A DNA stretch of 64,000 nt from Photobacterium atrarenae (lineage in GTDB: Bacteria; Pseudomonadota; Gammaproteobacteria; Enterobacterales; Vibrionaceae). The stretch covers positions 1,426,902 to 1,490,901 of the forward strand of contig NZ_CP101508.1 in assembly GCF_024380015.1 (NCBI RefSeq), given 5' to 3'. Below the pieces are notes generated by a model. That model saw nothing but the letters and a program-made list of their open reading frames with translations. It ran no database searches and was not told the DNA's origin. The position numbers were made by a program, and so were the translations under genes. Positions 1 through 64,000 of this stretch are shown piece by piece; within the stretch, counting starts at the first letter, position 1; every line of letters starts with the position of its first letter.

Positions 1-1
1 G

Positions 2-235
2 GCAGCGACGACTGCGGCGATAGAGCCGTTTCCGCATCATGCCGGAACGGCCGGGGCGATCTTGGGTGGCTTACAGAACTTAGGGGCTGGATTGGCCACC
101 TTAGCGGCGTCTGCCATGCGCGTGAGTGATCAGCTGAGTCTTGGGCTAATGATGGGCGTGATGGCGCTGCTGGTGGTCTTTAGCCTGATTTGGGTACGTC
201 GCGGTCATCATCAGGATACGCCGGTGATGGCGTGA
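2..235 (+). CDS. C-terminus of an MFS drug-resistance-type transporter (partial)
   Basis: The window opens inside this gene; 77 codons remain before the TGA at 233-235. The visible end has the PFPHHAGTAGAILGGLQN-type segment seen near the last two membrane helices of Bcr/CflA and EmrD-like major facilitator efflux pumps. It is followed by a hydrophobic helix (LMMGVMALLVVFSLIWV) and a short basic cytoplasmic tail. The family exports small drugs or metabolites with proton antiport across the inner membrane; the substrate cannot be judged from this tail. A second, complete Bcr/CflA-type gene lies at 10936. A hairpin terminator follows closely. Confidence 0.75.
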   Translation, partial: AATTAAIEPFPHHAGTAGAILGGLQNLGAGLATLAASAMRVSDQLSLGLMMGVMALLVVFSLIWVRRGHHQDTPVMA

Positions 236-267
236 TAGGTATTAAGCCCGGCTGAGGGTAAAAGAAA

Positions 268-294
268 GGGAGCCGAATGATGTGGCTCCCTTTT
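268..294. terminator. Rho-independent terminator, probably bidirectional
   Basis: A seven-base stem GGGAGCC / GGCTCCC (268-274 and 284-290) is followed by TTTT on the plus strand and preceded by an A-rich run, so it can serve both converging genes: the MFS gene and the DUF440 gene on the minus strand. Confidence 0.75.
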
Positions 295-319
295 GATGCT
301 CATGCCGTGTACAGCAAAC

Positions 320-646
320 TTAGTCGCGCTTCCACAGGATGTGGCAGAATTTATTGTCCGGGTCACGGCTAACAAGCAAGCGGGCAAAAACATCATCCAG
401 CTCATCATTTTCTTCGTTGACCAGCCCGATTCGGACTTCAGCATACACGTCTTTATCGACATCAAACCCAACATGTTCGGCCCAGTCGTCTTTGGTTTCA
501 ACCAGCTCAGCGGCACCACGGTCTTCAAACTGGGCGGTGAACAGGATCACGTCTGCCGGTTCCAGGCTGTCGGCAGCCATTTCTAGAAATATATCGTACG
601 CCGCGTCAATGACATCGTCATAGGCGATCAGGTTTGATGCTTCCAT
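320..646 (-). CDS. Putative double-stranded DNA mimic protein, DUF440 (YciU/HI1450 family)
   Basis: A 108-residue, very acidic protein. It carries the family hallmarks AYDIFLEMAADSLEPADVIL near the N-terminus, an acidic middle with WAEHVGFDVD, and DDVFARLLVSRD plus CHILWKR at the end. HI1450 has a structure whose acidic surface resembles DNA, and the family is proposed to bind HU-like proteins; that role is known only from relatives. I chose the ATG at 646 because HI1450 and YciU begin near here and the longer open frame upstream has no family similarity. It converges on the MFS gene and shares its terminator. Confidence 0.85.
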   Translation of the reverse strand: MEASNLIAYDDVIDAAYDIFLEMAADSLEPADVILFTAQFEDRGAAELVETKDDWAEHVGFDVDKDVYAEVRIGLVNEENDELDDVFARLLVSRDPDNKFCHILWKRD

Positions 647-958
647 AAACTCATTCAATCTTGGGTGTGAGTGAATTCCGATTATATACCCAAACGACGG
701 CAAGATGCGATGCCTGGCAGGAAGTGTTCGGCTATCAGATGCGCCGATGTATGAGTTGTCTGATTAAAAAATCCACGGTCATTGTGTCTCGGAGAGCCGC
801 AGATTGCGCTGTTCTGTCCAAGTTGGCGACAGAGACGGTAGCCCGTTCAGAAAACAACGGCGGATCGAGTGTTATGATTCGTTCAAGCGGGATGATTTGG
901 TAGAATTCAAGCTCGTCAACTCTGTTCTTGCTTGTGGAATAAATTGAAAGGATAAAGC
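647..958. other. Intergenic region, no convincing gene
   Basis: 312 bp between divergent genes, presumably holding both promoters. The only notable piece is 681-708, which resembles a short dispersed Vibrionaceae repeat (TATACCCAA... AAGATGC). No reading frame here looks like a real protein. Confidence 0.5.
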
Positions 959-1732
959 GTGGCACGCACTTTACCTGTAATTGATGGCCAAACGCCGTTT
1001 CAGGATGAATATCTGCCGGTCTTGCTCGACGCTGTGAACCAGCTCAAGGCTGGCCTTGGGAAAAATTTGCACAGTATTTACGTTCACGGCAGTGTAGCCC
1101 GGCGCGAAGCCAGGCCCGGGAAGTCCGATCTGAACCTGACGCTTATTGTGGAGAAACCACTCAATGCTTCAGAGCAGTCGGTCCTCAGTACGCTGAAATG
1201 GCGGATTGCATCACATCACCCCGTCATTCCCGGGGTAACGCTGAAAGCTGGTGACTTGACCAAGGTGCTGTCGCTGGAGGCGATATTCCGCTGGGGTTTT
1301 TGGCTCAAACATTGCTGTCTTTGTCTGTACGGCGATGATTTGGCAAGCCGGTTTGGTTGTTTTGAAGCCAGTTGGGATATTGCCAAAGCTATGGACGGGG
1401 ATATCAAAAAAGAGCTGAGCGAGTACCGCGCCAAAATCATGGCCACCAAGGTGGTGAAAAATTATCTCGATTATTGTGAAGCGGTTGCCCGGAAAATGCT
1501 TTGGAGCTGCTTTTCCCTGGTGCTGCACCGGGAGCAGCGCCTGGCCTTGTCCCTGCGGCAGTGTGCCGATGCATTCCTGCGTCATTACCCGGATAAGTCA
1601 CTTGAAATTGGACGTCTGTTTATTCTGGTTGAGCGAACCCAGGTGCCGAAAAAGGCATCCCTGTTTATGATCGAGACGTTCGGCGGCTGGATCGTGGACG
1701 AATTTGATAAAATTGATCGTAAGATCGGTTGA
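959..1732 (+). CDS. Nucleotidyltransferase-fold protein with an altered active-site motif
   Basis: 257 residues starting at GTG, with AAAGGA at 947-952 as ribosome binding site. Residues 41-62 hold the Pol-beta superfamily nucleotidyltransferase signature (HGSVARREARPGKSDLNL). The usual metal-binding D-x-D is D-L-N here, so the second aspartate is missing and catalysis may be impaired or atypical. The C-terminal half is helical and lacks a domain I recognise. Such enzymes move NMP groups onto RNA, proteins or antibiotics; nothing here points to the substrate. The gene lies 49 bp before polB and could share a transcript with it. Confidence 0.65.
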   Translation: MARTLPVIDGQTPFQDEYLPVLLDAVNQLKAGLGKNLHSIYVHGSVARREARPGKSDLNLTLIVEKPLNASEQSVLSTLKWRIASHHPVIPGVTLKAGDLTKVLSLEAIFRWGFWLKHCCLCLYGDDLASRFGCFEASWDIAKAMDGDIKKELSEYRAKIMATKVVKNYLDYCEAVARKMLWSCFSLVLHREQRLALSLRQCADAFLRHYPDKSLEIGRLFILVERTQVPKKASLFMIETFGGWIVDEFDKIDRKIG

Positions 1733-1781
1733 TTGACATCGCCATCCTGCTGATGTCACTGGAAGTCCCTCTGAGGTATTT

Positions 1782-4160
1782 TTGCAAACGCAACGAACAG
1801 GCTTTGTGCTGACAAGGCAGAGCAGAGATTCGCGCGGTCAGACTGAGATCGTGCTCTGGGTCAAAACAGACGAAGGCCCGTGCCGCCTGGTGATTCGGGG
1901 GGATAAGCCCGTCTGTTTTATCACCGAAGATGATTATGCTCACGCTGAGCGCTTGCTGCGCGAAGCCGGGATCACTGTGGACTGGCGTTCGCTGACATTG
2001 AAGAATTTTCAGCATCAGCGTATGTATGGCTGCTATTGCCATACGGTACGGGACAGTCTGCAATTGGTGAGCCTGCTTCGCAGTGAGCAGATTGAGCCTT
2101 TTGAAGCGGATATCCGTCTGGCCGATCGCTTTTTGATGGAGCGGTTTATCCGCGGCGGGCTCACGTTTACCGGCCTCCCTCAAGCCAGAGCCGGTTATAC
2201 CGACTTTCAGCAGGTGAAAGCCAAATCGGCTGATTATATTCCGCAGTTGTCGGTTGTTTCCCTGGACATCGAGTGTTCGGAAAAAGGCGTTCTGTATTCG
2301 ATAGGTCTGCATAGTGAGATGGACAGCCGGGTGATCATGGTCGGGACGCCGAATTCTGATGATGAAGCGGTGGATTGGATCCAGTGGGTGGACTCTGAAA
2401 AAGCTCTGCTTCAGGCATTGGAGGAGTGGTTTACGCAGTTTGATCCGGATATTGTGATTGGCTGGAATGTGATTGATTTTGATTTCCGCCTGCTGTTGAA
2501 ACGCGCCGAGTGGAACCTGTTGCCGCTTCGGATCGGGCGGGGCAGCCAGACCCCGCACTGGCGCCAGTCGAGCCAGAATCCCAATTCTGGTTTTATCACC
2601 GTGCCGGGGCGGGTCGTGCTCGATGGCATCGATACCCTGAAAACGGCCACTTACAACTTCCGCTCCTGGTCGCTGGAGTCCGTCTCGCAGGAACTGCTGG
2701 GTGAAGGCAAGCAAATCCATAATGTTCACGATCGGATGGCGGAGATCAATTATATGTTCCGCCACGATAAGCTGTCTTTAGCGCGCTATAACCTTCAGGA
2801 CTGCCAGCTGGTGTCGCGGATTTTTGCCAAGACTCATTTGCTGGATTTTGCCGTTGAGCGCAGCCGTCTGACCGGGGTTGAGCTGGATCGGGTCGGCGGC
2901 TCGGTCGCCGCCTTTACCAACCTGTATTTACCGCAATTGCATCGTGCCGGATATGTTGCGCCGAGCCTGGACAGTGACAACTGGATCGCCAGTCCAGGCG
3001 GTTATGTGATGGACTCCAAACCGGGACTGTATGATTCGGTGCTGGTACTGGATTTCAAATCCCTGTATCCCTCGATTATCCGCTCGTTTCGGATCGATCC
3101 ACTGGGATTGGTCGAAGGGCTGTTGCTTGAGGAAGGGAAGGCAGAAGATCAGGCCATTGCCGGATTCAGGGGCGGGCGCTTCCACCGGGAAAAACATTTC
3201 TTACCGAAAATGATTGAAGCCTTGTGGTCAGCGCGGGATCAGGCCAAGCGGGACGGCGAACAAGCGTTCTCACAGGCAATTAAAATCATCATGAACTCAT
3301 TTTACGGCGTGCTGGGCTCATCGGGTTGCCGTTTCTTTGATCACCGGCTGGCGTCATCCATTACCATGCGGGGCCATGAGATCATGAAAACCACCCGCGA
3401 GCTGATTGAAGCGAAGGGCTATGAAGTGATCTACGGGGATACCGACTCGACGTTTGTTTCCCTCAAGCGGGCCCATGCCGGCGAGGAGGCAGATGCAATC
3501 GGGCAGGCGCTGGTGGCCTATATCAATCAGTGGTGGTGCGATCACCTGCGTCAGACCTACAACCTGGACTCGGCCCTGGAGCTGGAATACGAAACTCATT
3601 ATCACAAGTTTCTGATGCCGACCATTCGCGGCCAGGAAACCGGCAGCAAAAAGCGCTATGCCGGTCTGGTCAAGCGGGGCAAAGAGGAAACGATTGTCTA
3701 CAAAGGGCTGGAGACGGTGCGGACAGATTGGACTGTGCTGGCGCAGGAGTTTCAGCAACAGCTCTATCACCGGGTGTTCCATAACCTGGATGTGGAAGAC
3801 TATGTGCGGCAGTACGTCGAGCAGACCAATCGTGGCGAGTTTGATGATAAATTGGTGTATCGCAAGCGGTTACGACGTAACTTATCTGAGTATCAGAAAA
3901 ATGTGCCGCCCCATGTCCGAGCAGCCCGTATGGCCGATGAGCTGAACCGACAACAGGGCCGCTCGTTGCAGTACCAGAACGGTGGCTGGATTGAGTACCT
4001 GATCACGCTCAATGGTCCGGAGCCGAAAGAAGCGCTCCAGAGTGCGGTGGATTATCAGCACTATATTGAAAAGCAGCTTAAACCGGTTGCGGATGGTATT
4101 TTGCCCTTTATCGGCAAGCACTTTGATGATATCACCGCACCACAGCTGGGACTGTTTTAA
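1782..4160 (+). CDS. polB: DNA polymerase II (family B)
   Basis: 792 residues, close to the 783 of E. coli PolB and alignable along the whole length. The 3'-5' exonuclease Exo I motif LDIE is at 161-164, Exo II IGWNVIDFD around 226-234, polymerase motif A DFKSLYPSI at 424-432, motif B KIIMNSFYG at 501-509 and motif C YGDTDS at 551-556. The protein ends in QLGLF, a sliding-clamp-binding peptide. The enzyme takes part in replication restart and translesion synthesis. The start is TTG at 1782, chosen because GAGG sits five bases upstream and the N-terminus matches the family. No canonical LexA box (CTGT-N8-ACAG) is visible upstream of this gene or of the preceding one, unlike E. coli. Confidence 0.97.
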   Translation: MQTQRTGFVLTRQSRDSRGQTEIVLWVKTDEGPCRLVIRGDKPVCFITEDDYAHAERLLREAGITVDWRSLTLKNFQHQRMYGCYCHTVRDSLQLVSLLRSEQIEPFEADIRLADRFLMERFIRGGLTFTGLPQARAGYTDFQQVKAKSADYIPQLSVVSLDIECSEKGVLYSIGLHSEMDSRVIMVGTPNSDDEAVDWIQWVDSEKALLQALEEWFTQFDPDIVIGWNVIDFDFRLLLKRAEWNLLPLRIGRGSQTPHWRQSSQNPNSGFITVPGRVVLDGIDTLKTATYNFRSWSLESVSQELLGEGKQIHNVHDRMAEINYMFRHDKLSLARYNLQDCQLVSRIFAKTHLLDFAVERSRLTGVELDRVGGSVAAFTNLYLPQLHRAGYVAPSLDSDNWIASPGGYVMDSKPGLYDSVLVLDFKSLYPSIIRSFRIDPLGLVEGLLLEEGKAEDQAIAGFRGGRFHREKHFLPKMIEALWSARDQAKRDGEQAFSQAIKIIMNSFYGVLGSSGCRFFDHRLASSITMRGHEIMKTTRELIEAKGYEVIYGDTDSTFVSLKRAHAGEEADAIGQALVAYINQWWCDHLRQTYNLDSALELEYETHYHKFLMPTIRGQETGSKKRYAGLVKRGKEETIVYKGLETVRTDWTVLAQEFQQQLYHRVFHNLDVEDYVRQYVEQTNRGEFDDKLVYRKRLRRNLSEYQKNVPPHVRAARMADELNRQQGRSLQYQNGGWIEYLITLNGPEPKEALQSAVDYQHYIEKQLKPVADGILPFIGKHFDDITAPQLGLF

Positions 4161-4256
4161 CCGCGCCTGGCGTCAATTCCTCTTTCCTGGCTTTCCCTGG
4201 TGGTTTCAGATCGTTTAGTATTATTATCAATCGATGATTTTTTGTACGGGGGACGA

Positions 4257-4520
4257 ATGGAGCAACTGGAATTTTTTTCGATTCCGAGCCCGTGCGTGGG
4301 AGTTTGTCAGGTGAATGAGCGCGGCTATTGCAAGGGGTGTATGCGGAGTCGCGACGAACGTTTTAACTGGCAAAAAATGACGGCTGCGGAGCAGCGCAAT
4401 ACCATTCGCCTTTGTCGTCAGCGTTATCTTCGTCTACGTCGACAGGGTATGGCTGAGCAGGCGCAGCGTGAGGTGGAAGTGGAGCCGGAGAACCCGCAGA
4501 CTTCCTTATTTGACGAGTGA
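4257..4520 (+). CDS. DUF1289 small cysteine-motif protein
   Basis: 87 residues. Four cysteines in the pattern SPCVGVCQ...YCKGCMRS (residues about 10-28) followed by a W and basic helix are typical of DUF1289 (E. coli YdhL), probably a small metal-binding domain of unknown role. The start ATG at 4257 follows GGGGGA at 4248-4253; an earlier in-frame GTG has no family match. The tail ends QTSLFDE, which resembles a sliding-clamp-binding pentapeptide; polB immediately upstream ends in one too. It sits 96 bp downstream of polB. Confidence 0.85.
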   Translation: MEQLEFFSIPSPCVGVCQVNERGYCKGCMRSRDERFNWQKMTAAEQRNTIRLCRQRYLRLRRQGMAEQAQREVEVEPENPQTSLFDE

Positions 4521-4560
4521 TATGCGTCAACTCGCTTGATGGGTGAACGGTTTGAAGCAT

Positions 4561-4588
4561 AAAAAAAGCGCCACAAGGGCGCTTTTTT
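4561..4588. terminator. Bidirectional rho-independent terminator
   Basis: AAGCGCC-ACAAG-GGCGCTT with A-run before and T-run after, between the converging DUF1289 gene and rplY; it can work in both directions. Confidence 0.85.
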
Positions 4589-4607
4589 AGATGAGATGAA
4601 CGCGCAA

Positions 4608-4886
4608 TTAGATGCGAACGAAGTCCATGTGCTCAACTTTTGGCTTGAACGCGTGACGCTGGATGTCTTGCGGCTTAACCTTCACTTCTGCGCCGTCGAT
4701 TACCAGAGTAATCTCTTCGTAGAATGCTGGGTTGTCCATGCTGTTGATCACGTCATCGTGCTTCAGAGCGATAGCAACAGGTGCAGCTTCACCACCGTAA
4801 ACGATTGCTGGGAATTGACCTGCGTGACGTAGGCGGCGGCTCGCACCTTTACCTAGATCAGAACGAACTACTACTTCAAATTTCAT
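4608..4886 (-). CDS. rplY: 50S ribosomal protein L25
   Basis: 92 residues, the short Gammaproteobacterial form without the CTC C-terminal domain. It begins [20 protein letters not shown] and has FPAIVYGG at 25-32 and [22 protein letters not shown] near the end, the 5S rRNA-binding beta-barrel fold. It binds 5S rRNA loop E in the central protuberance of the large subunit. In E. coli L25 represses its own translation by binding the rplY leader; a hairpin in the leader here is compatible with that. Confidence 0.97.
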
Positions 4887-4921
4887 CTTAAATACTCTTT
4901 AAGTTAACTAAATAGGACAGG

Positions 4922-4942
4922 CGAGTAATGCGACCTTACTCG
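4922..4942 (-). promoter_or_regulatory. Hairpin in the rplY 5' leader, possible L25 autoregulatory site
   Basis: In the minus-strand transcript a perfect seven-base stem CGAGTAA / TTACTCG (4936-4942 with 4922-4928) lies about 40 nt before the rplY start. Autogenous control of rplY through its leader is established in E. coli relatives; that this hairpin is the operator is inference. Confidence 0.4.
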
Positions 4943-5162
4943 ATGTCTTAAATCGAGCGCGGATACTAACATTGCTTTGCTGGCAGGGCAAGTGAAAACA
5001 GTTCGATTCAAGTCAAAAAGCAGTGGCGTACAGTGATTTAGCGACTCTTCATTATCAGCCTGGCTGATGTTATCTCGCAGCAATCATCAAAAACCTAAAT
5101 AACGCAAGCGTAAATTCGCTTTCTTATGATGAGCTTTATAAAAAATTGATCTGGATCATTAT

Positions 5163-5181
5163 GATAATGATAGTAATTCTC
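5163..5181. promoter_or_regulatory. Fur box upstream of the TonB receptor
   Basis: GATAATGATAGTAATTCTC matches the 19-base Fur consensus at about 16 positions. It lies 63 bp before the receptor start, in an AT-rich stretch that should hold the promoter. It implies repression by Fur with iron. The rest of 4943-5162 shows nothing further beyond the presumed rplY promoter. Confidence 0.85.
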
Positions 5182-5243
5182 ATTGTTATTTGTGATAATG
5201 CCTCTAAAGTTTCTATTGATATTAATATTATTAAGTAGGGGTT

Positions 5244-7292
5244 ATGACATATAAGCTCAGTCTCGTTGCCAGCGCCGTTGTTCTGGCCGTTTCTCCAGTA
5301 CTTCAGGCTCAGGAAACAACTCACAAAGTCGATGACACAATTATTGTGACGGCTTCAAGGCTTGAAGCGACGCAGCAGGAAAAAACACGCTCAATTGATG
5401 TCGTTGATCTGAAGCAACTGGATCAAACACAGCCGAACTCGGTTGCGGAGGCACTGAAGTTTGAGCCGAATATTTCGATTGCCGGTGGCAATGTGCCAGG
5501 CAATCAATCTGTGAATATTCGTGGGCTGGAAGGCAACAAAATCCTTCAAATCGTCGATGGTAACCGCCAGAACTTTGATTATGACCATCGTCCATCTTAT
5601 TTCCTTGACCCTTCCCTGCTCAGTGAAGTTCAAGTGATTAAGGGACCGATCAGCTCTTTATACGGTTCGGGCGCGATCGGTGGTGTGGTTGTACAGAACA
5701 CAATCAATGCCGAAGACCTGGTTGATGGTGATGGGCTGGGGGGGCGTATCAAAACCGGCTATCAGGATAACGGCGATGTCTGGACCAATACGGCTGCAAT
5801 CGCTCATCAATCAGGCAGCATTGACTGGTTGCTGGCGGGCAGCGCCCGGGATACGGGCGTGATGGAGCAGGGCAATGGTTACCACTTATATGGCACCGAG
5901 TCGACTGATACGACAGGGCTTGCGAAAATCAACTGGCAGGCCAATGATGCGAATCGCCTGGGTTTAAGCCTGCGTTACTCTGATCGTGACGGCCATCCGC
6001 CGGTCGTCGGTTCTACCGATCCTGCGCCAGCCAGTACATTGATTGACCGCGGGACTGAAGATCAAAATGTGACAGTGAGTTATCAATTTAACCCGGCCAA
6101 TGCGCTGGTGAATCTGGATACCCGTGTTTACTACAATCAGACTGATATTTCAGAAACGGCCGCCACTGGCACTGGCAAAGACCTGAGTAAAATCAAAACG
6201 ACAGGGTTTAGTGCGACGAATCAGTCGGATCTGGGGGCGCTTCAGGTATACACAGGTCTGGACGGATATCAGGACAAACTGAATGCCAAACGAGGTGATG
6301 GTGAGCAAGGCCGTCCGACCCCGCCGGATGGTGCAAAGACGACAACACTGGGTGCTTTTGCCTATGTGAATTACGGCCTGACGGACAGTATTGGCCTGGA
6401 TGCCGGTTTGCGTTACGACACCTTCAAAGCAGAAGCAAAGGGGCAGGAAGATAACGATGAATCGGCAGTTTCGCCATCAGCGGGCATCAGTTGGCAGGCC
6501 GCTTCCTGGATGCAGTGGTCTTTGCGATATGATGAGGCTTTCCGTGCGCCGACTACAACTGAACTCTACATGGATGGAACACACTTCACCATGTTCAGTA
6601 TGCCTGGAATTGGTCCGGTGACGAATGCCTTTATGCCAAACCCGGAACTGAAGCCCGAGAAAGCTCAGAATATTGAATTGAAAGGTCAGTTTGATTTTGA
6701 AAATCTGATTGCAGAAGACAAACTGAGCCTGACTGCGGCTGTTTTCCAGAATGAAGTTGAAGACTTCATCAATCTCGAAGTTCATGTTCCTACGGATCCC
6801 AATGCGATGATGGGCTGCATTATGGGCAGTGGTTCGGGCATTGGCTGTGCCGGAACAAGCCGTTCTGTGAATGTCGATCGGGCTGAGCTGAAAGGCTACG
6901 AGTTATCAGCTGCGTACCAGCTTGCCCATCTGACCGCGGGCGTCTCTTACGGCCAGACACGCGGGAAAGATAAGTCTGATGGCTCATGGCTGGCCAATGT
7001 ACCTGCAGACAAGTGGGTTGCGATGCTGGAGTATGGTTTCTGGCAGATTGATACCCATGTCGGTACGCGTGCCCTCTTTGCCAGCAACCAGGATCGTGTT
7101 CCGGAAGGTGAAACCTTTGAGCGTTACAACACCGTAGATTTTTATGCGACCTGGGAACCACTATCCAGCCTGGATGGCCTGAAAGTCGACTTTACCGTAG
7201 CTAACGCCTTCGAGGAAAACTATCGGGTTGCCTGGGATAAAGTCTATCAGCCCGGACGCTCGTTCCGTTTGTCCGCGCAATATACTTTCTAA
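5244..7292 (+). CDS. TonB-dependent outer membrane receptor, heme/hemoglobin type
   Basis: 682 residues with a signal peptide (cleavage expected after VLQA, about residue 22), a TonB box DDTIIVTA at about 30-37, a plug domain to about 150 (VNIRGLEGNKILQIVDGNR, GPISSLYGSGAIGGVV) and a C-terminal beta-barrel ending in phenylalanine (SAQYTF). Residues 433-436 are FRAP and about 40 residues later comes PNPELKPEKAQNIELKG; the FRAP/NPxL pair with a histidine between (DGTHF) is the signature of heme and hemoglobin receptors. Import would be powered by TonB-ExbBD. Expression is probably iron-repressed through the Fur box. The exact ligand is an inference. Confidence 0.87.
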   Translation: MTYKLSLVASAVVLAVSPVLQAQETTHKVDDTIIVTASRLEATQQEKTRSIDVVDLKQLDQTQPNSVAEALKFEPNISIAGGNVPGNQSVNIRGLEGNKILQIVDGNRQNFDYDHRPSYFLDPSLLSEVQVIKGPISSLYGSGAIGGVVVQNTINAEDLVDGDGLGGRIKTGYQDNGDVWTNTAAIAHQSGSIDWLLAGSARDTGVMEQGNGYHLYGTESTDTTGLAKINWQANDANRLGLSLRYSDRDGHPPVVGSTDPAPASTLIDRGTEDQNVTVSYQFNPANALVNLDTRVYYNQTDISETAATGTGKDLSKIKTTGFSATNQSDLGALQVYTGLDGYQDKLNAKRGDGEQGRPTPPDGAKTTTLGAFAYVNYGLTDSIGLDAGLRYDTFKAEAKGQEDNDESAVSPSAGISWQAASWMQWSLRYDEAFRAPTTTELYMDGTHFTMFSMPGIGPVTNAFMPNPELKPEKAQNIELKGQFDFENLIAEDKLSLTAAVFQNEVEDFINLEVHVPTDPNAMMGCIMGSGSGIGCAGTSRSVNVDRAELKGYELSAAYQLAHLTAGVSYGQTRGKDKSDGSWLANVPADKWVAMLEYGFWQIDTHVGTRALFASNQDRVPEGETFERYNTVDFYATWEPLSSLDGLKVDFTVANAFEENYRVAWDKVYQPGRSFRLSAQYTF

Positions 7293-7320
7293 GAAGCGAA
7301 AGATGACCTGAACCGCATCA

Positions 7321-7345
7321 GCCGCACGTTAAAGTGCGGCTTTTT
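7321..7345 (+). terminator. Rho-independent terminator of the TonB receptor gene
   Basis: GCCGCAC-GTTAAA-GTGCGGC followed by TTTTT, 28 bp after the receptor stop. Confidence 0.85.
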
Positions 7346-7360
7346 CTGTTTTAAGTTCGT

Positions 7361-9106
7361 TTATGTTTTCTGGTACTGGTCCAGATCAAACAGCTTGTCC
7401 CGGATGGCCCAGAAGCGACCATTCTTGCGGGCGATGATGATCTCCGGCGGGCGCAGGCGGTGTTCATTGTTGGCGACTTTGGTCGGGGCGGTATCGGTGA
7501 ATGGCCGGTGGCGATCGACCAGGTGGGGATTGATAAACTTGCGAAGAAATTCGTCTTTTTGCCCTTTGGTCGACAGCGTCCAGACTTCGCTGATTTCAGA
7601 CCCTTCATCGCTGGTATAGATCACTTTGAGCTGCGGTTTGTTAAATTTGTTTTTGCCCGGCTCCAGACGCAGATCGGTACATTTCATGATCATTGCGTCT
7701 TTCAGCTTCAGCGCATCACGCAACTTTTTATCCGGATCGACCATCACTGCGTCGCAGACATGGCAGCGGCGGGCGGCGATGTCGTTGTCTGCGCCGCACT
7801 CTTCGCAATATTTGGCCCGGAAACGGTAGCCACACTCTTCGCGCTCGCCGGTATCGTCATCTTCAAAATAGCCCTGGCAACGGCGGCCGTAGTGCTCAAT
7901 CAGAAACCCGGCCGGATCCAGCTTACCCCAGAAGCTGTTGTTAAAGCCGCATGCCGGGCAGGGTACCATGATCACTTCGCTGTCACTGTCGGGTTTGGGA
8001 TCGCCGACTTCCGGCTGATACAGGTCGTAACAGTTGCCGGCATACTCCAGCACCAGACAGTCTTTTTTGCCTTCAAACAAGCGCAACCCACGGCCAACAA
8101 TTTGCTGGTACAAGCTGATGGATTCAGTCGGGCGCAGAATGGCGATCAGATCGACATGCGGGGCGTCAAACCCGGTGGTCAGTACCGAGACATTGACCAG
8201 GTATTTGATCTCCTGGTGCTTGAAGGCTTCGATGATCCGGTCGCGATCATCGAGCGGGGTGTCGCCAATCACCAGTGCCGCATTCTCACCGCTCAGATAC
8301 CCCATGATCTCTTGGGCGTGATTGACCGTGGAAGCAAATATCATCACCCCGCGGCGGTCTTTGGCATAGTCGCGGACCTGCTCGATGATCATGGGCGTTG
8401 CCCGGCCGGACTGCTCAATCACACTGTCGAGGTCGGCTTCGCGGTATTTGCCGTTGGATGCCGGGGTCAGGCTGGAAAAGTCATAACCGATCACGGCCAT
8501 GTCCATGATCTTGGGCTCGGTCAGGAATCCTTCATCCAGCAGGTAGCGGATCGGCAGCTCGAAAATACAGTCACGAAAGAATCGGTCCTGCTCGGTTCGG
8601 ACCTGACCGCGGGTGTGATACTTGTAAATCCAGCCCATCCCTAAACGGTAAGGCGTTGCGGTTAAGCCGAGGATTTTGATCCCCGGATTCACGGTTTGCA
8701 GGTGACTGATCACCCGGCGGTAAGCACTGTTTTCATCATCCGGCACCCGGTGGCATTCATCGATTACCAGCAAGGAAAATTCGTTGGCAAACTGATCCAG
8801 GCTGTTGACCATGGACTGCACCGAGGCAAAGACGACCTGGCGGTCGGTCTCCTTACGTCCCAGACCGGCCGAGAAAATCGAGGCCTTGAGGCCGTAGCTC
8901 TCATACTTGCTGTGGTTCTGCTCGACCAGCTCTTTGACATGGGTCAGCACCAACACCCGTCCGCGAGCGATGCGGGCCAACTCGGCAACCACCAGGCTCT
9001 TACCGGCACCGGTCGGCAGGGCCAGTACCGCCGGGGTACTGTGTTTGCGAAAGTAATGGATCGTCGCTTTGACACTGTCTTGCTGATAGGGGCGAAGGGT
9101 GTACAT
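7361..9106 (-). CDS. radD: RadD-type superfamily 2 DNA helicase/ATPase
   Basis: 581 residues, close to the 586 of E. coli RadD (YejH), and alignable throughout. It starts MYTLRPYQQ, has Walker A PTGAGKS at 31-37, DECH at 116-119, motif III LGLTATPYRLGMGW, and motifs V/VI VLTTGFDAPHVDLI and QQIVGRGLR. Cysteine pairs follow (CPACG, CGYRF, CEECGA, CHVCD), a zinc-binding region. RadD acts with RecA and SSB in double-strand-break repair. The open frame runs upstream to 9244, but homology begins at the ATG at 9106, which I take as the start although its ribosome binding site is weak. Confidence 0.93.
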   Translation of the reverse strand: MYTLRPYQQDSVKATIHYFRKHSTPAVLALPTGAGKSLVVAELARIARGRVLVLTHVKELVEQNHSKYESYGLKASIFSAGLGRKETDRQVVFASVQSMVNSLDQFANEFSLLVIDECHRVPDDENSAYRRVISHLQTVNPGIKILGLTATPYRLGMGWIYKYHTRGQVRTEQDRFFRDCIFELPIRYLLDEGFLTEPKIMDMAVIGYDFSSLTPASNGKYREADLDSVIEQSGRATPMIIEQVRDYAKDRRGVMIFASTVNHAQEIMGYLSGENAALVIGDTPLDDRDRIIEAFKHQEIKYLVNVSVLTTGFDAPHVDLIAILRPTESISLYQQIVGRGLRLFEGKKDCLVLEYAGNCYDLYQPEVGDPKPDSDSEVIMVPCPACGFNNSFWGKLDPAGFLIEHYGRRCQGYFEDDDTGEREECGYRFRAKYCEECGADNDIAARRCHVCDAVMVDPDKKLRDALKLKDAMIMKCTDLRLEPGKNKFNKPQLKVIYTSDEGSEISEVWTLSTKGQKDEFLRKFINPHLVDRHRPFTDTAPTKVANNEHRLRPPEIIIARKNGRFWAIRDKLFDLDQYQKT

Positions 9107-9256
9107 ATCAGGGTAACTACTGTTGAGAAAAAACCGTTGGAGAAACAGGCGCAAAGTGTACCTGAATTGCGGGGAGAATAGCGAGGGGCGTGTGTCAGAA
9201 CGGCCCACGGAAATGTGAGCCGTGTTCGGGCGCCGGTCTGGCACCGGAGATTTGTG

Positions 9257-9751
9257 CTAAGAAGCGATATTGAGTGTCATTTTTTCCTGCTTGATGACTT
9301 TGGTCATCAGGCAGAATTGGCGACGAGGAATAAATCCATGCTTTTCATAGAAATTCCGGGCTCCTGAATTACCGATGTTGACTTCCAGCGAGAGGGCATG
9401 CACGCCGGCTTCACGCATATGTTGTTCAACTTGTGGGATGAGGTCGGTCCCAATCCCTTGCTGGCGCCATTCTGGCTTGAGGTAGAACTGATCGATCAGG
9501 CCGATCCGTCCGCCATGTTCCACACTGAAGCTGTAGCTGATCACAATATGACCGGCAACAATCTTTTCGCCTTCTTGTTCCACTTCAATAAACCATGCCT
9601 GACCCAGTTCCGGGTTGTTCAGCAGTTGGTGAATCGCCTGACTTGTCTGTTCGAACTTCTGCGGCAGCACTTCGTACTCAAAGAGTTCTTCAACCAGTTT
9701 TAACAGTACGTCGGTTGAAGACAAGCTTGGCGCAACAAGTGAGATGTTCAT
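9257..9751 (-). CDS. GNAT-family N-acetyltransferase
   Basis: 164 residues. The acetyl-CoA-binding motif A is RQQGIGTDLIPQVEQH at about 104-119, preceded by a beta strand IGLIDQFYLKPEW and followed by NIGNSGARNFYEKHGF (motif B). The family transfers acetyl from acetyl-CoA to an amine; the acceptor is unknown. I chose the ATG at 9751, with AAAGG upstream, over the long upstream extension, which would run into the divergent rsuA gene and has no family match. Confidence 0.85.
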   Translation of the reverse strand: MNISLVAPSLSSTDVLLKLVEELFEYEVLPQKFEQTSQAIHQLLNNPELGQAWFIEVEQEGEKIVAGHIVISYSFSVEHGGRIGLIDQFYLKPEWRQQGIGTDLIPQVEQHMREAGVHALSLEVNIGNSGARNFYEKHGFIPRRQFCLMTKVIKQEKMTLNIAS

Positions 9752-10022
9752 AGTACGACCTTTATTGGTTAGGTTTTGCATGAGTCCTTTCAGGAAAAGC
9801 AGTGCGTTTATACGCCATCTGCCCATATGTATAAAGACCTCGAAATCACATAAATGTTCTATTCTTTGTTGCTTGTTCAATGTGTGATGTTCAACCGGTT
9901 CCCGGACTGAGAACGCGAATTGATTCGTGCTGTACATATTGGTGCATGCGCACAGTGTAGTTGCTATGTACTCATCCGTAAAATTGTTATGATACGCGTT
10001 TTTGTACCAAGCGGAGCCAGTC

Positions 10023-10718
10023 ATGAGGCTTGATAAATTCTTATGCACCACCTTAGGCATTACTCGAAAAGAAGCCGGTAAACTATTAAAAAGCAAAGAA
10101 GTAGAAGTGAACGGTGAGGTGGTGAAAAATGGTGCCCAGAAGGTGACGGATGATTGTGACGTCGAATTCAACGGCCGAACGCTGCATCTGACCGGTCCCC
10201 GGTACTTCATGTTGAATAAACCGCAGGGTTTCGTGTGCTCTCATGTAGATGACTTCAACCCGACCGTATTTGTGTTGCTGGATGAAGTCAGCCCGGAAAA
10301 ACTGCATGTCGCTGGTCGGCTGGATGGAGATACCACCGGGTTGGTGCTGCTGACGGACGATGGCCAGTGGTCGCATCGGATCACCTCGCCGCGTCATGAA
10401 TGTGAGAAGGTCTACTATGTTGAGCTGGCCGATCCACTACCGCCGGAAACGGTGCAAACCTTCGCTGAAGGGGTGCAACTGCGAGGTGAAAAAGAGCTGA
10501 CCCGTCCGGCCAAGCTGGAAATTCTGGATGAACGCGAAGCGCTGATCACGATTACGGAAGGGAAGTACCATCAGGTGAAGCGGATGTTTGCCGCGGTTGG
10601 CAACAAAGTGGTGGGCCTGCATCGTGAGCAGGTCGGCAGTATTGAGCTGGATGACACCCTGGAGCCCGGCGAGTACCGCCCGCTGACGGACGAAGAAATC
10701 GCTGCATTTATGAAATAA
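10023..10718 (+). CDS. rsuA: 16S rRNA pseudouridine(516) synthase
   Basis: 231 residues, the same as E. coli RsuA. An S4 RNA-binding domain occupies about 1-60 (MRLDKFLCTTLGITRKEAGKLL start). The catalytic domain follows, with the RsuA/RluB/E/F motif AGRLDGDTTGLVLLTDDG around residue 100 carrying the catalytic aspartate, and GKYHQVKRMFAAVGNKVVGLHR near 180-200. It isomerises U516 in 16S rRNA. The ATG at 10023 has GGAG six bases upstream. It is divergent from the GNAT gene. Confidence 0.93.
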   Translation: MRLDKFLCTTLGITRKEAGKLLKSKEVEVNGEVVKNGAQKVTDDCDVEFNGRTLHLTGPRYFMLNKPQGFVCSHVDDFNPTVFVLLDEVSPEKLHVAGRLDGDTTGLVLLTDDGQWSHRITSPRHECEKVYYVELADPLPPETVQTFAEGVQLRGEKELTRPAKLEILDEREALITITEGKYHQVKRMFAAVGNKVVGLHREQVGSIELDDTLEPGEYRPLTDEEIAAFMK

Positions 10719-10725
10719 ATATTAA

Positions 10726-10745
10726 AGGCGGTCTCACCGCCTTTT
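10726..10745 (+). terminator. Rho-independent terminator of rsuA
   Basis: AGGCGGT-CTC-ACCGCCT followed by TTT, directly after the rsuA stop. Confidence 0.8.
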
Positions 10746-10935
10746 CTATGTCTGCTGGTATCCGATTGAAGCGGTGCAAGAATGTGAAGGTGGCAGCCTG
10801 ACTTCGGGGTTTTAAGTACAAACTGTGATCGGGCTCCGGTTAACAGAAATAGATCATTTCCAATTGGGAAAGAGTCTTTTGTGTGATTTCATCGTACAAT
10901 AACGCCCTTCCGGTTTTCTTCAGCAAAGAGATTTT

Positions 10936-12126
10936 ATGACCACATCCGACAGCCCGAAGCTGAGCTTTCAACTGATCCTGATCCTCGGGGCCATTGCTGC
11001 CCTCACGCCTTTAGCCATTGATATGTATCTGCCTGCCATGCCAAGTATCGCCAAAGATCTCGGCGTTGTTCCGGGTGCGGTGCAAATCACCCTGACGGCT
11101 TATACCGCTGGTTTTGCGGTGGGTCAGTTGTTACATGGGCCGCTTGCGGACAGCTATGGTCGCCGGCCGGTGCTGATCATCGGGGTGCTCCTGTTTGCCC
11201 TGGCTGCGTGTGTCAGTGCGATGAGCCAGGGGATCACGGAGTTGACCTGGGTTCGGGCAGCACAAGGGTTTGCCGGCGCGTCGGCTGCGGTGATTATTCA
11301 AGCGCTGGTGCGGGATATGTTCGAGCGGGAAGAGTTCGCCCGCACTATGTCTTTTATCACCCTGGTGATGACGATTGCGCCGCTGGCGGCACCGATGATT
11401 GGTGGCTATCTGTCGGTTTGGTTTGGCTGGCGCTCGATCTTCTGGGTTCTGGCGGCTGTTTCCGTCATGGTGATCCTGGCGGTGCTGAATAAGATCCCGG
11501 AAACCCTGCCGGTTGAGAAACGGTTGCCGTTTCATCTCGGCGCCACGCTGCGTAATTATGCCCGGATGATGACCACGCCCGTGGCTGTTGGCCTGATTTT
11601 CAGCAGCGGCTTTTCTTTTGCCGGAATGTTTACCTTCCTGACCGTCGGCTCGTTTGTTTATATCGATCTGTATCATGTCAGCACCGAAAACTTCGGCCTG
11701 TTCTTTGGCCTCAATATTGTGGTGCTGATCCTGATGACCAGCCTCAACGGCCGGCTGGTGCGCAAAATGGGCTCGCACTGGATGCTGCGCCTGGGGTTAG
11801 GGATCCAGTTGCTTGCCGGGGTTGGCCTGGTGTGTGGTCAGGTCTTTGAGCTGGGCTTGTGGGGCGTGGTGATCCCGGTGATGTTGTTTGTCGGTACCAT
11901 TTCGATCATCGGCAGTAATACCATGGCGTGTCTGCTGGCCAAATATCCGCATATGGCCGGGACGGCTTCCTCACTGGCGGGCACCATGCGCTTCGGTACC
12001 GGTACCCTAGTTGGTGGGTCGGTTGCCATGATGCCGGATGCTACCGCCTGGCCAATGGCATTGACCATGGCGTCCTGTGCAGTATTATCTGCGGGATTTT
12101 ATGGGTTAATGTCGCGAGATGCATGA
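10936..12126 (+). CDS. Bcr/CflA-family MFS multidrug efflux transporter
   Basis: 396 residues with about 12 predicted membrane helices. The N-terminal PLAIDMYLPAMPSIAKDLG and the loop 2-3 motif GPLADSYGRRPVLI are typical of the Bcr/CflA group (bicyclomycin, sulfonamide or chloramphenicol exporters). The C-terminal half contains MAGTASSLAGTMRFGTGTLVGG, parallel to the segment in the partial transporter at the window start. It works as a proton-coupled exporter in the inner membrane. The DUF2913-like gene starts only 8 bp downstream, so the two may be cotranscribed. Confidence 0.9.
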   Translation: MTTSDSPKLSFQLILILGAIAALTPLAIDMYLPAMPSIAKDLGVVPGAVQITLTAYTAGFAVGQLLHGPLADSYGRRPVLIIGVLLFALAACVSAMSQGITELTWVRAAQGFAGASAAVIIQALVRDMFEREEFARTMSFITLVMTIAPLAAPMIGGYLSVWFGWRSIFWVLAAVSVMVILAVLNKIPETLPVEKRLPFHLGATLRNYARMMTTPVAVGLIFSSGFSFAGMFTFLTVGSFVYIDLYHVSTENFGLFFGLNIVVLILMTSLNGRLVRKMGSHWMLRLGLGIQLLAGVGLVCGQVFELGLWGVVIPVMLFVGTISIIGSNTMACLLAKYPHMAGTASSLAGTMRFGTGTLVGGSVAMMPDATAWPMALTMASCAVLSAGFYGLMSRDA

Positions 12127-12134
12127 GGAGCCAC

Positions 12135-12791
12135 ATGGCAGTTTTTATTGAAGAGATCGGAAAATTGGTCTCTGACGGGTTGAATGATCTGGCTGAGTCG
12201 ATTGAAAGCGGAAAAACGCCGGGCAACCCGGTGAGTGAAACGCACTTTCTCAGTGCTTGGGTCACCAAGTCCATCAAGCAGCAGCGATACGACCATAGGG
12301 TGGCGAAAACTTTGCTGGCCTGGCAACAGCAGGCCCGTAGTATGGGCAAAAATGCCCAACTGAAGCAGCAATTTGAACAGATTCGCCAGACCCTGACGGG
12401 GTTGAACCCGGACGGAACGTTCAAGATGGCTGTGATGGCAGAGCAAATTCAGGCGCTGTATCAAGCGTTGGCCGCGGCAGACTGGCTGGTGACGACCGAG
12501 TATGAAGTGAACCGTAAAGTAACCCATCATACCGACGGTCAGGCGTCGCTGGTCGTGTGCGCCAAACAGTACCGGGAAGCGATTGCCGAGTCCGGCGAGG
12601 TGGCTAAGCCGCTGTCGCTGTATCTGCGTGGTGATGCTAAAGCGGTGGTCGATACAGCATATCAACATGGCTTGCTGCTGTTTAAGGTCACGGACTATAA
12701 GTCGAAGGTCAAATATCACGGTGAGTATGTTATTTATCCGGGTAACCAGGGGGCGCATTTGCCGGAGTTACCGGCGCAAGCAGACCAATGA
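12135..12791 (+). CDS. Uncharacterised protein, DUF2913-like
   Basis: 218 residues, soluble, no signal peptide. The pattern NPVSETHFLSAWVTKSIKQQRYDHRVAKTL at about 33-62 and the C-terminal TDYKSKVKYHGEYVIYPGN fit my recollection of DUF2913, a family of unknown function found mostly in Vibrionaceae. The start ATG at 12135 has GGAG at 12127-12130. It follows the Bcr/CflA gene by 8 bp and ends in a strong terminator, so the two genes likely form one unit. No function can be offered. Confidence 0.7.
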   Translation: MAVFIEEIGKLVSDGLNDLAESIESGKTPGNPVSETHFLSAWVTKSIKQQRYDHRVAKTLLAWQQQARSMGKNAQLKQQFEQIRQTLTGLNPDGTFKMAVMAEQIQALYQALAAADWLVTTEYEVNRKVTHHTDGQASLVVCAKQYREAIAESGEVAKPLSLYLRGDAKAVVDTAYQHGLLLFKVTDYKSKVKYHGEYVIYPGNQGAHLPELPAQADQ

Positions 12792-12814
12792 AACCGGATT
12801 GAATCAATCAGAGA

Positions 12815-12846
12815 ACGGGGAGACGGTAATGTCTCCCCGTTTTTTT
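12815..12846 (+). terminator. Strong rho-independent terminator
   Basis: Perfect ten-base stem ACGGGGAGAC / GTCTCCCCGT (12815-12824 and 12831-12840) with a run of seven T. Confidence 0.92.
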
Positions 12847-12881
12847 ACAGCGTGATTCTGTGGTTGTCAGTGTTGCTGCCG

Positions 12882-14342
12882 CTATTCGGTAACGGATTTA
12901 CCTTCCCGGGCGTCGGCTTGGCAGCGCTTGACGATGGCACGGGTCATGCCTTTGAAAATAAACAGGTGGGCCGGCATCATCGAAAACCAGTACAGTAGTC
13001 CGGTAAACCCGGCCGGGTGCCACCAGGCCCGGATGTCGAGTTCCCGATACTCCCCCTGATCGCGAATGGTGAACTCCAGCCGCCCCAGGCCGGGGGCTTT
13101 CATCCCGAACAAGAGCGAGAGGAAGCGGTTCGGCTCGATGTTGATCACTTTCCAGGAGTCCAGCTGATCGCCCAGTGCCAGGGTGTCGGGATCGCGCCGG
13201 AAGCGGTTCAGCGCATCACCGCCGGCAGCATAGTCGATCCACTCGCGCAGCCGCCACAAGGGATTGGCATAGAAATATCCCTGCTCGCCGCCGAGTTGCT
13301 GGATCTGCTGCCAGAGCTGCTCGGCACTCGCATTGGTTTTCAGGGTATATCCGGCTTGTTTGGGATAATAGCCATAGCCGGGTTGCCAGCGGGCGAGGGC
13401 ATCGGGATCAAAGCCCCAGATTTCGCTGCGAACCACTTCACTTTCATGGCCAAGGCACTCTTGCACGGCTTCGTCGTAGCTGAGCAGCGCTTGCGGGATC
13501 AGGGACTGGATTGCGGTGTTGTTTGCGGCCAGATCGAGTTGCAGCCCGCCGATCAGCGCCCGGGCGATATTGGTTGGGACAGAGGTGATAAACTTGAGCC
13601 AGTAGGCGGCGATGGCCGGCGTCAGCAACGCCAGCGGCACAATCCGGACCTGCTTACCGACATGTTTGCCCAGGATGCGCATTTGATCGGCATAGGTCAG
13701 GGAGTCCGGGCCGGCGATATCAAAGATCTGGTGGCGGCAGGGGGTAAAGTGCAGCAGCTCCTGAAGATAGTGCAGTAAGTTACGCAATGCGATAGGGGCA
13801 TTGTGCGACTTGACCCACTTGGGCGCTATTATCACCGGCAGGTGATAGACAAAATCACGCATCACTTCAAACGCAGCGGAGCCCGGACCGACAATGATCC
13901 CGGCGCGGAGTTCAGTGACGGGGATCCCGCCCTCACGCAGGATCTCCCCGGTGGCTTTGCGGGCGGCCAGATGCCTGGAATGGCCCTCGCTGGGTTGGAG
14001 TGCACCGAGATAAATCACCCGTTGTACCTGACTGCGTTTCAGGGCCGCACTGAAATGACGCGCCGCATTCAGCTCAATTTCAATAAAGTCGTGGCCATGA
14101 TTCATGCCATGGACCAGAAAAAAAACAGCATCGACATCGGCGAGCAGCGGCGTTAAATCGGTCTCGTGATTCAAATCCAGCTCGGCCAGCGAGACATTGG
14201 GGAGTTCGCGCCAACCCCGTTTGCGGAGCAGGTCCAGGTTACGCCCGGTTGCCCTGACCTGATAGCCACTGCTGGCCAACGCCGGGACCAGATGGCTGCC
14301 CACATAGCCGGAGGCCCCGACAACCAGAATCGTTTTACTCAT
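12882..14342 (-). CDS. NAD(P)-binding SDR with C-terminal DUF2867 domain (YbjT-like)
   Basis: 486 residues, near the 476 of E. coli YbjT. An N-terminal Rossmann fold with VVGASGYVGSHLVPAL at 6-21 gives an atypical SDR (epimerase-like) domain of about 290 residues. The second half (from about 325) is the DUF2867 domain with an SRPBCC-like core (YFYANPLWRLREWIDYAAGG, ELDIRAWWHPAGFTGLLYWF). A hydrophobic C-terminal stretch suggests membrane association. The substrate is unknown. It is divergent from the MATE gene at 14613; the 270 bp between should hold both promoters. Confidence 0.85.
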   Translation of the reverse strand: MSKTILVVGASGYVGSHLVPALASSGYQVRATGRNLDLLRKRGWRELPNVSLAELDLNHETDLTPLLADVDAVFFLVHGMNHGHDFIEIELNAARHFSAALKRSQVQRVIYLGALQPSEGHSRHLAARKATGEILREGGIPVTELRAGIIVGPGSAAFEVMRDFVYHLPVIIAPKWVKSHNAPIALRNLLHYLQELLHFTPCRHQIFDIAGPDSLTYADQMRILGKHVGKQVRIVPLALLTPAIAAYWLKFITSVPTNIARALIGGLQLDLAANNTAIQSLIPQALLSYDEAVQECLGHESEVVRSEIWGFDPDALARWQPGYGYYPKQAGYTLKTNASAEQLWQQIQQLGGEQGYFYANPLWRLREWIDYAAGGDALNRFRRDPDTLALGDQLDSWKVINIEPNRFLSLLFGMKAPGLGRLEFTIRDQGEYRELDIRAWWHPAGFTGLLYWFSMMPAHLFIFKGMTRAIVKRCQADAREGKSVTE

Positions 14343-14612
14343 GAATGATCATGCTCCCTGCAACTCAACGCCTGATGACAGGTACTGCCGTGCCCGGCCA
14401 AACTGATCACGGCGCCACTTGTAAGAGGGAAGCCGATGATAAATTGATAAAATTGGTTGTTTATAAAACTGTAGCGGATAAAATTCGAACTGTCTTTGCC
14501 ATTGATTGTGATTGCTTTCAGCCTCTTATTTTCAAGATCAGGCTTTCAAGAACTGGCTTCAAGATTCGTCCGTCATTGTCCCGTAGTCGGCCTCGCCCGC
14601 TGGTAATCTGAA

Positions 14613-15983
14613 ATGAAAAATATCTTGCTCCATTTTCGCGGTGATTTTCTGCGCCGCCTGTTGTTGATCGCTTTCCCGATTGCATTGCAGACCATGTTGT
14701 TTTCCAGTCGCAGCCTGGTCGATATCATGATGCTGGGCCAGTTGGGCGAGCAGGATGTGGCCGCAATCGGCATTGCCGGCCGGGCAGTATTTGTCGTCAC
14801 CATTATGATTTTCGGGGTTACCACCGGCGGGGCGTTGCTGACGGCGCAGTACTGGGGGGCCGGAAACCGTGAGGGGGTCCGGCAAAGTACGGCACTGACG
14901 GTCCTGATGACGCTGCTGGCTGCACTCGGGGCCGGGGCGGTCTTTCTGCTGGTCCCGGAAGCGGTCATTGGCATGGCGACAAACTCGGATGCGGTGATTG
15001 CGCTTGGTGCGGAATATCTGAGGATCACTGCCTTTAGCCTGTTTGCGCTGGCTTGGGGGAGCAGTATTGCGGTCGGGCTTCGGGCGATGCACCAGCCGGG
15101 TATCACGACCTTCTTCAGTGCTATCGGGATCGGGTTGAATGTTTGCTTCAACTGGGTGCTGATTTTCGGCCATCTTGGTTTTCCGGCCATGGGGATTGCC
15201 GGGGCGGCCTGGGCTACGCTGCTGAGCGGGGTGATTGAAGCTGTATTGTTGTATGGATACCTTCGTCATCGTCAGCATTTATTGGCGATAAACCCGCGCT
15301 TGCTAATCGATGCGATCGAATGGGGGAAAGTCCGGCGTTTTCTGTCGCTGTCGATGCCGACCACCTTTAACCATCTGGCCTGGTCGTTCGGTATTTTTGC
15401 CTATCACGCCATTATCGGCCAGTCTGGGGTCCAGGGGCTGGCGGCGCTGTCGGTGATGACCCCGATAGAGTCGTTTGCACTGGCGCTGTTGATTGGCGTC
15501 TCAAACGCATCGGCGGTGTTGATCGGCAATCAGCTGGGCGCGAACAACCATGAGGCGGCTTATTATCAAGCCTGGGCAGTGTCCTGGTTCAACTTCTGCT
15601 GCGCCGTTGTCGTGGCGCTGGTGATGGTGCTGCTCAAAGACACGGTGCTGGATTTGTTCACTGCCTTATCCGGCGAGAGCCGCAAGCTGGCGGATCACTT
15701 CTTTCTGATCTTCGCCGTGGCGGTGGTGGTGAAAAGTATTCCGATGACGATGATCGTCGGTGTACTGCGCGCCGGAGGTGATATCCGCTATTGCTTGTAT
15801 CAGGATATGGTCGCGCAATGGCTGATCGGGATCCCGCTGACGGCTTTCTGCGCGTTTATCTTACAATTACCCTTAGAGTGGATTTATGCCATGCTCATGC
15901 TGGAAGAGTTGGTGAAGTCCGTCGGATCCTGTATCCGGCTGAAGTCCCGTGTATGGATGAATAACCTGGTGGCGGATGGTTGA
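14613..15983 (+). CDS. MATE-family multidrug/sodium antiporter
   Basis: 456 residues with about 12 membrane helices arranged as two similar halves, matching MATE length. The N-terminal half has PIALQTMLFSSRSLVDIMMLG and the GGALLTAQYWGAGN segment; the second half has a parallel NASAVLIGNQLGANNHEAA. These are conserved MatE-domain signatures. The pump exports cationic compounds in exchange for Na+ or H+. It is monocistronic as far as can be seen. Confidence 0.9.
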   Translation: MKNILLHFRGDFLRRLLLIAFPIALQTMLFSSRSLVDIMMLGQLGEQDVAAIGIAGRAVFVVTIMIFGVTTGGALLTAQYWGAGNREGVRQSTALTVLMTLLAALGAGAVFLLVPEAVIGMATNSDAVIALGAEYLRITAFSLFALAWGSSIAVGLRAMHQPGITTFFSAIGIGLNVCFNWVLIFGHLGFPAMGIAGAAWATLLSGVIEAVLLYGYLRHRQHLLAINPRLLIDAIEWGKVRRFLSLSMPTTFNHLAWSFGIFAYHAIIGQSGVQGLAALSVMTPIESFALALLIGVSNASAVLIGNQLGANNHEAAYYQAWAVSWFNFCCAVVVALVMVLLKDTVLDLFTALSGESRKLADHFFLIFAVAVVVKSIPMTMIVGVLRAGGDIRYCLYQDMVAQWLIGIPLTAFCAFILQLPLEWIYAMLMLEELVKSVGSCIRLKSRVWMNNLVADG

Positions 15984-16203
15984 GTCTCTGCCCGAGGTCG
16001 ATTAGGCTGTTGATATTCATGCATAAAGTACATTGATTTATAAGAACTTTGTGCTTGAGGAATAGACGGACTGTTTAATTTGTAGGTGGTTTGCTACGCA
16101 GGGCATCAAAATGCCGGATAAGCCGGGTAAAGTACTTTCTCGCGTCCCGGCTTTGCTGTACATTTCGATGCCGTCAATCACCTATAAACATTTGGGGAAT
16201 TCG

Positions 16204-16875
16204 ATGTTACGACTCGTGGGGCTGTGCAAAGGCTATCAGGATGGCGCAGAGTACCATTCTGTCTTGCAAGGTGCAGAGCTGGCGCTGGATCAAGGTGAAC
16301 AGCTGGCCCTGATGGGCGAGAGCGGCTCGGGCAAGAGTACGCTGCTTAATCTGATTGCCGGGCTGGATACCGTGGACTCCGGTGAAGTCTGGCTGGGAGA
16401 AACGCCGATTCATACCATTTCGGAGCGGGAGCGCACAGCATTTCGTCGTAACAACATTGGGCTTGTGTTTCAGCAGTTTAACTTGCTGCCAACCCTGACG
16501 ACCGCGGATAATATTCGTTTTTGTCGTCAACTCAAAGGCCTGGAAGAAAAGCCGGAGTTGTGGCGTCAGATCATCTCGGCACTGGACTTGATGCCGCTGC
16601 TGGGGCGTTACCCGGAAGAGATGTCCGGCGGCCAGCAGCAGCGCGCGGCGATTGCCCGGGCGCTGTATATGGAGCCGCAAATTTTGTTGGCGGATGAGCC
16701 GACCGGTAGCCTGGATGAGCGCAACGCCGGGGCGGTCATTCGCTTATTGGTCAATCTGACCCGACAGCTCGACTGTACGCTTTTACTGGTCACTCACAGT
16801 AAACAAGTTGCCGAACATATGAGTGGTTGTATTCGTCTGCAGGGAGGTCAACTGCATGTTAAGCCCCGTAGCTAA
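16204..16875 (+). CDS. ABC transporter ATP-binding protein (LolD/MacB type)
   Basis: 223 residues. Walker A GESGSGKST is at 38-46, the Q-loop glutamine at 90, the signature SGGQQQR at 141-147 and Walker B ILLADEP at 160-166. The start ATG at 16204 has GGGGAA upstream; an upstream in-frame ATG adds an unrelated 31 residues. The gene overlaps the FtsX-like permease by 20 bases. That fits the LolD/MacB-like type VII ABC class, which moves lipoproteins or works mechanically on the periplasm rather than importing solutes. Confidence 0.92.
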   Translation: MLRLVGLCKGYQDGAEYHSVLQGAELALDQGEQLALMGESGSGKSTLLNLIAGLDTVDSGEVWLGETPIHTISERERTAFRRNNIGLVFQQFNLLPTLTTADNIRFCRQLKGLEEKPELWRQIISALDLMPLLGRYPEEMSGGQQQRAAIARALYMEPQILLADEPTGSLDERNAGAVIRLLVNLTRQLDCTLLLVTHSKQVAEHMSGCIRLQGGQLHVKPRS

Positions 16876-19315
16876 AGCGCTTTGGGGGCACTATAAACGC
16901 CACCCGTTTCAAATTGTCCTGGTCTGGCTCGGTCTGACCCTGGGGATTGCCTTGCTGGTCGGGGTGATGGGCGTCAATCAGCAGGCCAGAGAAAGTTACC
17001 GTCAGGGTGAGCAGCTTTTCTCCAATCCGTTTCCTTACCGCATTCGCCACCAGCAACCCGCGCTCAAAGTCCCCCAAGCGTTTTATATCGATTTACGCCG
17101 GGCCGGCTTCCACCAATGTGTGCCGATGGATCAGCATCGCATCGTGACCGAAGACAACCGGGATTATGAAATTGTCGGGGTTGATCCGGTGGCGATGATG
17201 TCGAGCTTCAAGGTGCAGGCGACGGCGGAACGCCAGGCACAGATGCTGGCGCTGATGCAGCCGCCGCATCCGATCATGGTCGGTGAGCAGCTGGCGTATT
17301 ACATGGGGGTTGAAGACGGCCAGTCGCTCAAGCTTGATAACGGCAAGTCGATTGGCCCGCTGCGCGTGGTGGATGATGAGCGGATCCGTGGCCCGCGCAT
17401 GATTGCGGATATGGCGGTGGTACGCGATCTTTATCCAGGGGCCGGGCTGTCTGCCGTGCTCTGCTCCGAAATGCCCACGGAGCGATTGAACCAGCTGGCT
17501 GCTGAGCTGCCGCCGGCTTTGCAACTGGAGCATAACCAAAGCGAAACGCTTGAGCCGTTGACCGATGCTTTTCACCTCAACCTGTTTGCAATGGGGATGC
17601 TGGCGTTTGTGGTCGGTTTGTTTATTTTTTACCAGGCGATGTCGTTGTCGTTAACCCAGCGCCAGCCATTGGTCGGCCTGTTACGACAGGCCGGGGTGTC
17701 CGGGAGCCAACTGACCCAGGCCCTGCTGCTGGAGCTGTTGGGATGGATTGTCCTGGGCCTGATAGGTGGCAACTTGCTGGGGTTGGTTCTGGCGCAGCAA
17801 CTACTGCCGTCGGTCGCAGAAACCTTAAATAGCCTGTATGGCGCGAATGTCAGCCTGGCGGTTGAATGGCACTGGCAGTGGGGACTGGCGTCGCTGGCGA
17901 TTGCATCGTTTGGCTGTTTGATGGCCTGCGGCTGGCCGTTGATCCGCTTAATCAAAACCCAGCCGGCCCGGTTGTCGACGCACATGGCGCTGGTGCGCGT
18001 CAGTGGGCGGGAGTTCGGCTGGCAGGCCTTGTTCTCCTGTCTCTTTATTGCGGCGGCCTGGGGGGTGTATCAGCTACCCCATGGTCAGCTGGCCGGGTTT
18101 GCGCTGATCGCCTTTATTCTGATTGCCTCAGCGCTGGTGATGCCGTTTTTACTGTGGCAGTTGTTCAAAAGCCTGGGGCTGATTGTGCGTTCTGCCCGAC
18201 TGCGCTGGTTCTTCTCCGATGCGGCCGCCAGCCTGAGTTACCGCGGGGTGGCCTCAATGGCCTTTATGCTGGCTCTGGCCTCGAACATCGGCATGGAAAC
18301 CATGGTGGGTAGTTTTCGCAACACCACTCAGGTTTGGCTGGATCAGCGGCTGGCGGCGGATATTTATGTTCGTCCGTCAATGAATGTCGCGCCGCGTATT
18401 GCCCAGTGGCTGGAAGAGCGGGATGATGTGCGTCAGGTATGGTGGCAGTGGCGCAAATCGCTGCCGACGGATGAAGGGACGTTGCAGGTGGTCAGTATTG
18501 GCGGCACACAGCAAGAGCAGCAGGCATTGTCGATAAAGGTGGCAATTCCTGAGTACTGGCAGCAACTGCATCATCAGCGTTCGGTATTGGTGAGTGAATC
18601 GCTGGCGCTGAAGCGGGGCTGGGAGCCGGGTGATGAAATCGACTTGCCGGCACCGATGAATCAGCGCTGGCAAGTCGCCGGTGTCTATTACGATTACGGT
18701 AACCCGCATGGTCAGATCCTGATGTCGCATAAACGCTGGCAGGCCCTATGGCCGCAAAAAGGCCAGGTTGGTCTGGCGGTTCACCTGATGCCGGGCACTG
18801 ACAGTCTGGATGTGATGAAGGCGATCGGTGAGCGATACCGCCTGCCGCCGGAGCGGGTGCGCAATAATGTCGAGTTGATGGCGCAGGCAATGCGGGTGTT
18901 TGATCGCACCTTTGTGATCACCGCGACCCTGGGCAAGCTGACCTTGTTTGTTGCCGTTTGTGGTCTGTTCTTTGCGACCGTCGCGGGGGAAATATCGCGC
19001 CAGCGCCAATTTGCCCTGCTGCGCTGTATGGGAATGACCGGCCGCGAGCTGGCACTGCTTGGCGGGGGACAGTTGCTGTTGATCGGGCTGCTGACGTCTG
19101 TCATTGCACTGCCGCTGGGGTTGATCCTGGCACAGTTACTGATTGATGTGGTGTTGAAATACTCATTCGGCTGGACTATGCCGGTTCAGTACTTCCCGTT
19201 TGAGTATCTGACTTCACTGGGCTCGGCTCTGGTCGTGTTGTTGGCTGCAGGCGCCTGGCCGGTGTGGCGATTGGTGAAACGTTCGGCGATCTTGTCGCTG
19301 CGGGAGGCATTCTGA
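16856..19315 (+). CDS. FtsX-like ABC transporter permease
   Basis: 819 residues. One N-terminal membrane helix (about 15-40) is followed by a periplasmic domain to about 240. Then come helices at about 240-265, 290-320 and 345-370, further hydrophobic segments around 390-450, a second periplasmic domain, and a final FtsX-like block with helices near 690-715, 735-765 and 785-810. This is the duplicated permease architecture (two FtsX domains). The start at 16856 has AGGGAGG eight bases upstream. The stop overlaps the next ATG by one base, so ATPase, permease and lipoprotein should be translationally coupled. Confidence 0.9.
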   Translation: MLSPVAKALWGHYKRHPFQIVLVWLGLTLGIALLVGVMGVNQQARESYRQGEQLFSNPFPYRIRHQQPALKVPQAFYIDLRRAGFHQCVPMDQHRIVTEDNRDYEIVGVDPVAMMSSFKVQATAERQAQMLALMQPPHPIMVGEQLAYYMGVEDGQSLKLDNGKSIGPLRVVDDERIRGPRMIADMAVVRDLYPGAGLSAVLCSEMPTERLNQLAAELPPALQLEHNQSETLEPLTDAFHLNLFAMGMLAFVVGLFIFYQAMSLSLTQRQPLVGLLRQAGVSGSQLTQALLLELLGWIVLGLIGGNLLGLVLAQQLLPSVAETLNSLYGANVSLAVEWHWQWGLASLAIASFGCLMACGWPLIRLIKTQPARLSTHMALVRVSGREFGWQALFSCLFIAAAWGVYQLPHGQLAGFALIAFILIASALVMPFLLWQLFKSLGLIVRSARLRWFFSDAAASLSYRGVASMAFMLALASNIGMETMVGSFRNTTQVWLDQRLAADIYVRPSMNVAPRIAQWLEERDDVRQVWWQWRKSLPTDEGTLQVVSIGGTQQEQQALSIKVAIPEYWQQLHHQRSVLVSESLALKRGWEPGDEIDLPAPMNQRWQVAGVYYDYGNPHGQILMSHKRWQALWPQKGQVGLAVHLMPGTDSLDVMKAIGERYRLPPERVRNNVELMAQAMRVFDRTFVITATLGKLTLFVAVCGLFFATVAGEISRQRQFALLRCMGMTGRELALLGGGQLLLIGLLTSVIALPLGLILAQLLIDVVLKYSFGWTMPVQYFPFEYLTSLGSALVVLLAAGAWPVWRLVKRSAILSLREAF

Positions 19316-20409
19316 TGTATTGCAGAGATGTCGGATTGCGATTCATCGGCTTATGGTTAGTCGCCATGTTGTTGGGGTGTGAGCCGACTGCGCAGGAGCG
19401 GGCCAACACGGTCGAGATCCTGAGTCAGGGAGCGCAAATAGAAAACCAAGGTTTTGCAGCTGTCGTGCCCGGCAAAACCTGGCAATTTCCGCAGGATCAT
19501 CTCAGTCATCCGGCGTTTAAAACCGAATGGTGGTATCTGACTGCGAACCTGACTTCGCCGGAGGGAAAAACCTTTGGCGTTCAATGGACTTTATTTCGTT
19601 TTGCCAGCCGGCGGACGTCTGAGGTGGGCTGGCATAGCCCGCAGATGTACATGGCGCATGCGGTCGTGACTGGTGAGAAGCAGCTCTGGCATGCCGAACG
19701 CTTTGCCCGGGGCGGGATCGGTCAGGCCGGCGTCGCTGGTGATCCCTTCCGTGCCTGGTTGGATAACTGGTCGTGGCGTTCAGAGAGCAGTCACCCGTTT
19801 CCCGGCATGTTGACGTTTGCCGATGAAAACATGGTTGCGACGCTGAAGGTTGAAAATCAGGGCGAGTTGATTTTCCAGGGTGAGAATGGGTATAGCCGAA
19901 AGCACCCGACGGAGGATATCGCCTCATACTACTACAGTGCGCCGTTTCTGCAGCTGAGTGGCACTTTGGTGCTGGATGGCCAGCCATACCAGGTCTCCGG
20001 ACCGGGCTGGCTGGACCGGGAATGGAGTAGTGAGGGCCTGGCCAAGAGTCAGTTGGGCTGGGACTGGTTTTCGTTGCACCTGGATGACGGTAGCGCCCTG
20101 ATGCTGTATCAGATCCGGGAGAAAGATTCAGTACCGTATTATTTTGGCTCGCGGAGCTGGCCGGATGGCCGGGCCGTGATGCTCTCGCCGGATGACATTC
20201 GGATGACGCCGATTGCCAATGCCCGGCACGAGGGCAAACTCTACCCGGTTCAGTGGCAGGTTGCTGTCCCGAGCCAGAATATTCAACTGAAAGTGGATGT
20301 GGTCCGCAAGGAACAATGGTTGCCGTTTATTTTCTCCTATTGGGAAGGCCCGGTCTGGGTCAGCGGCAGTCATACCGGACAAGGATTTATGGAACTGACC
20401 GGCTATTAA
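19315..20409 (+). CDS. AttH/CrtC-type lipocalin-like lipoprotein
   Basis: 364 residues. The N-terminus is a lipoprotein signal with lipobox LLGC (cysteine about residue 22), so the protein should be membrane-anchored in the periplasm. The mature part has TEWWYLTANL and GPGWLDREWSS, hallmarks of the AttH/CrtC hydroxyneurosporene-synthase-like (double lipocalin) family. The same trio of ATPase, FtsX permease and AttH protein is found together in other proteobacteria. A role in envelope lipid or lipoprotein handling is inference. The start follows from the TGATG overlap with the permease. Confidence 0.85.
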   Translation: MYCRDVGLRFIGLWLVAMLLGCEPTAQERANTVEILSQGAQIENQGFAAVVPGKTWQFPQDHLSHPAFKTEWWYLTANLTSPEGKTFGVQWTLFRFASRRTSEVGWHSPQMYMAHAVVTGEKQLWHAERFARGGIGQAGVAGDPFRAWLDNWSWRSESSHPFPGMLTFADENMVATLKVENQGELIFQGENGYSRKHPTEDIASYYYSAPFLQLSGTLVLDGQPYQVSGPGWLDREWSSEGLAKSQLGWDWFSLHLDDGSALMLYQIREKDSVPYYFGSRSWPDGRAVMLSPDDIRMTPIANARHEGKLYPVQWQVAVPSQNIQLKVDVVRKEQWLPFIFSYWEGPVWVSGSHTGQGFMELTGY

Positions 20410-20475
20410 GTTGCACAGCAAGCTTGCTGTCGCGCCTGGGAGTCGGCTAGCCATAAAAAGAACTAGGATGAAATT

Positions 20476-21774
20476 GTGACAGAGACGATAACGATAGATG
20501 AAAACGCGCTGGGTCAACGATTAATCAATCACCGGCGCGAGTTTCATCGCTACCCGGAGTCGGCCTGGTGTGAGTTCTTCACCACCAGCCGCATTGCCGG
20601 ACTTTTGCAGTCACTGGGTTATGAACTGCATTTTTCAGATGCCATTATCCATCGTGACACCATTATGGGACGGGATGAAGCCGAAGTTGCTGTGGCCCGG
20701 GAGCGGGCAATGGGCTGGGGTGCCGATGCCAATTTCATGGCCGAGATGGACGGGATCACCGGGGTCGGGGCAGTGCTGGATACCGGCCGACCAGGCCCGG
20801 TCGTCGCCCTGCGCTTTGATATCGATGCCGTAGAAGTGCGGGAGAGCCAGGAAGATGCCCACCGGCCGCGGTTTTTAGGTTTTGCTTCCCTTCAGCCGGG
20901 CGTGACTCACGCTTGCGGTCATGATGCGCACACAGCCATTGGGCTAGGTGTTGCTGAAACCCTGGCGGCCAATCGCGATGCATTGTGCGGCAAAATTAAG
21001 CTGTTGTTCCAGCCGGCTGAAGAAGGTTGCCGGGCGGGGAAAGCGGTAGCGCAAAGTGGCTGGCTCGATGATGTCGATTATCTCTTTGCTGCGCATATCG
21101 GGATGAATGTCCCAAGCGGTACTTTGGTGTGCGATCCGCAGCATTTTCTCTGTAGCTCCAAATTTGATCTCCACTTTTCCGGCAAGGCTGCCCATGCCGG
21201 GATCGAACCCAATGCCGGCTGTAATGCCTTGGCGGCAGCTTGTACTGCAGTGACGCAAATGCTGGCGATCCCGCGTCACCGTGACGGGATGACCCGAGTC
21301 AATGTCGGCCAGTTTCATGCCGGTAACGGCCGCAATGTGATCCCGGCCAAAGCGGTCCTGATGGGGGAAACCCGGGGCGAGAACCGGACGTTGAACAGTT
21401 ACATGTACCAGCAGGTCGAACAGATTGCTCGCGCTGCGGCGCAGATGCATGGTGTCGCCCTCGAGATTAAAACCCAGGGGGAGGCCATCGGACTGGAAAA
21501 CGATCCGACCCTGGTCGAGTTGCTGGCGCAGCTGGGCCTGAACAGCGGGTTTAGTCAGATCGTGCTGGAGAAAGATTTCGGCGCCAGTGAAGATGCCGGT
21601 TATCTGGTTGAGCGGGTTCAGGCCAAGGGCGGCAAGGCGATTTACTGCCTAATTGGCTCAGATCTGGCTGCCGGTCACCACAGCGGTGATTTTGATATCG
21701 ATGAGAGCCGGATGCTGCCGGCCGTTAAACTGTTCCTAAACGCCATCAGCGAGTTGCAAACGCATCCTGTCTAG
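20476..21774 (+). CDS. M20D-family amidohydrolase, AbgA-like
   Basis: 432 residues, near the 436 of E. coli AbgA (p-aminobenzoyl-glutamate hydrolase subunit A) and similar along the length. Metal-binding motifs are RFDIDA at 113-118, HACGHDAHT at 145-153, FQPAEEG near 178-184 and AGHHSGDFD near the C-terminus; a dimerisation domain lies between. It probably cleaves the amide bond of an N-acyl amino acid, using two metal ions. The partner subunit AbgB and transporter AbgT are not next to it, so the substrate is uncertain. Start GTG at 20476 with AGGA seven bases upstream. Confidence 0.85.
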   Translation: MTETITIDENALGQRLINHRREFHRYPESAWCEFFTTSRIAGLLQSLGYELHFSDAIIHRDTIMGRDEAEVAVARERAMGWGADANFMAEMDGITGVGAVLDTGRPGPVVALRFDIDAVEVRESQEDAHRPRFLGFASLQPGVTHACGHDAHTAIGLGVAETLAANRDALCGKIKLLFQPAEEGCRAGKAVAQSGWLDDVDYLFAAHIGMNVPSGTLVCDPQHFLCSSKFDLHFSGKAAHAGIEPNAGCNALAAACTAVTQMLAIPRHRDGMTRVNVGQFHAGNGRNVIPAKAVLMGETRGENRTLNSYMYQQVEQIARAAAQMHGVALEIKTQGEAIGLENDPTLVELLAQLGLNSGFSQIVLEKDFGASEDAGYLVERVQAKGGKAIYCLIGSDLAAGHHSGDFDIDESRMLPAVKLFLNAISELQTHPV

Positions 21775-21782
21775 TTCGGCCC

Positions 21783-21860
21783 CGACCGAATTCTGTCAGC
21801 ACGGCCAGACGAGCAGCTAAGCTGTAGGGTATGGCAATGGCTGCTGACAGTTTTCGGCCG
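21783..21860. repeat. Inverted repeat between the amidohydrolase and channel genes
   Basis: Arms 21783-21800 and 21843-21860 (CGACCGAATTCTGTCAGC and GCTGACAGTTTTCGGCCG) are complementary at 15 of 18 positions around a 42-base centre. It lacks a U-run, so it may be a structured leader of the channel mRNA or an operator rather than a plain terminator. Confidence 0.55.
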
Positions 21861-21874
21861 AGGGGTGTGCGAAT

Positions 21875-22552
21875 ATGGGCAGGACCATCAGTGCAAAAAA
21901 CAACTTTTTCTATTTGACCGCTTCGCTGATTATTCTACTGATCAGTGCCACACTGGCTCAGGCCCTGAGTGGCAGCTGGTTTGACTGGGTGCTCAAAGGT
22001 GTCACCCTGTTTAACTTTGCCGTTTGCCTGATCAGTTTGCAGGTGGAAAAAATCTGGTTTCGGTTACTGATTGTTATCGCCGCCGGGTGGGCGATTGTTT
22101 CGGTGTGTAAGTTGTTTTTCCCCTTTCGCCAGATGGACACGTTGATCCTGTTGCTCATGCTCTGCTTCTTTCTCGGTACCTTCAAAATCATCGCCCGAAA
22201 AATCCTGTTTACCGGCAGTATCGATGTCAATAAAGTCGTCGGCTCGGTGGCGTTGTTTCTGCTGCTGGGCTTGATGTGGGCAATGGTGTATTTGATTATT
22301 CTGGAATTTTCACCCCAGGCGTTTACCGGTATGACGCAACTGCCCTGGGGAGAAAATTTTGCCAATGTGACTTATTTCAGCTTTGTGACCCTCACTACCT
22401 TGGGTTATGGTGACATTAGTCCGCTCTCCGAGATCGCGCGGGTTGCGGTCTATCTCGAGGCAATCGCCGGCATTTTTTATATGGCCATCGTGGTGGCCAG
22501 CCTGGTGGGTGCGAGTCAGCAGCATCGGGGGGAGAAGCAGGATCCCCCATAG
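21875..22552 (+). CDS. Two-pore-domain-type potassium channel (Ion_trans_2)
   Basis: 225 residues with six hydrophobic segments; the last two frame a pore loop with the selectivity filter TTLGYGD (GYG at 177-179). The filter and following ISPLSEIAR are typical of prokaryotic K+ channels. No RCK/TrkA-N or cyclic-nucleotide domain follows, so gating by a cytoplasmic ligand is not evident. The four helices before the pore pair are not obviously a charged voltage sensor. The stop lies 64 bp before the SDR gene. Confidence 0.88.
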   Translation: MGRTISAKNNFFYLTASLIILLISATLAQALSGSWFDWVLKGVTLFNFAVCLISLQVEKIWFRLLIVIAAGWAIVSVCKLFFPFRQMDTLILLLMLCFFLGTFKIIARKILFTGSIDVNKVVGSVALFLLLGLMWAMVYLIILEFSPQAFTGMTQLPWGENFANVTYFSFVTLTTLGYGDISPLSEIARVAVYLEAIAGIFYMAIVVASLVGASQQHRGEKQDPP

Positions 22553-22616
22553 TTCTGGCTTTCTGGATGAAGGCCATGAGCGCAGGAAGCCGTTAAGGTT
22601 TGCAAAGGAGCATAAT

Positions 22617-23570
22617 ATGAAACGGAATTTTTTCCAGAAGGCGCGGCGACTACTCAATCAATTGGAAGTGCTGGTGGAAACGTTCAGTTTACCCCGGGTT
22701 GATTCGAAAACACCGGGCGGTGGCATGAGTGAAGCGCCGGGTAATCCCCTGGCCAATCAGACGATTTTTATCAGCGGTGGCTCCCGGGGGATCGGTTTTT
22801 CAATTGCCAAGCGGTGTGCCCAAGCCGGGGCGACGGTGGTCATTGCTGCGAAAACCACGGCGCCGCATCCGAAGCTGCCAGGCACGATTTATTCGGCGGC
22901 GGAGGAAATCAACCAATTGGGCGCGGGTAAAGCCATTCCGGTGGTGCTGGATATCCGTGACGAAGATGCCATCGAGCAGGCGGTCGCCCAAGTGGTGAAG
23001 AAAACCGGCGGGATTGATGTGGTGATCAACAATGCCAGTGCGATCCACCTGGCGGATATGGAAAACACGTCCAGCAAGCGGTTTGATCTGATGTTCTCGA
23101 TTAACGTCCGGGGAACGTTTCTGCTCACCCAGGCGTGCCTACCGTATCTCAAGCGTTCAGCAAACCCGCATATTGTCACTCTGTCGCCCCCCATCAACCT
23201 GAAACCTCAATGGTTCGCAGCCCACGGTGCATACACCACGTCTAAATATGCGATGTCGATGATGGCGATGACTTTTGCCGAAGAACTGGCAGCTTATGAT
23301 ATTGCCTCGAACGCCCTGTGGCCGAAAAGCACCATTGCCACCTCGGCGATTGAAAACATGGTTGGCGGTAAACTGCTCGAAGATCGCTCCCGCAACCCTG
23401 AGATCATGGCCGATGCTTGTTACGCCATCATCACCCGCGATGCCAAAACCTGCAGCGGCAATTTCTTTATCGATGAAGACGTCCTGCGAGAGCATGGCAT
23501 CACGGATTTTGATCACTATGCCTGTAAGCCGGGCCATCCGCTACAACGGGATCTGTTTTTGGATGAGTAG
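22617..23570 (+). CDS. Short-chain dehydrogenase, HSDL2-like
   Basis: 317 residues. The cofactor motif GGSRGIG is at 54-60, NNAS at 138-141, and the catalytic S190, Y206 and K210 (YTTSK) are in place. The C-terminal WPKSTIATSAI and the tail with HPLQRDLFLDE fit the bacterial relatives of human HSDL2, without a sterol-carrier domain. The ATG at 22617 has a strong AAAGGAG; an internal ATG at residue 37 would give the usual SDR start but has a poor ribosome site, so an N-terminal helical extension of about 36 residues seems real. The substrate is unknown. Confidence 0.85.
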   Translation: MKRNFFQKARRLLNQLEVLVETFSLPRVDSKTPGGGMSEAPGNPLANQTIFISGGSRGIGFSIAKRCAQAGATVVIAAKTTAPHPKLPGTIYSAAEEINQLGAGKAIPVVLDIRDEDAIEQAVAQVVKKTGGIDVVINNASAIHLADMENTSSKRFDLMFSINVRGTFLLTQACLPYLKRSANPHIVTLSPPINLKPQWFAAHGAYTTSKYAMSMMAMTFAEELAAYDIASNALWPKSTIATSAIENMVGGKLLEDRSRNPEIMADACYAIITRDAKTCSGNFFIDEDVLREHGITDFDHYACKPGHPLQRDLFLDE

Positions 23571-23618
23571 TTGAGGCGATGCGCACGCCCGGGCTGCAAG
23601 ACTGGTACTCATCACAGT

Positions 23619-24065
23619 TTACAATGAGATGTTTAACTCCATCTCCACGCAATCGATGCCCGGGCCAAAACCGTCTTTCACGTGGTTTGTGATCACGAAA
23701 CCTCGTTTGGCATAGAACCCTTGCGTATGCTGAGAGGTTTCGATTGTTATCGTGGTCACGGTCTGGTCTGCTTTCAGTCGGCTGAGCCTGTAATCAGCGA
23801 GTTGCGTCCCCAGTCCTTGTCCATGACAGTCCCGGTGCACCATGCCCCAGCTGAGCGAACCAAGGTTGAGGTGTTTTTCGATGCCACCACAAGCCAGTAT
23901 CCTGTCACCGTTGCTGTAAACAAAATAGTCGCTGGATGCATTCAACGAATCCAAAAATTCGATGAACTCGCCGCGCTCACCCGGCGTAAAATATGCGTGC
24001 AGGTTGCTGTCAAAGATAGCGATACATTGCGCTCGATAGGCTGTTTCATAGCGTTGAATTTTCAT
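23619..24065 (-). CDS. GNAT-family N-acetyltransferase
   Basis: 148 residues. Motif A is HRDCHGQGLGTQLADYRLSR near 80-100 and motif B is QHTQGFYAKRGF near 115-127. The start at 24065 (MKIQRYETAY) has an AGAG ribosome site; the extension upstream has no match. It is the last of four compact minus-strand genes (23.6-25.9 kb) of unrelated function, each with its own leader. Confidence 0.83.
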   Translation of the reverse strand: MKIQRYETAYRAQCIAIFDSNLHAYFTPGERGEFIEFLDSLNASSDYFVYSNGDRILACGGIEKHLNLGSLSWGMVHRDCHGQGLGTQLADYRLSRLKADQTVTTITIETSQHTQGFYAKRGFVITNHVKDGFGPGIDCVEMELNISL

Positions 24066-24252
24066 AGGTTCTCTATATGTCACTGTCGCTTGACCGACTG
24101 AAACCGCTACTAACCGATATTCACCCGATACAAGCTGTTGGCAGGTTGTTCGACAAAGTATGCCCAAACATGATCAAATACGGCGTGCTGGTTTGGAAAG
24201 GGGGCTAACGCTTTCGCTTCTGTTAAAGAGCACCACCTGTATTACGGGATTG

Positions 24253-24642
24253 TCAGATATCGTGATCCACCTGAACACGCCACCATTTGGGCTTTTTAGA
24301 AACATTGGAATGAGCATGGGGGCGGAGTTCCTTACGGTTGGGTGAATCAAAGACACCGAGCACGAGGGCGACCACCGGGGCATCATCAATAGCACCTAAT
24401 GTGCTGCCACAAATGTCACAAAAGCTCCTGGAAGAAGCATCGGATGAGCGCCAGGTTTTTGGTTGTCCACCTGGGCCATTCCAAGTCACCTGGTCTTGTT
24501 TAAACTCAACCCAGGTCTGTGTCAGGGCGCCGGAATGACGCTGACACATTTTGCATGAGCATGTGTGGGGATTCTTGGGGGGGCCCGTTGCGGTAAAGCG
24601 GATGTTGCCACATAAGCAACCGCCTTGATAAGTTCTTCCCAT
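24253..24642 (-). CDS. GFA/CENP-V family zinc protein
   Basis: 129 residues. Zinc ligands are GGCLCGNIRF at 8-17, CSCKMCQRHSG at about 29-39 and SFCDICGSTLG at about 74-84, the pattern of the glutathione-dependent formaldehyde-activating (GFA) family. The founding member was described as adding glutathione to formaldehyde; most members are uncharacterised. The start at 24642 has GGAG eight bases upstream; the longer frame adds 17 unrelated residues. Confidence 0.88.
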   Translation of the reverse strand: MGRTYQGGCLCGNIRFTATGPPKNPHTCSCKMCQRHSGALTQTWVEFKQDQVTWNGPGGQPKTWRSSDASSRSFCDICGSTLGAIDDAPVVALVLGVFDSPNRKELRPHAHSNVSKKPKWWRVQVDHDI

Positions 24643-24809
24643 TGATTGGACTCCGAATGTTCCTGAGGTATTTTCAAGTGATATAGTCGCCAATGAATTA
24701 GCTGATGAGCACCCGCCATGATTGCGGCTTATCCGATGGATAGCAGTGTCACTATTTTATTTCTCTATTGAGTGCATGACTTCAGGGTTTACTACCTCCC
24801 TTTAAGCAT

Positions 24810-25379
24810 CTACAGCTCCCATTCTGATTGATAAGTGCGATTATCCAGCAGGGTGCAAAGCTCTGCCATGACTTTCATCGCTTTGATCAGGCGGGGTCTT
24901 CGTTCGTCTGAAAGGCCACCATCAACCCAATGGCGGTTGTGCACGTAGACATTGTATGGGTTGATAATACATTTAAAGTCAAACATCAACGAGGCCGCTA
25001 AAGACGAGTAGGCCATATAGCTGTGCGGTAATCCCGCGGCATTGACAAACGTCACCACCTTGTCGAAGAGGGCACTGACGTGATTTTCGTCCGTTGAGCC
25101 CACATACTCGATATACTTCTTGAGCTCAGAACAACAGCCCCAGTTGTAGGTTGGGCTACAAAGCACAACCCCGGCCGCTTCTATGGTCAGGCTGTGGAGA
25201 TATTGATATTGCTCGGTTTGGTAAATGGTATCGTTGTCAAAATTCGGCACGTTGAGTTCATCCAAATCGACGAATTTTGAGTTGACCCCAAGGTCATTCA
25301 AGACATGATGACACTCTTGAGCAAGAACCCGGCTCCTGCTGTTTGGATCCTGGCTTGAGCTGACAATTAGTATGTACAT
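24810..25379 (-). CDS. NADPH-dependent FMN reductase family protein
   Basis: 189 residues with a flavodoxin-like fold. SSSQDPNSRSRVLA at 8-21 is the phosphate-binding loop for FMN, and VLCSPTYNWGCCSELKKYIEY around 73-93 is the second conserved flavin loop, with cysteines in place of the usual SIP residues. Relatives reduce FMN, azo dyes, quinones or chromate. AGGAG lies upstream of the ATG at 25379. Confidence 0.8.
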   Translation of the reverse strand: MYILIVSSSQDPNSRSRVLAQECHHVLNDLGVNSKFVDLDELNVPNFDNDTIYQTEQYQYLHSLTIEAAGVVLCSPTYNWGCCSELKKYIEYVGSTDENHVSALFDKVVTFVNAAGLPHSYMAYSSLAASLMFDFKCIINPYNVYVHNRHWVDGGLSDERRPRLIKAMKVMAELCTLLDNRTYQSEWEL

Positions 25380-25424
25380 TTACAACAACTCCTATCATTT
25401 TTCTTTTGTGTGCTAACGCCCAAC

Positions 25425-25901
25425 TTACTGTTTACTGATTGTGCGTTTAGTCATGTTGATGCCTGTCGGCTGGAAGCCGATCTCCTTATAGAGCTTGAAT
25501 GCTCGCTTATTGTCATAGGCAACCAATAGCTCAACTCGATTAATTCCGTTATCTGACCAAGCGCTATCTAATGAAAGGTAAAATTGTTTCCCATACCCTT
25601 TTCCTTGGTACTGAGGAAAAATTTGAAAGTCATAAATAAACGCGGAATCTTCATGTAAGCGGTACCAAAAATAACCGATGACATGCGTGTCGTCATTTTG
25701 TTCAACCTCCAGGCAAAGAAGGAAATTGTTATCAGTTTCCAAGCCCTGAGGCAGACATTCATCCAATTCCTGATTTGCAAGTTGAATGCCTTCCGCGACA
25801 GATATTTTTTGGGCATCAGCGAGTTCTCGGCCTCTAAATTCATTCGAATATGATCGATATTCCAGAAAATCTTGCTGCGTCATATCCCGATAAGAGATCA
25901 T
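25425..25901 (-). CDS. GNAT-family N-acetyltransferase
   Basis: 158 residues. Motif A is FPQYQGKGYGKQFYLSLD near 95-112 and motif B is VAYDNKRAFKLYKEIGF near 127-143. I place the start at the ATG at 25901, since AAGAAGG stands eight bases before it; the GTG three codons earlier overlaps that ribosome site. The acceptor substrate is unknown. A GCGTTAGC motif lies just downstream (25412-25419), before the FMN reductase. Confidence 0.83.
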   Translation of the reverse strand: MISYRDMTQQDFLEYRSYSNEFRGRELADAQKISVAEGIQLANQELDECLPQGLETDNNFLLCLEVEQNDDTHVIGYFWYRLHEDSAFIYDFQIFPQYQGKGYGKQFYLSLDSAWSDNGINRVELLVAYDNKRAFKLYKEIGFQPTGINMTKRTISKQ

Positions 25902-26090
25902 ATGGGGCACCTTCTTAGCGGTAATTTGGATTATGGTGTTGATTGAGCGATATCGTTTTATTATCGACGTTGAAGAGCGTCAGACCGCATGCGGGTATTC
26001 TGTACAACCTGTTTCATAAAATCAATAAATTTCAACTGGTTAAATTGCGTGTGAGAGCGGCTTGTGCATGGCTGGAGGTGTTGCAAATGA

Positions 26091-26116
26091 AAGGGAGAAG
26101 GTAAACCTTCTCCCTT
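26091..26116 (-). terminator. Terminator hairpin of the protease/inhibitor operon
   Basis: Perfect eleven-base stem AAGGGAGAAGG / CCTTCTCCCTT with a TAAA loop, 45 bp after the inhibitor stop; on the minus strand it runs into a T-rich stretch. Confidence 0.75.
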
Positions 26117-26160
26117 GATGGTTATTGGCACTGATTGCGGACTACAGCTTCTGTTAATCT

Positions 26161-26580
26161 TTACTTCAGCTTGAGTGACGAGGTGCTGCTGTTCAACAGC
26201 TGCCGCTGCGGATTGACTTCAACATAGTCGATGACATCCGAGTATCGCTGTTGTTTAGATGTCAGCTCGTCCGCGGTCTGGCGATCAAACTGGACAATCA
26301 GTACCCGTCGCTCCGGCATGGCATCGGTGACTATGCCGCCCAGCTCGGCAACCAGTGACTTGGCTTGCGCTTCCATATCAGGTTTATATTTCAGGTAATA
26401 GCTGATTTCGCGCTGTTCCTGAGACTGAAGAGCTTTTGAGGTTGCACCCGGCATCGGCATTCCCTGGTTGTACGCATGGCTCGGCACAGTGGCCAGACAG
26501 GCGGTCATGATCAGTGAAGCCAACGCTATATGTTTCGGGTGAATCCTGTGAAGCTGTGATGGAGCACAATGTTTTTGCAT
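26161..26580 (-). CDS. Secreted I9-type (subtilisin propeptide-like) protease inhibitor
   Basis: 139 residues. A signal peptide spans about 17-36 (IALASLIMTACLATVPSHA), so the protein should be exported. The mature part (about 55-130) has a propeptide-like fold: EAQAKSLVAELGGIVTDAMPERRVLIVQF and DVIDYVEVNPQRQLL resemble the inhibitor I9 prodomain of subtilases, with the terminal VEVNP strand that normally enters the active site. It starts 9 bp after the subtilase stop, so it is cotranscribed. It probably inhibits or folds that protease in the periplasm; this is inferred from the fold and context. Confidence 0.75.
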   Translation of the reverse strand: MQKHCAPSQLHRIHPKHIALASLIMTACLATVPSHAYNQGMPMPGATSKALQSQEQREISYYLKYKPDMEAQAKSLVAELGGIVTDAMPERRVLIVQFDRQTADELTSKQQRYSDVIDYVEVNPQRQLLNSSTSSLKLK

Positions 26581-26589
26581 AATCCAACC

Positions 26590-28617
26590 TTACTGGAAGT
26601 TAATGCGCCAGCTGTTCAGGGTACCGGTATCACGACGGGCGTTGTCGTACACTTTTAGCTGCCAGGTTCCTTGTGAGTCCACACCAGCGTAGTTGACGGT
26701 GTAGGTTTTCACAATATCGTTGGCAGAGCCGCCGCTGTGGTTGTGCAGTACCACACTGTCGCCATTTGGTGCGACCAGGGTGACATTCAGGTCGCCGATA
26801 TAGGTGTGGGTGATGTCCAGATCCACCGTGATGGAGCCGGAATCGCCCGCGCGGGTCACATCGATCGCACTGGTGATCCCGCTCAGTTTGTTATCCGGAA
26901 TTGCAACAGCGGTGGTGTTGCTAAAGCTGTCGGAACCAGAACCACTGCCGTCCGGGCCGTTACAACCTTCATCCAGGTAGGCTTTGGCTGCGGTTGCATC
27001 GATTAGACCGTAGCCGGTGCGGTTGTCGCGACCTGCAACATCGATATCTTCTGCGGTGGCGGTCAGCGCTTGACGAACCTGGCTGGCATCACACTGTGGG
27101 TGATAGCTCCAGACCAGCGCCGCGACGCCGGTCACATGCGGTGTCGCCATTGAAGTCCCGTTATAGTACTCGTAGTCTTCGTTGGTCGTGCTGCTGACGG
27201 TGATGGTTTGACCGACTGAGTTGGCCAGATCCAGACCCAGTTGACGATCAACCGAGACGGAGACCATCGGGTAGCTGTTGTTGGTATCGACCAGGAACGG
27301 GTTCTGCAGGCCGGCCAGCTCGGTATTACTGTAGACAATCGCCGCAGACGCGCCAGCGTTGTAACAGGCTTCCACCGCATCCACTTCAGGATAGGCGCCG
27401 GAGCCCTGGTTGCCGATACGCTCAGTCAGACAGACCTTGCCGCTCATATCACCACACTGGAAGTTGCCGGCACTGGTATCACAGGTGGCCAGCTCGGCAG
27501 TGACGGTACCCGGGACGGGAGCCGGAACGTAGTTGCCATTGGTGTTGATCAGGCGGTTGTGCGGGACGACGCCACGATCAAAATAGCTTTGGCCGGCCAG
27601 GGAGATGTCTGCCAGACGACCTTCGCCCAGGGTAACTGTCGACAGGATCGCTTCACCCGGGGCGGCAATTTCAACCTGGTTGGTGGCTTGCGAGAACACC
27701 GCGTGATGCTTTTGGTTATCAATTGCCGCGACAGACATGACGGAATCATAAGAGGCCGGGTAGCTGTGGGCGGTGTTGCCATCGTTACCGGCTGCAGCGA
27801 TCAGCAGCACGCCGTTGTCATAATGCTGTTTCAGGGCATTTTCCTCGGTGCGGCTCGACTGGCTGCCCCCCAGGCTCATGTTGATCACATTGGCATTGTT
27901 GGCGACACAGGTATCAATGGCCTTGACCAGGCTGGAAGAGTAGCCCCAACCGGATTCGTTAAACACTTTAACGATATGCAGGTTCACGTTCTGGTTCGGC
28001 AGGACACCGACAACCCCTTCGTTATTCGAGATCGCCGCAATGGTCCCGGCAACGTGGGTGCCGTGTGCATTGTTATTCCCCGGGGAAGACCAGCTGCCGG
28101 TACCGCTGTCGTTGGTACCGTTCACCTGGTTACCGCTGAGATCGTTGTGGGCGAGATCATAGCCGGAGTCAATAATACAGACAGTACGGTTGCCGGCGTT
28201 CATGTCGCTGAGCTGCGTGGCACCGACGAAGGTCTGCCCCCAGGGCAGAGTTTCAGACAGCAAGTACCGTGGCGGATCGATTTCCACGTATTCGACATCC
28301 GGATTAGATTCCAGTGTTTGAAGCGCGCTTGCATCCAGCTCGGCGCTGTAAAGGGCTTTTTTCCCGATGGCTTCAACAGCTTTTGCGTTGACGCGATCAA
28401 GTAGAGACTGCTGAGCTAAGTGGTTGCCGGAGAACGGGCTGGCACTCCTGACTGCCAAACCAGACTGCGGCTGATCTTTAAATTTTACAATATATTTCAT
28501 CGGCATATCCGGCTTTCCGAACCCTGCCAACTCATCAGCCGTTGCATGAGCGCCGCACGCCATCGCGGCCACCGGTAACAGGCAACGTACCATTTTAGCT
28601 GTGTTTGTTAATTTCAT
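26590..28617 (-). CDS. Secreted subtilisin-family serine protease with PA and P domains
   Basis: 675 residues. A signal peptide covers about 1-26 and an I9 propeptide about 40-117. The S8 catalytic domain has Asp150 (IIDSGYD), His185 (HGTHVAGT), oxyanion Asn278 (AAGND) and Ser489 (NGTSMATPHVTG). An insertion at about 360-470 with many cysteines and AAIVYSN looks like a PA domain. After a Gly/Ser linker near 555-563, residues 585-675 form a proprotein-convertase P domain (DITHTYIGDLNVTLVAPNGD). The protein is probably secreted and self-processed. AGGAAGAG precedes the ATG. The inhibitor gene follows in the same operon. Confidence 0.93.
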   Translation of the reverse strand: MKLTNTAKMVRCLLPVAAMACGAHATADELAGFGKPDMPMKYIVKFKDQPQSGLAVRSASPFSGNHLAQQSLLDRVNAKAVEAIGKKALYSAELDASALQTLESNPDVEYVEIDPPRYLLSETLPWGQTFVGATQLSDMNAGNRTVCIIDSGYDLAHNDLSGNQVNGTNDSGTGSWSSPGNNNAHGTHVAGTIAAISNNEGVVGVLPNQNVNLHIVKVFNESGWGYSSSLVKAIDTCVANNANVINMSLGGSQSSRTEENALKQHYDNGVLLIAAAGNDGNTAHSYPASYDSVMSVAAIDNQKHHAVFSQATNQVEIAAPGEAILSTVTLGEGRLADISLAGQSYFDRGVVPHNRLINTNGNYVPAPVPGTVTAELATCDTSAGNFQCGDMSGKVCLTERIGNQGSGAYPEVDAVEACYNAGASAAIVYSNTELAGLQNPFLVDTNNSYPMVSVSVDRQLGLDLANSVGQTITVSSTTNEDYEYYNGTSMATPHVTGVAALVWSYHPQCDASQVRQALTATAEDIDVAGRDNRTGYGLIDATAAKAYLDEGCNGPDGSGSGSDSFSNTTAVAIPDNKLSGITSAIDVTRAGDSGSITVDLDITHTYIGDLNVTLVAPNGDSVVLHNHSGGSANDIVKTYTVNYAGVDSQGTWQLKVYDNARRDTGTLNSWRINFQ

Positions 28618-28936
28618 TCGCTCTTCCTTTTTTGAGCATTGTTATAATCCAAATCAATGATATCTATTCACTTTTAATGAATAAGTGCACTTTTTCAGTG
28701 ACAGAACACGTATAGCTGCTGTGTAGAGAAGATGTGAGAAAAAAAGAAGATGAGAATTAAGAAGTTGGCTGCATATCAGATATTCAACTAGAAGAGTAAA
28801 CATGAACCAGATGAATATTAATATTGATTCCTATTCCGTTATCCATATGGTCTGAATTTCTATACGTAATAGGTGCAATATTATGCTTTGGTTGGTATTA
28901 CCCTGGCGGTCACGCCGCCAGAGACGGAGGAGGGGA
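28618..28936. other. Intergenic region between subtilase and fruR
   Basis: 319 bp. It holds the AT-rich promoter region of the subtilase and a hairpin CTGGCGG / CCGCCAG (28903-28909 and 28915-28921) just after fruR, without a T-run, which may end fruR. The stretch 28883-28898 resembles one terminal repeat of the MITE-like element at 48586. No gene is apparent. Confidence 0.5.
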
Positions 28937-29920
28937 TTAGCGGCGCTTAATTTTTCTCGGGATCACTTCCACGCCGGTGCGGTAACGGCCGGCTGTGGCA
29001 TTGAGGGCCAGCTCCAGGGCATTCTCCGCAATCAGCTCAAATTGTTGGGGGAGTGACTGGATCTTGATCGGCAGGAAGTCGAGCAAGCGGTTATCACCAA
29101 AGGTTGCCAGGCGGGTGCGTTGCATGAGCTCCGGGTTGGCAAGCAGGCAATCGAGGATCCCTTCAAACAGCGTATAAGAGGTGGCCAGAATCGCCTCGGG
29201 CAGGCAGTTCTGGTCAATCCATTGTTGCACCAGTTGCTGGCCTTGTTCCTGACTGAAGTGATCGCCATAGGCAACCTGAATAGCGAGAGCGGGCCGGGTC
29301 GCCTGAATGGCTGAGCGAAATCCTTGTTCACGCTCAACGGAGACGCCCAGCTCAGGTACTGCACCGATCAGTCCGATGCTGGCGATGTCATCACTGAGCA
29401 GGCTTTGGGTCAGCTCGAACGCACCTTCCAGATCTTCACTGATCACACTGGCAAAGAGTTCATCATCCATCGCCCGGTCGATCGCAATGACCGGGACACC
29501 GGCAGTTTGAATGTTGTGATAGAACGGGTGATCGGTTGGCAGTGCACTGGCGACCAACAGCGCATCAATGCGACGGCTGAGTAGGTTGTCGGCCACTTTC
29601 ATCTCGGTGTCCATATCATCATCGGAGCAGGAGATGATCAACTGATAGCCGGCTTTGCGGGCATCTCGTTCCAGCAGCTTAGCCAGTCTGGCGTAACTGC
29701 TGTTTTCCAGATCCGGAATGATCAGTCCCAGCGAACGGCTGCTGCCGGCGCGCAGCGACGTCGCTGCGTGATCCGGGCGGAAATTAAACTCATCTACCAC
29801 AGCCATAACTTTCTGTTGGGTCTTTTCACTGATCCGGTATTTTGCGGCTTTCCCGTTGATCACATAGCTGGCTGTGGTGCGGGACACCCCAGCGAGTTTG
29901 GCTATTTCATCTAATTTCAT
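28937..29920 (-). CDS. fruR: Fructose repressor/catabolite regulator Cra (FruR), LacI family
   Basis: 327 residues. The helix-turn-helix at 1-25 (MKLDEIAKLAGVSRTTASYV) is nearly identical to E. coli Cra, followed by the hinge region and a periplasmic-binding-protein-like effector domain (LRAGSSRSLGLIIPDLENSSYARLA). Cra binds TGAAWCG-type palindromes and is released by fructose-1-phosphate. Its divergent position next to fruBKA, with three matching operators between them, indicates local control of fructose uptake and perhaps of its own gene. Confidence 0.93.
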   Translation of the reverse strand: MKLDEIAKLAGVSRTTASYVINGKAAKYRISEKTQQKVMAVVDEFNFRPDHAATSLRAGSSRSLGLIIPDLENSSYARLAKLLERDARKAGYQLIISCSDDDMDTEMKVADNLLSRRIDALLVASALPTDHPFYHNIQTAGVPVIAIDRAMDDELFASVISEDLEGAFELTQSLLSDDIASIGLIGAVPELGVSVEREQGFRSAIQATRPALAIQVAYGDHFSQEQGQQLVQQWIDQNCLPEAILATSYTLFEGILDCLLANPELMQRTRLATFGDNRLLDFLPIKIQSLPQQFELIAENALELALNATAGRYRTGVEVIPRKIKRR

Positions 29921-30001
29921 TTTTGGCTTTCACGGCTGACAGAATTTGTGCGGCGGATCATATAATCGCAAAGGATCCTGTGCGGAACAATTGCAATCTT
30001 A

Positions 30002-30017
30002 GCTGAAACCATTCAGC
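30002..30017. promoter_or_regulatory. Cra/FruR operator O1
   Basis: GCTGAAACCATTCAGC, an imperfect palindrome matching the Cra consensus TGAAWCGNTWNR. It is the exact reverse complement of O2, with centres 22 bp apart (two helical turns). Confidence 0.82.
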
Positions 30018-30023
30018 ATGTCA

Positions 30024-30039
30024 GCTGAATGGTTTCAGC
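30024..30039. promoter_or_regulatory. Cra/FruR operator O2
   Basis: GCTGAATGGTTTCAGC, mirror copy of O1. Together the pair should bind two repressor dimers on the same face of the helix. Confidence 0.82.
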
Positions 30040-30090
30040 AGAGCGTCAAATTTGAATCAAGTTGTGCTGAGGCTTTTCTTTTCAAGTTTT

Positions 30091-30106
30091 GCTGAATCGT
30101 TTCAGC
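30091..30106. promoter_or_regulatory. Cra/FruR operator O3, proximal to fruB
   Basis: GCTGAATCGTTTCAGC is the best match of the three to the consensus and the most symmetric. It is centred 67 bp from O2 and 86 bp before fruB. Confidence 0.85.
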
Positions 30107-30184
30107 TTTGTTGGGAACTCAACTAGACTTGAAAGACGGGTAGAGCAACGAAAAGTTTTTGTGAATTAGAAAGAGGGATAGCGC

Positions 30185-31306
30185 ATGTTGTCACTAACAA
30201 GTCGGGACATACAGCTACAGCAAGCCGCCGCCAATAAACAAGAAGCGATAAGCGCGTTGGCAGCAGGCCTGGAACAGCAGGGGCTGGTTGAGCAAGGGTA
30301 TGTCAATGGGATGCTGGCACGGGAAGCGCAGAGCTCCACATTCTTGGGCAATGGGATTGCCATTCCCCACGGCACCACAGATACCCGCGCCCTTGTGAAG
30401 CAAACCGGGATTCGCGTGCATCATTTTCCACAGGGGGTTGACTGGGGCGATGGCAAAACGGCTTATCTGGCGATTGGGATTGCCGCCAAGTCGGACGAGC
30501 ATCTGGGGATCCTCAAACAGCTGACCAAGGTGCTGTCGGTAGATGGCGTTGAACAAAAGCTGCAGCAGAGCGAGAGCGCCGACGCGCTGATCGCGATTCT
30601 CAATGGTGAGGCCCAATTGGAAGCCGAGCTCGATACCAGCCTGGTTCAGCTGGCGTTTCCGGCGACCGACTTGATCCAGCTGACCGCCGTTGCGGCCGGC
30701 TTGATCAAAAACCGAGAGCTGGCGACTAATGACAGCGTGGCAGATGCCATTGCCAGTGGCGCGAGCTATCTCGGTCAGGGCCTGTGGCTGGCAAAAACCG
30801 CCAGGTCTGTTTCACGCACCGCACTGTCCTTTGTGACGCCGGCACAAGCTTTTGAAGCTGACGGCCAGCCGGTACGCGGGCTGCTGATGGTTGCCGCCTG
30901 TAATGGTGCTCATCTGCCGCACCTGAATGTGCTGGCGCAACTGCTGTATAAGCAACAGGCCGACAAGCTGTTCAGCGCCGATGAAGAAAAAGTGGTGTTG
31001 CTGCTGAGCGAGGAGCAACTGGAAGGCAACAGCCAGGTGTTCAAGATCCGCAATGCCCATGGTCTGCATGCCCGGCCGGGCGCCATGCTGGTGAGTGTCG
31101 CCAAGAAGTTCAGCGCCAATGTGCTGGTGAAAAACCTCCATGGGGACGGCAAAGTTGTGAATGCCAAGAGCCTGATGAAGGTGATTGCCCTTGGGGTGAA
31201 GCAAGGCCATGAGCTGGAGTTTACCGTACAGGGGAATGATGGCGATCAGGCCCTGGCGGCTATCGGTCAGGCCATCGCGGACGGATTAGGTGAGGGAAGA
31301 GCATGA
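30185..31306 (+). CDS. fruB: Fructose PTS diphosphoryl transfer protein (EIIA-HPr fusion)
   Basis: 373 residues, near the 376 of E. coli FruB. The N-terminal EIIA-Fru domain carries the phosphorylated histidine in GIAIPHGT (His62). A middle linker domain follows, then a C-terminal HPr-like (FPr) domain from about 282 with His295 in GLHARPGA. It relays phosphate from EI to the membrane permease FruA. AGAGGG lies upstream of the ATG. The last four bases overlap fruK (ATGA), so translation is coupled. Confidence 0.95.
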   Translation: MLSLTSRDIQLQQAAANKQEAISALAAGLEQQGLVEQGYVNGMLAREAQSSTFLGNGIAIPHGTTDTRALVKQTGIRVHHFPQGVDWGDGKTAYLAIGIAAKSDEHLGILKQLTKVLSVDGVEQKLQQSESADALIAILNGEAQLEAELDTSLVQLAFPATDLIQLTAVAAGLIKNRELATNDSVADAIASGASYLGQGLWLAKTARSVSRTALSFVTPAQAFEADGQPVRGLLMVAACNGAHLPHLNVLAQLLYKQQADKLFSADEEKVVLLLSEEQLEGNSQVFKIRNAHGLHARPGAMLVSVAKKFSANVLVKNLHGDGKVVNAKSLMKVIALGVKQGHELEFTVQGNDGDQALAAIGQAIADGLGEGRA

Positions 31307-32286
31307 GTAGTCCAGTGAAGCCGAAAGTTGTGACGGTGACCCTGAACCCGGCACTGGATCTGACCGGCAGTCTGGTGTCGCTGATCCCGGGCAACGTGAA
31401 TCTGGTCGAGCAGGGCTGCCTGCATCCGGCGGGGAAAGGGGTGAATGTTGCCAAGGTGCTGGCGGAGTTGGGCGCCGAAGTGACGGTCACCGGTCTGCTG
31501 GGCGCTGATAACCAGGAGCCGTTTTGCCAACTGTTTGAAACGCTGGGTGCAACGGATCGCTTTGTCCGGGTGTCGGGGGCCAGTCGGATCAACGTCAAGC
31601 TGGTGGAGGCGGATGGCCGGGTCAGTGATATCAATTTCCCCGGCGTGGCCGTGACGGAAGCCGATATTACTGCCTTTGAAGACACTTTATTTGCGCTGGC
31701 TGAGCTACACGATGTGTTTGTGATCTCGGGCAGCTTACCGCAGGGCATCACGCCGCAGCGCTGCGCCGGGTGGATCAGCGCCTTGCAGCAGACCGGGAAG
31801 CAGGTGTTCTTTGACAGCAGTAAAGCAGCATTGGCGGCTGGTCTCGAGGCTTCGCCCTGGCTGGTGAAGCCCAATGATGAAGAGCTGGCGGACTGGGCCG
31901 GACGTGCGCTGCTGAGCCGGGAAGAAATGACTGTCGTTGCCGAGCAGCTTGCGAGTCAAGGCGTTGAAAATGTGGTGGTGTCACTGGGCGCAGAAGGCGT
32001 GATGTGGCTCAACCGCGAAGGTTGGCTGCAAGGCCAGCCACCGAAGATGAATGTGGTCAGTACGGTCGGGGCCGGGGACACCCTGGTGGCCGGTTTGTGC
32101 TGGGGCGTCCTGAACGAATGGAACAAGCAAGAGACACTGAGCTTTGCCACCGCACTTTCAGCACTGGCGGTCGGCCAGGTTGGGGTTGGGGTCGAGGATC
32201 TCAACGCGGTGCTGGCGCTTCAGAAAAGTGTCCGTCTATCAGGTTGTAACGTGAATGCTAACATGGAACAGAGGGTATCATTATGA
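31303..32286 (+). CDS. fruK: 1-phosphofructokinase
   Basis: 327 residues, PfkB/ribokinase fold. The N-terminal TLNPALDLT and the glycine-rich HPAGKGVNVAKVLAELG (substrate binding) are typical of FruK, and GAGDTLVAG at 256-264 holds the catalytic base Asp259. It phosphorylates fructose-1-phosphate to fructose-1,6-bisphosphate. It overlaps fruB and fruA by four bases each. Compared with E. coli FruK (312 aa) it has a slightly longer C-terminal tail. Confidence 0.95.
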   Translation: MSSPVKPKVVTVTLNPALDLTGSLVSLIPGNVNLVEQGCLHPAGKGVNVAKVLAELGAEVTVTGLLGADNQEPFCQLFETLGATDRFVRVSGASRINVKLVEADGRVSDINFPGVAVTEADITAFEDTLFALAELHDVFVISGSLPQGITPQRCAGWISALQQTGKQVFFDSSKAALAAGLEASPWLVKPNDEELADWAGRALLSREEMTVVAEQLASQGVENVVVSLGAEGVMWLNREGWLQGQPPKMNVVSTVGAGDTLVAGLCWGVLNEWNKQETLSFATALSALAVGQVGVGVEDLNAVLALQKSVRLSGCNVNANMEQRVSL

Positions 32287-34028
32287 AAATCGCAGTGATC
32301 ACAGCTTGTCCGAGCGGGATTGCCAATAGCGTCATTGCCGCCGGCTTAATGGAAAAAGCCGCCGCTGAACTCGACTGGTCAGTCGATATTGAATGTCAGT
32401 CGTCGGTGATTGCCGGTCAGGTGCTGAGCGAGCAGCAGATTGCTGCGGCCGATTGTATTGTCATTGCTGCCAATACCGCGGTAGACACCCGTCGCTTTGT
32501 CGATAAGAAAGTCTATCTGGCGGGGATTGATGCCTGTCTGGCAGATCCGAAAGCATTTCTTGAGCAAGCCGTAGCAAAGGCCCAGGTGTTGCGTGAAGTG
32601 CAAGTCACGGCAGCCGCACCCGCCGATGCAACCCCTGGCGCGAAGAAGATCGTGGCAATTACTGCCTGTCCGACCGGTGTTGCCCATACCTTTATGGCAG
32701 CTGAAGCGCTGGAAGAAGAAGGTCAGCGTCAGGGCCACACCATCAAAGTGGAAACCCGTGGCTCCGTGGGGGCCAAGAACCAGCTAACGGCGGAAGAGAT
32801 TGCGGCGGCGGATCTGGTGGTGATTGCTGCGGATATCGAAGTGGATCTGGCACGCTTTGACGGTAAAAAGCTCTACAAAACCAGCACCGGTCTGGCGTTA
32901 AAGAAAACAGCCCAGGAGCTGGAGAATGCCTTTGCGACAGCCAGTGTTTACAAACATGAAGCGGGCGCGAAAACTGAAGCCGGTAGCGAGCAGGAAAAAA
33001 CCGGGGCTTATAAACACCTGATGACCGGGGTTTCCCACATGCTGCCGCTGGTGGTGGCCGGTGGTTTGGCAATTGCGCTTTCCTTCGTGTTCGGTATTGA
33101 GGCCTTTAAAGAAGAGGGGACTCTGGCCGCTGCGTTGATGACCATTGGTGGCGGCTCAGCCTTTGCCTTGATGGTGCCGGTGCTGGCCGGATTTATTGCC
33201 TTCTCGATTGCCGATCGCCCGGGACTGGCACCCGGCCTGATTGGCGGGATGCTGGCCAGTTCGACCGGCGCCGGTTTCCTTGGCGGGATTGTGGCGGGCT
33301 TCCTGGCCGGTTATAGCGCCAAGCTTGTTGCGGATCGCCTCAAGCTGCCGCAATCCATGGAAGCGTTGAAGCCGATCCTGATCATCCCGTTGGTGGCGAG
33401 TCTGGTGACTGGCTTGATCATGACTTACATCGTTGGCGGTCCCGTCTCGGCTGCGATGACCGGTTTGACCGAGTTCCTCAATAATATGGGCTCCGCCAAC
33501 GCCGTGCTGCTGGGGATCATTCTGGGCTCAATGATGTGCTTCGACCTGGGCGGCCCGGTGAACAAAGCGGCGTATACCTTCGGGGTCGGCCTACTGGCGT
33601 CGCAAACTTACGCGCCGATGGCAGCTGTCATGGCGGCAGGCATGGTGCCGGCACTGGGGATGGGGCTGGCAACCTTCCTGGCCAAACGCAAGTTTACTGC
33701 CAATGAAACCGAAGCAGGCAAGGCCTCCTTTGTGCTGGGGCTGTGCTTTATCTCTGAAGGGGCGATTCCGTTTGCGGCCCGCGATCCGATGCGGGTGATC
33801 CCAAGCTGCATGGCGGGTGGCGCCCTGACCGGGGCTCTGTCGATGCTGTTCGGGGCCAAACTGATGGCACCACACGGGGGTTTATTCGTGCTGTTCATTC
33901 CGAATGCGATCACCCCGGTGTTGATGTACCTGGTGGCGATTGCTGCGGGGACTGTGGTCACCGGTGTGACTTATGCCTTCCTGAAGAAAACGGAGCAGGC
34001 GGAACTGGTGCCGGTCGCAGCGAAGTGA
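32283..34028 (+). CDS. fruA: Fructose PTS permease EIIB'BC
   Basis: 581 residues (E. coli 563). Two EIIB domains come first: B' with ACPSGIANS (Cys9) and B with ITACPTGVAHTFMAAEALEEEG, where Cys129 is the phosphorylated residue. The EIIC domain begins about 245 with HLMTGVSHMLPLVVAGGL and has about eight or nine membrane segments. It transports and phosphorylates fructose to fructose-1-phosphate at the inner membrane. Last gene of fruBKA. Confidence 0.95.
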   Translation: MKIAVITACPSGIANSVIAAGLMEKAAAELDWSVDIECQSSVIAGQVLSEQQIAAADCIVIAANTAVDTRRFVDKKVYLAGIDACLADPKAFLEQAVAKAQVLREVQVTAAAPADATPGAKKIVAITACPTGVAHTFMAAEALEEEGQRQGHTIKVETRGSVGAKNQLTAEEIAAADLVVIAADIEVDLARFDGKKLYKTSTGLALKKTAQELENAFATASVYKHEAGAKTEAGSEQEKTGAYKHLMTGVSHMLPLVVAGGLAIALSFVFGIEAFKEEGTLAAALMTIGGGSAFALMVPVLAGFIAFSIADRPGLAPGLIGGMLASSTGAGFLGGIVAGFLAGYSAKLVADRLKLPQSMEALKPILIIPLVASLVTGLIMTYIVGGPVSAAMTGLTEFLNNMGSANAVLLGIILGSMMCFDLGGPVNKAAYTFGVGLLASQTYAPMAAVMAAGMVPALGMGLATFLAKRKFTANETEAGKASFVLGLCFISEGAIPFAARDPMRVIPSCMAGGALTGALSMLFGAKLMAPHGGLFVLFIPNAITPVLMYLVAIAAGTVVTGVTYAFLKKTEQAELVPVAAK

Positions 34029-34054
34029 TCTGAATCGGTCGATAAAAAACGAAA

Positions 34055-34081
34055 GCCCCGGCATGAACATCATGCCGGGGC
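34055..34081 (-). terminator. Hairpin terminator between fruA and the downstream lipoprotein gene
   Basis: Perfect eleven-base stem GCCCCGGCATG / CATGCCGGGGC. The T-rich tail lies on the minus-strand side, so it is best suited to transcripts from the lipoprotein gene, but the stem can also end fruBKA. 34082-34305 shows nothing else. Confidence 0.75.
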
Positions 34082-34305
34082 ATTGCCACCGCTGCCTACA
34101 GTTGATTGAGCCCGCCGTCTTTGTGAGTTCTGTTCCCCTTGCATGCACAAAAGAACTCCGTCAAGCCGACCCATCTGTTATAAGTTGTAGACATTCCGTG
34201 CGTTGAAAAAACACAGCTTCCACTGCGATAGCGCTTTATTATTTTGATTTATCGTTATTATTTATTGTTATTATTTCCCCAAGTTTATTGTTTTTACTTG
34301 TGTTG

Positions 34306-35004
34306 TTATTGTTCTTTCTCGACCCGGATCAGGGTTTCACCATCCATCACCAACAGGTACGAGTGACCGACTTCCACCTCTTCCCCGCATAGATTCAGGG
34401 CGGTTAAGTTACTGCCGCTGCCGAGGAAAAGCTCTCCGGCACACCCGTCGAGGAGCTGCTGGCTCGACACCTGGCCTTTTTGCACCTTGCTGCTGGTAAA
34501 CATACTCTCGTTGAGCACACTGATATCAAGATCCGCTAAGCTGAAAAATCGAATATAGATTTTGTCTGTGTCGGTTGCCTCGGCAAAGCGGATCGCAGTG
34601 AGCTGGGATTCGTTCTCGGCTTCATCGTCGTTCCATGACAGCAGCCAGTATTGTTCGCCGTTGTTGGTGATCAACTCAGACATAGTACTCAGCGTCGTCT
34701 GGCTGTTGGTGTCCATCGCACCGACATCAACAGTCAGCGGCGTATTTGAAGTCCAGTTTTCTGTGTGCCGCTGAACCACTTCGACGCTGTTACTTACGAC
34801 GCGATGGTTGCCGTCAAATAGGGCGCTGCTGTTGTCACTGCGTTTGAGAAAGTAGTCAATGGCTTGCGCTGTGGTATTGATAAACGCAAAGCTGACCTGT
34901 TTACCGACGGCTTGATCCGGGGCTGTGATCTGCGTGGATGAGCCCCCACCGCCGCAGGCTGCCACTGCCATGATCACTCCGATTGCTAGCGCTGCCCTTA
35001 TCAT
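34306..35004 (-). CDS. Putative lipoprotein of unknown function
   Basis: 232 residues. The start at 35004 has GAGG eight bases before it. The N-terminus is a lipoprotein signal (RAALAIGVIMAVAAC, cysteine at residue 17) followed by a Gly/Ser linker GGGGSS. The mature part is mostly beta with two cysteines near 192 and 211 that could pair. I recognise no family. It converges on fruA and shares its terminator. Confidence 0.65.
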   Translation of the reverse strand: MIRAALAIGVIMAVAACGGGGSSTQITAPDQAVGKQVSFAFINTTAQAIDYFLKRSDNSSALFDGNHRVVSNSVEVVQRHTENWTSNTPLTVDVGAMDTNSQTTLSTMSELITNNGEQYWLLSWNDDEAENESQLTAIRFAEATDTDKIYIRFFSLADLDISVLNESMFTSSKVQKGQVSSQQLLDGCAGELFLGSGSNLTALNLCGEEVEVGHSYLLVMDGETLIRVEKEQ

Positions 35005-35341
35005 CTCAGGAACCTCGTTGTAATTATTTGTGAAGCTCAAAGTAAGCATATTGCAAGCGCTGGTGATTTTTTGATGAATCACGGGGAGAAAAATGAGTTT
35101 TTAATAACCAACTGAATTGAAATGAGAATTCCTCTCTCACTAGTGAGAATGTGCGGTGAGACGGCAGTAAGATGTGGGTGATGGGGCGATTTTTATCCGG
35201 TTTGAGCCGGCGGTGTGATTCTCAAGAAGACGTACGAACAACCGCAGCAAGGTGAGACGGTTGTCGCACGTTAAGGACTGGCAATAGGGAAATAACCGAG
35301 TAAAACACTCGGTTATTTTGCAAGGACAAAAATGTTTCTCA
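35005..35341. other. Intergenic region between the lipoprotein gene and ppsR
   Basis: 337 bp, no gene seen. It contains a perfect 14-base palindrome TCTCACTAGTGAGA (35135-35148), a spaced inverted pair ACAACCG / CGGTTGT (35238-35244, 35258-35264), and the ppsR terminator. Confidence 0.5.
35291..35317 (-). terminator. ppsR terminator hairpin
   Basis: Eleven-base stem AATAACCGAGT / ACTCGGTTATT with a five-base loop, directly after the ppsR stop. The lower stem is AT-rich, giving the terminating T tract on the minus strand. Confidence 0.75.
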
Positions 35342-36175
35342 TTAGCACATCCGGCGCTTCAGCCCGCTGATATCCAGTAGCCGGGTGGCGATTTCTTCGA
35401 CCGACAACGAGGTGGTATTGAGGTACGGGATTGCTTCCCGACGGAACATAGATTCTACCTTATTGAGCTCGGTTTCACATTGATGCTGGCTGGCATAATC
35501 ACTGTTGGCATAGCGGCCATTTCGGATCTCGACCAGGCGTTCGGTTCCGATTGTCAAACCATAGGTTTTGTAGCGAAACGGCTCAATGGCAGCCGGTAGC
35601 CTTAGTTTATCCATATCCTCGGCAATGAAGGGATAGTTCACGGCGCGGATCCCGAATTGCATGGCCAGATACAGGCTGGTCGGGGTTTTGCCGCAGCGCG
35701 AGACCCCCAATAAAATGATGTCAGCCTGTTCGAGGTTATTCAACGAGATGCCATCATCATGGGCCAGGGTGTACTCAATGGCTGCGATGCGATCCTGGTA
35801 ACTGGCGGCATCTTTGTTAATACTGTGGGAGCGGTGCAGCATGGGTTTGGGCTCCATTTGCAAATCCTGTTTCAGTGGCTCAACCAGGGCGTTCAGAACA
35901 TCATAAAAGTTCGCCTGGCTCTGCTCGATAATGGCTTTGATTTCCGGTAGCACAATGGAGTAGAACACCAGGGGTTTGACACCGGTCTCCTGATAGGCCA
36001 GATTGATTTTGCGCTGGACATCGTGAGCGCGATCGGCAGTTTCGACAAAGGGAAGGGTCGTTTGCCGGGTCTCAATGGGAAATTGGCCCAAAACTGCGTG
36101 GCCAAGTGTTTCAGAAGTAATCGCTGTACCGTCAGAAACGTAAAACACATCACGAAAATTGGATTTGCGCTGCAT
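35342..36175 (-). CDS. ppsR: PEP synthase regulatory protein (bifunctional kinase/phosphorylase)
   Basis: 277 residues, the length of E. coli PpsR (YdiA, DUF299). It begins with [20 protein letters not shown] and has the P-loop GVSRCGKT at 157-164. It inactivates PEP synthase by ADP-dependent phosphorylation of a threonine next to the catalytic histidine and reactivates it by phosphate-dependent removal. It is divergent from its target gene ppsA, across a 221 bp shared promoter region. Confidence 0.95.
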
Positions 36176-36245
36176 AAAAAGTTGAATCCTTAAAAATAAT
36201 CTGTAACTTAAAGGGCATTAAATACTTATAACAATAACCTTACAG

Positions 36246-36289
36246 GGTATCTATTCTTGTTTTACATACTTAAGGTAAAACAAAATACC
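36246..36289. promoter_or_regulatory. Large inverted repeat in the ppsR-ppsA promoter region
   Basis: Perfect inner arms TTGTTTTAC / GTAAAACAA (36257-36265, 36275-36283) lie inside outer arms GGTAT / ATACC (36246-36250, 36285-36289). The symmetry and position suggest a regulator site controlling one or both divergent genes; it is not a Cra consensus. Confidence 0.5.
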
Positions 36290-36396
36290 TGGGACGGGGA
36301 CATATTGTGACGCAGTATTTTTTTGACTGCCAGAGCAATCGTTTTCGTTGAGGGGTTGCCCACATAAACTGTTGAATCCAATAAAGGAGAGTTGCC

Positions 36397-38766
36397 GTGC
36401 AACAGAATGTTGTTTGGTATGATGCTTTGTCAATGAACGATGTTGATAAAGTAGGTGGAAAGAATGCATCACTAGGTGAAATGGTTGCGAACCTGGCGAA
36501 TGCCGGCGTGAAAGTACCAAATGGATATGCCACGACATCACATGCATTTAATCAGTTTCTTGAAGCGAACGATCTGAACGATCGCATCCATGATCTGCTC
36601 GATGCACTGGATGTGGATGATGTGAGTGCGTTGCAAAAGGCAGGAGAAACGATCCGCAATTGGGTTCTTGAAGCACCGCTTCCAGCTGAGCTGGAACATG
36701 AAATCCGTGAATGTTACAAGGAGCTGGGTGAAGGTGACGAGATGCTGTCTGTTGCTGTTCGCTCTTCCGCAACCGCAGAAGACCTGCCGGATGCATCCTT
36801 TGCCGGCCAGCAGGAAACCTTCCTCAACGTTCGTGGGATTGATGCGGTGATTGAAGCTGTGAAGCACGTATTTGCTTCGCTGTTTAACGACCGTGCGATT
36901 TCCTACCGTGTTCACCAGGGCTTTGAGCACAAAGGTGTGGCGCTGTCAGCAGGGATCCAGCGCATGGTTCGTTCTGACGTGGCTTCTTCGGGTGTGATGT
37001 TCACCCTGGATACGGAGTCCGGCTTCGATCAGGTGGTGTTTATCACATCATCCTGGGGTCTGGGCGAAATGGTTGTTCAGGGCGCTGTGAACCCGGATGA
37101 GTTTTACGTGCACAAACCAACGCTGGAAGCTGGTAATCCAGCAGTGGTTCGCCGTACCTTTGGGTCAAAGCAAATCAAGATGGTTTACGCTGGCGGCAAA
37201 GAGCTGGGCAAACAGGTTGAAATTCTCGATACCACAGAAGAAGAGCGCAAGCAGTTCTCGCTGACCGACGCTGAAATCGAGTCTCTGGCCAAACAAGCCA
37301 TGATCATCGAAAAACACTACGGCCGTCCGATGGACATCGAGTGGGCGAAAGATGGGGTGACTGGCGAGTTGTTCATTGTTCAGGCGCGTCCGGAAACGGT
37401 TCGCTCACGTGATGATGCAACGGTTATGGAACGTTTCCACCTCAATGGTGACAGTAATGTTCTGGTTGAAGGTCGTGCTATCGGTCAGCGCATCGGTACC
37501 GGTCAGGTTCGCGTTGTCTCTGACTTGAGTCAGATGGATCAGGTGCAGAAAGGCGACGTGCTGGTTGCTGACATGACAGACCCGGATTGGGAACCTGTGA
37601 TGAAGCGTGCTGCAGCAATTGTCACCAACCGTGGCGGCCGTACCTGCCACGCCGCGATTATCGCCCGTGAACTGGGGATTCCGGCTGTGGTCGGCTGTGG
37701 CAACGCAACAGACACCCTGGTTGACGGCCAGGAAGTGACCGTTTCTTGTGCCCAGGGTGAGACTGGCTTCATTTATGAAGGTGAGCTCGAGTTTGAAGTG
37801 CGCCGCTCTGCGGTTGACGATCTGCCGAACCTGCCGCTGAAAGTCATGATGAACGTGGGTAACCCGGACCGTGCTTTTGATTTCGCCTGCATTCCGAACG
37901 AAGGGGTTGGCCTAGCGCGTCTGGAATTCATCATCAACAAGATGATCGGCATTCACCCGAAAGCGCTGCTGAACTACAGCGAGCAGTCGGATGAGCTGAA
38001 AGCGGAAATCGACCAGCGTATCGTTGGTTACTCGGATCCGGCTGAGTTCTATATCGAGAAGCTGACGGAAGGGATCTCAACCCTGGCCGCTGCCTTCTGG
38101 CCAAAACGCGTGATTGTTCGCATGTCAGACTTCAAGTCGAATGAATACCGTAACCTGATTGGTGGTGTTCACTTTGAGCCGACTGAAGAAAACCCGATGC
38201 TTGGCTTCCGTGGCGCTTCTCGCTACATTTCGCCGAAGTTCGAAGATTGTTTCGCTCTGGAATGTGAAGCCATCAAGCGTGTTCGTGAGCGTATGGGTCT
38301 GAAGAATGTGGAAATCATGATCCCATTCGTTCGTACCGTGAGCGAAGCGGCGGGCGTGATTGACCTGCTGGCGAAGTTCGACCTGCGTCGCGGCGAGAAC
38401 GGCCTGAAAGTTATCATGATGTGTGAGCTGCCTTCGAACGCGATTCTGGCGGATGAGTTCCTCAAGTACTTCGACGGCTTCTCCATCGGTTCGAACGACA
38501 TGACGCAGCTGACGCTGGGTCTGGACCGTGACTCTGGTGAGATTGCCCACATGTTCGATGAGCGGAATGACGCGGTGAAAGCCATGCTGTCGATGGCGAT
38601 TAAAGCCGCCAACAAAGCCGGGAAGTACGTCGGGATTTGTGGTCAGGGTCCGTCGGATCACGAAGATCTGGCGGACTGGTTAATGGAGCAGGGCATCGAC
38701 TCTGTCTCGCTGAACCCGGATACTGTGGTTGAAACCTGGCTGCACCTGGGTGAAAAACACGCATAA
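36397..38766 (+). CDS. ppsA: Phosphoenolpyruvate synthase
   Basis: 789 residues (E. coli 792). An N-terminal ATP-grasp domain ([12 protein letters not shown] at about 20-31) precedes a swivelling phosphohistidine domain with [17 protein letters not shown] (His418) and a C-terminal PEP-binding TIM barrel with GICGQGPSD (Cys748). It converts pyruvate, ATP and water to PEP, AMP and phosphate for gluconeogenesis. The start is GTG at 36397 with a strong AAAGGAGA. Codon use looks that of a well-expressed gene. Confidence 0.97.
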
Positions 38767-38800
38767 ATAACCGGCTGACCGTATTCGGTTCACTGTCTGG

Positions 38801-38853
38801 TCCGCACCTGTCCCTGGCTGACGCAAGTCGCCAAGGCAGGTGCGGACTTTTTT
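38801..38853 (+). terminator. ppsA terminator
   Basis: Stem TCCGCACCTG / CAGGTGCGGA (38801-38810 and 38837-38846) with a 26-base loop that can fold further, followed by six T. Confidence 0.82.
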
Positions 38854-38979
38854 GTATGGGCGCAATAGTGATCTCAATCGTCACGGTTTGATGCGATTGG
38901 TATAATATGTAATAAGTTTGATAATAAACTTGGGCTCAGTTAGTATCCCTGAGTCACAGTTGGAATTGATGAAGGGCGA

Positions 38980-39729
38980 ATGAAACCAAAGATTTACCTG
39001 ATCCCGGGTACCATGTGCACCGCGCTGTTGTGGTGTCGTCTGATGCCATACCTGGAATCTGCTGTTGAGATCATTCCCCTGCCACCGTATCAGCATGCCT
39101 CGCCATCAGCATATTTCAGCCAATTGCGACAGTTGCTGCCTCAAAGGCCGGTTAATCTGGTCGGTTTTTCACTCGGGGGCTATCTTGCTGCCAGTTTTAG
39201 CACCCAGTTTCCGGCGCAGGTTCAACAGCTGTTCGTAATTTCTAACACGCCCTGTGCACTAAGCGACACGGAACTGACCGCGCGACAGCAAGCTCTGGTG
39301 CTGGTGGATCGTTATGGGTACAAGGGGATCAGTCGCAAACGGGCGGCTGATCTTTTGGATCGCCAAGCTTCATCGTGTCCGCTTGCTGAGCCGAATCATA
39401 CCAGCGCAGATGAAGCATTGATTGACATCATTGTTGAAATGGATCGCGTGTTGGGTGAGTCGACATTCAGGCTTCAATTGCAGACTGCCTCGGCAAGGCA
39501 AGATCTGATGGCGGACTTATTGGCGGCTGGCGTGCCCACCACGTTTTACTACAGCGAAGGAGATCCGCTACTCCAGACCGACTGGTTTCAGCGCTTGCAA
39601 ACCAGGGCTCAGGATAGACATATCGGTTTGCTGCCGACATCCGGGCGCGGGCATATGCTGCCGCTGGAAAAACCGAATGAGCTGGCTGTGCACCTGCTGA
39701 ACTGGCTGGGCTTGGATGACTTGCAATAG
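38980..39729 (+). CDS. Alpha/beta hydrolase
   Basis: 249 residues, alpha/beta-hydrolase fold. The oxyanion-loop region LIPGTMCTALLW (7-18) and nucleophile elbow GFSLGGY at about 62-68 (Ser64) are visible, and GHML near 225 carries the catalytic histidine. No lid or signal peptide is obvious, so it is probably cytoplasmic. The substrate is unknown. It is 92 bp upstream of the sugar-exporter-like gene on the same strand. Confidence 0.82.
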   Translation: MKPKIYLIPGTMCTALLWCRLMPYLESAVEIIPLPPYQHASPSAYFSQLRQLLPQRPVNLVGFSLGGYLAASFSTQFPAQVQQLFVISNTPCALSDTELTARQQALVLVDRYGYKGISRKRAADLLDRQASSCPLAEPNHTSADEALIDIIVEMDRVLGESTFRLQLQTASARQDLMADLLAAGVPTTFYYSEGDPLLQTDWFQRLQTRAQDRHIGLLPTSGRGHMLPLEKPNELAVHLLNWLGLDDLQ

Positions 39730-39820
39730 TCGCGTTTATCCAAGCTGTGCCCCGTCGATGTTTGTTGCGTGAAACAACTGTACATCACATTAAATTTATG
39801 GAATCCCAACAGGAGTTTGC

Positions 39821-41068
39821 GTGTATCAATCTGCGTTGCTGTTTGTCAAAGGAGAAGCCGGGCGATTCTTTTTCGTCAACGGTTTTACCGCGCTGGCGTT
39901 CTCTTTTATTTTGCCCATTATGAGTCTGTTTCTGGTCAAACAGCTCGGTTTGGATCCGAGCTATATCGGGGTGTATACCGTCAGTGTCGCTTTGTCGGGG
40001 ATGGTGATCAGCCACCGCCTCGGTGCGTTATCGGATCGGGGCGTGCAGGACAAGAAGCTGTTTCTGCTGGGTGTCGCGGGGATTGCAATGGCCGCGCTGT
40101 GTTTTTCGATGGCGACGGCGTTCTGGCAGGTGCTGTTGACCGGCGTGCTGTTTATGGGGCTGGGGAGCGCGTCGATCCCGATGATCCTGGCGATGATCCG
40201 TCGTTATGCAGAAAGTTCGGGGCAGGACAGCACCCGGATCAACTCGCAAATGCGATCCTCGGTATCTCTGGTGTGGATCATCGGTCCGGCAATGGCGTTT
40301 GCTTCTGTTGAGCAGTTTGGCTTTCAGGGTAACTTCTTTCTGGCTGGTACAATTGCGGTGCTGGTGGGTCTGTTCACCTGGCGGGCGATTTCCGGTGATG
40401 ACCGTCGCCAAGTTCAATCGATCGAGCTCGATAGCCAGGACGTGAAGAAAGACGCTGCACAGGAGAAAGCACGGCTGCCAGCTCGGGTCTGGTGGCTCGG
40501 CTTGGTGATTTTCCTGGCCAATATTGCCAACAGTACCTATATCACCAGTATTCCGTTGTATCTGACGGAAACGCTTGGGATGTCAACTTCTTTTCCTGGC
40601 GTTTTGATCGGGTTGACGGCAGCCTTCGAGATCCCGGTGATGCTGCTGTCGGCGCGCTGGGCGAGCCGATACGGCAAGCGTCCGGTGATCCTGTGCAGTT
40701 TCCTGCTGGCGGCCGTGTTTTACATCGGTCTGCAAGTGGCTGAAACGCCTTTGGCATTTGTTATCCTGCAGGTTTTTAATGGTCTGTTTTTCGGAATATT
40801 TGTCGGGCTTGGGATCAGTCTGCTTCAGGATGAAGCACCGGAACATGTCGGGAAAGCATCCGCGTTCTACACCAATGCGATGGCGGTTGGCACGATGGCC
40901 GGTACATCATTAATGGGGGTGGTTGCGGGCGCTTTTGGCTATAAGCAGGCCCTGCTGATCAGCCTGGGTGCGATTTCACTGGCGTTTGTTCTGCTGCTGG
41001 CCATTGAGCTTCGGGCACGGCGGATGCAGTCGCAGCAAACGCGCGTAGCACAGCTTTCTTCCCGTTAG
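39821..41068 (+). CDS. MFS transporter, sugar efflux (SetA/SotA) type
   Basis: 415 residues with about 12 membrane helices. Features of the SET family include the N-terminal FFFVNGFTALAFSFILPIMS, the loop motif HRLGALSDRGVQDKKL and INSQMRSSVSLVWIIGPAMA; the central loop is short and charged. SET proteins export lactose, glucose analogues or other sugars by proton antiport. The start is GTG at 39821 with AGGAG at 39811-39815. The exact substrate is unknown. Confidence 0.82.
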   Translation: MYQSALLFVKGEAGRFFFVNGFTALAFSFILPIMSLFLVKQLGLDPSYIGVYTVSVALSGMVISHRLGALSDRGVQDKKLFLLGVAGIAMAALCFSMATAFWQVLLTGVLFMGLGSASIPMILAMIRRYAESSGQDSTRINSQMRSSVSLVWIIGPAMAFASVEQFGFQGNFFLAGTIAVLVGLFTWRAISGDDRRQVQSIELDSQDVKKDAAQEKARLPARVWWLGLVIFLANIANSTYITSIPLYLTETLGMSTSFPGVLIGLTAAFEIPVMLLSARWASRYGKRPVILCSFLLAAVFYIGLQVAETPLAFVILQVFNGLFFGIFVGLGISLLQDEAPEHVGKASAFYTNAMAVGTMAGTSLMGVVAGAFGYKQALLISLGAISLAFVLLLAIELRARRMQSQQTRVAQLSSR

Positions 41069-41108
41069 TTTGAGTCTCAATGGTGTTAAACCGATACCCA
41101 CTCATGGG

Positions 41109-41219
41109 TCACAGCCAGAATAAGACTATGACGAGCATCGTCAGCAGGGCCAGATTGATGTTCTGGATCACTTGATGTCGGTACAGTTGTTTCATCATAT
41201 CCGCTGAAAATTGGACCAT
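41109..41219 (-). CDS. Small single-helix membrane protein, start uncertain or frameshifted
   Basis: The only complete ATG frame here encodes 36 residues with one strong membrane helix at the C-terminus (INLALLTMLVIVLFWL). The same frame is open further upstream to about 41393 and would encode a proline-rich segment (GPGPKPSQSS, KPKQPAEPRKIYTREQAQ) but has no start codon. An ATG at 41398-41396 with a good AAAGGAAAG site lies in another frame, two bases off. So either a frameshift (mutation or sequencing error) split a gene of about 95 codons, or only the short protein is made. The rest of 41069-41474 is non-coding. Confidence 0.45.
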   Translation of the reverse strand: MVQFSADMMKQLYRHQVIQNINLALLTMLVIVLFWL

Positions 41220-41474
41220 TTGTGCCTGCTCCCGAGTGTATATTTTCCTGGGCTCAGCGGGTTGTTTGGGCTTGGTTAAAGACTGCGGGGCGATGTCGAT
41301 AGTTAGCGGCAGCCGAGCGGAGGACTGTGAAGGTTTCGGGCCCGGACCAGCGTGACGGATTCTGCTGGGATCAGAGATTGGCGGCGAGGTAACGTCATGA
41401 TGCTTTCCTTTCGAGCAGATTCAGAGGCGTGTGGGCGGTTTGAATGGTTCCGTGTCAGCGCCTCTGTTGCCTGA

Positions 41475-42692
41475 TTAATGAATATTTCTCACGGCGCGGA
41501 CAAAGTGCTTTTGCTGCCGCTTGCCACCCAAGATGCTCAGCCCATTGCCTGCCTGGACAATTTTGAGACTGGTGTGCTGTACCCCCGGGAGATCCAGTCC
41601 CCGGGTTGCCGGCTCGTGGTAATGCGCCAGCAGTGCATCCCCGGTCGAGTGACCAAACTGGATAGTCGATGCGCCGGCAGATCTTTTTATGCTGGTAGAG
41701 CTCCAGTACAGGGCATAGTCAATGTCCCCGGATTCACGTTGATACAGGGACGTCACAAACCGAGGGGAAATCGGTGGTTTGCCTGTCGCCACACGATTGT
41801 AATCGACAATGCTCTGGAGCTCTTTAATATTGGGGACCCGCCAGTCGAGGTAGCCGCCGTAGCTAAGGTTTTCTGCATATTGGAGGACGTCCTGCCAGCT
41901 GAGTGGCCGCATACTGTCCAGGGTGCTCCACATCAGGCCGGTGGCCACATCAGAGATCGTGCCGTCGCCATTATCAATCAGGCGGTTCTTGCCATAATCT
42001 GGATTCCCCCGGACCAGCCGGATGTAAAAGCGGCGATTTTGTGAGGGCTCAACCGGATAGGCTTTGAGCTGGCCACTGGCGAAATTGACGGTATAGACCA
42101 CATCACCGTGGGTGATCTTTCCTCCGGAGAGCCGGGTGCGGGTAGCAAAAATGGCATTGAGGTTATGGGAAGCCGGATACTGGAAATCAAAGTATGCCGT
42201 GTCAATAAAAGGCATCGCATCGGCAGCTGCCTCAATGCTGTTGTAGGGATTCTCCCTGTACTGCCCTGAAAAGTTCACCAGCGAAAACAGCTCTTTGGCG
42301 TTTGGCAGGCGCCAGTCAGGGTAGCCGCCGAGCATTGCTTCTTTGGCAGCAGCCTCGGCTTGCGCCAACGTCACCAGGGTATAGCTCTTCTGCCACATCA
42401 AGCCCGTAGTTTGATCGATGATTGTGCCGTCACCATTGTCGATATATTGCGAAGCCGGCGCTGTATATTGGGCATCCTGTCCGGTGAACGGCTGATGGCG
42501 CGACGGGCATGGGATCGGTTGTGGCGATTGCTCGAAGCACTGGTTCAGGCCGCTATCAACCACGGTAAACGGGAACAAGGTATCGCGCTGCAATTCGTAG
42601 GCTGATGCAGTATAAGTTGGCTGACGCTCCTCGTGAATACACGCCGTCAGGGCGGAAGAAGTGAGAAATAGGGTGACAAACTTGACCATCAT
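41475..42692 (-). CDS. Lipoprotein with two DUF1566 (Lcl-type) domains
   Basis: 405 residues. The start at 42692 is supported by AAGG seven bases upstream; an ATG seven codons earlier has no ribosome site. A lipoprotein signal ends in LTAC (cysteine about 18). Two repeats of the DUF1566 pattern follow: YIDNGDGTIIDQTTGLMWQ ... YPDWRLPNAKEL at about 82-140 and LIDNGDGTISDVATGLMW ... YLDWRVPNIKEL at about 238-292. Each ends with a YWSST or RLVRG-type strand. DUF1566 is a C-type-lectin-like extracellular module; relatives bind host or matrix molecules. Function here is unknown. Confidence 0.85.
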   Translation of the reverse strand: MMVKFVTLFLTSSALTACIHEERQPTYTASAYELQRDTLFPFTVVDSGLNQCFEQSPQPIPCPSRHQPFTGQDAQYTAPASQYIDNGDGTIIDQTTGLMWQKSYTLVTLAQAEAAAKEAMLGGYPDWRLPNAKELFSLVNFSGQYRENPYNSIEAAADAMPFIDTAYFDFQYPASHNLNAIFATRTRLSGGKITHGDVVYTVNFASGQLKAYPVEPSQNRRFYIRLVRGNPDYGKNRLIDNGDGTISDVATGLMWSTLDSMRPLSWQDVLQYAENLSYGGYLDWRVPNIKELQSIVDYNRVATGKPPISPRFVTSLYQRESGDIDYALYWSSTSIKRSAGASTIQFGHSTGDALLAHYHEPATRGLDLPGVQHTSLKIVQAGNGLSILGGKRQQKHFVRAVRNIH

Positions 42693-42793
42693 GAATGCCT
42701 TACGCGTTCCCATCAACTGGGCGAAAAATCAGTAACGAAATCATAAAGAGCGTTTTTTTGGGTCCCAAGCCCGCGAATAACTTTTGACTGGAT

Positions 42794-43234
42794 TCAGGCG
42801 TATTGTGCTCTCGCCAGCGCCTGGTTGATTCTCTGTTCAATCGCGACGCGTGTTCCTTTGAACAGCTGACCCCGATGCAGCATGTACCATCCGTTTGATT
42901 CGCCGGTGTCGTTGATAATTTTAAAGCCGCGATGAATCACGATTTGACGCGTGAATGCGGCGCTACCAAAGTGCTTCGAGCCGGGTTTCACGGCCACTTG
43001 TTTGTCGCACCACCTGTCGATACGTTCTTTCAGCGAGTCCAGATCGCCGGAGATCACCTGTTGATTGACTTTGGCTTTCCAGTCATCGGTGTTTCCGGTG
43101 GCGTTTTCGACCAGGTGCTCCCGGTAAACCAGTCGCTCAACTGCCGGGAGGAGCGGCTCTGAACCAAACAGGTGACGAGTTCGTTGTGCCCGGCGGGCGC
43201 TGAATGTTGTTGTCAGAAACTGACGCAGAGACAT
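42794..43234 (-). CDS. Uncharacterised soluble protein
   Basis: 146 residues with a good GGAAGG ribosome site before the ATG at 43234. It is basic and lacks a signal peptide or membrane segment. The C-terminal half (GFKIINDTGESNGWYMLHRGQLFKGTRVAIEQRI) looks like a small beta-alpha fold but matches no family I know. It is 101 bp upstream of the DUF1566 lipoprotein gene on the same strand. Confidence 0.55.
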   Translation of the reverse strand: MSLRQFLTTTFSARRAQRTRHLFGSEPLLPAVERLVYREHLVENATGNTDDWKAKVNQQVISGDLDSLKERIDRWCDKQVAVKPGSKHFGSAAFTRQIVIHRGFKIINDTGESNGWYMLHRGQLFKGTRVAIEQRINQALARAQYA

Positions 43235-43410
43235 CTTGTTCCTTCCTTGTGGTGATTACTGTGGCTAAGAATAAGGTCACAATGGTCAGCAAAAATGGAA
43301 AGAATGAGGAGGAAATAAGGAAATGGAATAACATACATTTTAAATGTATGATTGTTTCAAGGTGATTTTGCTTGCCTGTTGATGAAAAAGTTCAATCAAG
43401 GGAAACGCTT

Positions 43411-43893
43411 ATGGGTGACTTTGAATTACTGGTACTAGCCAGGGTATTGCATGTTTCAGGGGTGGTGATGTGGATTGGTGGGGTGGCCTTTGTGACGACT
43501 GTGCTGATCCCTTCACTCAGAAAGACCACGGATGCCGATCAACGTTTGGCATTGTTTGAACAACTGGAAGGCCGGTTCGGTTTACAGGCCAAGCTCACGA
43601 CTCTGATCACTGGCGTCAGTGGCTATTACATGCTGGAAACGCTCAACGCATGGGATCGGTACCTGCACCCGCAGTTTTGGTGGATGCACCTGATGACCGT
43701 GGTGTGGGGGATTTTCACTCTGGTGCTCTTTGTATTGGAGCCTCTGGTGCTGCATCGCTGGTTTCACCAGCAGGCGGTGAAAAACAGCGAACGGGCTTTT
43801 GTCTGGCTGCACCGAATGCACCAGGGATTGCTGAGCCTGAGTTTGATCGCGGTGTTCGGGGCGGTGGCCGGTGCCAATGGTTATGCGTTTTAG
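43411..43893 (+). CDS. Four-helix membrane protein, CopD/DUF2269-like
   Basis: 160 residues with four membrane helices. The first has the pattern ARVLHVSGVVMWIGGVAF typical of CopD-like and DUF2269 proteins; histidines at the ends of helices 1, 3 and 4 (HVSG, WWMHLM, HRMHQG) could bind heme or copper. Start ATG at 43411 with AAGGGA upstream; the earlier in-frame start lacks a ribosome site. Function is uncertain. Confidence 0.65.
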   Translation: MGDFELLVLARVLHVSGVVMWIGGVAFVTTVLIPSLRKTTDADQRLALFEQLEGRFGLQAKLTTLITGVSGYYMLETLNAWDRYLHPQFWWMHLMTVVWGIFTLVLFVLEPLVLHRWFHQQAVKNSERAFVWLHRMHQGLLSLSLIAVFGAVAGANGYAF

Positions 43894-43953
43894 GAAATAA
43901 GGAAAGTTTGCAGCCGGGAAGGGCGTTGTTACATGTTTGTCTGAGATGAAAAA

Positions 43954-43979
43954 TGCCGCCCCGTGGAGCGGAGGCGGCA
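43954..43979 (-). terminator. Terminator of the GAPDH gene
   Basis: Stem TGCCGCC / GGCGGCA (43954-43960, 43973-43979); the minus-strand transcript continues into ATTTTT, so it ends the GAPDH gene and may also stop the converging plus-strand gene. Confidence 0.75.
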
Positions 43980-44022
43980 AAGAGCAAGAGGGTATTTATA
44001 GTTATCTTTCAGCTAGCGATTG

Positions 44023-45456
44023 TTATACAGCTGGATACGTGTTGTAGCGAACACCCATCATTTGTTCCATACAGTGAACAACCTGGCAGCTGTAGCCGAA
44101 TTCGTTATCGTACCAGATGTACAGCACACAGCGTTTGTCCTGGGCAATCGTCGCTTCGCCGTCAACCACACCGGCATGGCGAGAGCCAACAATGTCGGTA
44201 GATACGATTTCAGTCGACTGGGTGTAATCAATCTGGCCGGACAGTGGCGAGTTGATAGCCATTTCGCGCAGGTAGTTGTTTAGTTCTTCTGCAGAAACAT
44301 CTTTTTCCAGGTTCAGGTTGGCAATCGCCATCGACACGTTTGGCGTTGGGACGCGGATAGCGTTACCGGTCAGCTTACCGGCCATTTCCGGCAGCGCTTT
44401 GGCAACGGCTTTCGCAGCACCCGTCGAGGTCAGAACCATGTTCAGCGCCGCTGAGCGGCCACGACGGTCGCCTTTGTGGAAGTTGTCAATCAGGTTCTGG
44501 TCGTTGGTGTACGAGTGAACTGTTTCGATGTGGCCAGACAGCACGCCGTACTTGTCGTTGACCGCCTTCAGCACCGGGGTGATGGCGTTGGTGGTGCAGC
44601 TGGCTGCCGAGATGATCTTGTCTTCATCCAGGATCACAGACTCATTCACACCGAAGACCACGTTTTTGATATCGCCTTTGCCCGGGGCTGTGAGCAGAAC
44701 CTTCGCGGCGCCCGGAGAAGCCAGATGCTGGCTCAGGCCTTCTGCGTCACGCCACATACCCGTGTTGTCGACAACCAGAGCGTTGTTGATGCCATAGGCA
44801 GTGTAGTCAACATCTGCAGGGCTGTTCGCGTAGATCACCTGGATGTAGTTGCCGTTGACGATAATTGCTTTGCGCTCTTCATCAACAGTGATGCTGCCGT
44901 TGAACTGACCGTGTACGGAGTCACGGCGCAGCAGGCTGGCACGTTTTTCCAGATCACCGCCTTTACCGCGAACCACAATGGCACGTAGGCGCAGTGGGTA
45001 ACCCTGACCGCTCTTGTCAATCAGCAGGCGAGCCAGCAGACGACCGATACGACCAAAGCCGTACAGCACGACATCACGTGACTCAAGAGACTGCGAGCTG
45101 CTTAGCGATTCAGCCAGGGCTGTTTGCAGGTAATCAGTCAGGTTGCTTTCGTCTTCGTTCTTGCTCCAGTAGTCGTGCGCCATACGGCCAACATCGATAC
45201 GGCAAGGGGACAGGTCCATTTCGGTAAGCGCTTTAACCAGCGGCAGAGTTTGCGCTGGGGACAGCTCGCTGCCGGTATAACGGCGTGCAAAGCGGTGTGC
45301 TTTGATGATATCGATGACAGAAGCATTCACAATTTGGCGGCCGAACAGCAGGACTTCAACGCCTTTCTGACGGTATAGCTGGCCAAGAAGTGGTGAGATG
45401 GATTCTGCATTGGTTTGGCTTGTTTGCCAGTCTAGAAGATATTTTTCCGGACTCAT
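44023..45456 (-). CDS. Glyceraldehyde-3-phosphate dehydrogenase, long form with N-terminal extension
   Basis: 477 residues against about 330 for GapA. The first 125 residues are a helical extension not found in classical GAPDH. The NAD-binding motif LYGFGRIGR is at 131-139 and the catalytic cysteine is Cys287 in SAASCTTN, with the catalytic domain following (HSYTNDQNLID, RAAAxN-like SAALNMVLTSTGAAKAV). The last part YIWYDNEFGYSCQVV is typical. This long class is seen in Vibrio and related bacteria. It probably oxidises glyceraldehyde-3-phosphate; a preference for gluconeogenic direction or NADP is not readable from sequence. Confidence 0.9.
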   Translation of the reverse strand: MSPEKYLLDWQTSQTNAESISPLLGQLYRQKGVEVLLFGRQIVNASVIDIIKAHRFARRYTGSELSPAQTLPLVKALTEMDLSPCRIDVGRMAHDYWSKNEDESNLTDYLQTALAESLSSSQSLESRDVVLYGFGRIGRLLARLLIDKSGQGYPLRLRAIVVRGKGGDLEKRASLLRRDSVHGQFNGSITVDEERKAIIVNGNYIQVIYANSPADVDYTAYGINNALVVDNTGMWRDAEGLSQHLASPGAAKVLLTAPGKGDIKNVVFGVNESVILDEDKIISAASCTTNAITPVLKAVNDKYGVLSGHIETVHSYTNDQNLIDNFHKGDRRGRSAALNMVLTSTGAAKAVAKALPEMAGKLTGNAIRVPTPNVSMAIANLNLEKDVSAEELNNYLREMAINSPLSGQIDYTQSTEIVSTDIVGSRHAGVVDGEATIAQDKRCVLYIWYDNEFGYSCQVVHCMEQMMGVRYNTYPAV

Positions 45457-45866
45457 CTTTACTTAGGACCTTTCACGTTGGGGAAAAGAGACAGGCATAA
45501 ATCCTGTTCGGTGTTGTCATTTTTATGCGGCGCAGTGTAACGTTTGCGTCGTTTTTATCCTAGTAAAATTAATGGCTTGTGAATTGTGATCTGGATCGGT
45601 TTGGTCGGGTGATCTTTGTCATACTTTTGAGGCTTTGTGCTGTTGGGGTGATATGAATTCGTCATACTTATTTTTTAACGATTCATTTACCTTTTGTAAA
45701 CTGATCAGAGACTTAGTTTGTGCGAGGCACGGAAATGATGAGTTTCTTTTGAGATGGGCACTGAAAAGCAGATGAAAAGTAATGATATTCAGTGCGTGGA
45801 CGGCGCTTCGGCTGAATTTCTCTGCATTAGAAGAACAAAGTTCATGGAAAACTCTGCCACCCGAAA

Positions 45867-45897
45867 AAGAAATAGGCAAATCCAATGCCTATTTCTT
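45867..45897. terminator. Terminator-like hairpin without an assigned gene
   Basis: Perfect twelve-base stem with a seven-base loop, A-rich on one side and T-rich on the other, so it could act on either strand. No gene ends next to it. Confidence 0.55.
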
Positions 45898-45986
45898 ATT
45901 GTCTGGCGGTGTTAACTATTGTGCTGGTTGTTTTCTGGAGCTTTATACTGCCTTTTGGGGGTATTGTGTTGCTCTGTTGTTTTACA

Positions 45987-46015
45987 GGGGAGCAGCCAGT
46001 ATCGCTTTGCTCCCC
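45987..46015 (-). terminator. Probable malZ terminator hairpin
   Basis: GGGGAGCA / TGCTCCCC stem 10 bp after the malZ stop on the minus strand; only a weak T-run follows. Confidence 0.5.
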
Positions 46016-46024
46016 CGGTTCCAG

Positions 46025-47881
46025 TTAAGTCAGTGTGAGTAACAAACCTTCCTTGCCTGCCAGCGTCATGGACAGTTGACCGTCTTTCACTTGCCATTCA
46101 TCCCCGGTCAGTTGATCCTGCAACACCGCGTGCTCAATCCCCAGCTGCCAGACCGGCAAGGTGAGTGTTTTGGCATTCTCGCTATTGTTGATCAGGCACA
46201 GGGCAATTTCATCGCCTAGTGTCCGGGCAAACGCCAGCTGCTGATGCTCGGCATACAGCCATTGCAGACTGCCTTCCTGAAGTGCAGCTGTGTTTTTGCG
46301 CAGTTGGATCAGGTGCGAGACATAGTCAAACATCGCATTTGGCTTCTCCGTGCGTTCCCACGGGAAGCAGCGGCGGTTGTCCGGATCCTGACCGCCTTCC
46401 AGCGCAACTTCGGTGCCGTAATACAGGCAAGGGGTGCCGACATAGGCAAATAGCATCAGCAGGGCTAATTTCATGGTGTCCTGATCGCCTTCAAGCATGG
46501 TCAGGAAACGCATGGTGTCATGGCTGTCGAGCTGGTTAAACTGGCTGAGCTGGTTTTGCCACGGGATTTTCCCCCGGGCTTCGTCGAGCCAAGCCACGAG
46601 TTCCTCAGCGTCGATCTGGCAGCGGTGGTAGGCAATATCCAACCCGGTAAAGAAGGCCCGTACCGGGTGGGCGAAGCCATAGTAGTTCATCGCGCCGTCT
46701 TCCTGATCGCCCTGCAGCCACTGGCTGGCTTCGAAAAAGTGCTCGCCCAGCACATAGCTGTCGGGGTTGACCGATTTGGCCGCATCCCGGAACGCTTTCA
46801 CATAACGGGCATTGTTTACCGCCCCGGCACCTTCGCCCAGCATATGAATGACATCAAAGCGCCAGCCGTCAATCTGGTAAGGCGGGCGGAGCCAGTGTTT
46901 GATCACCGCCTCTTCTCCGGCATAGATGAAGTCTTGTACCGCCGGATTGGAAAAGTTCAATTTGGGCAGCGAGCTGATCCCTTTCCAGCCAATATACTCA
47001 TTGCTGTCGCCGTCGAACTGGTAGTAATCGCGATACGCTGAGTCCGGGTGGTTGTACGCACCCGGCTCGTCCGTGTTGCGCTGGTATTTATCAAACCAGG
47101 GATGATCAACCGAGGTATGGTTATAGACGGCATCCAGAATGATCTTCATCCCACGCTGGTGCAGATCGCCCACCATATCGGCAAATTGCGTATTGGTGCC
47201 CAGGTGCGGGTCGACCCGGTGATAGTCCGTGGTGTCATATTTATGGTTGCTCGGCGCGGCAAAAATTGGGTTCAGGTAAAGGGCTGTGATCCCCAGCTTT
47301 TGAAGATAATCCAGTTTGCTCTGAATCCCGGCTAAATCGCCGCCGTAAAACTCATTTGGCCCGTTGCCTTCATCATGGCTGGACACCGGTGTACCCCAGG
47401 CTTTGGCGATGGTTGGCCGTTCATGACCGCGCAAGCAGTACTCATCAGACTGTACACTAAGCGCCGGATCGCCGTTGGCAAAGCGGTCCGGGAAAATTTG
47501 GTAGAACACCTGTTGTTTGACCCAGGCTGGCGGCTGTGCCTGGCGGTTGTATTTAAAGTGAGCTTCTTTGCCCGGCACCCGCGGGGTCACGCCCTGTGCG
47601 TGTAGCCACCACTGGCGGTTGTTCTGCATGATCTTAAAGCAGTAGTGGGTCAGGGGAATATCACTGTTAAGCGGGATCTCTCCATGCCAGTATTGCAGGC
47701 GGCCGTGGGTTTCACCGCGCGACATATCGAGCAGCTCTTCTTCGTTATCTGGTTCGCAACGGACAAAAATAGCTGAAACCTGACGATCGGACTCGCTCAC
47801 CAAAGTGACTTTCAGGTGATCCCGGGCCGGTGTGGCCCAAAAGGCATCCTGACCGTGGAATAAGTAGGGTGTCTTCATCAT
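46025..47881 (-). CDS. malZ: Maltodextrin glucosidase (GH13)
   Basis: 618 residues (E. coli MalZ 604). An N-terminal beta-sandwich of about 110 residues is followed by the GH13 barrel: VFYQIFPDRFANGD, LYLNPIFAAPSNHKYDTTDY, nucleophile Asp343 in GWRFDVIHMLGE, acid/base Glu380 in YVLGEHF and the transition-state Asp in NQLDSHDT. It removes glucose from the reducing end of maltodextrins in the cytoplasm. Start at the first of two adjacent ATGs (47881), after AGAGAAG. Gene is single; no other mal genes are in the window. Confidence 0.92.
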   Translation of the reverse strand: MMKTPYLFHGQDAFWATPARDHLKVTLVSESDRQVSAIFVRCEPDNEEELLDMSRGETHGRLQYWHGEIPLNSDIPLTHYCFKIMQNNRQWWLHAQGVTPRVPGKEAHFKYNRQAQPPAWVKQQVFYQIFPDRFANGDPALSVQSDEYCLRGHERPTIAKAWGTPVSSHDEGNGPNEFYGGDLAGIQSKLDYLQKLGITALYLNPIFAAPSNHKYDTTDYHRVDPHLGTNTQFADMVGDLHQRGMKIILDAVYNHTSVDHPWFDKYQRNTDEPGAYNHPDSAYRDYYQFDGDSNEYIGWKGISSLPKLNFSNPAVQDFIYAGEEAVIKHWLRPPYQIDGWRFDVIHMLGEGAGAVNNARYVKAFRDAAKSVNPDSYVLGEHFFEASQWLQGDQEDGAMNYYGFAHPVRAFFTGLDIAYHRCQIDAEELVAWLDEARGKIPWQNQLSQFNQLDSHDTMRFLTMLEGDQDTMKLALLMLFAYVGTPCLYYGTEVALEGGQDPDNRRCFPWERTEKPNAMFDYVSHLIQLRKNTAALQEGSLQWLYAEHQQLAFARTLGDEIALCLINNSENAKTLTLPVWQLGIEHAVLQDQLTGDEWQVKDGQLSMTLAGKEGLLLTLT

Positions 47882-48020
47882 GATTCTTCTCTGTCGTGAT
47901 TGGAAGGTTGACGAGGCACACCATACTGGCTCTGGCACGTGATGAAATCCACCCTGAAAGCGGGTCGGGCGGCGTAGTTGGGGAGGCGTAGAGCATTTTT
48001 TGGAAATGCGTCACAAGAAA

Positions 48021-48533
48021 TCAAATCGAACAGCGGCTGGTTTGCTTCGCCATTTCTTGCTGTCTAAGGGGCATACTATCAATCAATTCAGTAAGATAAC
48101 GCCAGTTGGTTGCGTCACTCCAGCGGTGCTTCTCTTTGCCGTCTTTGCCAATCAGGATCGCGGTGTGGGCATCCGGGGCAATGTTATATTTTTGTGTCAG
48201 CATCCGAATATCCTCGGGGCTGAACAGGTTGGCGGGTTGGTTAAAGCCGTCGTGGGTGATCACAATGGTCACAACATCGCGCTCTTGCAGTAGGCAATCG
48301 TTCATCAGCGCTTCGCGCAGAAATGCCTGAACATGCTGATCGTTCTGCGGCGCAAAATAGAGGATACTGCGATGATGCCAGTGCAGGGAATCCGGCGGAT
48401 AAGCTCGTACAGAGGGAGCGACCGTCATCAGGGCGAAGCACAGAGTGCCGCACAGGAAGTAGTAGAGCAAGGTATTGCAGGGCAAGACATGACTGAGCAG
48501 GGCGCAGCATCGGTTTTGCTGGAACTCGTTCAT
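48021..48533 (-). CDS. DUF4174 thioredoxin-like exported protein
   Basis: 170 residues. A hydrophobic N-terminal segment at about 15-43 serves as signal or anchor. The rest has the DUF4174 pattern: RSILYFAPQNDQHVQAFLREA, ERDVVTIVITHDG and TAILIGKDGKEKHRWSD. The fold is thioredoxin-like but without CxxC. The start at 48533 has AGGAG seven bases upstream. Function is unknown; relatives are small periplasmic proteins. Confidence 0.82.
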   Translation of the reverse strand: MNEFQQNRCCALLSHVLPCNTLLYYFLCGTLCFALMTVAPSVRAYPPDSLHWHHRSILYFAPQNDQHVQAFLREALMNDCLLQERDVVTIVITHDGFNQPANLFSPEDIRMLTQKYNIAPDAHTAILIGKDGKEKHRWSDATNWRYLTELIDSMPLRQQEMAKQTSRCSI

Positions 48534-48585
48534 CGGCACGCTCCTGATATTGGTCAGATCCATTCAATATGGCTACATCCTTGAA

Positions 48586-48743
48586 ATACCAATCGCAGTA
48601 AATAACTGGCCATCCTAGCTTGTTAAAACGCTCGATAACTGCGTTAGAATTTTTGACTGTAGAATAACTACTTATCAAAAAATTCCGCCTTGTTCTCAAA
48701 CATTTTTCCTGCGCTATTTCTGATCACTTACTTTGATTGGTAT
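48586..48743. mobile_element. MITE-like Vibrionaceae repeat with terminal inverted repeats
   Basis: 158 bp bounded by ATACCAATCGCAGTAA and, inverted at the right end, ATACCAATCAAAGTAA. The ends match at 14 of 16 positions. The interior is non-coding. From memory this sequence resembles a dispersed intergenic repeat of Vibrio and Photobacterium genomes; copy number cannot be seen here. It fills most of the 342-bp gap upstream of the DUF4174 gene and may carry its promoter. Confidence 0.65.
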
Positions 48744-48875
48744 AACGATGCCACGTGCTGAGTGGATCAATCAGCGGAGTATTTTGATACCCTTTGGACT
48801 AAATCCAGTATAGCTGATGCTCTGATAAGCCCGTATGGTCAGATTTGTGCTAATAAAATCCGGGTTTGAAGTTTA

Positions 48876-49802
48876 TTATGATTCCACGGTGTACTGGGAC
48901 AGGTGCTCGGAGACATAGTCGATAAAAACCCGCAGCCGGGCCGGCATGAATTTGGTCTGGGCGAACTGCAACACGATATCCCCTTGGTAGTTGCCTTTTA
49001 GAGTCCAGTCATCCAGCACCTCAACCACGCTGCCTTCTTCCAGCGCGCGTTTGATCACAAAATCCGGAAAAATCCCGATCCCCAAGCCATCCAGCACCCC
49101 TTTCAGCCGCATCTGGGAGTGGTTGACCGCATAACGCCCTTTGACCGGAATCGAGTGGAATTCATCATCTTTGACAAAATCCCAGATATGGTCGGTGGTT
49201 GTTTCCCCCAAATAGATGCAATCGTGGTTCAGTAGATCGGTCGGCACGCGCGGCGTGCCGCGCTGGGCCAGGTAATCCGGGCTGGCGCACAGGCTCAGGC
49301 GGACTTTGCCGATTTGTTTCAGCACCAGCCCTTCACTTGGTTTTTCGGTGAGGCGAAAGACCACATCGATGCCTTCGGAAATCAGATCGATGTCGCCGTC
49401 GGAGGCCTTGAGTTTTAACTCGATGTTCGGGTATTGGGTCAGAAAAGGGGTTACCAGCGGTTGCAGCACAATACTCAGAAACGCTTTTGGCGCAGCCACG
49501 GTCAAAGAGCCGGACGGCGTTTCATGCTCTGAGCTGGTAAATTCCACCACTTGCTTGGTCGCCTGCAATATGGTGCAGCATTGATCGTAGATCCCCCGGC
49601 CCGACTGGGTGATCACCAGTTTGCGGGTGGTCCGCTCAAGCAGTTTTGCCGAGAGCGTCGTTTCCAACCGGGAGATCTGCTTGCTGAGGGCCGATGGGGT
49701 GACCCCCAGTTTTTTCGCGGCAGCCGTGAAGCTGCCTTCATCCACGACAATCTTAAAAACCGCCAGTTCCGGCATTAAGGCAATCAGGGTATTTGTGTCC
49801 AT
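48876..49802 (-). CDS. LysR-family transcriptional regulator
   Basis: 308 residues. The winged helix-turn-helix is at about 10-70 (FKIVVDEGSFTAAAKKLGVTPSALSKQISRLE) and the LysR effector-binding domain follows from about 95 (SGSLTVAAPKAFLSIVLQPLV ... HDCIYLGE). It belongs to the broad group near DsdC/AaeR-like regulators. It is divergent from kbl-tdh, with a spaced inverted repeat between, so it probably controls threonine catabolism and itself. The ribosome site before the annotated ATG is weak; an ATG nine codons further in is possible. Confidence 0.88.
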   Translation of the reverse strand: MDTNTLIALMPELAVFKIVVDEGSFTAAAKKLGVTPSALSKQISRLETTLSAKLLERTTRKLVITQSGRGIYDQCCTILQATKQVVEFTSSEHETPSGSLTVAAPKAFLSIVLQPLVTPFLTQYPNIELKLKASDGDIDLISEGIDVVFRLTEKPSEGLVLKQIGKVRLSLCASPDYLAQRGTPRVPTDLLNHDCIYLGETTTDHIWDFVKDDEFHSIPVKGRYAVNHSQMRLKGVLDGLGIGIFPDFVIKRALEEGSVVEVLDDWTLKGNYQGDIVLQFAQTKFMPARLRVFIDYVSEHLSQYTVES

Positions 49803-49899
49803 AGTTCAAGAGTCCTTTTCCAGGTCAGGGGATAATAGTCCGAATAGGCTTGGATTAGAATGGCTGGCGTTGAAACATCCTGTTAACTGAACATTTTTT

Positions 49900-49939
49900 C
49901 AGACAGATCACCTAACCTGTTTATAAGGTCATCTGTCTG
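49900..49939. promoter_or_regulatory. Spaced inverted repeat upstream of kbl
   Basis: Perfect arms CAGACAGAT / ATCTGTCTG (49900-49908, 49931-49939); extending inward gives ACC/GGT after one mismatch. The centres are 31 bp apart, about three helical turns. It is 49 bp before kbl. It may be the LysR operator or a hairpin in the kbl leader. Confidence 0.6.
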
Positions 49940-49988
49940 GTGAATGACGTTACGGCGTGCATTTGCAGAATCTAATGAGAGGAACATC

Positions 49989-51182
49989 ATGTCAGCTGCA
50001 TTCTACGACCAAATCAAACAGCAAATCGAACAAGTAAAAGCTGAAGGTTTGTACAAATCAGAACGTGTGATCACTTCAGCACAAAAAGCGGCTGTTTCGA
50101 TTAACACCGGCGAGGAAGTCCTGAACTTCTGTGCCAACAACTACCTGGGCCTGGCGAATCACCCTGATCTGATTGAAGCGGCAAAAGCCGGGATGGATCA
50201 GCACGGCTTCGGGATGGCATCGGTGCGTTTCATCTGCGGTACGCAGGACGCGCACAAAGAGCTCGAGCGCAAGCTGTCTGACTTCCTGGGAATGGAAGAC
50301 ACCATCCTTTATACCTCTTGTTTCGACGCCAATGCCGGCCTGTTCGAAACGATTCTTGGCCCGGATGATGCCATCATCTCTGATGCCCTGAACCACGCGT
50401 CGATCATCGACGGTGTGCGTCTGTGTAAAGCCAAGCGTTTCCGCTACGCCAACAACGACATGGCTGAGCTGGAGCAACAACTGATTGCTGCAGATGAAGC
50501 GGGCGCGCGTCATAAGCTGATCGTGACCGACGGTGTGTTTTCGATGGACGGCGTAGTGGCGAACCTGCCTGCAATCTGTGACCTGGCGGACAAGTACAAT
50601 GCGCTGGTGATGGTTGATGACTCTCACGCAGTTGGCTTCATGGGCGACAACGGTCGCGGTACTCACGAGTACCATGACGTAATGGGTCGCATCGACATCA
50701 TCACCGGGACCCTGGGTAAAGCCATGGGTGGTGCATCTGGCGGTTATACTTCCGGTAAGAAAGAAGTGATCGACTGGTTGCGTCAGCGCTCTCGTCCATA
50801 CCTGTTCTCGAACTCTGTGGCACCGGCAATTGTTTCTGCGTCTCTGCGTGTGCTGGACTTGCTGGCCGAAAGCGGCTCACTACGCGATCAGCTGTGGGAC
50901 AACGCGGCGCATTTCCGTGCCCGCATGACTGAAGCCGGCTTCACCATGGCAGGCGCTGACCACGCAATTATCCCAATCATGCTGGGTGATGCGAAAGTGG
51001 CGGCTGAGTTTGCCGAGCGCGCACTGGCGAAAGGTATTTACGTGATTGGCTTCTCCTTCCCGGTGGTGCCGAAAGGTCAAGCCCGTATCCGTACACAGAT
51101 GTCTGCGGCCCATACCCGCGAGCAGTTGGACCAAGCGATTGATGCCTTTATCGAAGTCGGTAAAGACATGGGCATCATCTAA
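49989..51182 (+). CDS. kbl: 2-amino-3-ketobutyrate CoA ligase (glycine C-acetyltransferase)
   Basis: 397 residues, as in E. coli (398). It has the alpha-oxoamine synthase fold, with the PLP lysine Lys244 in [25 protein letters not shown] at 210-219 and the N-terminal [14 protein letters not shown]. It splits 2-amino-3-ketobutyrate, the product of Tdh, into glycine and acetyl-CoA. Start ATG at 49989 with GAGAGGA upstream. It precedes tdh by 134 bp, in the usual order. Confidence 0.97.
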
Positions 51183-51222
51183 TTCAGGCGATTGGGCCTC
51201 TGAAACGACTTGGGCCTGAGAC

Positions 51223-51299
51223 GACCTGGAACTGTACGACCAGGTTGTGAATAACGAGCAATGAATAGATTTTACTCTCCCGAACCATTGCGGGAGAGT
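51223..51299 (+). repeat. Hairpins in the kbl-tdh intergenic region
   Basis: ACCTGG / CCAGGT (about 51219-51244) and a perfect nine-base stem ACTCTCCCG / CGGGAGAGT (51274-51282, 51291-51299). The second ends 17 bases before the tdh start, without a T-run, so it more likely stabilises or attenuates than terminates. Confidence 0.5.
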
Positions 51300-51316
51300 C
51301 ATTCGGACAAGAGATT

Positions 51317-52348
51317 ATGAAAATTAAAGCGCTTTCAAAGCTGAAGCCTGAAGAAGGCATCTGGATGACCGAAGTGGACAAGCCGGAGCTTGGCCATAAC
51401 GATCTGCTGATCAAAATTAAGAAAACTGCGATTTGCGGTACCGACGTTCACATCTACAACTGGGATGAGTGGTCACAAAAGACAATTCCGGTTCCGATGG
51501 TTGTGGGTCACGAATACGTGGGTGAAGTGGTTGGCATCGGCCAGGAAGTTCGCGGTTTTGAAATCGGCGATCGCGTCTCCGGTGAAGGTCACATCACCTG
51601 TGGTCACTGCCGTAATTGTCGTGGCGGCCGGACGCACCTGTGCCGTAACACCATTGGTGTGGGCGTCAACCGCGAAGGCGCGTTTGCAGAATATCTGGTG
51701 ATCCCAGCATTCAATGCATTCAAAATCCCGGACGAGATCTCGGACGATCTGGCGTCGATTTTCGACCCGTTCGGCAATGCCGTTCACACCGCGCTGTCGT
51801 TCGACCTGGTGGGTGAAGATGTGCTGATCACCGGTGCAGGCCCAATCGGGATCATGGCTGCAGCCGTTGCCAAACACGTCGGTGCCCGTCATGTGGTGAT
51901 CACCGATGTGAACGAATACCGTCTGGATCTGGCGCGTCAAATGGGCGTGACCCGTGCAGTGAACGTTGCCAAAGAGAAGCTGGAAGATGTTGCCGCTGAG
52001 CTGGGCATGACTGAAGGCTTCGATGTCGGTCTGGAAATGTCGGGTAACCCGGCAGCTTTCAACAGCATGCTGACCAACATGAACCACGGCGGTAAGATTG
52101 CGCTGCTGGGTATTCCACCATCAGACATGGGCATCGACTGGAACCAGGTGATCTTCAAAGGTTTGATCATCAAAGGCATCTACGGTCGCGAAATGTTCGA
52201 GACTTGGTACAAGATGGCAAGCCTGATCCAATCTGGCCTGGATCTGAACCCAATTATCACCCACCACTTCAAGGTGGATGACTTCCAGAAAGGCTTCGAC
52301 GCCATGCGTAGCGGGCTTTCCGGCAAGGTTATCCTTGATTGGGAATAA
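51317..52348 (+). CDS. tdh: L-threonine 3-dehydrogenase
   Basis: 343 residues (E. coli 341). Zinc alcohol dehydrogenase family: catalytic zinc ligands around Cys40 (TAICGTDVH) and His65-Glu66 (GHEYVGE), structural zinc Cys95, Cys98, Cys101 and Cys109 (CGHCRNC ... HLC), and NAD motif [20 protein letters not shown]. It oxidises L-threonine to 2-amino-3-ketobutyrate, the substrate of Kbl. The start ATG at 51317 follows AAGAG. Confidence 0.97.
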
Positions 52349-52355
52349 GATTGAG

Positions 52356-52379
52356 AGCGCTCCGAAAGGGGCGCTTTTT
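52356..52379 (+). terminator. tdh terminator
   Basis: AGCGC-TCC-GAAA-GGG-GCGCT followed by TTTT; GAAA tetraloop. Confidence 0.88.
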
Positions 52380-52392
52380 CATTTTGACTGTG

Positions 52393-52408
52393 CTGTATGC
52401 ATAAACAG
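52393..52408. promoter_or_regulatory. LexA/SOS box, upstream copy
   Basis: CTGTATGCATAAACAG fits CTGT-N8-ACAG exactly. It lies between TTGACT (52384-52389) and TAAAAT (52409-52414), a possible promoter with a long 19-bp spacer. It is directly after the tdh terminator and about 365 bp from the umuD box, which it matches at 16 of 18 positions when flanks are included. Confidence 0.75.
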
Positions 52409-52414
52409 TAAAAT

Positions 52415-52507
52415 GGAAGTTGGGGCGGTATTTAGCCCCCCAAATAGCCCCTTTTTAGCCCCCATCTTTGTGAAAAAAAGCCCCCATGAACCGATGGGGG
52501 CTTTTTA
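52415..52507 (+). ncRNA. Candidate SOS-controlled small RNA or short leader transcript
   Basis: Between the upstream LexA box and a very strong terminator (stem AAAAAGCCCCCAT / ATGGGGGCTTTTT, 52476-52488 and 52494-52506). The interior has further AGCCCC repeats that could pair with the GGGGGC arm. An ATG at 52413 would open a 34-codon frame running through the terminator, without a ribosome site. The remaining 52508-52750 shows nothing. Transcript and function are inference. Confidence 0.35.
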
Positions 52508-52759
52508 CTTGGACTGATACATACACTGCCAAACACGTTGGCGGGTACAGTTCGAGCGATCCCACTCCGGCCTCCCTTCAAATTCCTTTCAGACCCAAGC
52601 TTGTCAGCACGGATCCTTCCACTCCATTTCATCCCTCACCGTTTTTGCCAGCCAGCTGTCGATGCTGAATCGTCCGCACATCCTGCTTACCTTTTCATCT
52701 GTTGATCCATTGAAGTGATAGAGCGCTTGCAAAACGCCCCGGTAGCGTTGAAAATAATA

Positions 52760-52775
52760 CTGTATAAATAAACAG
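52760..52775. promoter_or_regulatory. LexA/SOS box of umuDC
   Basis: CTGTATAAATAAACAG, with symmetric flanks giving AATACTGT ... ACAGTATT (52756-52779), 11 bases before the umuD start. A near-ideal box, predicting tight LexA repression. Confidence 0.92.
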
Positions 52776-52786
52776 TATTTTGCAAT

Positions 52787-53191
52787 ATGAACGTCATTCC
52801 AATTTGTGCAAGTGCCGGGATCACAGGCTTTGAGAGCCCGGCCGCCGATTACCTTCAGTTACCGCTCAGCCTGGATGAACTCCTGGTTGAACATCCCAGT
52901 GCCACCTTTATCGGGCGAGCACAGGGGCGCTCGATGGAAGGGGTCGGGATATTCGATGGCGATATCCTGATTGTAGATCGTCATGTCTCGGTGGCAGACC
53001 ACGATGTCATCGTCGCCAATTTCAATGGTGAATTCGTTTGTAAGATCATCGATGTCCGTCAGCGGCGGTTGCTCTCTGCAACCTCTGGGTACCCGCCGAT
53101 CTGGATCGGTGGCGATGATCAGTTTTCTGTCGAAGGCGTAGTGGTCCGCTCGATACGCTGCCACCGGGCCAGCCGGTTACTGGAGGCCTGA
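52787..53191 (+). CDS. umuD: UmuD-type S24 peptidase subunit of DNA polymerase V
   Basis: 134 residues. FESPAADYLQLPLSLDELLVEHPSAT is very close to E. coli UmuD. The catalytic serine is Ser49 in GRSMEGVGIFDGD and the lysine Lys86 in FVCKIID. The RecA-stimulated cleavage site would be Ala10-Gly11 (ASAG), so the arm removed is only 10 residues against 24 in E. coli. After self-cleavage UmuD' joins UmuC to form Pol V. There is no clear ribosome site before the ATG. It overlaps umuC by one base. Confidence 0.92.
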   Translation: MNVIPICASAGITGFESPAADYLQLPLSLDELLVEHPSATFIGRAQGRSMEGVGIFDGDILIVDRHVSVADHDVIVANFNGEFVCKIIDVRQRRLLSATSGYPPIWIGGDDQFSVEGVVVRSIRCHRASRLLEA

Positions 53192-54450
53192 TGTTTGCCC
53201 TGGTGGATGCTAATAGCTTCTATTGCTCTGCCGAGCAGGTCTACCGGCCAGACTGGCGTGGCAGGCCGATCATTGTGCTCAGCAATAATGATGGCTGTAT
53301 CGTGGCCGCAAACCGCCAGGCGCGCGAAGCCGGCATTGAAAAATTCAAGCCGTACTTTGAAGTGAAGGGGCTGTGTAAAGCTAAAGGCGTGATTGTCTGT
53401 TCGTCCAATTACGAGCTCTATGGTGACTTGTCCGCCAAGATGATGGAGGTGATCGGCCGCTTTGCGCCGGAGCAACATATCTACTCCATTGATGAATCCT
53501 TTCTTTCCTTTCAGCGCTGCAGTAAAGCGATTCCGGATTTCGCGGCCCATGGCAGCTTGCTGAGACGGACGGTATGGAAAGAGTGTCGATTGCCTCTATG
53601 TGTCGGCATGGGGCCGTCGCTGACGCTGGCCAAGGTGGCGAATCACGCGGCAAAGAAAATCCCCGGCTACCAGGGCGTTTGTGTGTTGGATGAGAGCAGG
53701 GCATGGCGTTCGGTACTGGCGCAGATGACAACCCGAGACATATGGGGGATCGGTGGGCGTATCGCCAGGCGGTTATCGCTGGTGGGGATTGAAACGGCGT
53801 TGCAGCTGGCCGATATGCCGCCTGGTCTCGCAAGAAAGCAGTTTAATGTTGAACTGGAGCGGACCGTTCGAGAGCTCAACGGCCAGCCCTGCAAAGTGTG
53901 GGATGAAGCGAGAGCAGACAAGAAACAGATCTTCTCAACCCGCAGTATGGGCCAGCGGATCACGTCCCTAACCGAACTGGAGCAGGCACTGTGTAAACAC
54001 GCTGGTATTGCCGCCGCCAAGGCGCGCCGACAACAATCGCTGTGCCGCCAGATACTCATTTTTGCCGGGAACTCGCCGTACGACGAAGCGCCAGTGAGCA
54101 GACGTTTTCAGTACCGGTTTGCCTTTCCGACAGATGACACCCGGCAGCTGACACAAATCGCATCCCAAGCCGCCAAATCACTCTTTATTCCGGGTGTTCG
54201 CTACTACAAGGTGGGCGTCGGGTTAATTGACCTGGAAGATGCCCGCCATGCCCAGCAGGACTTGTTCAACACCTCCCCAGCAGATCCAACGCTGATGAAA
54301 GCTTTCGACGGCATCAATGGAAAGTTTGGCTCAGATACTGTGTTCATGGCCGCGCAGGGGATCACCCCCAAGTGGGCGATGCGCCGTGAATTTCTCTCCC
54401 CGCAGTACACCACCAAGTGGCGGGATCTACCGGTTATCAAATGCGGATAA
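53191..54450 (+). CDS. umuC: Translesion DNA polymerase V catalytic subunit UmuC
   Basis: 419 residues (E. coli 422). Y-family polymerase: Asp6 in LVDANSFY, Asp101-Glu102 in YSIDESF, helix-hairpin-helix IWGIGGRIARRL near 187-198, and the UmuC-specific C-terminal domain with NGKFGSDTVFMAAQG and KWAMRREFLSP. A clamp-binding motif QQDLF is near residue 353. It copies across lesions as part of UmuD'2C with RecA. ATG overlaps the umuD stop (TGATG), so they are coupled. Confidence 0.95.
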   Translation: MFALVDANSFYCSAEQVYRPDWRGRPIIVLSNNDGCIVAANRQAREAGIEKFKPYFEVKGLCKAKGVIVCSSNYELYGDLSAKMMEVIGRFAPEQHIYSIDESFLSFQRCSKAIPDFAAHGSLLRRTVWKECRLPLCVGMGPSLTLAKVANHAAKKIPGYQGVCVLDESRAWRSVLAQMTTRDIWGIGGRIARRLSLVGIETALQLADMPPGLARKQFNVELERTVRELNGQPCKVWDEARADKKQIFSTRSMGQRITSLTELEQALCKHAGIAAAKARRQQSLCRQILIFAGNSPYDEAPVSRRFQYRFAFPTDDTRQLTQIASQAAKSLFIPGVRYYKVGVGLIDLEDARHAQQDLFNTSPADPTLMKAFDGINGKFGSDTVFMAAQGITPKWAMRREFLSPQYTTKWRDLPVIKCG

Positions 54451-54532
54451 GACATTCGGGGCTGGACAGTTGATCTGCTCTGACAAACAGTGATAAGTGA
54501 GAATTACCATTTTCTGCTTATCTCGGGGAGTG

Positions 54533-54635
54533 TTAACGAGACAGAAATTGCTCAATTTTCTCAGGGCCAATCAGCTTATGCTGTTGAAAATAAGCGCTTT
54601 ATTCTCCGTTGTTGAGTGCTTATGAGGTCTCGTTA
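54533..54635. repeat. attC-like inverted-repeat region before the first AT-rich cassette
   Basis: TAACGAGAC (54533-54541) and GTCTCGTTA (54627-54635) are perfect inverted arms about 100 bp apart, with inner CTCAA / TTGAG pairing. The size and the terminal GTTA match the plan of an integron attC site, though the outer cores (TGTTAAC, GTTATAC) do not fit the consensus fully. The rest of 54451-54819 has no gene. Confidence 0.45.
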
Positions 54636-54819
54636 TACGCACATGCATGTTTTGACCGAACGTAAAACCGGACATAGATATCAAATCAGGACTTAAATGT
54701 TTGATAAGCATAATGAATTGTCTAATATGTTATCAAAATACAATGAGTGTTATCGAGCATGCTGCTTAATACTCTGTTATACCTATGAGGGAGGAAACAA
54801 TGGGCAAAGGAGCTAATAA

Positions 54820-55215
54820 ATGCATGCGCTGATTGTGTATGGTTTTCCTATTATATTGGTTTCGTTTGAAGCTTTGCTTAGAAATCTGGTTAATGTCGAT
54901 ACCTTCGGGTTCGTTGGTCCAACTTTAGCAGCGACGGGTATTTCTTTCTTGGTACCACTTACAAAATTAAAAGAATTTGAGTTTGAGACAGATGAAGGTG
55001 AGCGATGGGTCAAAGTATCGAAAAGAGACCAAGTTTTCGTAAACTTGATGTGGTTATTTCTGTTTGTTTCTCTATTTATATGGTTTTGGATTTGCACTTT
55101 ATCTATTCAAAGTTCACCAGTACTTTTTCTTGGTTTTCCTGCTCAAATCTTAGCTGGAGCAGGACTTTATGTTTTCAGTATTATTCTTAGTACAGCTAAG
55201 GAGTATGTATCATGA
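54820..55215 (+). CDS. Small multi-pass membrane protein, partner of the anchored nuclease
   Basis: 131 residues with four hydrophobic segments (about 4-20, 27-48, 74-94, 101-124) and a charged loop at 49-72 (KLKEFEFETDEGERWVKVSKRD). No family recognised. AAAGGAG precedes the ATG. The stop overlaps the next ATG (ATGA), so it is coupled to the PD-(D/E)XK protein. The base composition is clearly more AT-rich than the core genes. Confidence 0.65.
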   Translation: MHALIVYGFPIILVSFEALLRNLVNVDTFGFVGPTLAATGISFLVPLTKLKEFEFETDEGERWVKVSKRDQVFVNLMWLFLFVSLFIWFWICTLSIQSSPVLFLGFPAQILAGAGLYVFSIILSTAKEYVS

Positions 55216-55778
55216 ATATTGACCTTATGAGTGTTTTGATCGGCATACTCTCATCAATAGTTACAGCCATTGCCGTTTTCTTTACAAAAAGGTTGGCCAA
55301 GAAAAACCTTAATCAAAAAGTTGTCACACTAAAAAATAGCCACGGTGGAACTATAGAAATAGTTACAGGAAATGACGGTGAGAAAAATATACGGTCGCAT
55401 TTCAGAGATGCGATTGAATACGAGAGAACCGTCGCAGATATTCTTAGAAATCTAAATTTTGAGGTTGAAGAAGCTTCACTGAAGTCACCAGATAAAGGTT
55501 ACGATCTTCTAGCAAAACTTGGAGAGCGGCTGATAGCCGTTGAAGTTAAGTCACATTCAAGACCACTTTCGGCGAGTGTAATCAAAGATACATTAAATAA
55601 ATTTCCAACCGATATTGATGACGCATTGTTTATCTCTAAAAATGGTTTCTCGAGTTCCTCTTTGGATTATATTCAAAGCTTTAATAAGGGCATCGCCTTA
55701 GCGAGTGGAGAAAACGAAGAGCTAATTAAAAGTATTAAAAGTGCGTTAGAGTCAAAAGGTATAAAACAAGCCAAGTAA
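55212..55778 (+). CDS. Membrane-anchored PD-(D/E)XK nuclease-like protein
   Basis: 188 residues. One membrane helix at about 5-25 (LMSVLIGILSSIVTAIAVFF), a basic linker, then from about 70 a restriction-endonuclease-like fold. EYERTVADILRNLNFEVEEASLKSPDKGYDLLAKLG ends with Asp97 in GYDLL and is followed by the strand LIAVEVKSHS with the E-x-K pair (Glu111 and Lys113). This D-x(n)-E-x-K plan is that of Mrr/Holliday-junction-resolvase type nucleases. It is coupled to the preceding membrane protein. A role in attacking invading DNA at the membrane is inference. Confidence 0.6.
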   Translation: MNIDLMSVLIGILSSIVTAIAVFFTKRLAKKNLNQKVVTLKNSHGGTIEIVTGNDGEKNIRSHFRDAIEYERTVADILRNLNFEVEEASLKSPDKGYDLLAKLGERLIAVEVKSHSRPLSASVIKDTLNKFPTDIDDALFISKNGFSSSSLDYIQSFNKGIALASGENEELIKSIKSALESKGIKQAK

Positions 55779-55780
55779 GT

Positions 55781-55829
55781 GGGACGCACTAACGTGCGAC
55801 CCTTCTTGGAGCGTTAGGGCTACACGCAA
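55781..55829. repeat. Hairpin and possible degenerate attC between cassette genes
   Basis: GGGACGCAC / GTGCGACCC (55781-55789, 55794-55802, one mismatch) forms a hairpin with loop TAAC. Farther apart, CTAACG and CGTTAG pair (55789-55794 and 55812-55817), with GTTAGGGC as a right-core-like end. The next gene starts 25 bp after it, as in cassettes. Too short to be called an attC with confidence. Confidence 0.35.
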
Positions 55830-55841
55830 AAGGAGATACAA

Positions 55842-56516
55842 TTGTCGTTTGAAGTAATTATCGAAGCATTGAAAGACTCTACTGCCACCGTAGGATTAGT
55901 GGCTGTTGCAATGGCAGTGTTAAGTAATGTTGTTACTTCACAGATCATTAAGCCAGAAAAAAGGGAAGAGAAGGCCAAGGATAAACTTTTCAAGTTGCTA
56001 AACTCTCACTTAGATGCTGGTCACGATATTGATTTAGAGTTTTTAAAATATGTAAAATCATCAGTAGAGCGAGAGTTTGAAACAAACATTGCCATATCTC
56101 ACCTACTTGAAGACTTTCTTGTTCATAAATTGAACGCGCAAAGCGAAAGTAAACATAATATAGATTACATAAGTAAACTAAAGTTATTAATAGAAGCTGA
56201 GAAGCAAGTCAAGCCTTTCGATAGTCTTCCATCAGAAGAAAGAAGACTCCTTAAGGGGTTGAAAGATTCAATCGAAGCTAAAGAGGCAACCGAGAGTACA
56301 AATTATTTTATTGATGAACTTAGCACAGTACTATCTGTGAGAAGTAGTGAGCATCAACGAACTCATCAAACTAACAAATGGTCAGTCCCATTGGCTATTA
56401 TCGGTCTGGTATTTACTATTGTTTTTGGAGTAATGAGTATTTTTAGTGGCCCCAACGAAGATGCAGTGGCTTCCAAAATAATAGAGAGAATCGAGCAACA
56501 AAGTCCTAACAAGTAA
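55842..56516 (+). CDS. Uncharacterised protein with membrane helices at both ends
   Basis: 224 residues from TTG at 55842 with a strong AAAAGGAGA site. Membrane helices lie at about 14-33 and 186-206; the charged middle (about 36-180) is helical (KREEKAKDKLFKLLNSH, EKQVKPFDSLPSEERRLLKGLKDSIEAKEA) and probably cytoplasmic. No known family. The gene begins shortly after a possible attC remnant, so it may be a single-gene cassette. Base composition is AT-rich. Confidence 0.6.
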   Translation: MSFEVIIEALKDSTATVGLVAVAMAVLSNVVTSQIIKPEKREEKAKDKLFKLLNSHLDAGHDIDLEFLKYVKSSVEREFETNIAISHLLEDFLVHKLNAQSESKHNIDYISKLKLLIEAEKQVKPFDSLPSEERRLLKGLKDSIEAKEATESTNYFIDELSTVLSVRSSEHQRTHQTNKWSVPLAIIGLVFTIVFGVMSIFSGPNEDAVASKIIERIEQQSPNK

Positions 56517-57079
56517 AACCAGCGGATTCTGGACTTCCCCGGTTGTCAACAACAGCGTCAGGTAATGCAAGGGTTTGAACTGCCGCTCTACATTAAGTCT
56601 GTTGAGTGGCATTTATGCCATGACCCTTATGGACTGTGCGGTTGCGGTTCCTCATTCGTTAGAAGGCATCAAATGTGCCCGCAGCATTATCAGGTTTTCC
56701 CGCAAAGATCTGAAAATTACATCATCATTGGTTGTTGCAATCTCCTGGTGAAGTGGTTACTCCTGAAAGACTGATATCGGGATTTTACGGACTGACTGGA
56801 CCGATAATGAGAGGCTCCACAGACTTTCATCCTAGCCATAGCCAGCGGGATATTGACAAACGTCGAAAGGACTTTTGATCGCGGTATTGTTCTGTTGATC
56901 AAGACCTTGCATTGGTGAACCTCACCGTGGATACTGAATCAATGTTTGGCTAAATCAATACCATAGATAGATTATTACGTGGTTGCCTCCGGCGATTTCG
57001 TCATCAGATTTACCAAGTGTGGCAAAGCCTGATGAGGGGGAGTCCATGTCATTCGTTATGTTTCTGGAGCACAGCCGAT
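56517..57079. other. 563-bp stretch with insertion-sequence debris
   Basis: It contains the IS110-family remnant listed separately and, at 57054-57060, a GTTATGT core-like motif that may mark the start of the next cassette. 56517-56716 has no recognisable coding sequence. Confidence 0.5.
56717..56968 (-). pseudogene. Remnant of an IS110-family transposase (N-terminal part)
   Basis: On the minus strand the translation reads IYGIDLAKH, an in-frame stop, then FSIHGEVHQCKVLINR, RSKVLSTFVNIPLAMARMKV and CGASHYRSSQSVKSR. This is the DEDD N-terminal domain of IS110/IS1111 transposases (IGIDLAK ... HG ... GMEACGGAHYWAREL). The aligned part stops after about 84 codons, so the catalytic C-terminal domain is missing. 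At least one internal stop makes it non-functional. Confidence 0.75.
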
Positions 57080-57904
57080 ATGGCCGAAAACTTATTCAAA
57101 TACCTTGGTGTGGTGGCAGCGAACTCGTTCCTGCAAGAAGAAACTATCCGATTTACTCCGCCTAACTCATACAACGATCCGTTTGAGCTATCACTTGATA
57201 TACGTATGCGCTCCAATATTGAGCCGTCTATAGCAGGGCTGAGGTTTGTCCTTCACGGCGGAAAGTCGGTAATCGAGAACTTCCTGATACCCAGTGAAAG
57301 GATAGATGAGTATAAATTTGAACTTGCAAACAATGTAATTGAACAACTGAGCTCTAGTGTCGGAACCTGTTGCTTTTCACTATCAGAAAAGAAAATTCCG
57401 CTAAACCTGCTGATGTGGGCGCACTATGCGGAATCTCACCGGGGAATAGCCTTAAAGTTGAAGCGCGGAACAGAACTTGCTAATCGTGCTGCTGAGGTCC
57501 GCTATAGCAAGGGTAGGCCCGTGGTTGATGGTGCAATGTTCTCGGACGGTTCGGAAATTTCGGTGTCGGATTTGTATGTAAAGTCGGATCACTGGCAATA
57601 CGAACGCGAGAGGAGAGTTGCAATGCGGCTGGCAGATTGCACTGATACCGGAAAAACCGATGCGTTCAGTATACCCGTTCATGTTGCAAAAATTCCCACG
57701 AATGATGTTGAGCAAGTTGTGGTCGGAGTGAACGCAAGCGAAGAAACAAAAAAACTTGCCCTAGAATTTCATCATCGTACTGGGGTTCAGGTTGTACGGG
57801 TCAGGCCTTCCGGCCAGAAATTTGGTTTCGAGCCGTATGCGGTTTTCGGTGGCGACTTAGCAGAAGCAAGAGAGTTATGTGAAAGTTATGGCACAGAAGC
57901 CTAA
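57080..57904 (+). CDS. DUF2971 domain protein
   Basis: 274 residues. It begins MAENLFKYLGVV and has the DUF2971 marks FTPPNSYNDPFELS at about 26-39, LLMWAHYAESHRGIALKLKRG around 112-132 and SDHWQYERERRVAM around 174-187. The family is common in accessory regions; its function is not known to me. The start at 57080 has GGAG before it and lies about 25 bp after a GTTATGT motif. The stop codon is inside the attC site, as usual for integron cassettes. Confidence 0.8.
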   Translation: MAENLFKYLGVVAANSFLQEETIRFTPPNSYNDPFELSLDIRMRSNIEPSIAGLRFVLHGGKSVIENFLIPSERIDEYKFELANNVIEQLSSSVGTCCFSLSEKKIPLNLLMWAHYAESHRGIALKLKRGTELANRAAEVRYSKGRPVVDGAMFSDGSEISVSDLYVKSDHWQYERERRVAMRLADCTDTGKTDAFSIPVHVAKIPTNDVEQVVVGVNASEETKKLALEFHHRTGVQVVRVRPSGQKFGFEPYAVFGGDLAEARELCESYGTEA

Positions 57905-57984
57905 CAAAACCATGGAGAGGGGCGCAATTTTCGCTATGCCCTGCGGGCTCCGCTCCAAATGCGCCCTCAAGGTTGGCGTTAAGC
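57899..57984 (+). repeat. attC recombination site of an integron gene cassette
   Basis: 86 bp bounded by GCCTAAC (57899-57905, consensus RYYYAAC) and GTTAAGC (57978-57984, consensus GTTRRRY). Inside, GAGGGGCGCA (57917-57926) pairs with TGCGCCCTC (57960-57968) with one extrahelical base, as in real attC hairpins. It overlaps the stop of the DUF2971 gene, and the next gene starts 10 bp after it. Confidence 0.82.
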
Positions 57985-57994
57985 TCTTCGGGAC

Positions 57995-58660
57995 ATGATG
58001 ATGAAATACTTGGAAGAAATGTTAAACATAATTTCCAAAGGCATGACTAAAAAAACTGCCATCATTTTGATGCTGACAGTGGTTTCTATATTACTATCTT
58101 TTTCTACCACCAAAACTCTAGCTGAAGAACTTCCTGTTTTAGTGTTATTTAGTCTGCTTACTGGATTTTATATTGCTTTATATGTACTAGCTTTTGATAT
58201 CGTGTGTTGGTTGTTTAATCAGATAAATACTATTCGCAAGTCTCTTTTAGACACTTCAATTACTACGTTTGCAAAATTTAAGTTGTTAATTCAAAACAAT
58301 AAAAAACAAAGATTGGCTCAAAGGTTATTTATAGAGAAAATGGGTGAGAATGAGGTTAAGTATTTGTCTCTTTTTTTTGGTGAGCCTAAAAGTTCCATAA
58401 AAAATAATCATGGGTTAATACCTAAAGAGGTAATGGAATACTTTGATGATTTATGTGGTAGTAAGTTAATGGTACGGGAGGTTACTACTGATGGTGCTAG
58501 CTATGTATTTTTTATAGATAAACGTTTTTCAAAAACTTTGCAGAAAAGAATTTTTTTAAATGAGCAGGTTAGTAGTTCATTAACTTTAAAACTCACAGAG
58601 ATTCAAGCGAGTATTGTCACCAGAGGTGGGGGGCTTGCGAGAGGGAATGTCCGAACTTGA
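57995..58660 (+). CDS. Two-helix membrane protein with C-terminal domain, SieB-like architecture
   Basis: 221 residues. Membrane helices lie at about 21-38 and 46-74. The rest is cytoplasmic: a basic linker (RKSLLDTSITTFAKFKLLIQNNKK) and a compact C-terminal domain (ENEVKYLSLFFGEP ... VMEYFDDLCGSKLMVREV ... SYVFFIDKRFSKTL). This order (two helices, then a winged-helix-like domain) recalls the superinfection-exclusion SieB family, but the similarity is weak. It overlaps the next gene by four bases. It starts 10 bp after the attC. Confidence 0.55.
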   Translation: MMMKYLEEMLNIISKGMTKKTAIILMLTVVSILLSFSTTKTLAEELPVLVLFSLLTGFYIALYVLAFDIVCWLFNQINTIRKSLLDTSITTFAKFKLLIQNNKKQRLAQRLFIEKMGENEVKYLSLFFGEPKSSIKNNHGLIPKEVMEYFDDLCGSKLMVREVTTDGASYVFFIDKRFSKTLQKRIFLNEQVSSSLTLKLTEIQASIVTRGGGLARGNVRT

Positions 58661-59364
58661 CAAAGCACTTAAACAGAACAGAAACAGTTGATATTGAGGG
58701 GACTTTGAAAAATATTGATTATCCATCTTTCACTGCTTTTATTGCGTTGGTGATTACTTGTTTCTCTGCTGGTTTTTTTACTGGTAGCGGTAGCTGGGGA
58801 TCTGCGATTTCTGGTGTAATAGTGTCACTTATTTCCAGTTATGTATTCTTCATATTAACGGTCACTTTGACAAAGCGAGAGGATAGAAAGAAAAATAATC
58901 GTATTGTTTATCCTCAGCTTGAGAGTTTGATCTGCAAAGTAGACTACGCTTTAGAAGTATGTATCCCTTTAGTTGTGAATCATAAAAACGTCAAAAATAT
59001 AGATTTAGTTGAGTTAAAGCGATACCTCTCAGTTAGAGGTGCTCTGGATCATCAAATTCCGAAAAATCTGGGCATAGTTATCTATTCGAAGAATCAGTAT
59101 GAAGCAAGGAATTATAAAGAGCTTCTCACTATATATACTACTTGGCCAATACTCGACCTTATTGAACAACTTAAACCGCACTATTTCCTTATGGAGAAAG
59201 AACTAGTTGAAACTCTTTCAAAAATTGCAAATAGTCATTATTTAAGAGTAACAGGCTCTACTCTAGTTGATGAGGGCCAAGTGTTGTTCATTCCACCGCA
59301 CTTTATTGAGTTTGTTGAAGCTATTGAGCAACTTCGAGAGCAACTATCTAAGATGAGAATGTAA
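58657..59364 (+). CDS. Membrane protein with cytoplasmic C-terminal domain, coupled to the preceding gene
   Basis: 235 residues from TTG at 58657, overlapping the previous TGA (TTGA). Two membrane helices at about 24-42 and 48-70 are followed by a charged region (TKREDRKKNNRIVYPQLESL) and an alpha-helical domain of about 150 residues. No family recognised. With the preceding gene it forms a two-gene cassette between the attC at 57899 and a GCATAAC core at 59365. Base composition is AT-rich. Confidence 0.55.
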   Translation: MTKHLNRTETVDIEGTLKNIDYPSFTAFIALVITCFSAGFFTGSGSWGSAISGVIVSLISSYVFFILTVTLTKREDRKKNNRIVYPQLESLICKVDYALEVCIPLVVNHKNVKNIDLVELKRYLSVRGALDHQIPKNLGIVIYSKNQYEARNYKELLTIYTTWPILDLIEQLKPHYFLMEKELVETLSKIANSHYLRVTGSTLVDEGQVLFIPPHFIEFVEAIEQLREQLSKMRM

Positions 59365-59371
59365 GCATAAC
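59365..59371 (+). repeat. Left core of a truncated Vibrio-type attC site
   Basis: GCATAAC directly after the stop of the last cassette gene, followed by AACGTTTAAGC as in Vibrio attC left halves. No matching right half (GTTATGC type) is found before the integrase, so the site was cut, perhaps by the prophage or its predecessor. 59372-59470 has no gene and should contain the phage attachment region, whose core cannot be defined from one end. Confidence 0.4.
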
Positions 59372-59470
59372 AACGTTTAAGCTATCAAGATACTTTATCT
59401 AATATTAAATAATCGGGTTAGAATCACTAATCTACCCCATTTCTGCTCAGCTGCGAGTTACGATAACAGC

Positions 59471-59490
59471 AAACCGCCTTTCGGCGGTTT
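59471..59490 (-). terminator. int terminator overlapping the stop codon
   Basis: AAACCGCC-TTTC-GGCGGTTT; the last bases of int lie in the stem. Confidence 0.75.
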
Positions 59491-60712
59491 ACTTCCTCTG
59501 AACCTTCTGCAACTCTCCCCACACCCGATCGGACTCTTTCTTGTTCGATTCCGTTAACCACTTCCCGTAGACCTTGGCGACCATGGTGATGTCGGCGTGG
59601 CCCATTTGCTGCGCCAGGTAACTGACATTGACGTTCGCGTGGGTGATCATCCAACTGGCGTAGGTGTGCCGCAACTGGTACTGGTTGCGGTGTGGAATGC
59701 CGGCCTTTTGGCAAAGGGCTTCCCAAACTTTGCCAAGCGCGCGTTTCCCGTAATAGTCGTAGTCGCTGCACTTTTGCTCACGAACGGCCTTTGGGTTGAA
59801 GACAAAGCGGAGCTTCTCTTGGCGATAAGCTTGGCCGGGCAACTCAACATCATATTCTTTGGCCGGAAACAAATACGTTAAGTGGCGTTGCGCCTTTAAT
59901 GCTTCAATGGCTGGTGGCAGTAAATCAACAAAGCGTTCTTTGTCGGTCTTGGTTGTTTTGAGGCCACGCCTGTCATAGGTTGATCGCCGGATGTGAATGG
60001 TGTTGTTTTCAAAGTCCACATCTTCCCAGGCGAGGGCACACAACTCGCCGCTGCGAATGCCGGTGTAAACCAGTAGTGTGATCATATTCCTGTGCTGTAG
60101 CTGGTGGCATTCAGCCAGTGCCTTGTTAATTTCGTCGACTGAGAAGGGCTGTATGTCAACCTCGCTCTCTTTCACTCGGGTGAGCACCTCCGAGAGATCG
60201 CGCTCGACGTATTCCATTTTGTGTAGCCAGGCCAGAAAGGCATTGATGGTGACCAGGTTGCGGTTAATCGTCCGGCCACTTTTCCCTTTCACCAGCTCCT
60301 GCCGGAATTGCGTGAGTGATCTGGGCGATAGCGTGTCGCAGCTCCGGTTGGCGCCGTAGAGTTCGAGAAAGTCCCTCAGCACCCATTCATACCGCTGGTG
60401 GGTCGACCGGCGAATGTCGTGCGCTTTGGATTCAAGAAACTGTTTCGCGAGTTGGCTCAGATCTAATGCCCCCGGCTTTCCTGACGCATGCTTGGATTCA
60501 GGAAAGTGGGCGGCATAGCTAAAGGTGCCGATTTTCATTTCATAGAGCATGGCCTCGCGCTTGCGCGTGGCGAAATTGATGTTCTGTTTCGTTGGTTTCA
60601 GGCCAAGTGATTCTCGATGGCGCTTCCCTTTGTAGTAGAAGCATATCCGTAAATTTCCGCTATGGATTTCTATACCAGAAGGGAGTTTATCTACTATTGC
60701 ATTCGGTGCCAT
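59489..60712 (-). CDS. Phage tyrosine recombinase integrase
   Basis: 407 residues. An N-terminal DUF3596-type arm-binding domain (PSGIEIHSGNLRICFYYKGK, GLKPTKQNINFATRKREAM) is followed by a core-binding SAM-like domain (about 85-170) and the catalytic domain. The catalytic residues are Arg220 (TGIRSGEL), Arg348 (YQLRHTYAS, with Tyr in place of the usual first His), His371 (MGHAD) and Tyr382 (VYGKW). It integrates and excises the prophage. I use the ATG at 60712, where GAGGA is well spaced; the ATG three codons before overlaps that site. It overlaps the xis-like gene. Confidence 0.92.
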   Translation of the reverse strand: MAPNAIVDKLPSGIEIHSGNLRICFYYKGKRHRESLGLKPTKQNINFATRKREAMLYEMKIGTFSYAAHFPESKHASGKPGALDLSQLAKQFLESKAHDIRRSTHQRYEWVLRDFLELYGANRSCDTLSPRSLTQFRQELVKGKSGRTINRNLVTINAFLAWLHKMEYVERDLSEVLTRVKESEVDIQPFSVDEINKALAECHQLQHRNMITLLVYTGIRSGELCALAWEDVDFENNTIHIRRSTYDRRGLKTTKTDKERFVDLLPPAIEALKAQRHLTYLFPAKEYDVELPGQAYRQEKLRFVFNPKAVREQKCSDYDYYGKRALGKVWEALCQKAGIPHRNQYQLRHTYASWMITHANVNVSYLAQQMGHADITMVAKVYGKWLTESNKKESDRVWGELQKVQRK

Positions 60713-60876
60713 CGGTTCCATTCCTCAATATCTACCATCCAGGTGCCGTGAATCTTTCTCATGACAGTGGATGGATAGAACCCGTCACGAGCTTTTTCTC
60801 GCAATGTTTTGGTGCTCAGGCCGATCTCTTCAGAAGCCTTCTTCAGCGTAACAATCGCGATTTGAGATCTACTCAT
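60694..60876 (-). CDS. Excisionase-like small DNA-binding protein
   Basis: 60 residues. KKASEEIGLSTKTLREKARDGFYPSTV at 12-38 is a MerR/HTH_17-type winged helix as in phage excisionases and AlpA-like regulators, ending with WMVDIEEWNRW. It overlaps the start of int by 19 bases, the usual xis-int order. It would bend DNA at the attachment site to direct excision. Confidence 0.75.
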   Translation of the reverse strand: MSRSQIAIVTLKKASEEIGLSTKTLREKARDGFYPSTVMRKIHGTWMVDIEEWNRWHRMQ

Positions 60877-60913
60877 GTATGTGACCTATATATCTGGTTA
60901 TGGTGTTGAAGGT

Positions 60914-60943
60914 AACCACCAGTAACGGGCGGAACTGGTGGTT
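60914..60943 (-). terminator. Hairpin after the exonuclease gene
   Basis: Perfect ten-base stem AACCACCAGT / ACTGGTGGTT, 20 bp after the exonuclease stop, without a T-run; may reduce readthrough into xis-int. Confidence 0.5.
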
Positions 60944-60963
60944 GACTTTTTAAACGTACCGAC

Positions 60964-61572
60964 TCAGTGCGCGGTATTGCTTGAAGCGTGGTGCGCCTTG
61001 TTCAGCGCCAGCATGGTTAAGGTGTCTTTGGCGGCATCATGCAACGCGTGGTGCTTGATGAATCCAACAGGATTCTTTTCAACCACATAGCCGTTACGCG
61101 AGGCGGACAGAATATCAATGGCAGTACGAACGCAGCGGAACCGGTTGTAGGTCCAGGGCGTCAGCAATTCCAGCTGATCGTAGGCATGATTCAAAATGCC
61201 GCCGTCAAAGTCGTAGCCACGGCAAAACACTTGTCCGCTGTCTTTCTTCAGGGGAAGCACGTGAGCACAAAGGTGGATGTGTAGCTTCATCAAAGCATCT
61301 TTAATGCTGATGTCTGTCGGGCTTGGCGCCAGAACATGCCTTGCCGCTTCACCCTGGCTTTCCCACCATTTCATCGTGCTGGTGGACTCGGTGAAGCCAG
61401 CAGGGAAGCTGGATAAATCGAGAGTCAAATACAGGCTGCTTTCCCGGTGGCACAGTTCATCAAAGCTGACGTTCTCTCCCCAGTTGAATGGCACCACGCC
61501 AATGCTGAGAATCTTTGAGGTGTCTTCAGTGTCAGTTGTTTCGAGGTCGATCGTGACGTTTTCGTAGTGCAT
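60964..61572 (-). CDS. DnaQ-like 3'-5' exonuclease (phage, exonuclease VIII/Rv2179c type)
   Basis: 202 residues. DEDD exonuclease motifs: Exo I TIDLETTDT (Asp9, Glu11), Exo II FCRGYDFDGGILNHAY near 115-130, and Exo III HHALHDAAKDTLTML near 173-187 with the catalytic His and Asp. MKWWESQGEAARHVL is typical of the phage/RecE-like group. Probably part of phage recombination or host DNA degradation. Ten bp separate it from the small ORF upstream in the same transcript. Confidence 0.83.
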   Translation of the reverse strand: MHYENVTIDLETTDTEDTSKILSIGVVPFNWGENVSFDELCHRESSLYLTLDLSSFPAGFTESTSTMKWWESQGEAARHVLAPSPTDISIKDALMKLHIHLCAHVLPLKKDSGQVFCRGYDFDGGILNHAYDQLELLTPWTYNRFRCVRTAIDILSASRNGYVVEKNPVGFIKHHALHDAAKDTLTMLALNKAHHASSNTAH

Positions 61573-61581
61573 GTTGGTCCC

Positions 61582-61791
61582 TTACAGTAGCTTGCTGGCT
61601 TGATCGGCGAAGTCGTTGAGCAGATCGGAAGTGAGTTCAGTTGAAACCGGGTAGGGCTTGCTGACGCCCCATCCATTTTCTTGGTTTTCATGCCGGATCA
61701 GCTTCAGATCAACCACCTGTCCCAGTGGGAAGAGGTAATACGGCTTGCCGACCGTAATCACCCCGTGTTTTGTTTGAAATGCAGTTGCCAT
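61582..61791 (-). CDS. Small uncharacterised phage protein
   Basis: 69 residues from the ATG at 61791 with GAGG five bases before. VGKPYYLFPLGQVVDLKLIRHENQENGWGVSKP suggests a small beta barrel. No family known to me. It lies between DUF2303 and the exonuclease in the leftward early operon. Confidence 0.6.
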   Translation of the reverse strand: MATAFQTKHGVITVGKPYYLFPLGQVVDLKLIRHENQENGWGVSKPYPVSTELTSDLLNDFADQASKLL

Positions 61792-61835
61792 GTTTCCTCG
61801 CAAGAAGCGCCCTCCTGAAAGGGCGCGTTATCCGG

Positions 61836-62660
61836 TTATGAAGAGAACGAGCCGATAAAGGTGTCGATTTCGATTTCTTCCGACAGGAACTTGGCTTGAA
61901 GTTTCTCTTGGAACTCTTCGCCCATTTCTTCCTGATGCTGCTCTAATTTCTTGATCCGTAGCACCAGCGTATCGTTCCCGATGGTGCTCATGCGCAGTTC
62001 AAACACGCGCTCATCAAGCCCCAGGTACGGCTCACAGGTGAACTTGAACACGGCAGGCATTGGGAATTCATCTTTGGTACGAACAGCAATCGACTCGTAC
62101 TCAGATTGGTGTTGGCTGAAATCATCAACGTTTGATTCACGGCCTGCTTTTGCTTCGAACTTCATGTTACGAACCGCGGCAGAAGCGACCGCGTTCTCAA
62201 TGACGTCACCGGCGGTCGAAAACACTTGGATCGACGCGCTGTAATCTTCGATCCACTCGGCCAGCTGCTTTTGCCCGAGGCGTTCTTCATTCACGTTTAG
62301 CAGGGCACGAAACAGTGCTGTTTTACGCAAGGTCAGCTGTGCCTGGTGTTTGCAATGGCCCGGGAAATTGTGAGTACCCAGGTCAAAGATGGTTAACGCT
62401 GACATGCTGTCGGCGTTGATAAAACACTGGTTTCCTTCGGTCTGATACTCTTCGTGGTAGCGAACAAATTCATCGATGTTGGCCGTTTTCATCAGGCCGC
62501 GGAAAGTGTTGCGGTTAGGCATAAAGCTTTCCAGGCTGTGCAGTGCGAAGTTTTCAGGGAGCGCCGCAACAGGAAACCCTGCGCCAGCCAACTGGGCCAG
62601 AAACTCTTTCGCGCTGCCGGATTCTTGAATTTGTTGAATTGCAGATTTGTCCATGCTCAT
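61836..62660 (-). CDS. DUF2303 (YfdQ-like) phage protein
   Basis: 274 residues, the length of E. coli prophage protein YfdQ. Typical features are the N-terminal ALPENFALHSLESFMPNRNTFRG and the central SALTIFDLG ... HCKHQAQLTLRKTALFRALL, then QKQLAEWIEDYS. Function is unknown; members lie in early regions of lambdoid phages. Two ATGs three bases apart are possible starts. Confidence 0.85.
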   Translation of the reverse strand: MSMDKSAIQQIQESGSAKEFLAQLAGAGFPVAALPENFALHSLESFMPNRNTFRGLMKTANIDEFVRYHEEYQTEGNQCFINADSMSALTIFDLGTHNFPGHCKHQAQLTLRKTALFRALLNVNEERLGQKQLAEWIEDYSASIQVFSTAGDVIENAVASAAVRNMKFEAKAGRESNVDDFSQHQSEYESIAVRTKDEFPMPAVFKFTCEPYLGLDERVFELRMSTIGNDTLVLRIKKLEQHQEEMGEEFQEKLQAKFLSEEIEIDTFIGSFSS

Positions 62661-62699
62661 GATTACTCTCTTTCAGGTTATTGAATCGGGTGGTGTGTA

Positions 62700-63095
62700 T
62701 TAGCCGCGAACTTCACGCAGCACGGCGTCTTCTATAACAACTTGGCCGTGAACGTCTTCTTTTGGTCGGTCGTAGGTCAGTTTGCCGCCTTTCCCTACAT
62801 ACGCGATTGAGGTGTACTGGAAGTCTTCACTCTTGGCGCCGAAACCAGTCTTTGGCTCCTTCACCGACATGTTGACCGTGATTTCAACCATCTCGTTGTT
62901 GGTGCCCATGGGCTTCAGCTTGAGGTCCATCTTCACGTTGCCGGCTTTGTCGCTGTACGAAACAGCCCGGGCAACGTTCGACATGGCCAGTCCCATAACA
63001 TTTGAAATGACCCCGCCATCAAGCTCTTGCATCAGCTTGGGGAAGTTGGTGGTGCGATCCTCAACACTGAGGTTTCCGGCTTCTTGTTTCTGCAT
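62700..63095 (-). CDS. Uncharacterised early phage protein
   Basis: 131 residues from the ATG at 63095 (GAGG upstream). The beta-rich centre (NVKMDLKLKPMGTNNEMVEITVNMSVKEPKTG) and C-terminal AYVGKGGKLTYDRPKEDVHGQVV are often seen next to DUF2303 proteins in phages, but no function is known to me. It is the first gene of the leftward early transcript, after the operator array. Confidence 0.65.
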   Translation of the reverse strand: MQKQEAGNLSVEDRTTNFPKLMQELDGGVISNVMGLAMSNVARAVSYSDKAGNVKMDLKLKPMGTNNEMVEITVNMSVKEPKTGFGAKSEDFQYTSIAYVGKGGKLTYDRPKEDVHGQVVIEDAVLREVRG

Positions 63096-63144
63096 CGTTT
63101 TTCCTCGCAATTTGTCAGGTGGCTACGTTTTGTGTTTTCAATCT

Positions 63145-63181
63145 ACACATATCGTGTCCATGGGTCAAACACAAAATGTGT
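63145..63181. promoter_or_regulatory. Left operator array (OL-like)
   Basis: Two sites ACAC-N5-GTGT at 63145-63157 and 63169-63181 (the latter in AACACAAAATGTGTT), centres 24 bp apart. A weaker third, CTAC-N5-GTGT, is at 63123-63135. They match the sites right of the repressor gene and lie where the leftward early promoter should be. Confidence 0.75.
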
Positions 63182-63219
63182 TCGTGTGGTTTGCGAGGTG
63201 CGAAAGGAGGTATAAAAAA

Positions 63220-63235
63220 ACCGCCCGGAGGCGGT
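63220..63235 (-). terminator. Terminator of the repressor gene
   Basis: ACCGCC / GGCGGT stem; the minus-strand transcript runs into seven T. It is 29 bp after the repressor stop and prevents readthrough into the early operon. Confidence 0.82.
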
Positions 63236-63264
63236 TAGATTTGTGTTTTGGCGAGGCGAGTCGG

Positions 63265-63927
63265 TTAGAAGAGTTTCATTTTCGCGTCGACAACGACACC
63301 AATAATTTTGCAGTTACCGTTGATAGGTAAAGTCGGGTATGACGGATTCAGGGGTTTTAAGAATTTCTGGCCAGCATCGATGACGAGCTTTTTAAAAGTC
63401 GCCTCGTTCACATCAATCAGCTTAGCAACGACTAAAGAGCCATTTGCAAAATCTCGTTCCGGATCAACCAGCACAAGCGTTCCTTCTGGAAAGCTGAGAC
63501 CGGTTGCTGACGTCATAGAGTCACCCTGGACTCTTAACCAGAAGCTATGTTTGCTTGTGCGCTCAGTGGTTTCATACCATTCATCAGCATCAATGCTTGA
63601 ACAGGGCTCGACTGCTTCAGTCCAGGCCCCAGCTTGAACTGAGCTCAATACTGGAAATTGTTGTTTGTAGGAAGGCTGAATGTCTATCTTAGAAACATTC
63701 GCAAACTCAATTAACTCTTCGCTATCAAATAAGATCTGATATGGCTTGATGCCAAGGTGTTTAGCGATGACTTCTGCATCATCAAGGTTGATGCTACGCG
63801 CACCCGCTTCATAGTTTCCAATACGAGACGCTCCCCAGCCGCACTTTTCAGCCAGAGATCTTTGACTCATCCCTTTATCTTCCCGGAAGCGCTTAAGGCG
63901 TGCCCCGACTTCTTGTTTCTTATTCAT
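63265..63927 (-). CDS. CI-type phage repressor with S24 self-cleavage domain
   Basis: 220 residues. A helix-turn-helix domain (XRE) is at about 8-60 (LKRFREDKGMSQRSLAEKCGWGASRIGNYE). The S24 peptidase domain has the cleavage site Ala99-Gly100 (SSVQAGAW), Ser137 (VQGDSMTS) and Lys179 (TFKKLVID), with FLKPLNPSYPTLPINGNCKIIG almost as in lambda CI. It keeps the lysogeny and is destroyed by RecA-stimulated self-cleavage during SOS. Operators flank the gene on both sides. Confidence 0.93.
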   Translation of the reverse strand: MNKKQEVGARLKRFREDKGMSQRSLAEKCGWGASRIGNYEAGARSINLDDAEVIAKHLGIKPYQILFDSEELIEFANVSKIDIQPSYKQQFPVLSSVQAGAWTEAVEPCSSIDADEWYETTERTSKHSFWLRVQGDSMTSATGLSFPEGTLVLVDPERDFANGSLVVAKLIDVNEATFKKLVIDAGQKFLKPLNPSYPTLPINGNCKIIGVVVDAKMKLF

Positions 63928-63963
63928 GTCATTAAATTACCACGCTCCGTGTACAGAGTAAGC

Positions 63964-63999
63964 ACACTATTTGTGTTTACGGTTGAACACGATTTGTGT
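63964..63999. promoter_or_regulatory. Right operator array (OR-like), cut by the window end
   Basis: ACACTATTTGTGT (63964-63976) and ACACGATTTGTGT (63987-63999), the same ACAC-N5-GTGT consensus as on the left, centres 23 bp apart. They lie upstream of the repressor gene, where the repressor and cro promoters would diverge. A third site probably lies beyond 64000. Confidence 0.78.
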
Positions 64000-64000
64000 A

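Follow-up and report, generated by a model that had tools for sequence, protein, structure and literature searches.

The gene pair analyzed here lies in a 64,000-nucleotide stretch of the Photobacterium atrarenae genome, referred to as the window, and is composed of the open reading frames ORF1 and ORF2 (Table 1). Their position and ATGA overlap, as given in an earlier note on this DNA, are borne out. A Shine-Dalgarno-like AAGGAG for ORF2 is located within the last codons of ORF1 (55190-55215 region), at those of the conserved residues K127-E128. The motif is found at these codons in 5 of 5 loci compared and, since it overlaps them, the conservation of K127-E128 may partly mirror the ribosome signal of ORF2. 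The G+C content of the region 54451-55778 is 37%, versus 53% for the 40-51 kb part of the window. An Rfam search of the window gave four matches at E ≤ 1, none of them at the gathering score of its family, and no tRNA was found in the window.

Table 1. Coordinates of the gene pair and of the surrounding elements
Feature	Position	Strand	Remarks
attL	52277-52380	.	tdh 3' end and terminator; exact 104-bp repeat
umuDC of the prophage	52787-54450	+	borders the cargo slot on the tdh side
Possible degenerate attC upstream of the pair	54531-54638	+	inverted repeat TAACGAGAC/GTCTCGTTA
ORF1	54820-55215	+	131-aa membrane protein
ATGA overlap ORF1/ORF2	55212-55215	+	
ORF2	55212-55778	+	188-aa putative nuclease with N-terminal membrane helix
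DUF2971 gene	57017-57904		PADLOC candidate PDC-S31, E 1.6e-30; attC directly behind
attC, clear	57899-57984	+	86 nt, 8/8 core positions, z -3.1; part of the surroundings and not of the pair
Tyrosine integrase of the prophage	59489-60721	-	other border of the cargo slot
attR copy	98457-98560 (extended numbering) = L029:14457-14560		same 104-bp repeat

The limits of the prophage were found by adding the 40 kb of the genome that follow the window. Between the two 104-bp repeats lie the integrase and, further right, genes for terminase gpA, a lambda-type portal, an S49 protease and capsid E. Since the repeats enclose the integrase together with phage structural genes, the pair is placed inside a prophage of about 46 kb, where it sits between umuDC and the integrase. 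The location in a cassette array next to a prophage, as previously proposed, thus does not hold, the pair being within the prophage limits, between attL and the integrase. To the right of attR (L029:14457-19042), a degenerate second element carries a 3' fragment of umuC, an integrase remnant and, as cargo, a GmrSD_N-domain gene (PADLOC NsnA, E 6.3e-39) with a 203-aa neighbor that has no matches. Exact repeats of 44 and 70 nt link the umuC and integrase ends of this element to those of the first one, indicating that the same slot carries another restriction-type gene there. Within the slot of the window, two further overlapping genes (57995-58660 and 58657-59364) show hydrophobic stretches by eye and no family over the cut-off; they may represent a further two-gene module. 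Outside the slot, another prophage gene (L028:8002-9732) matches the PADLOC candidate PDC-M40B with an E of 1.4e-20.

Examination of ORF2 revealed a single hydrophobic stretch at residues 1-28 (hydropathy scan with a 19-residue span and a threshold of 1.6). Since positive residues directly follow this helix, the catalytic domain is predicted to be cytoplasmic. A β-hairpin, modeled with low confidence, covers residues 36-52, and a Mrr_cat (Pfam) domain of the PD-(D/E)XK type, scoring 38 bits against a curated cut-off of 21, spans residues 57-181, with E71 (nearly invariant), D98, E111 and K113 as the key residues. In the alignment of 15 family members, just four residues never change, namely M1, D98, E111 and K113, and the equivalents of the last three are also kept in the ORF2 of Thalassotalea. 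A Mrr_cat match at E ≤ 0.1 was obtained for ten of these 15 members and for none of the five most diverged. The single helix and the D...E-x-K core (D98, E111-x-K113) described in the earlier note are therefore confirmed. A predicted structure lacking the PD-(D/E)XK core would have spoken against the proposal of that note; instead, the ORF2 model contains the core elements and has fold matches in the PDB, and the conserved residues are in place. As the list of fold matches also includes RPB5-type RNA polymerase subunits, the fold alone is insufficient to show activity. A PDB sequence search gave nothing at E ≤ 0.001. No second Pfam domain for DNA recognition is present, and neither DUF4041 nor GIY-YIG was matched in Pfam at E ≤ 1. 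In PADLOC, ORF2 weakly resembles PDC-S02 (E 4.5e-7) over residues 57-156, the Mrr part only; within this resemblance, PDLC04815 was matched at E ≤ 0.1 by 8 of the 15 members. The PDC-S02 models differ from ORF2 in having 324-346 positions, of which only the later part is matched; PDC-S02 is a candidate family for which we know of no described mechanism.

For the partner protein ORF1, searches of Pfam, NCBIfam and PADLOC gave no match at E ≤ 1, and 12 members of its family gave zero PADLOC matches at the same threshold. The best of five AlphaFold2 models (pLDDT 76.7) shows long helices at residues 2-24, 29-48, 68-96 and 108-130; the remaining four reach a pLDDT of 57-64, leaving one good model of five. 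By hydropathy, three hydrophobic stretches are seen in the ORF1 of the window, four in that of Thiohalophilus, three in Massilia and one in the genome G402. The four helices previously attributed to ORF1 are thus found in the best model and, since hydropathy gives only three stretches in the window, this number derives mainly from the model. The conserved elements of ORF1 are F-P, E17, R21, D27 and GPTLAA, the polar residues E17, R21 and D27 being invariant; judged by this conservation, E17, R21, D27 and GPTLAA appear functional. Comparison of the ORF1 fold with PDB and viral structures gave zero matches at E ≤ 0.001. A mixed ORF1 profile, A5, showed some likeness to cytochrome c oxidase subunit III (PDB E 0.02), and its one genome match (E 6e-4) lies inside a cox3-like gene (L025:886-1692). 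Since a larger profile, A2, matches nothing in the PDB at E ≤ 1, we take this likeness as an effect of chance or composition. Another weak ORF1 match (genome G547, E 8.7e-4) belongs to a longer ORF, unlike ORF1 by eye. Both were left out of the locus count.

Searches of the protein database with single queries retrieved 32 ORF1 and 10 ORF2 sequences, those of the window included, and 15 sequences were obtained with the ORF2 profile. On genome contigs, the ORF2 single-query search found nothing and the ORF1-alignment search found two loci. Altogether, five distinct loci were compared at the DNA level: the window and those of Thiohalophilus thiocyanatoxydans (L002), Massilia agrisoli (L003), G402, a genome of the same order as that of the window (L013/L015), and G1386, taken here to be Thalassotalea euphylliae (L026/L027). 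In 5 of 5, a gene of the ORF2 type directly follows ORF1, with an overlap or a stop-start contact, though the identity to the window falls to 42% for ORF1 and, by alignment, to 16-22% for ORF2. The genes flanking the pair vary among the five loci; in Massilia, two other genes enclose it almost without spacer. ORF3 (55842-56516) was considered as a third component and rejected, since different genes lie behind the pair in the other loci. Between the window and Thiohalophilus, the dN/dS is 0.036 for ORF1 and 0.132 for ORF2, both rough values as dS is near saturation. The low dN/dS and the pairing kept in all five loci indicate that the association is more than chance. The pair travels as a unit between distant bacteria.

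The distribution of the pair is sparse. With ORF1 profiles at E ≤ 1e-3 and genome samples that overlap one another, ORF1 was detected in 2/369 genomes of the class (the window's own and Thiohalophilus), 3/197 of the order (its own, G402 and a weak match that was dropped), 1/329 of the family (its own only) and 2/398 of the phylum (its own and a weak match that was dropped). Similarly, a single genome was positive in the Massilia genus (1/17, M. agrisoli itself), in the G402 family (1/4, G402 itself) and in a further family (1/306, G1386). With the ORF2 profile (E ≤ 1e-6), the same two of 369 class genomes were identified. No copy of the pair was found in phage records (tblastn), plasmids (P0039 included) or IMG/VR. 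In the loci read, the homologues are paired, rare and partly located on mobile DNA, and they do not occur alone in housekeeping contexts, the situation that would have spoken against the earlier proposal of a defense module. Taken together, the two genes form a candidate two-gene module, which is probably an undescribed anti-virus defense.

The two genes diverge unequally. Between the window and Thalassotalea, identity is 84% for ORF1 and 40% for ORF2, with dN values of 0.11 and 0.55, respectively; between the window and Thiohalophilus, identity is 85% and 71%. These comparisons of identity and dN indicate that ORF2 changes faster than ORF1, by about fivefold in dN against Thalassotalea and two- to threefold against Thiohalophilus. 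Within ORF2, 24 of 49 residues are kept in the core (83-131) and 7 of 26 in the part 57-82. Diversifying selection, exchange of the nuclease or a strong constraint on ORF1 could account for this difference. The far stronger conservation of ORF1 (84% versus 40%) would also agree with an abortive, toxin-antitoxin-like unit, in which ORF2 would have a toxic action on the DNA of its own cell and would be restrained by ORF1 until infection disturbs the membrane and the cell dies, the restraint taking place at the membrane. Tight coupling of the two genes with ORF1 first fits such an arrangement, and cassette-borne gene pairs are often toxin-antitoxin units. However, no toxin or antitoxin family was matched above its curated cut-off, none was found in PADLOC for ORF1, and the nuclease has a helix of its own, which suggests that it is tethered and not just inhibited. 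Moreover, as reported for SNIPE, where a helix anchors the nuclease, the nuclease becomes toxic when this helix is removed (PMC13190303). We therefore regard abortive action as unlikely.

The slot between umuC and the integrase was also read in sister prophages, which were obtained by searching IMG/VR with the prophage integrase. Of 42 loci obtained, the first 27 were used (L030-L056) and 15 were dropped; the integrases of the 27 share 53-93% identity with that of the window over most of their length. In four loci, tdh (91-92%) is next on the slot side with an att sequence of 78-83% identity, which confirms tdh as the integration site; the slot of one of these four, L034, is empty. The closest sister prophage, L030 (integrase 93%, umuDC 95%), carries Lamassu LmuB between umuC and int. 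Apart from L034, two of the 27 loci are near copies of others (L035, L054) and six extend for at most 616 bases after the integrase (L036, L038, L039, L044, L051, L053). Among the 18 remaining slots, 17 were scanned, L048 being left out as 82% like L047, with one or two cargo genes per locus (20 genes in total) against PADLOC at E ≤ 1e-6. A match was obtained in 9/17 slots, namely LmuB, bSEFIR, RexA, RmrA, PDC-S19, type II restriction (two loci), type IIG and 'cll'; these counts describe presence in the slot, not enrichment. For family tallies, 63 slot ORFs were listed and 41 tallied (one being the tdh of L034), the tallies listing 25 of 153 and 25 of 28 families. Among the Pfam families listed, LlaJI restriction occurs three times, Cap4 nuclease twice, and RnlA/RnlB, RexA and SEFIR/TIR once each, some of the tallied loci being alike (L047/L048, 82%). 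None of the 27 sister slots, several of which are incomplete, was found to hold the pair. Thus, the umuC-int slot carries changing cargo, which in sister prophages often consists of defense genes. Prophage hotspots of E. coli are likewise described as reservoirs of defense genes (PMC9519451).

These surroundings also bear on a role outside defense, that is, a physiological cassette, for example for the membrane or for DNA repair, acquired by chance. The adjoining umuDC belongs to the SOS response, ORF3, ORF5 and ORF6 near the pair have no family above its cut-off, and 8/17 sister slots gave no PADLOC match in the scanned genes, all of which could agree with such a role. On the other hand, the pair is patchy (1/329 family genomes and 1/17 Massilia genus genomes), and since this distribution fits a mobile accessory module better than physiology, we consider a physiological function highly improbable.

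Integron traces are associated with the pair to different extents. In Thalassotalea, the pair constitutes one gene cassette between two attC sites (L027:7394-7493, 100 nt, and 8471-8573, 103 nt), both with a z of -5.8 against mononucleotide shuffles, in a stretch that holds further repeats of the attC kind. In L027, the scan rule detected three sites on the gene strand, including one of 136 nt that seems spurious, and two on the other strand; it missed the attC behind the pair, which was spotted by eye. With the same rule, none was found in L002 or L015, nor on either strand of the first 50 kb of the window. A separate inverted-repeat scan overlooked even the clear attC of the window and was discarded. 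Directly behind the pair of the window, no clear attC was found. The possible degenerate site upstream of it was missed by the scan rules and ends at the 3' side with GTTATAC, as in the Thalassotalea cassette; it is weak (z -2.6 against mononucleotide shuffles) and its core boxes are not canonical. In G402, a short attC-like hairpin of 48 nt follows ORF2. In the genome of the window, TIGR02249, used to look for an integron integrase, gave seven matches, none above the cut-off. Integrons are reported to hold small defense genes, at least 16 of 179 cassettes in one V. cholerae strain (PMC12409362).

The cassette form in the Thalassotalea genome could instead point to a barrier against plasmids, conjugation or natural transformation, not phage, which would cut DNA arriving through other entry machines; no sequence feature of the pair points to phage recognition either. 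Nevertheless, the pair of the window belongs to a prophage and occupies a slot that contains phage-defense genes in sister prophages, and SNIPE is reported not to block plasmid transformation (PMC13190303), so that a barrier of this kind seems to us very unlikely.

Comparison with known systems shows that the fold and the proposed strategy of the pair are known; a Mrr-type domain joined to a single helix and accompanied by this four-helix partner was not found in PADLOC 2.0.0 or in the literature searched. Likewise, as the earlier note had supposed, no named system with this pair was found there. SNIPE, Kiwa and Zorya have been grouped as systems using membrane localization (PMC12904381). SNIPE (PD-lambda-1) has one N-terminal membrane helix and a cytoplasmic nuclease, an arrangement predicted for ORF2 from its hydrophobic stretch and, as to the side, from charge, and cutting at the membrane, as proposed for ORF2, has been reported for SNIPE, which cuts injecting DNA (PMC13190303). 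Unlike the pair, SNIPE consists of a single protein that combines DUF4041 with a GIY-YIG nuclease, and it associates with the host ManYZ, whereas ORF2 carries a PD-(D/E)XK domain, lacks the phage-binding DUF4041 and has a membrane partner gene of its own. Kiwa (KwaA-KwaB) is also composed of two genes, encoding an inner-membrane protein and a DNA-acting partner (PMC12904381), but KwaB binds DNA without cutting it; no Kwa model appeared among the PADLOC matches of the ORF1 family (E ≤ 1) or among the 20 families listed for the ORF2 family (E ≤ 0.1). In Zorya (ZorAB with ZorC/ZorD), a membrane sensor is similarly coupled to a DNA-cutting part, and one member of the ORF2 family has a marginal match to ZorD1 ('helicase, Mrr-like nuclease'), with an E of 0.0067. 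The pair differs by having two proteins, not four, and no motor proteins or helicase were found; in the window, neither ORF1 nor any of the four cargo genes that follow the pair gave a Zor match in PADLOC at E ≤ 1. Finally, ORF2 shares its catalytic domain family and fold with the Mrr_cat nucleases (MspJI, AspBHI and others), with the difference that a membrane helix and a membrane partner replace the second Pfam domain for DNA recognition.

Since Pfam shows no second domain for DNA recognition in ORF2 and none of the five loci was seen to have a methylase gene next to the pair, the chromosome must be spared in some other way, for which membrane tethering would be the simplest answer, with SNIPE as an experimentally tested precedent. 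We consider it fairly probable that ORF1 and ORF2 act as a two-gene defense module against phage or other entering DNA, with the nuclease held at the membrane. In such a module, ORF2 would be a Mrr-type PD-(D/E)XK nuclease whose single helix fixes it to the inner membrane and whose catalytic domain lies in the cytoplasm, and the constant membrane partner ORF1 would most likely place or gate ORF2 at sites of DNA entry; more generally, it could serve as an anchor, a sensor or a gate. Incoming DNA would then be cut at its entry and the chromosome spared. From the sequences and models, we infer a contact between ORF1 and ORF2, catalysis by ORF2, DNA as its substrate, cutting at entry and a defensive purpose. 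The defense module suggested by the earlier note is thus partly supported, as to the nuclease core, the pairing and a slot with defense genes, and modified in that the pair lies inside the prophage and membrane-localized defense is already known. As a tentative and rather doubtful extension, the near-invariant ORF1 could sense DNA entry or membrane disturbance and the fast-diverging ORF2 could be its variable counterpart, which would invert the usual scheme of 'variable sensor, constant effector', with the module spreading both as an integron cassette and as tdh-prophage cargo.

If the defense reading is true, a minimal membrane-nuclease defense of less than 1 kb would join the short list of systems telling self from non-self by place, not by sequence, and ORF1, a membrane protein without known family, would be the likely placing or sensing part. 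The umuC-integrase slot of the prophage at tdh (prophage from 52277 to the end of the window and on to L029:14560) is a possible source of further unnamed defense genes and is worth mining as a hotspot. In the Aeromonas phage pAEv1818 (L072), a related integrase (39%) adjoins a umuD gene; since umuD is found beside the integrase there as well, this neighborhood may predate the prophage family.
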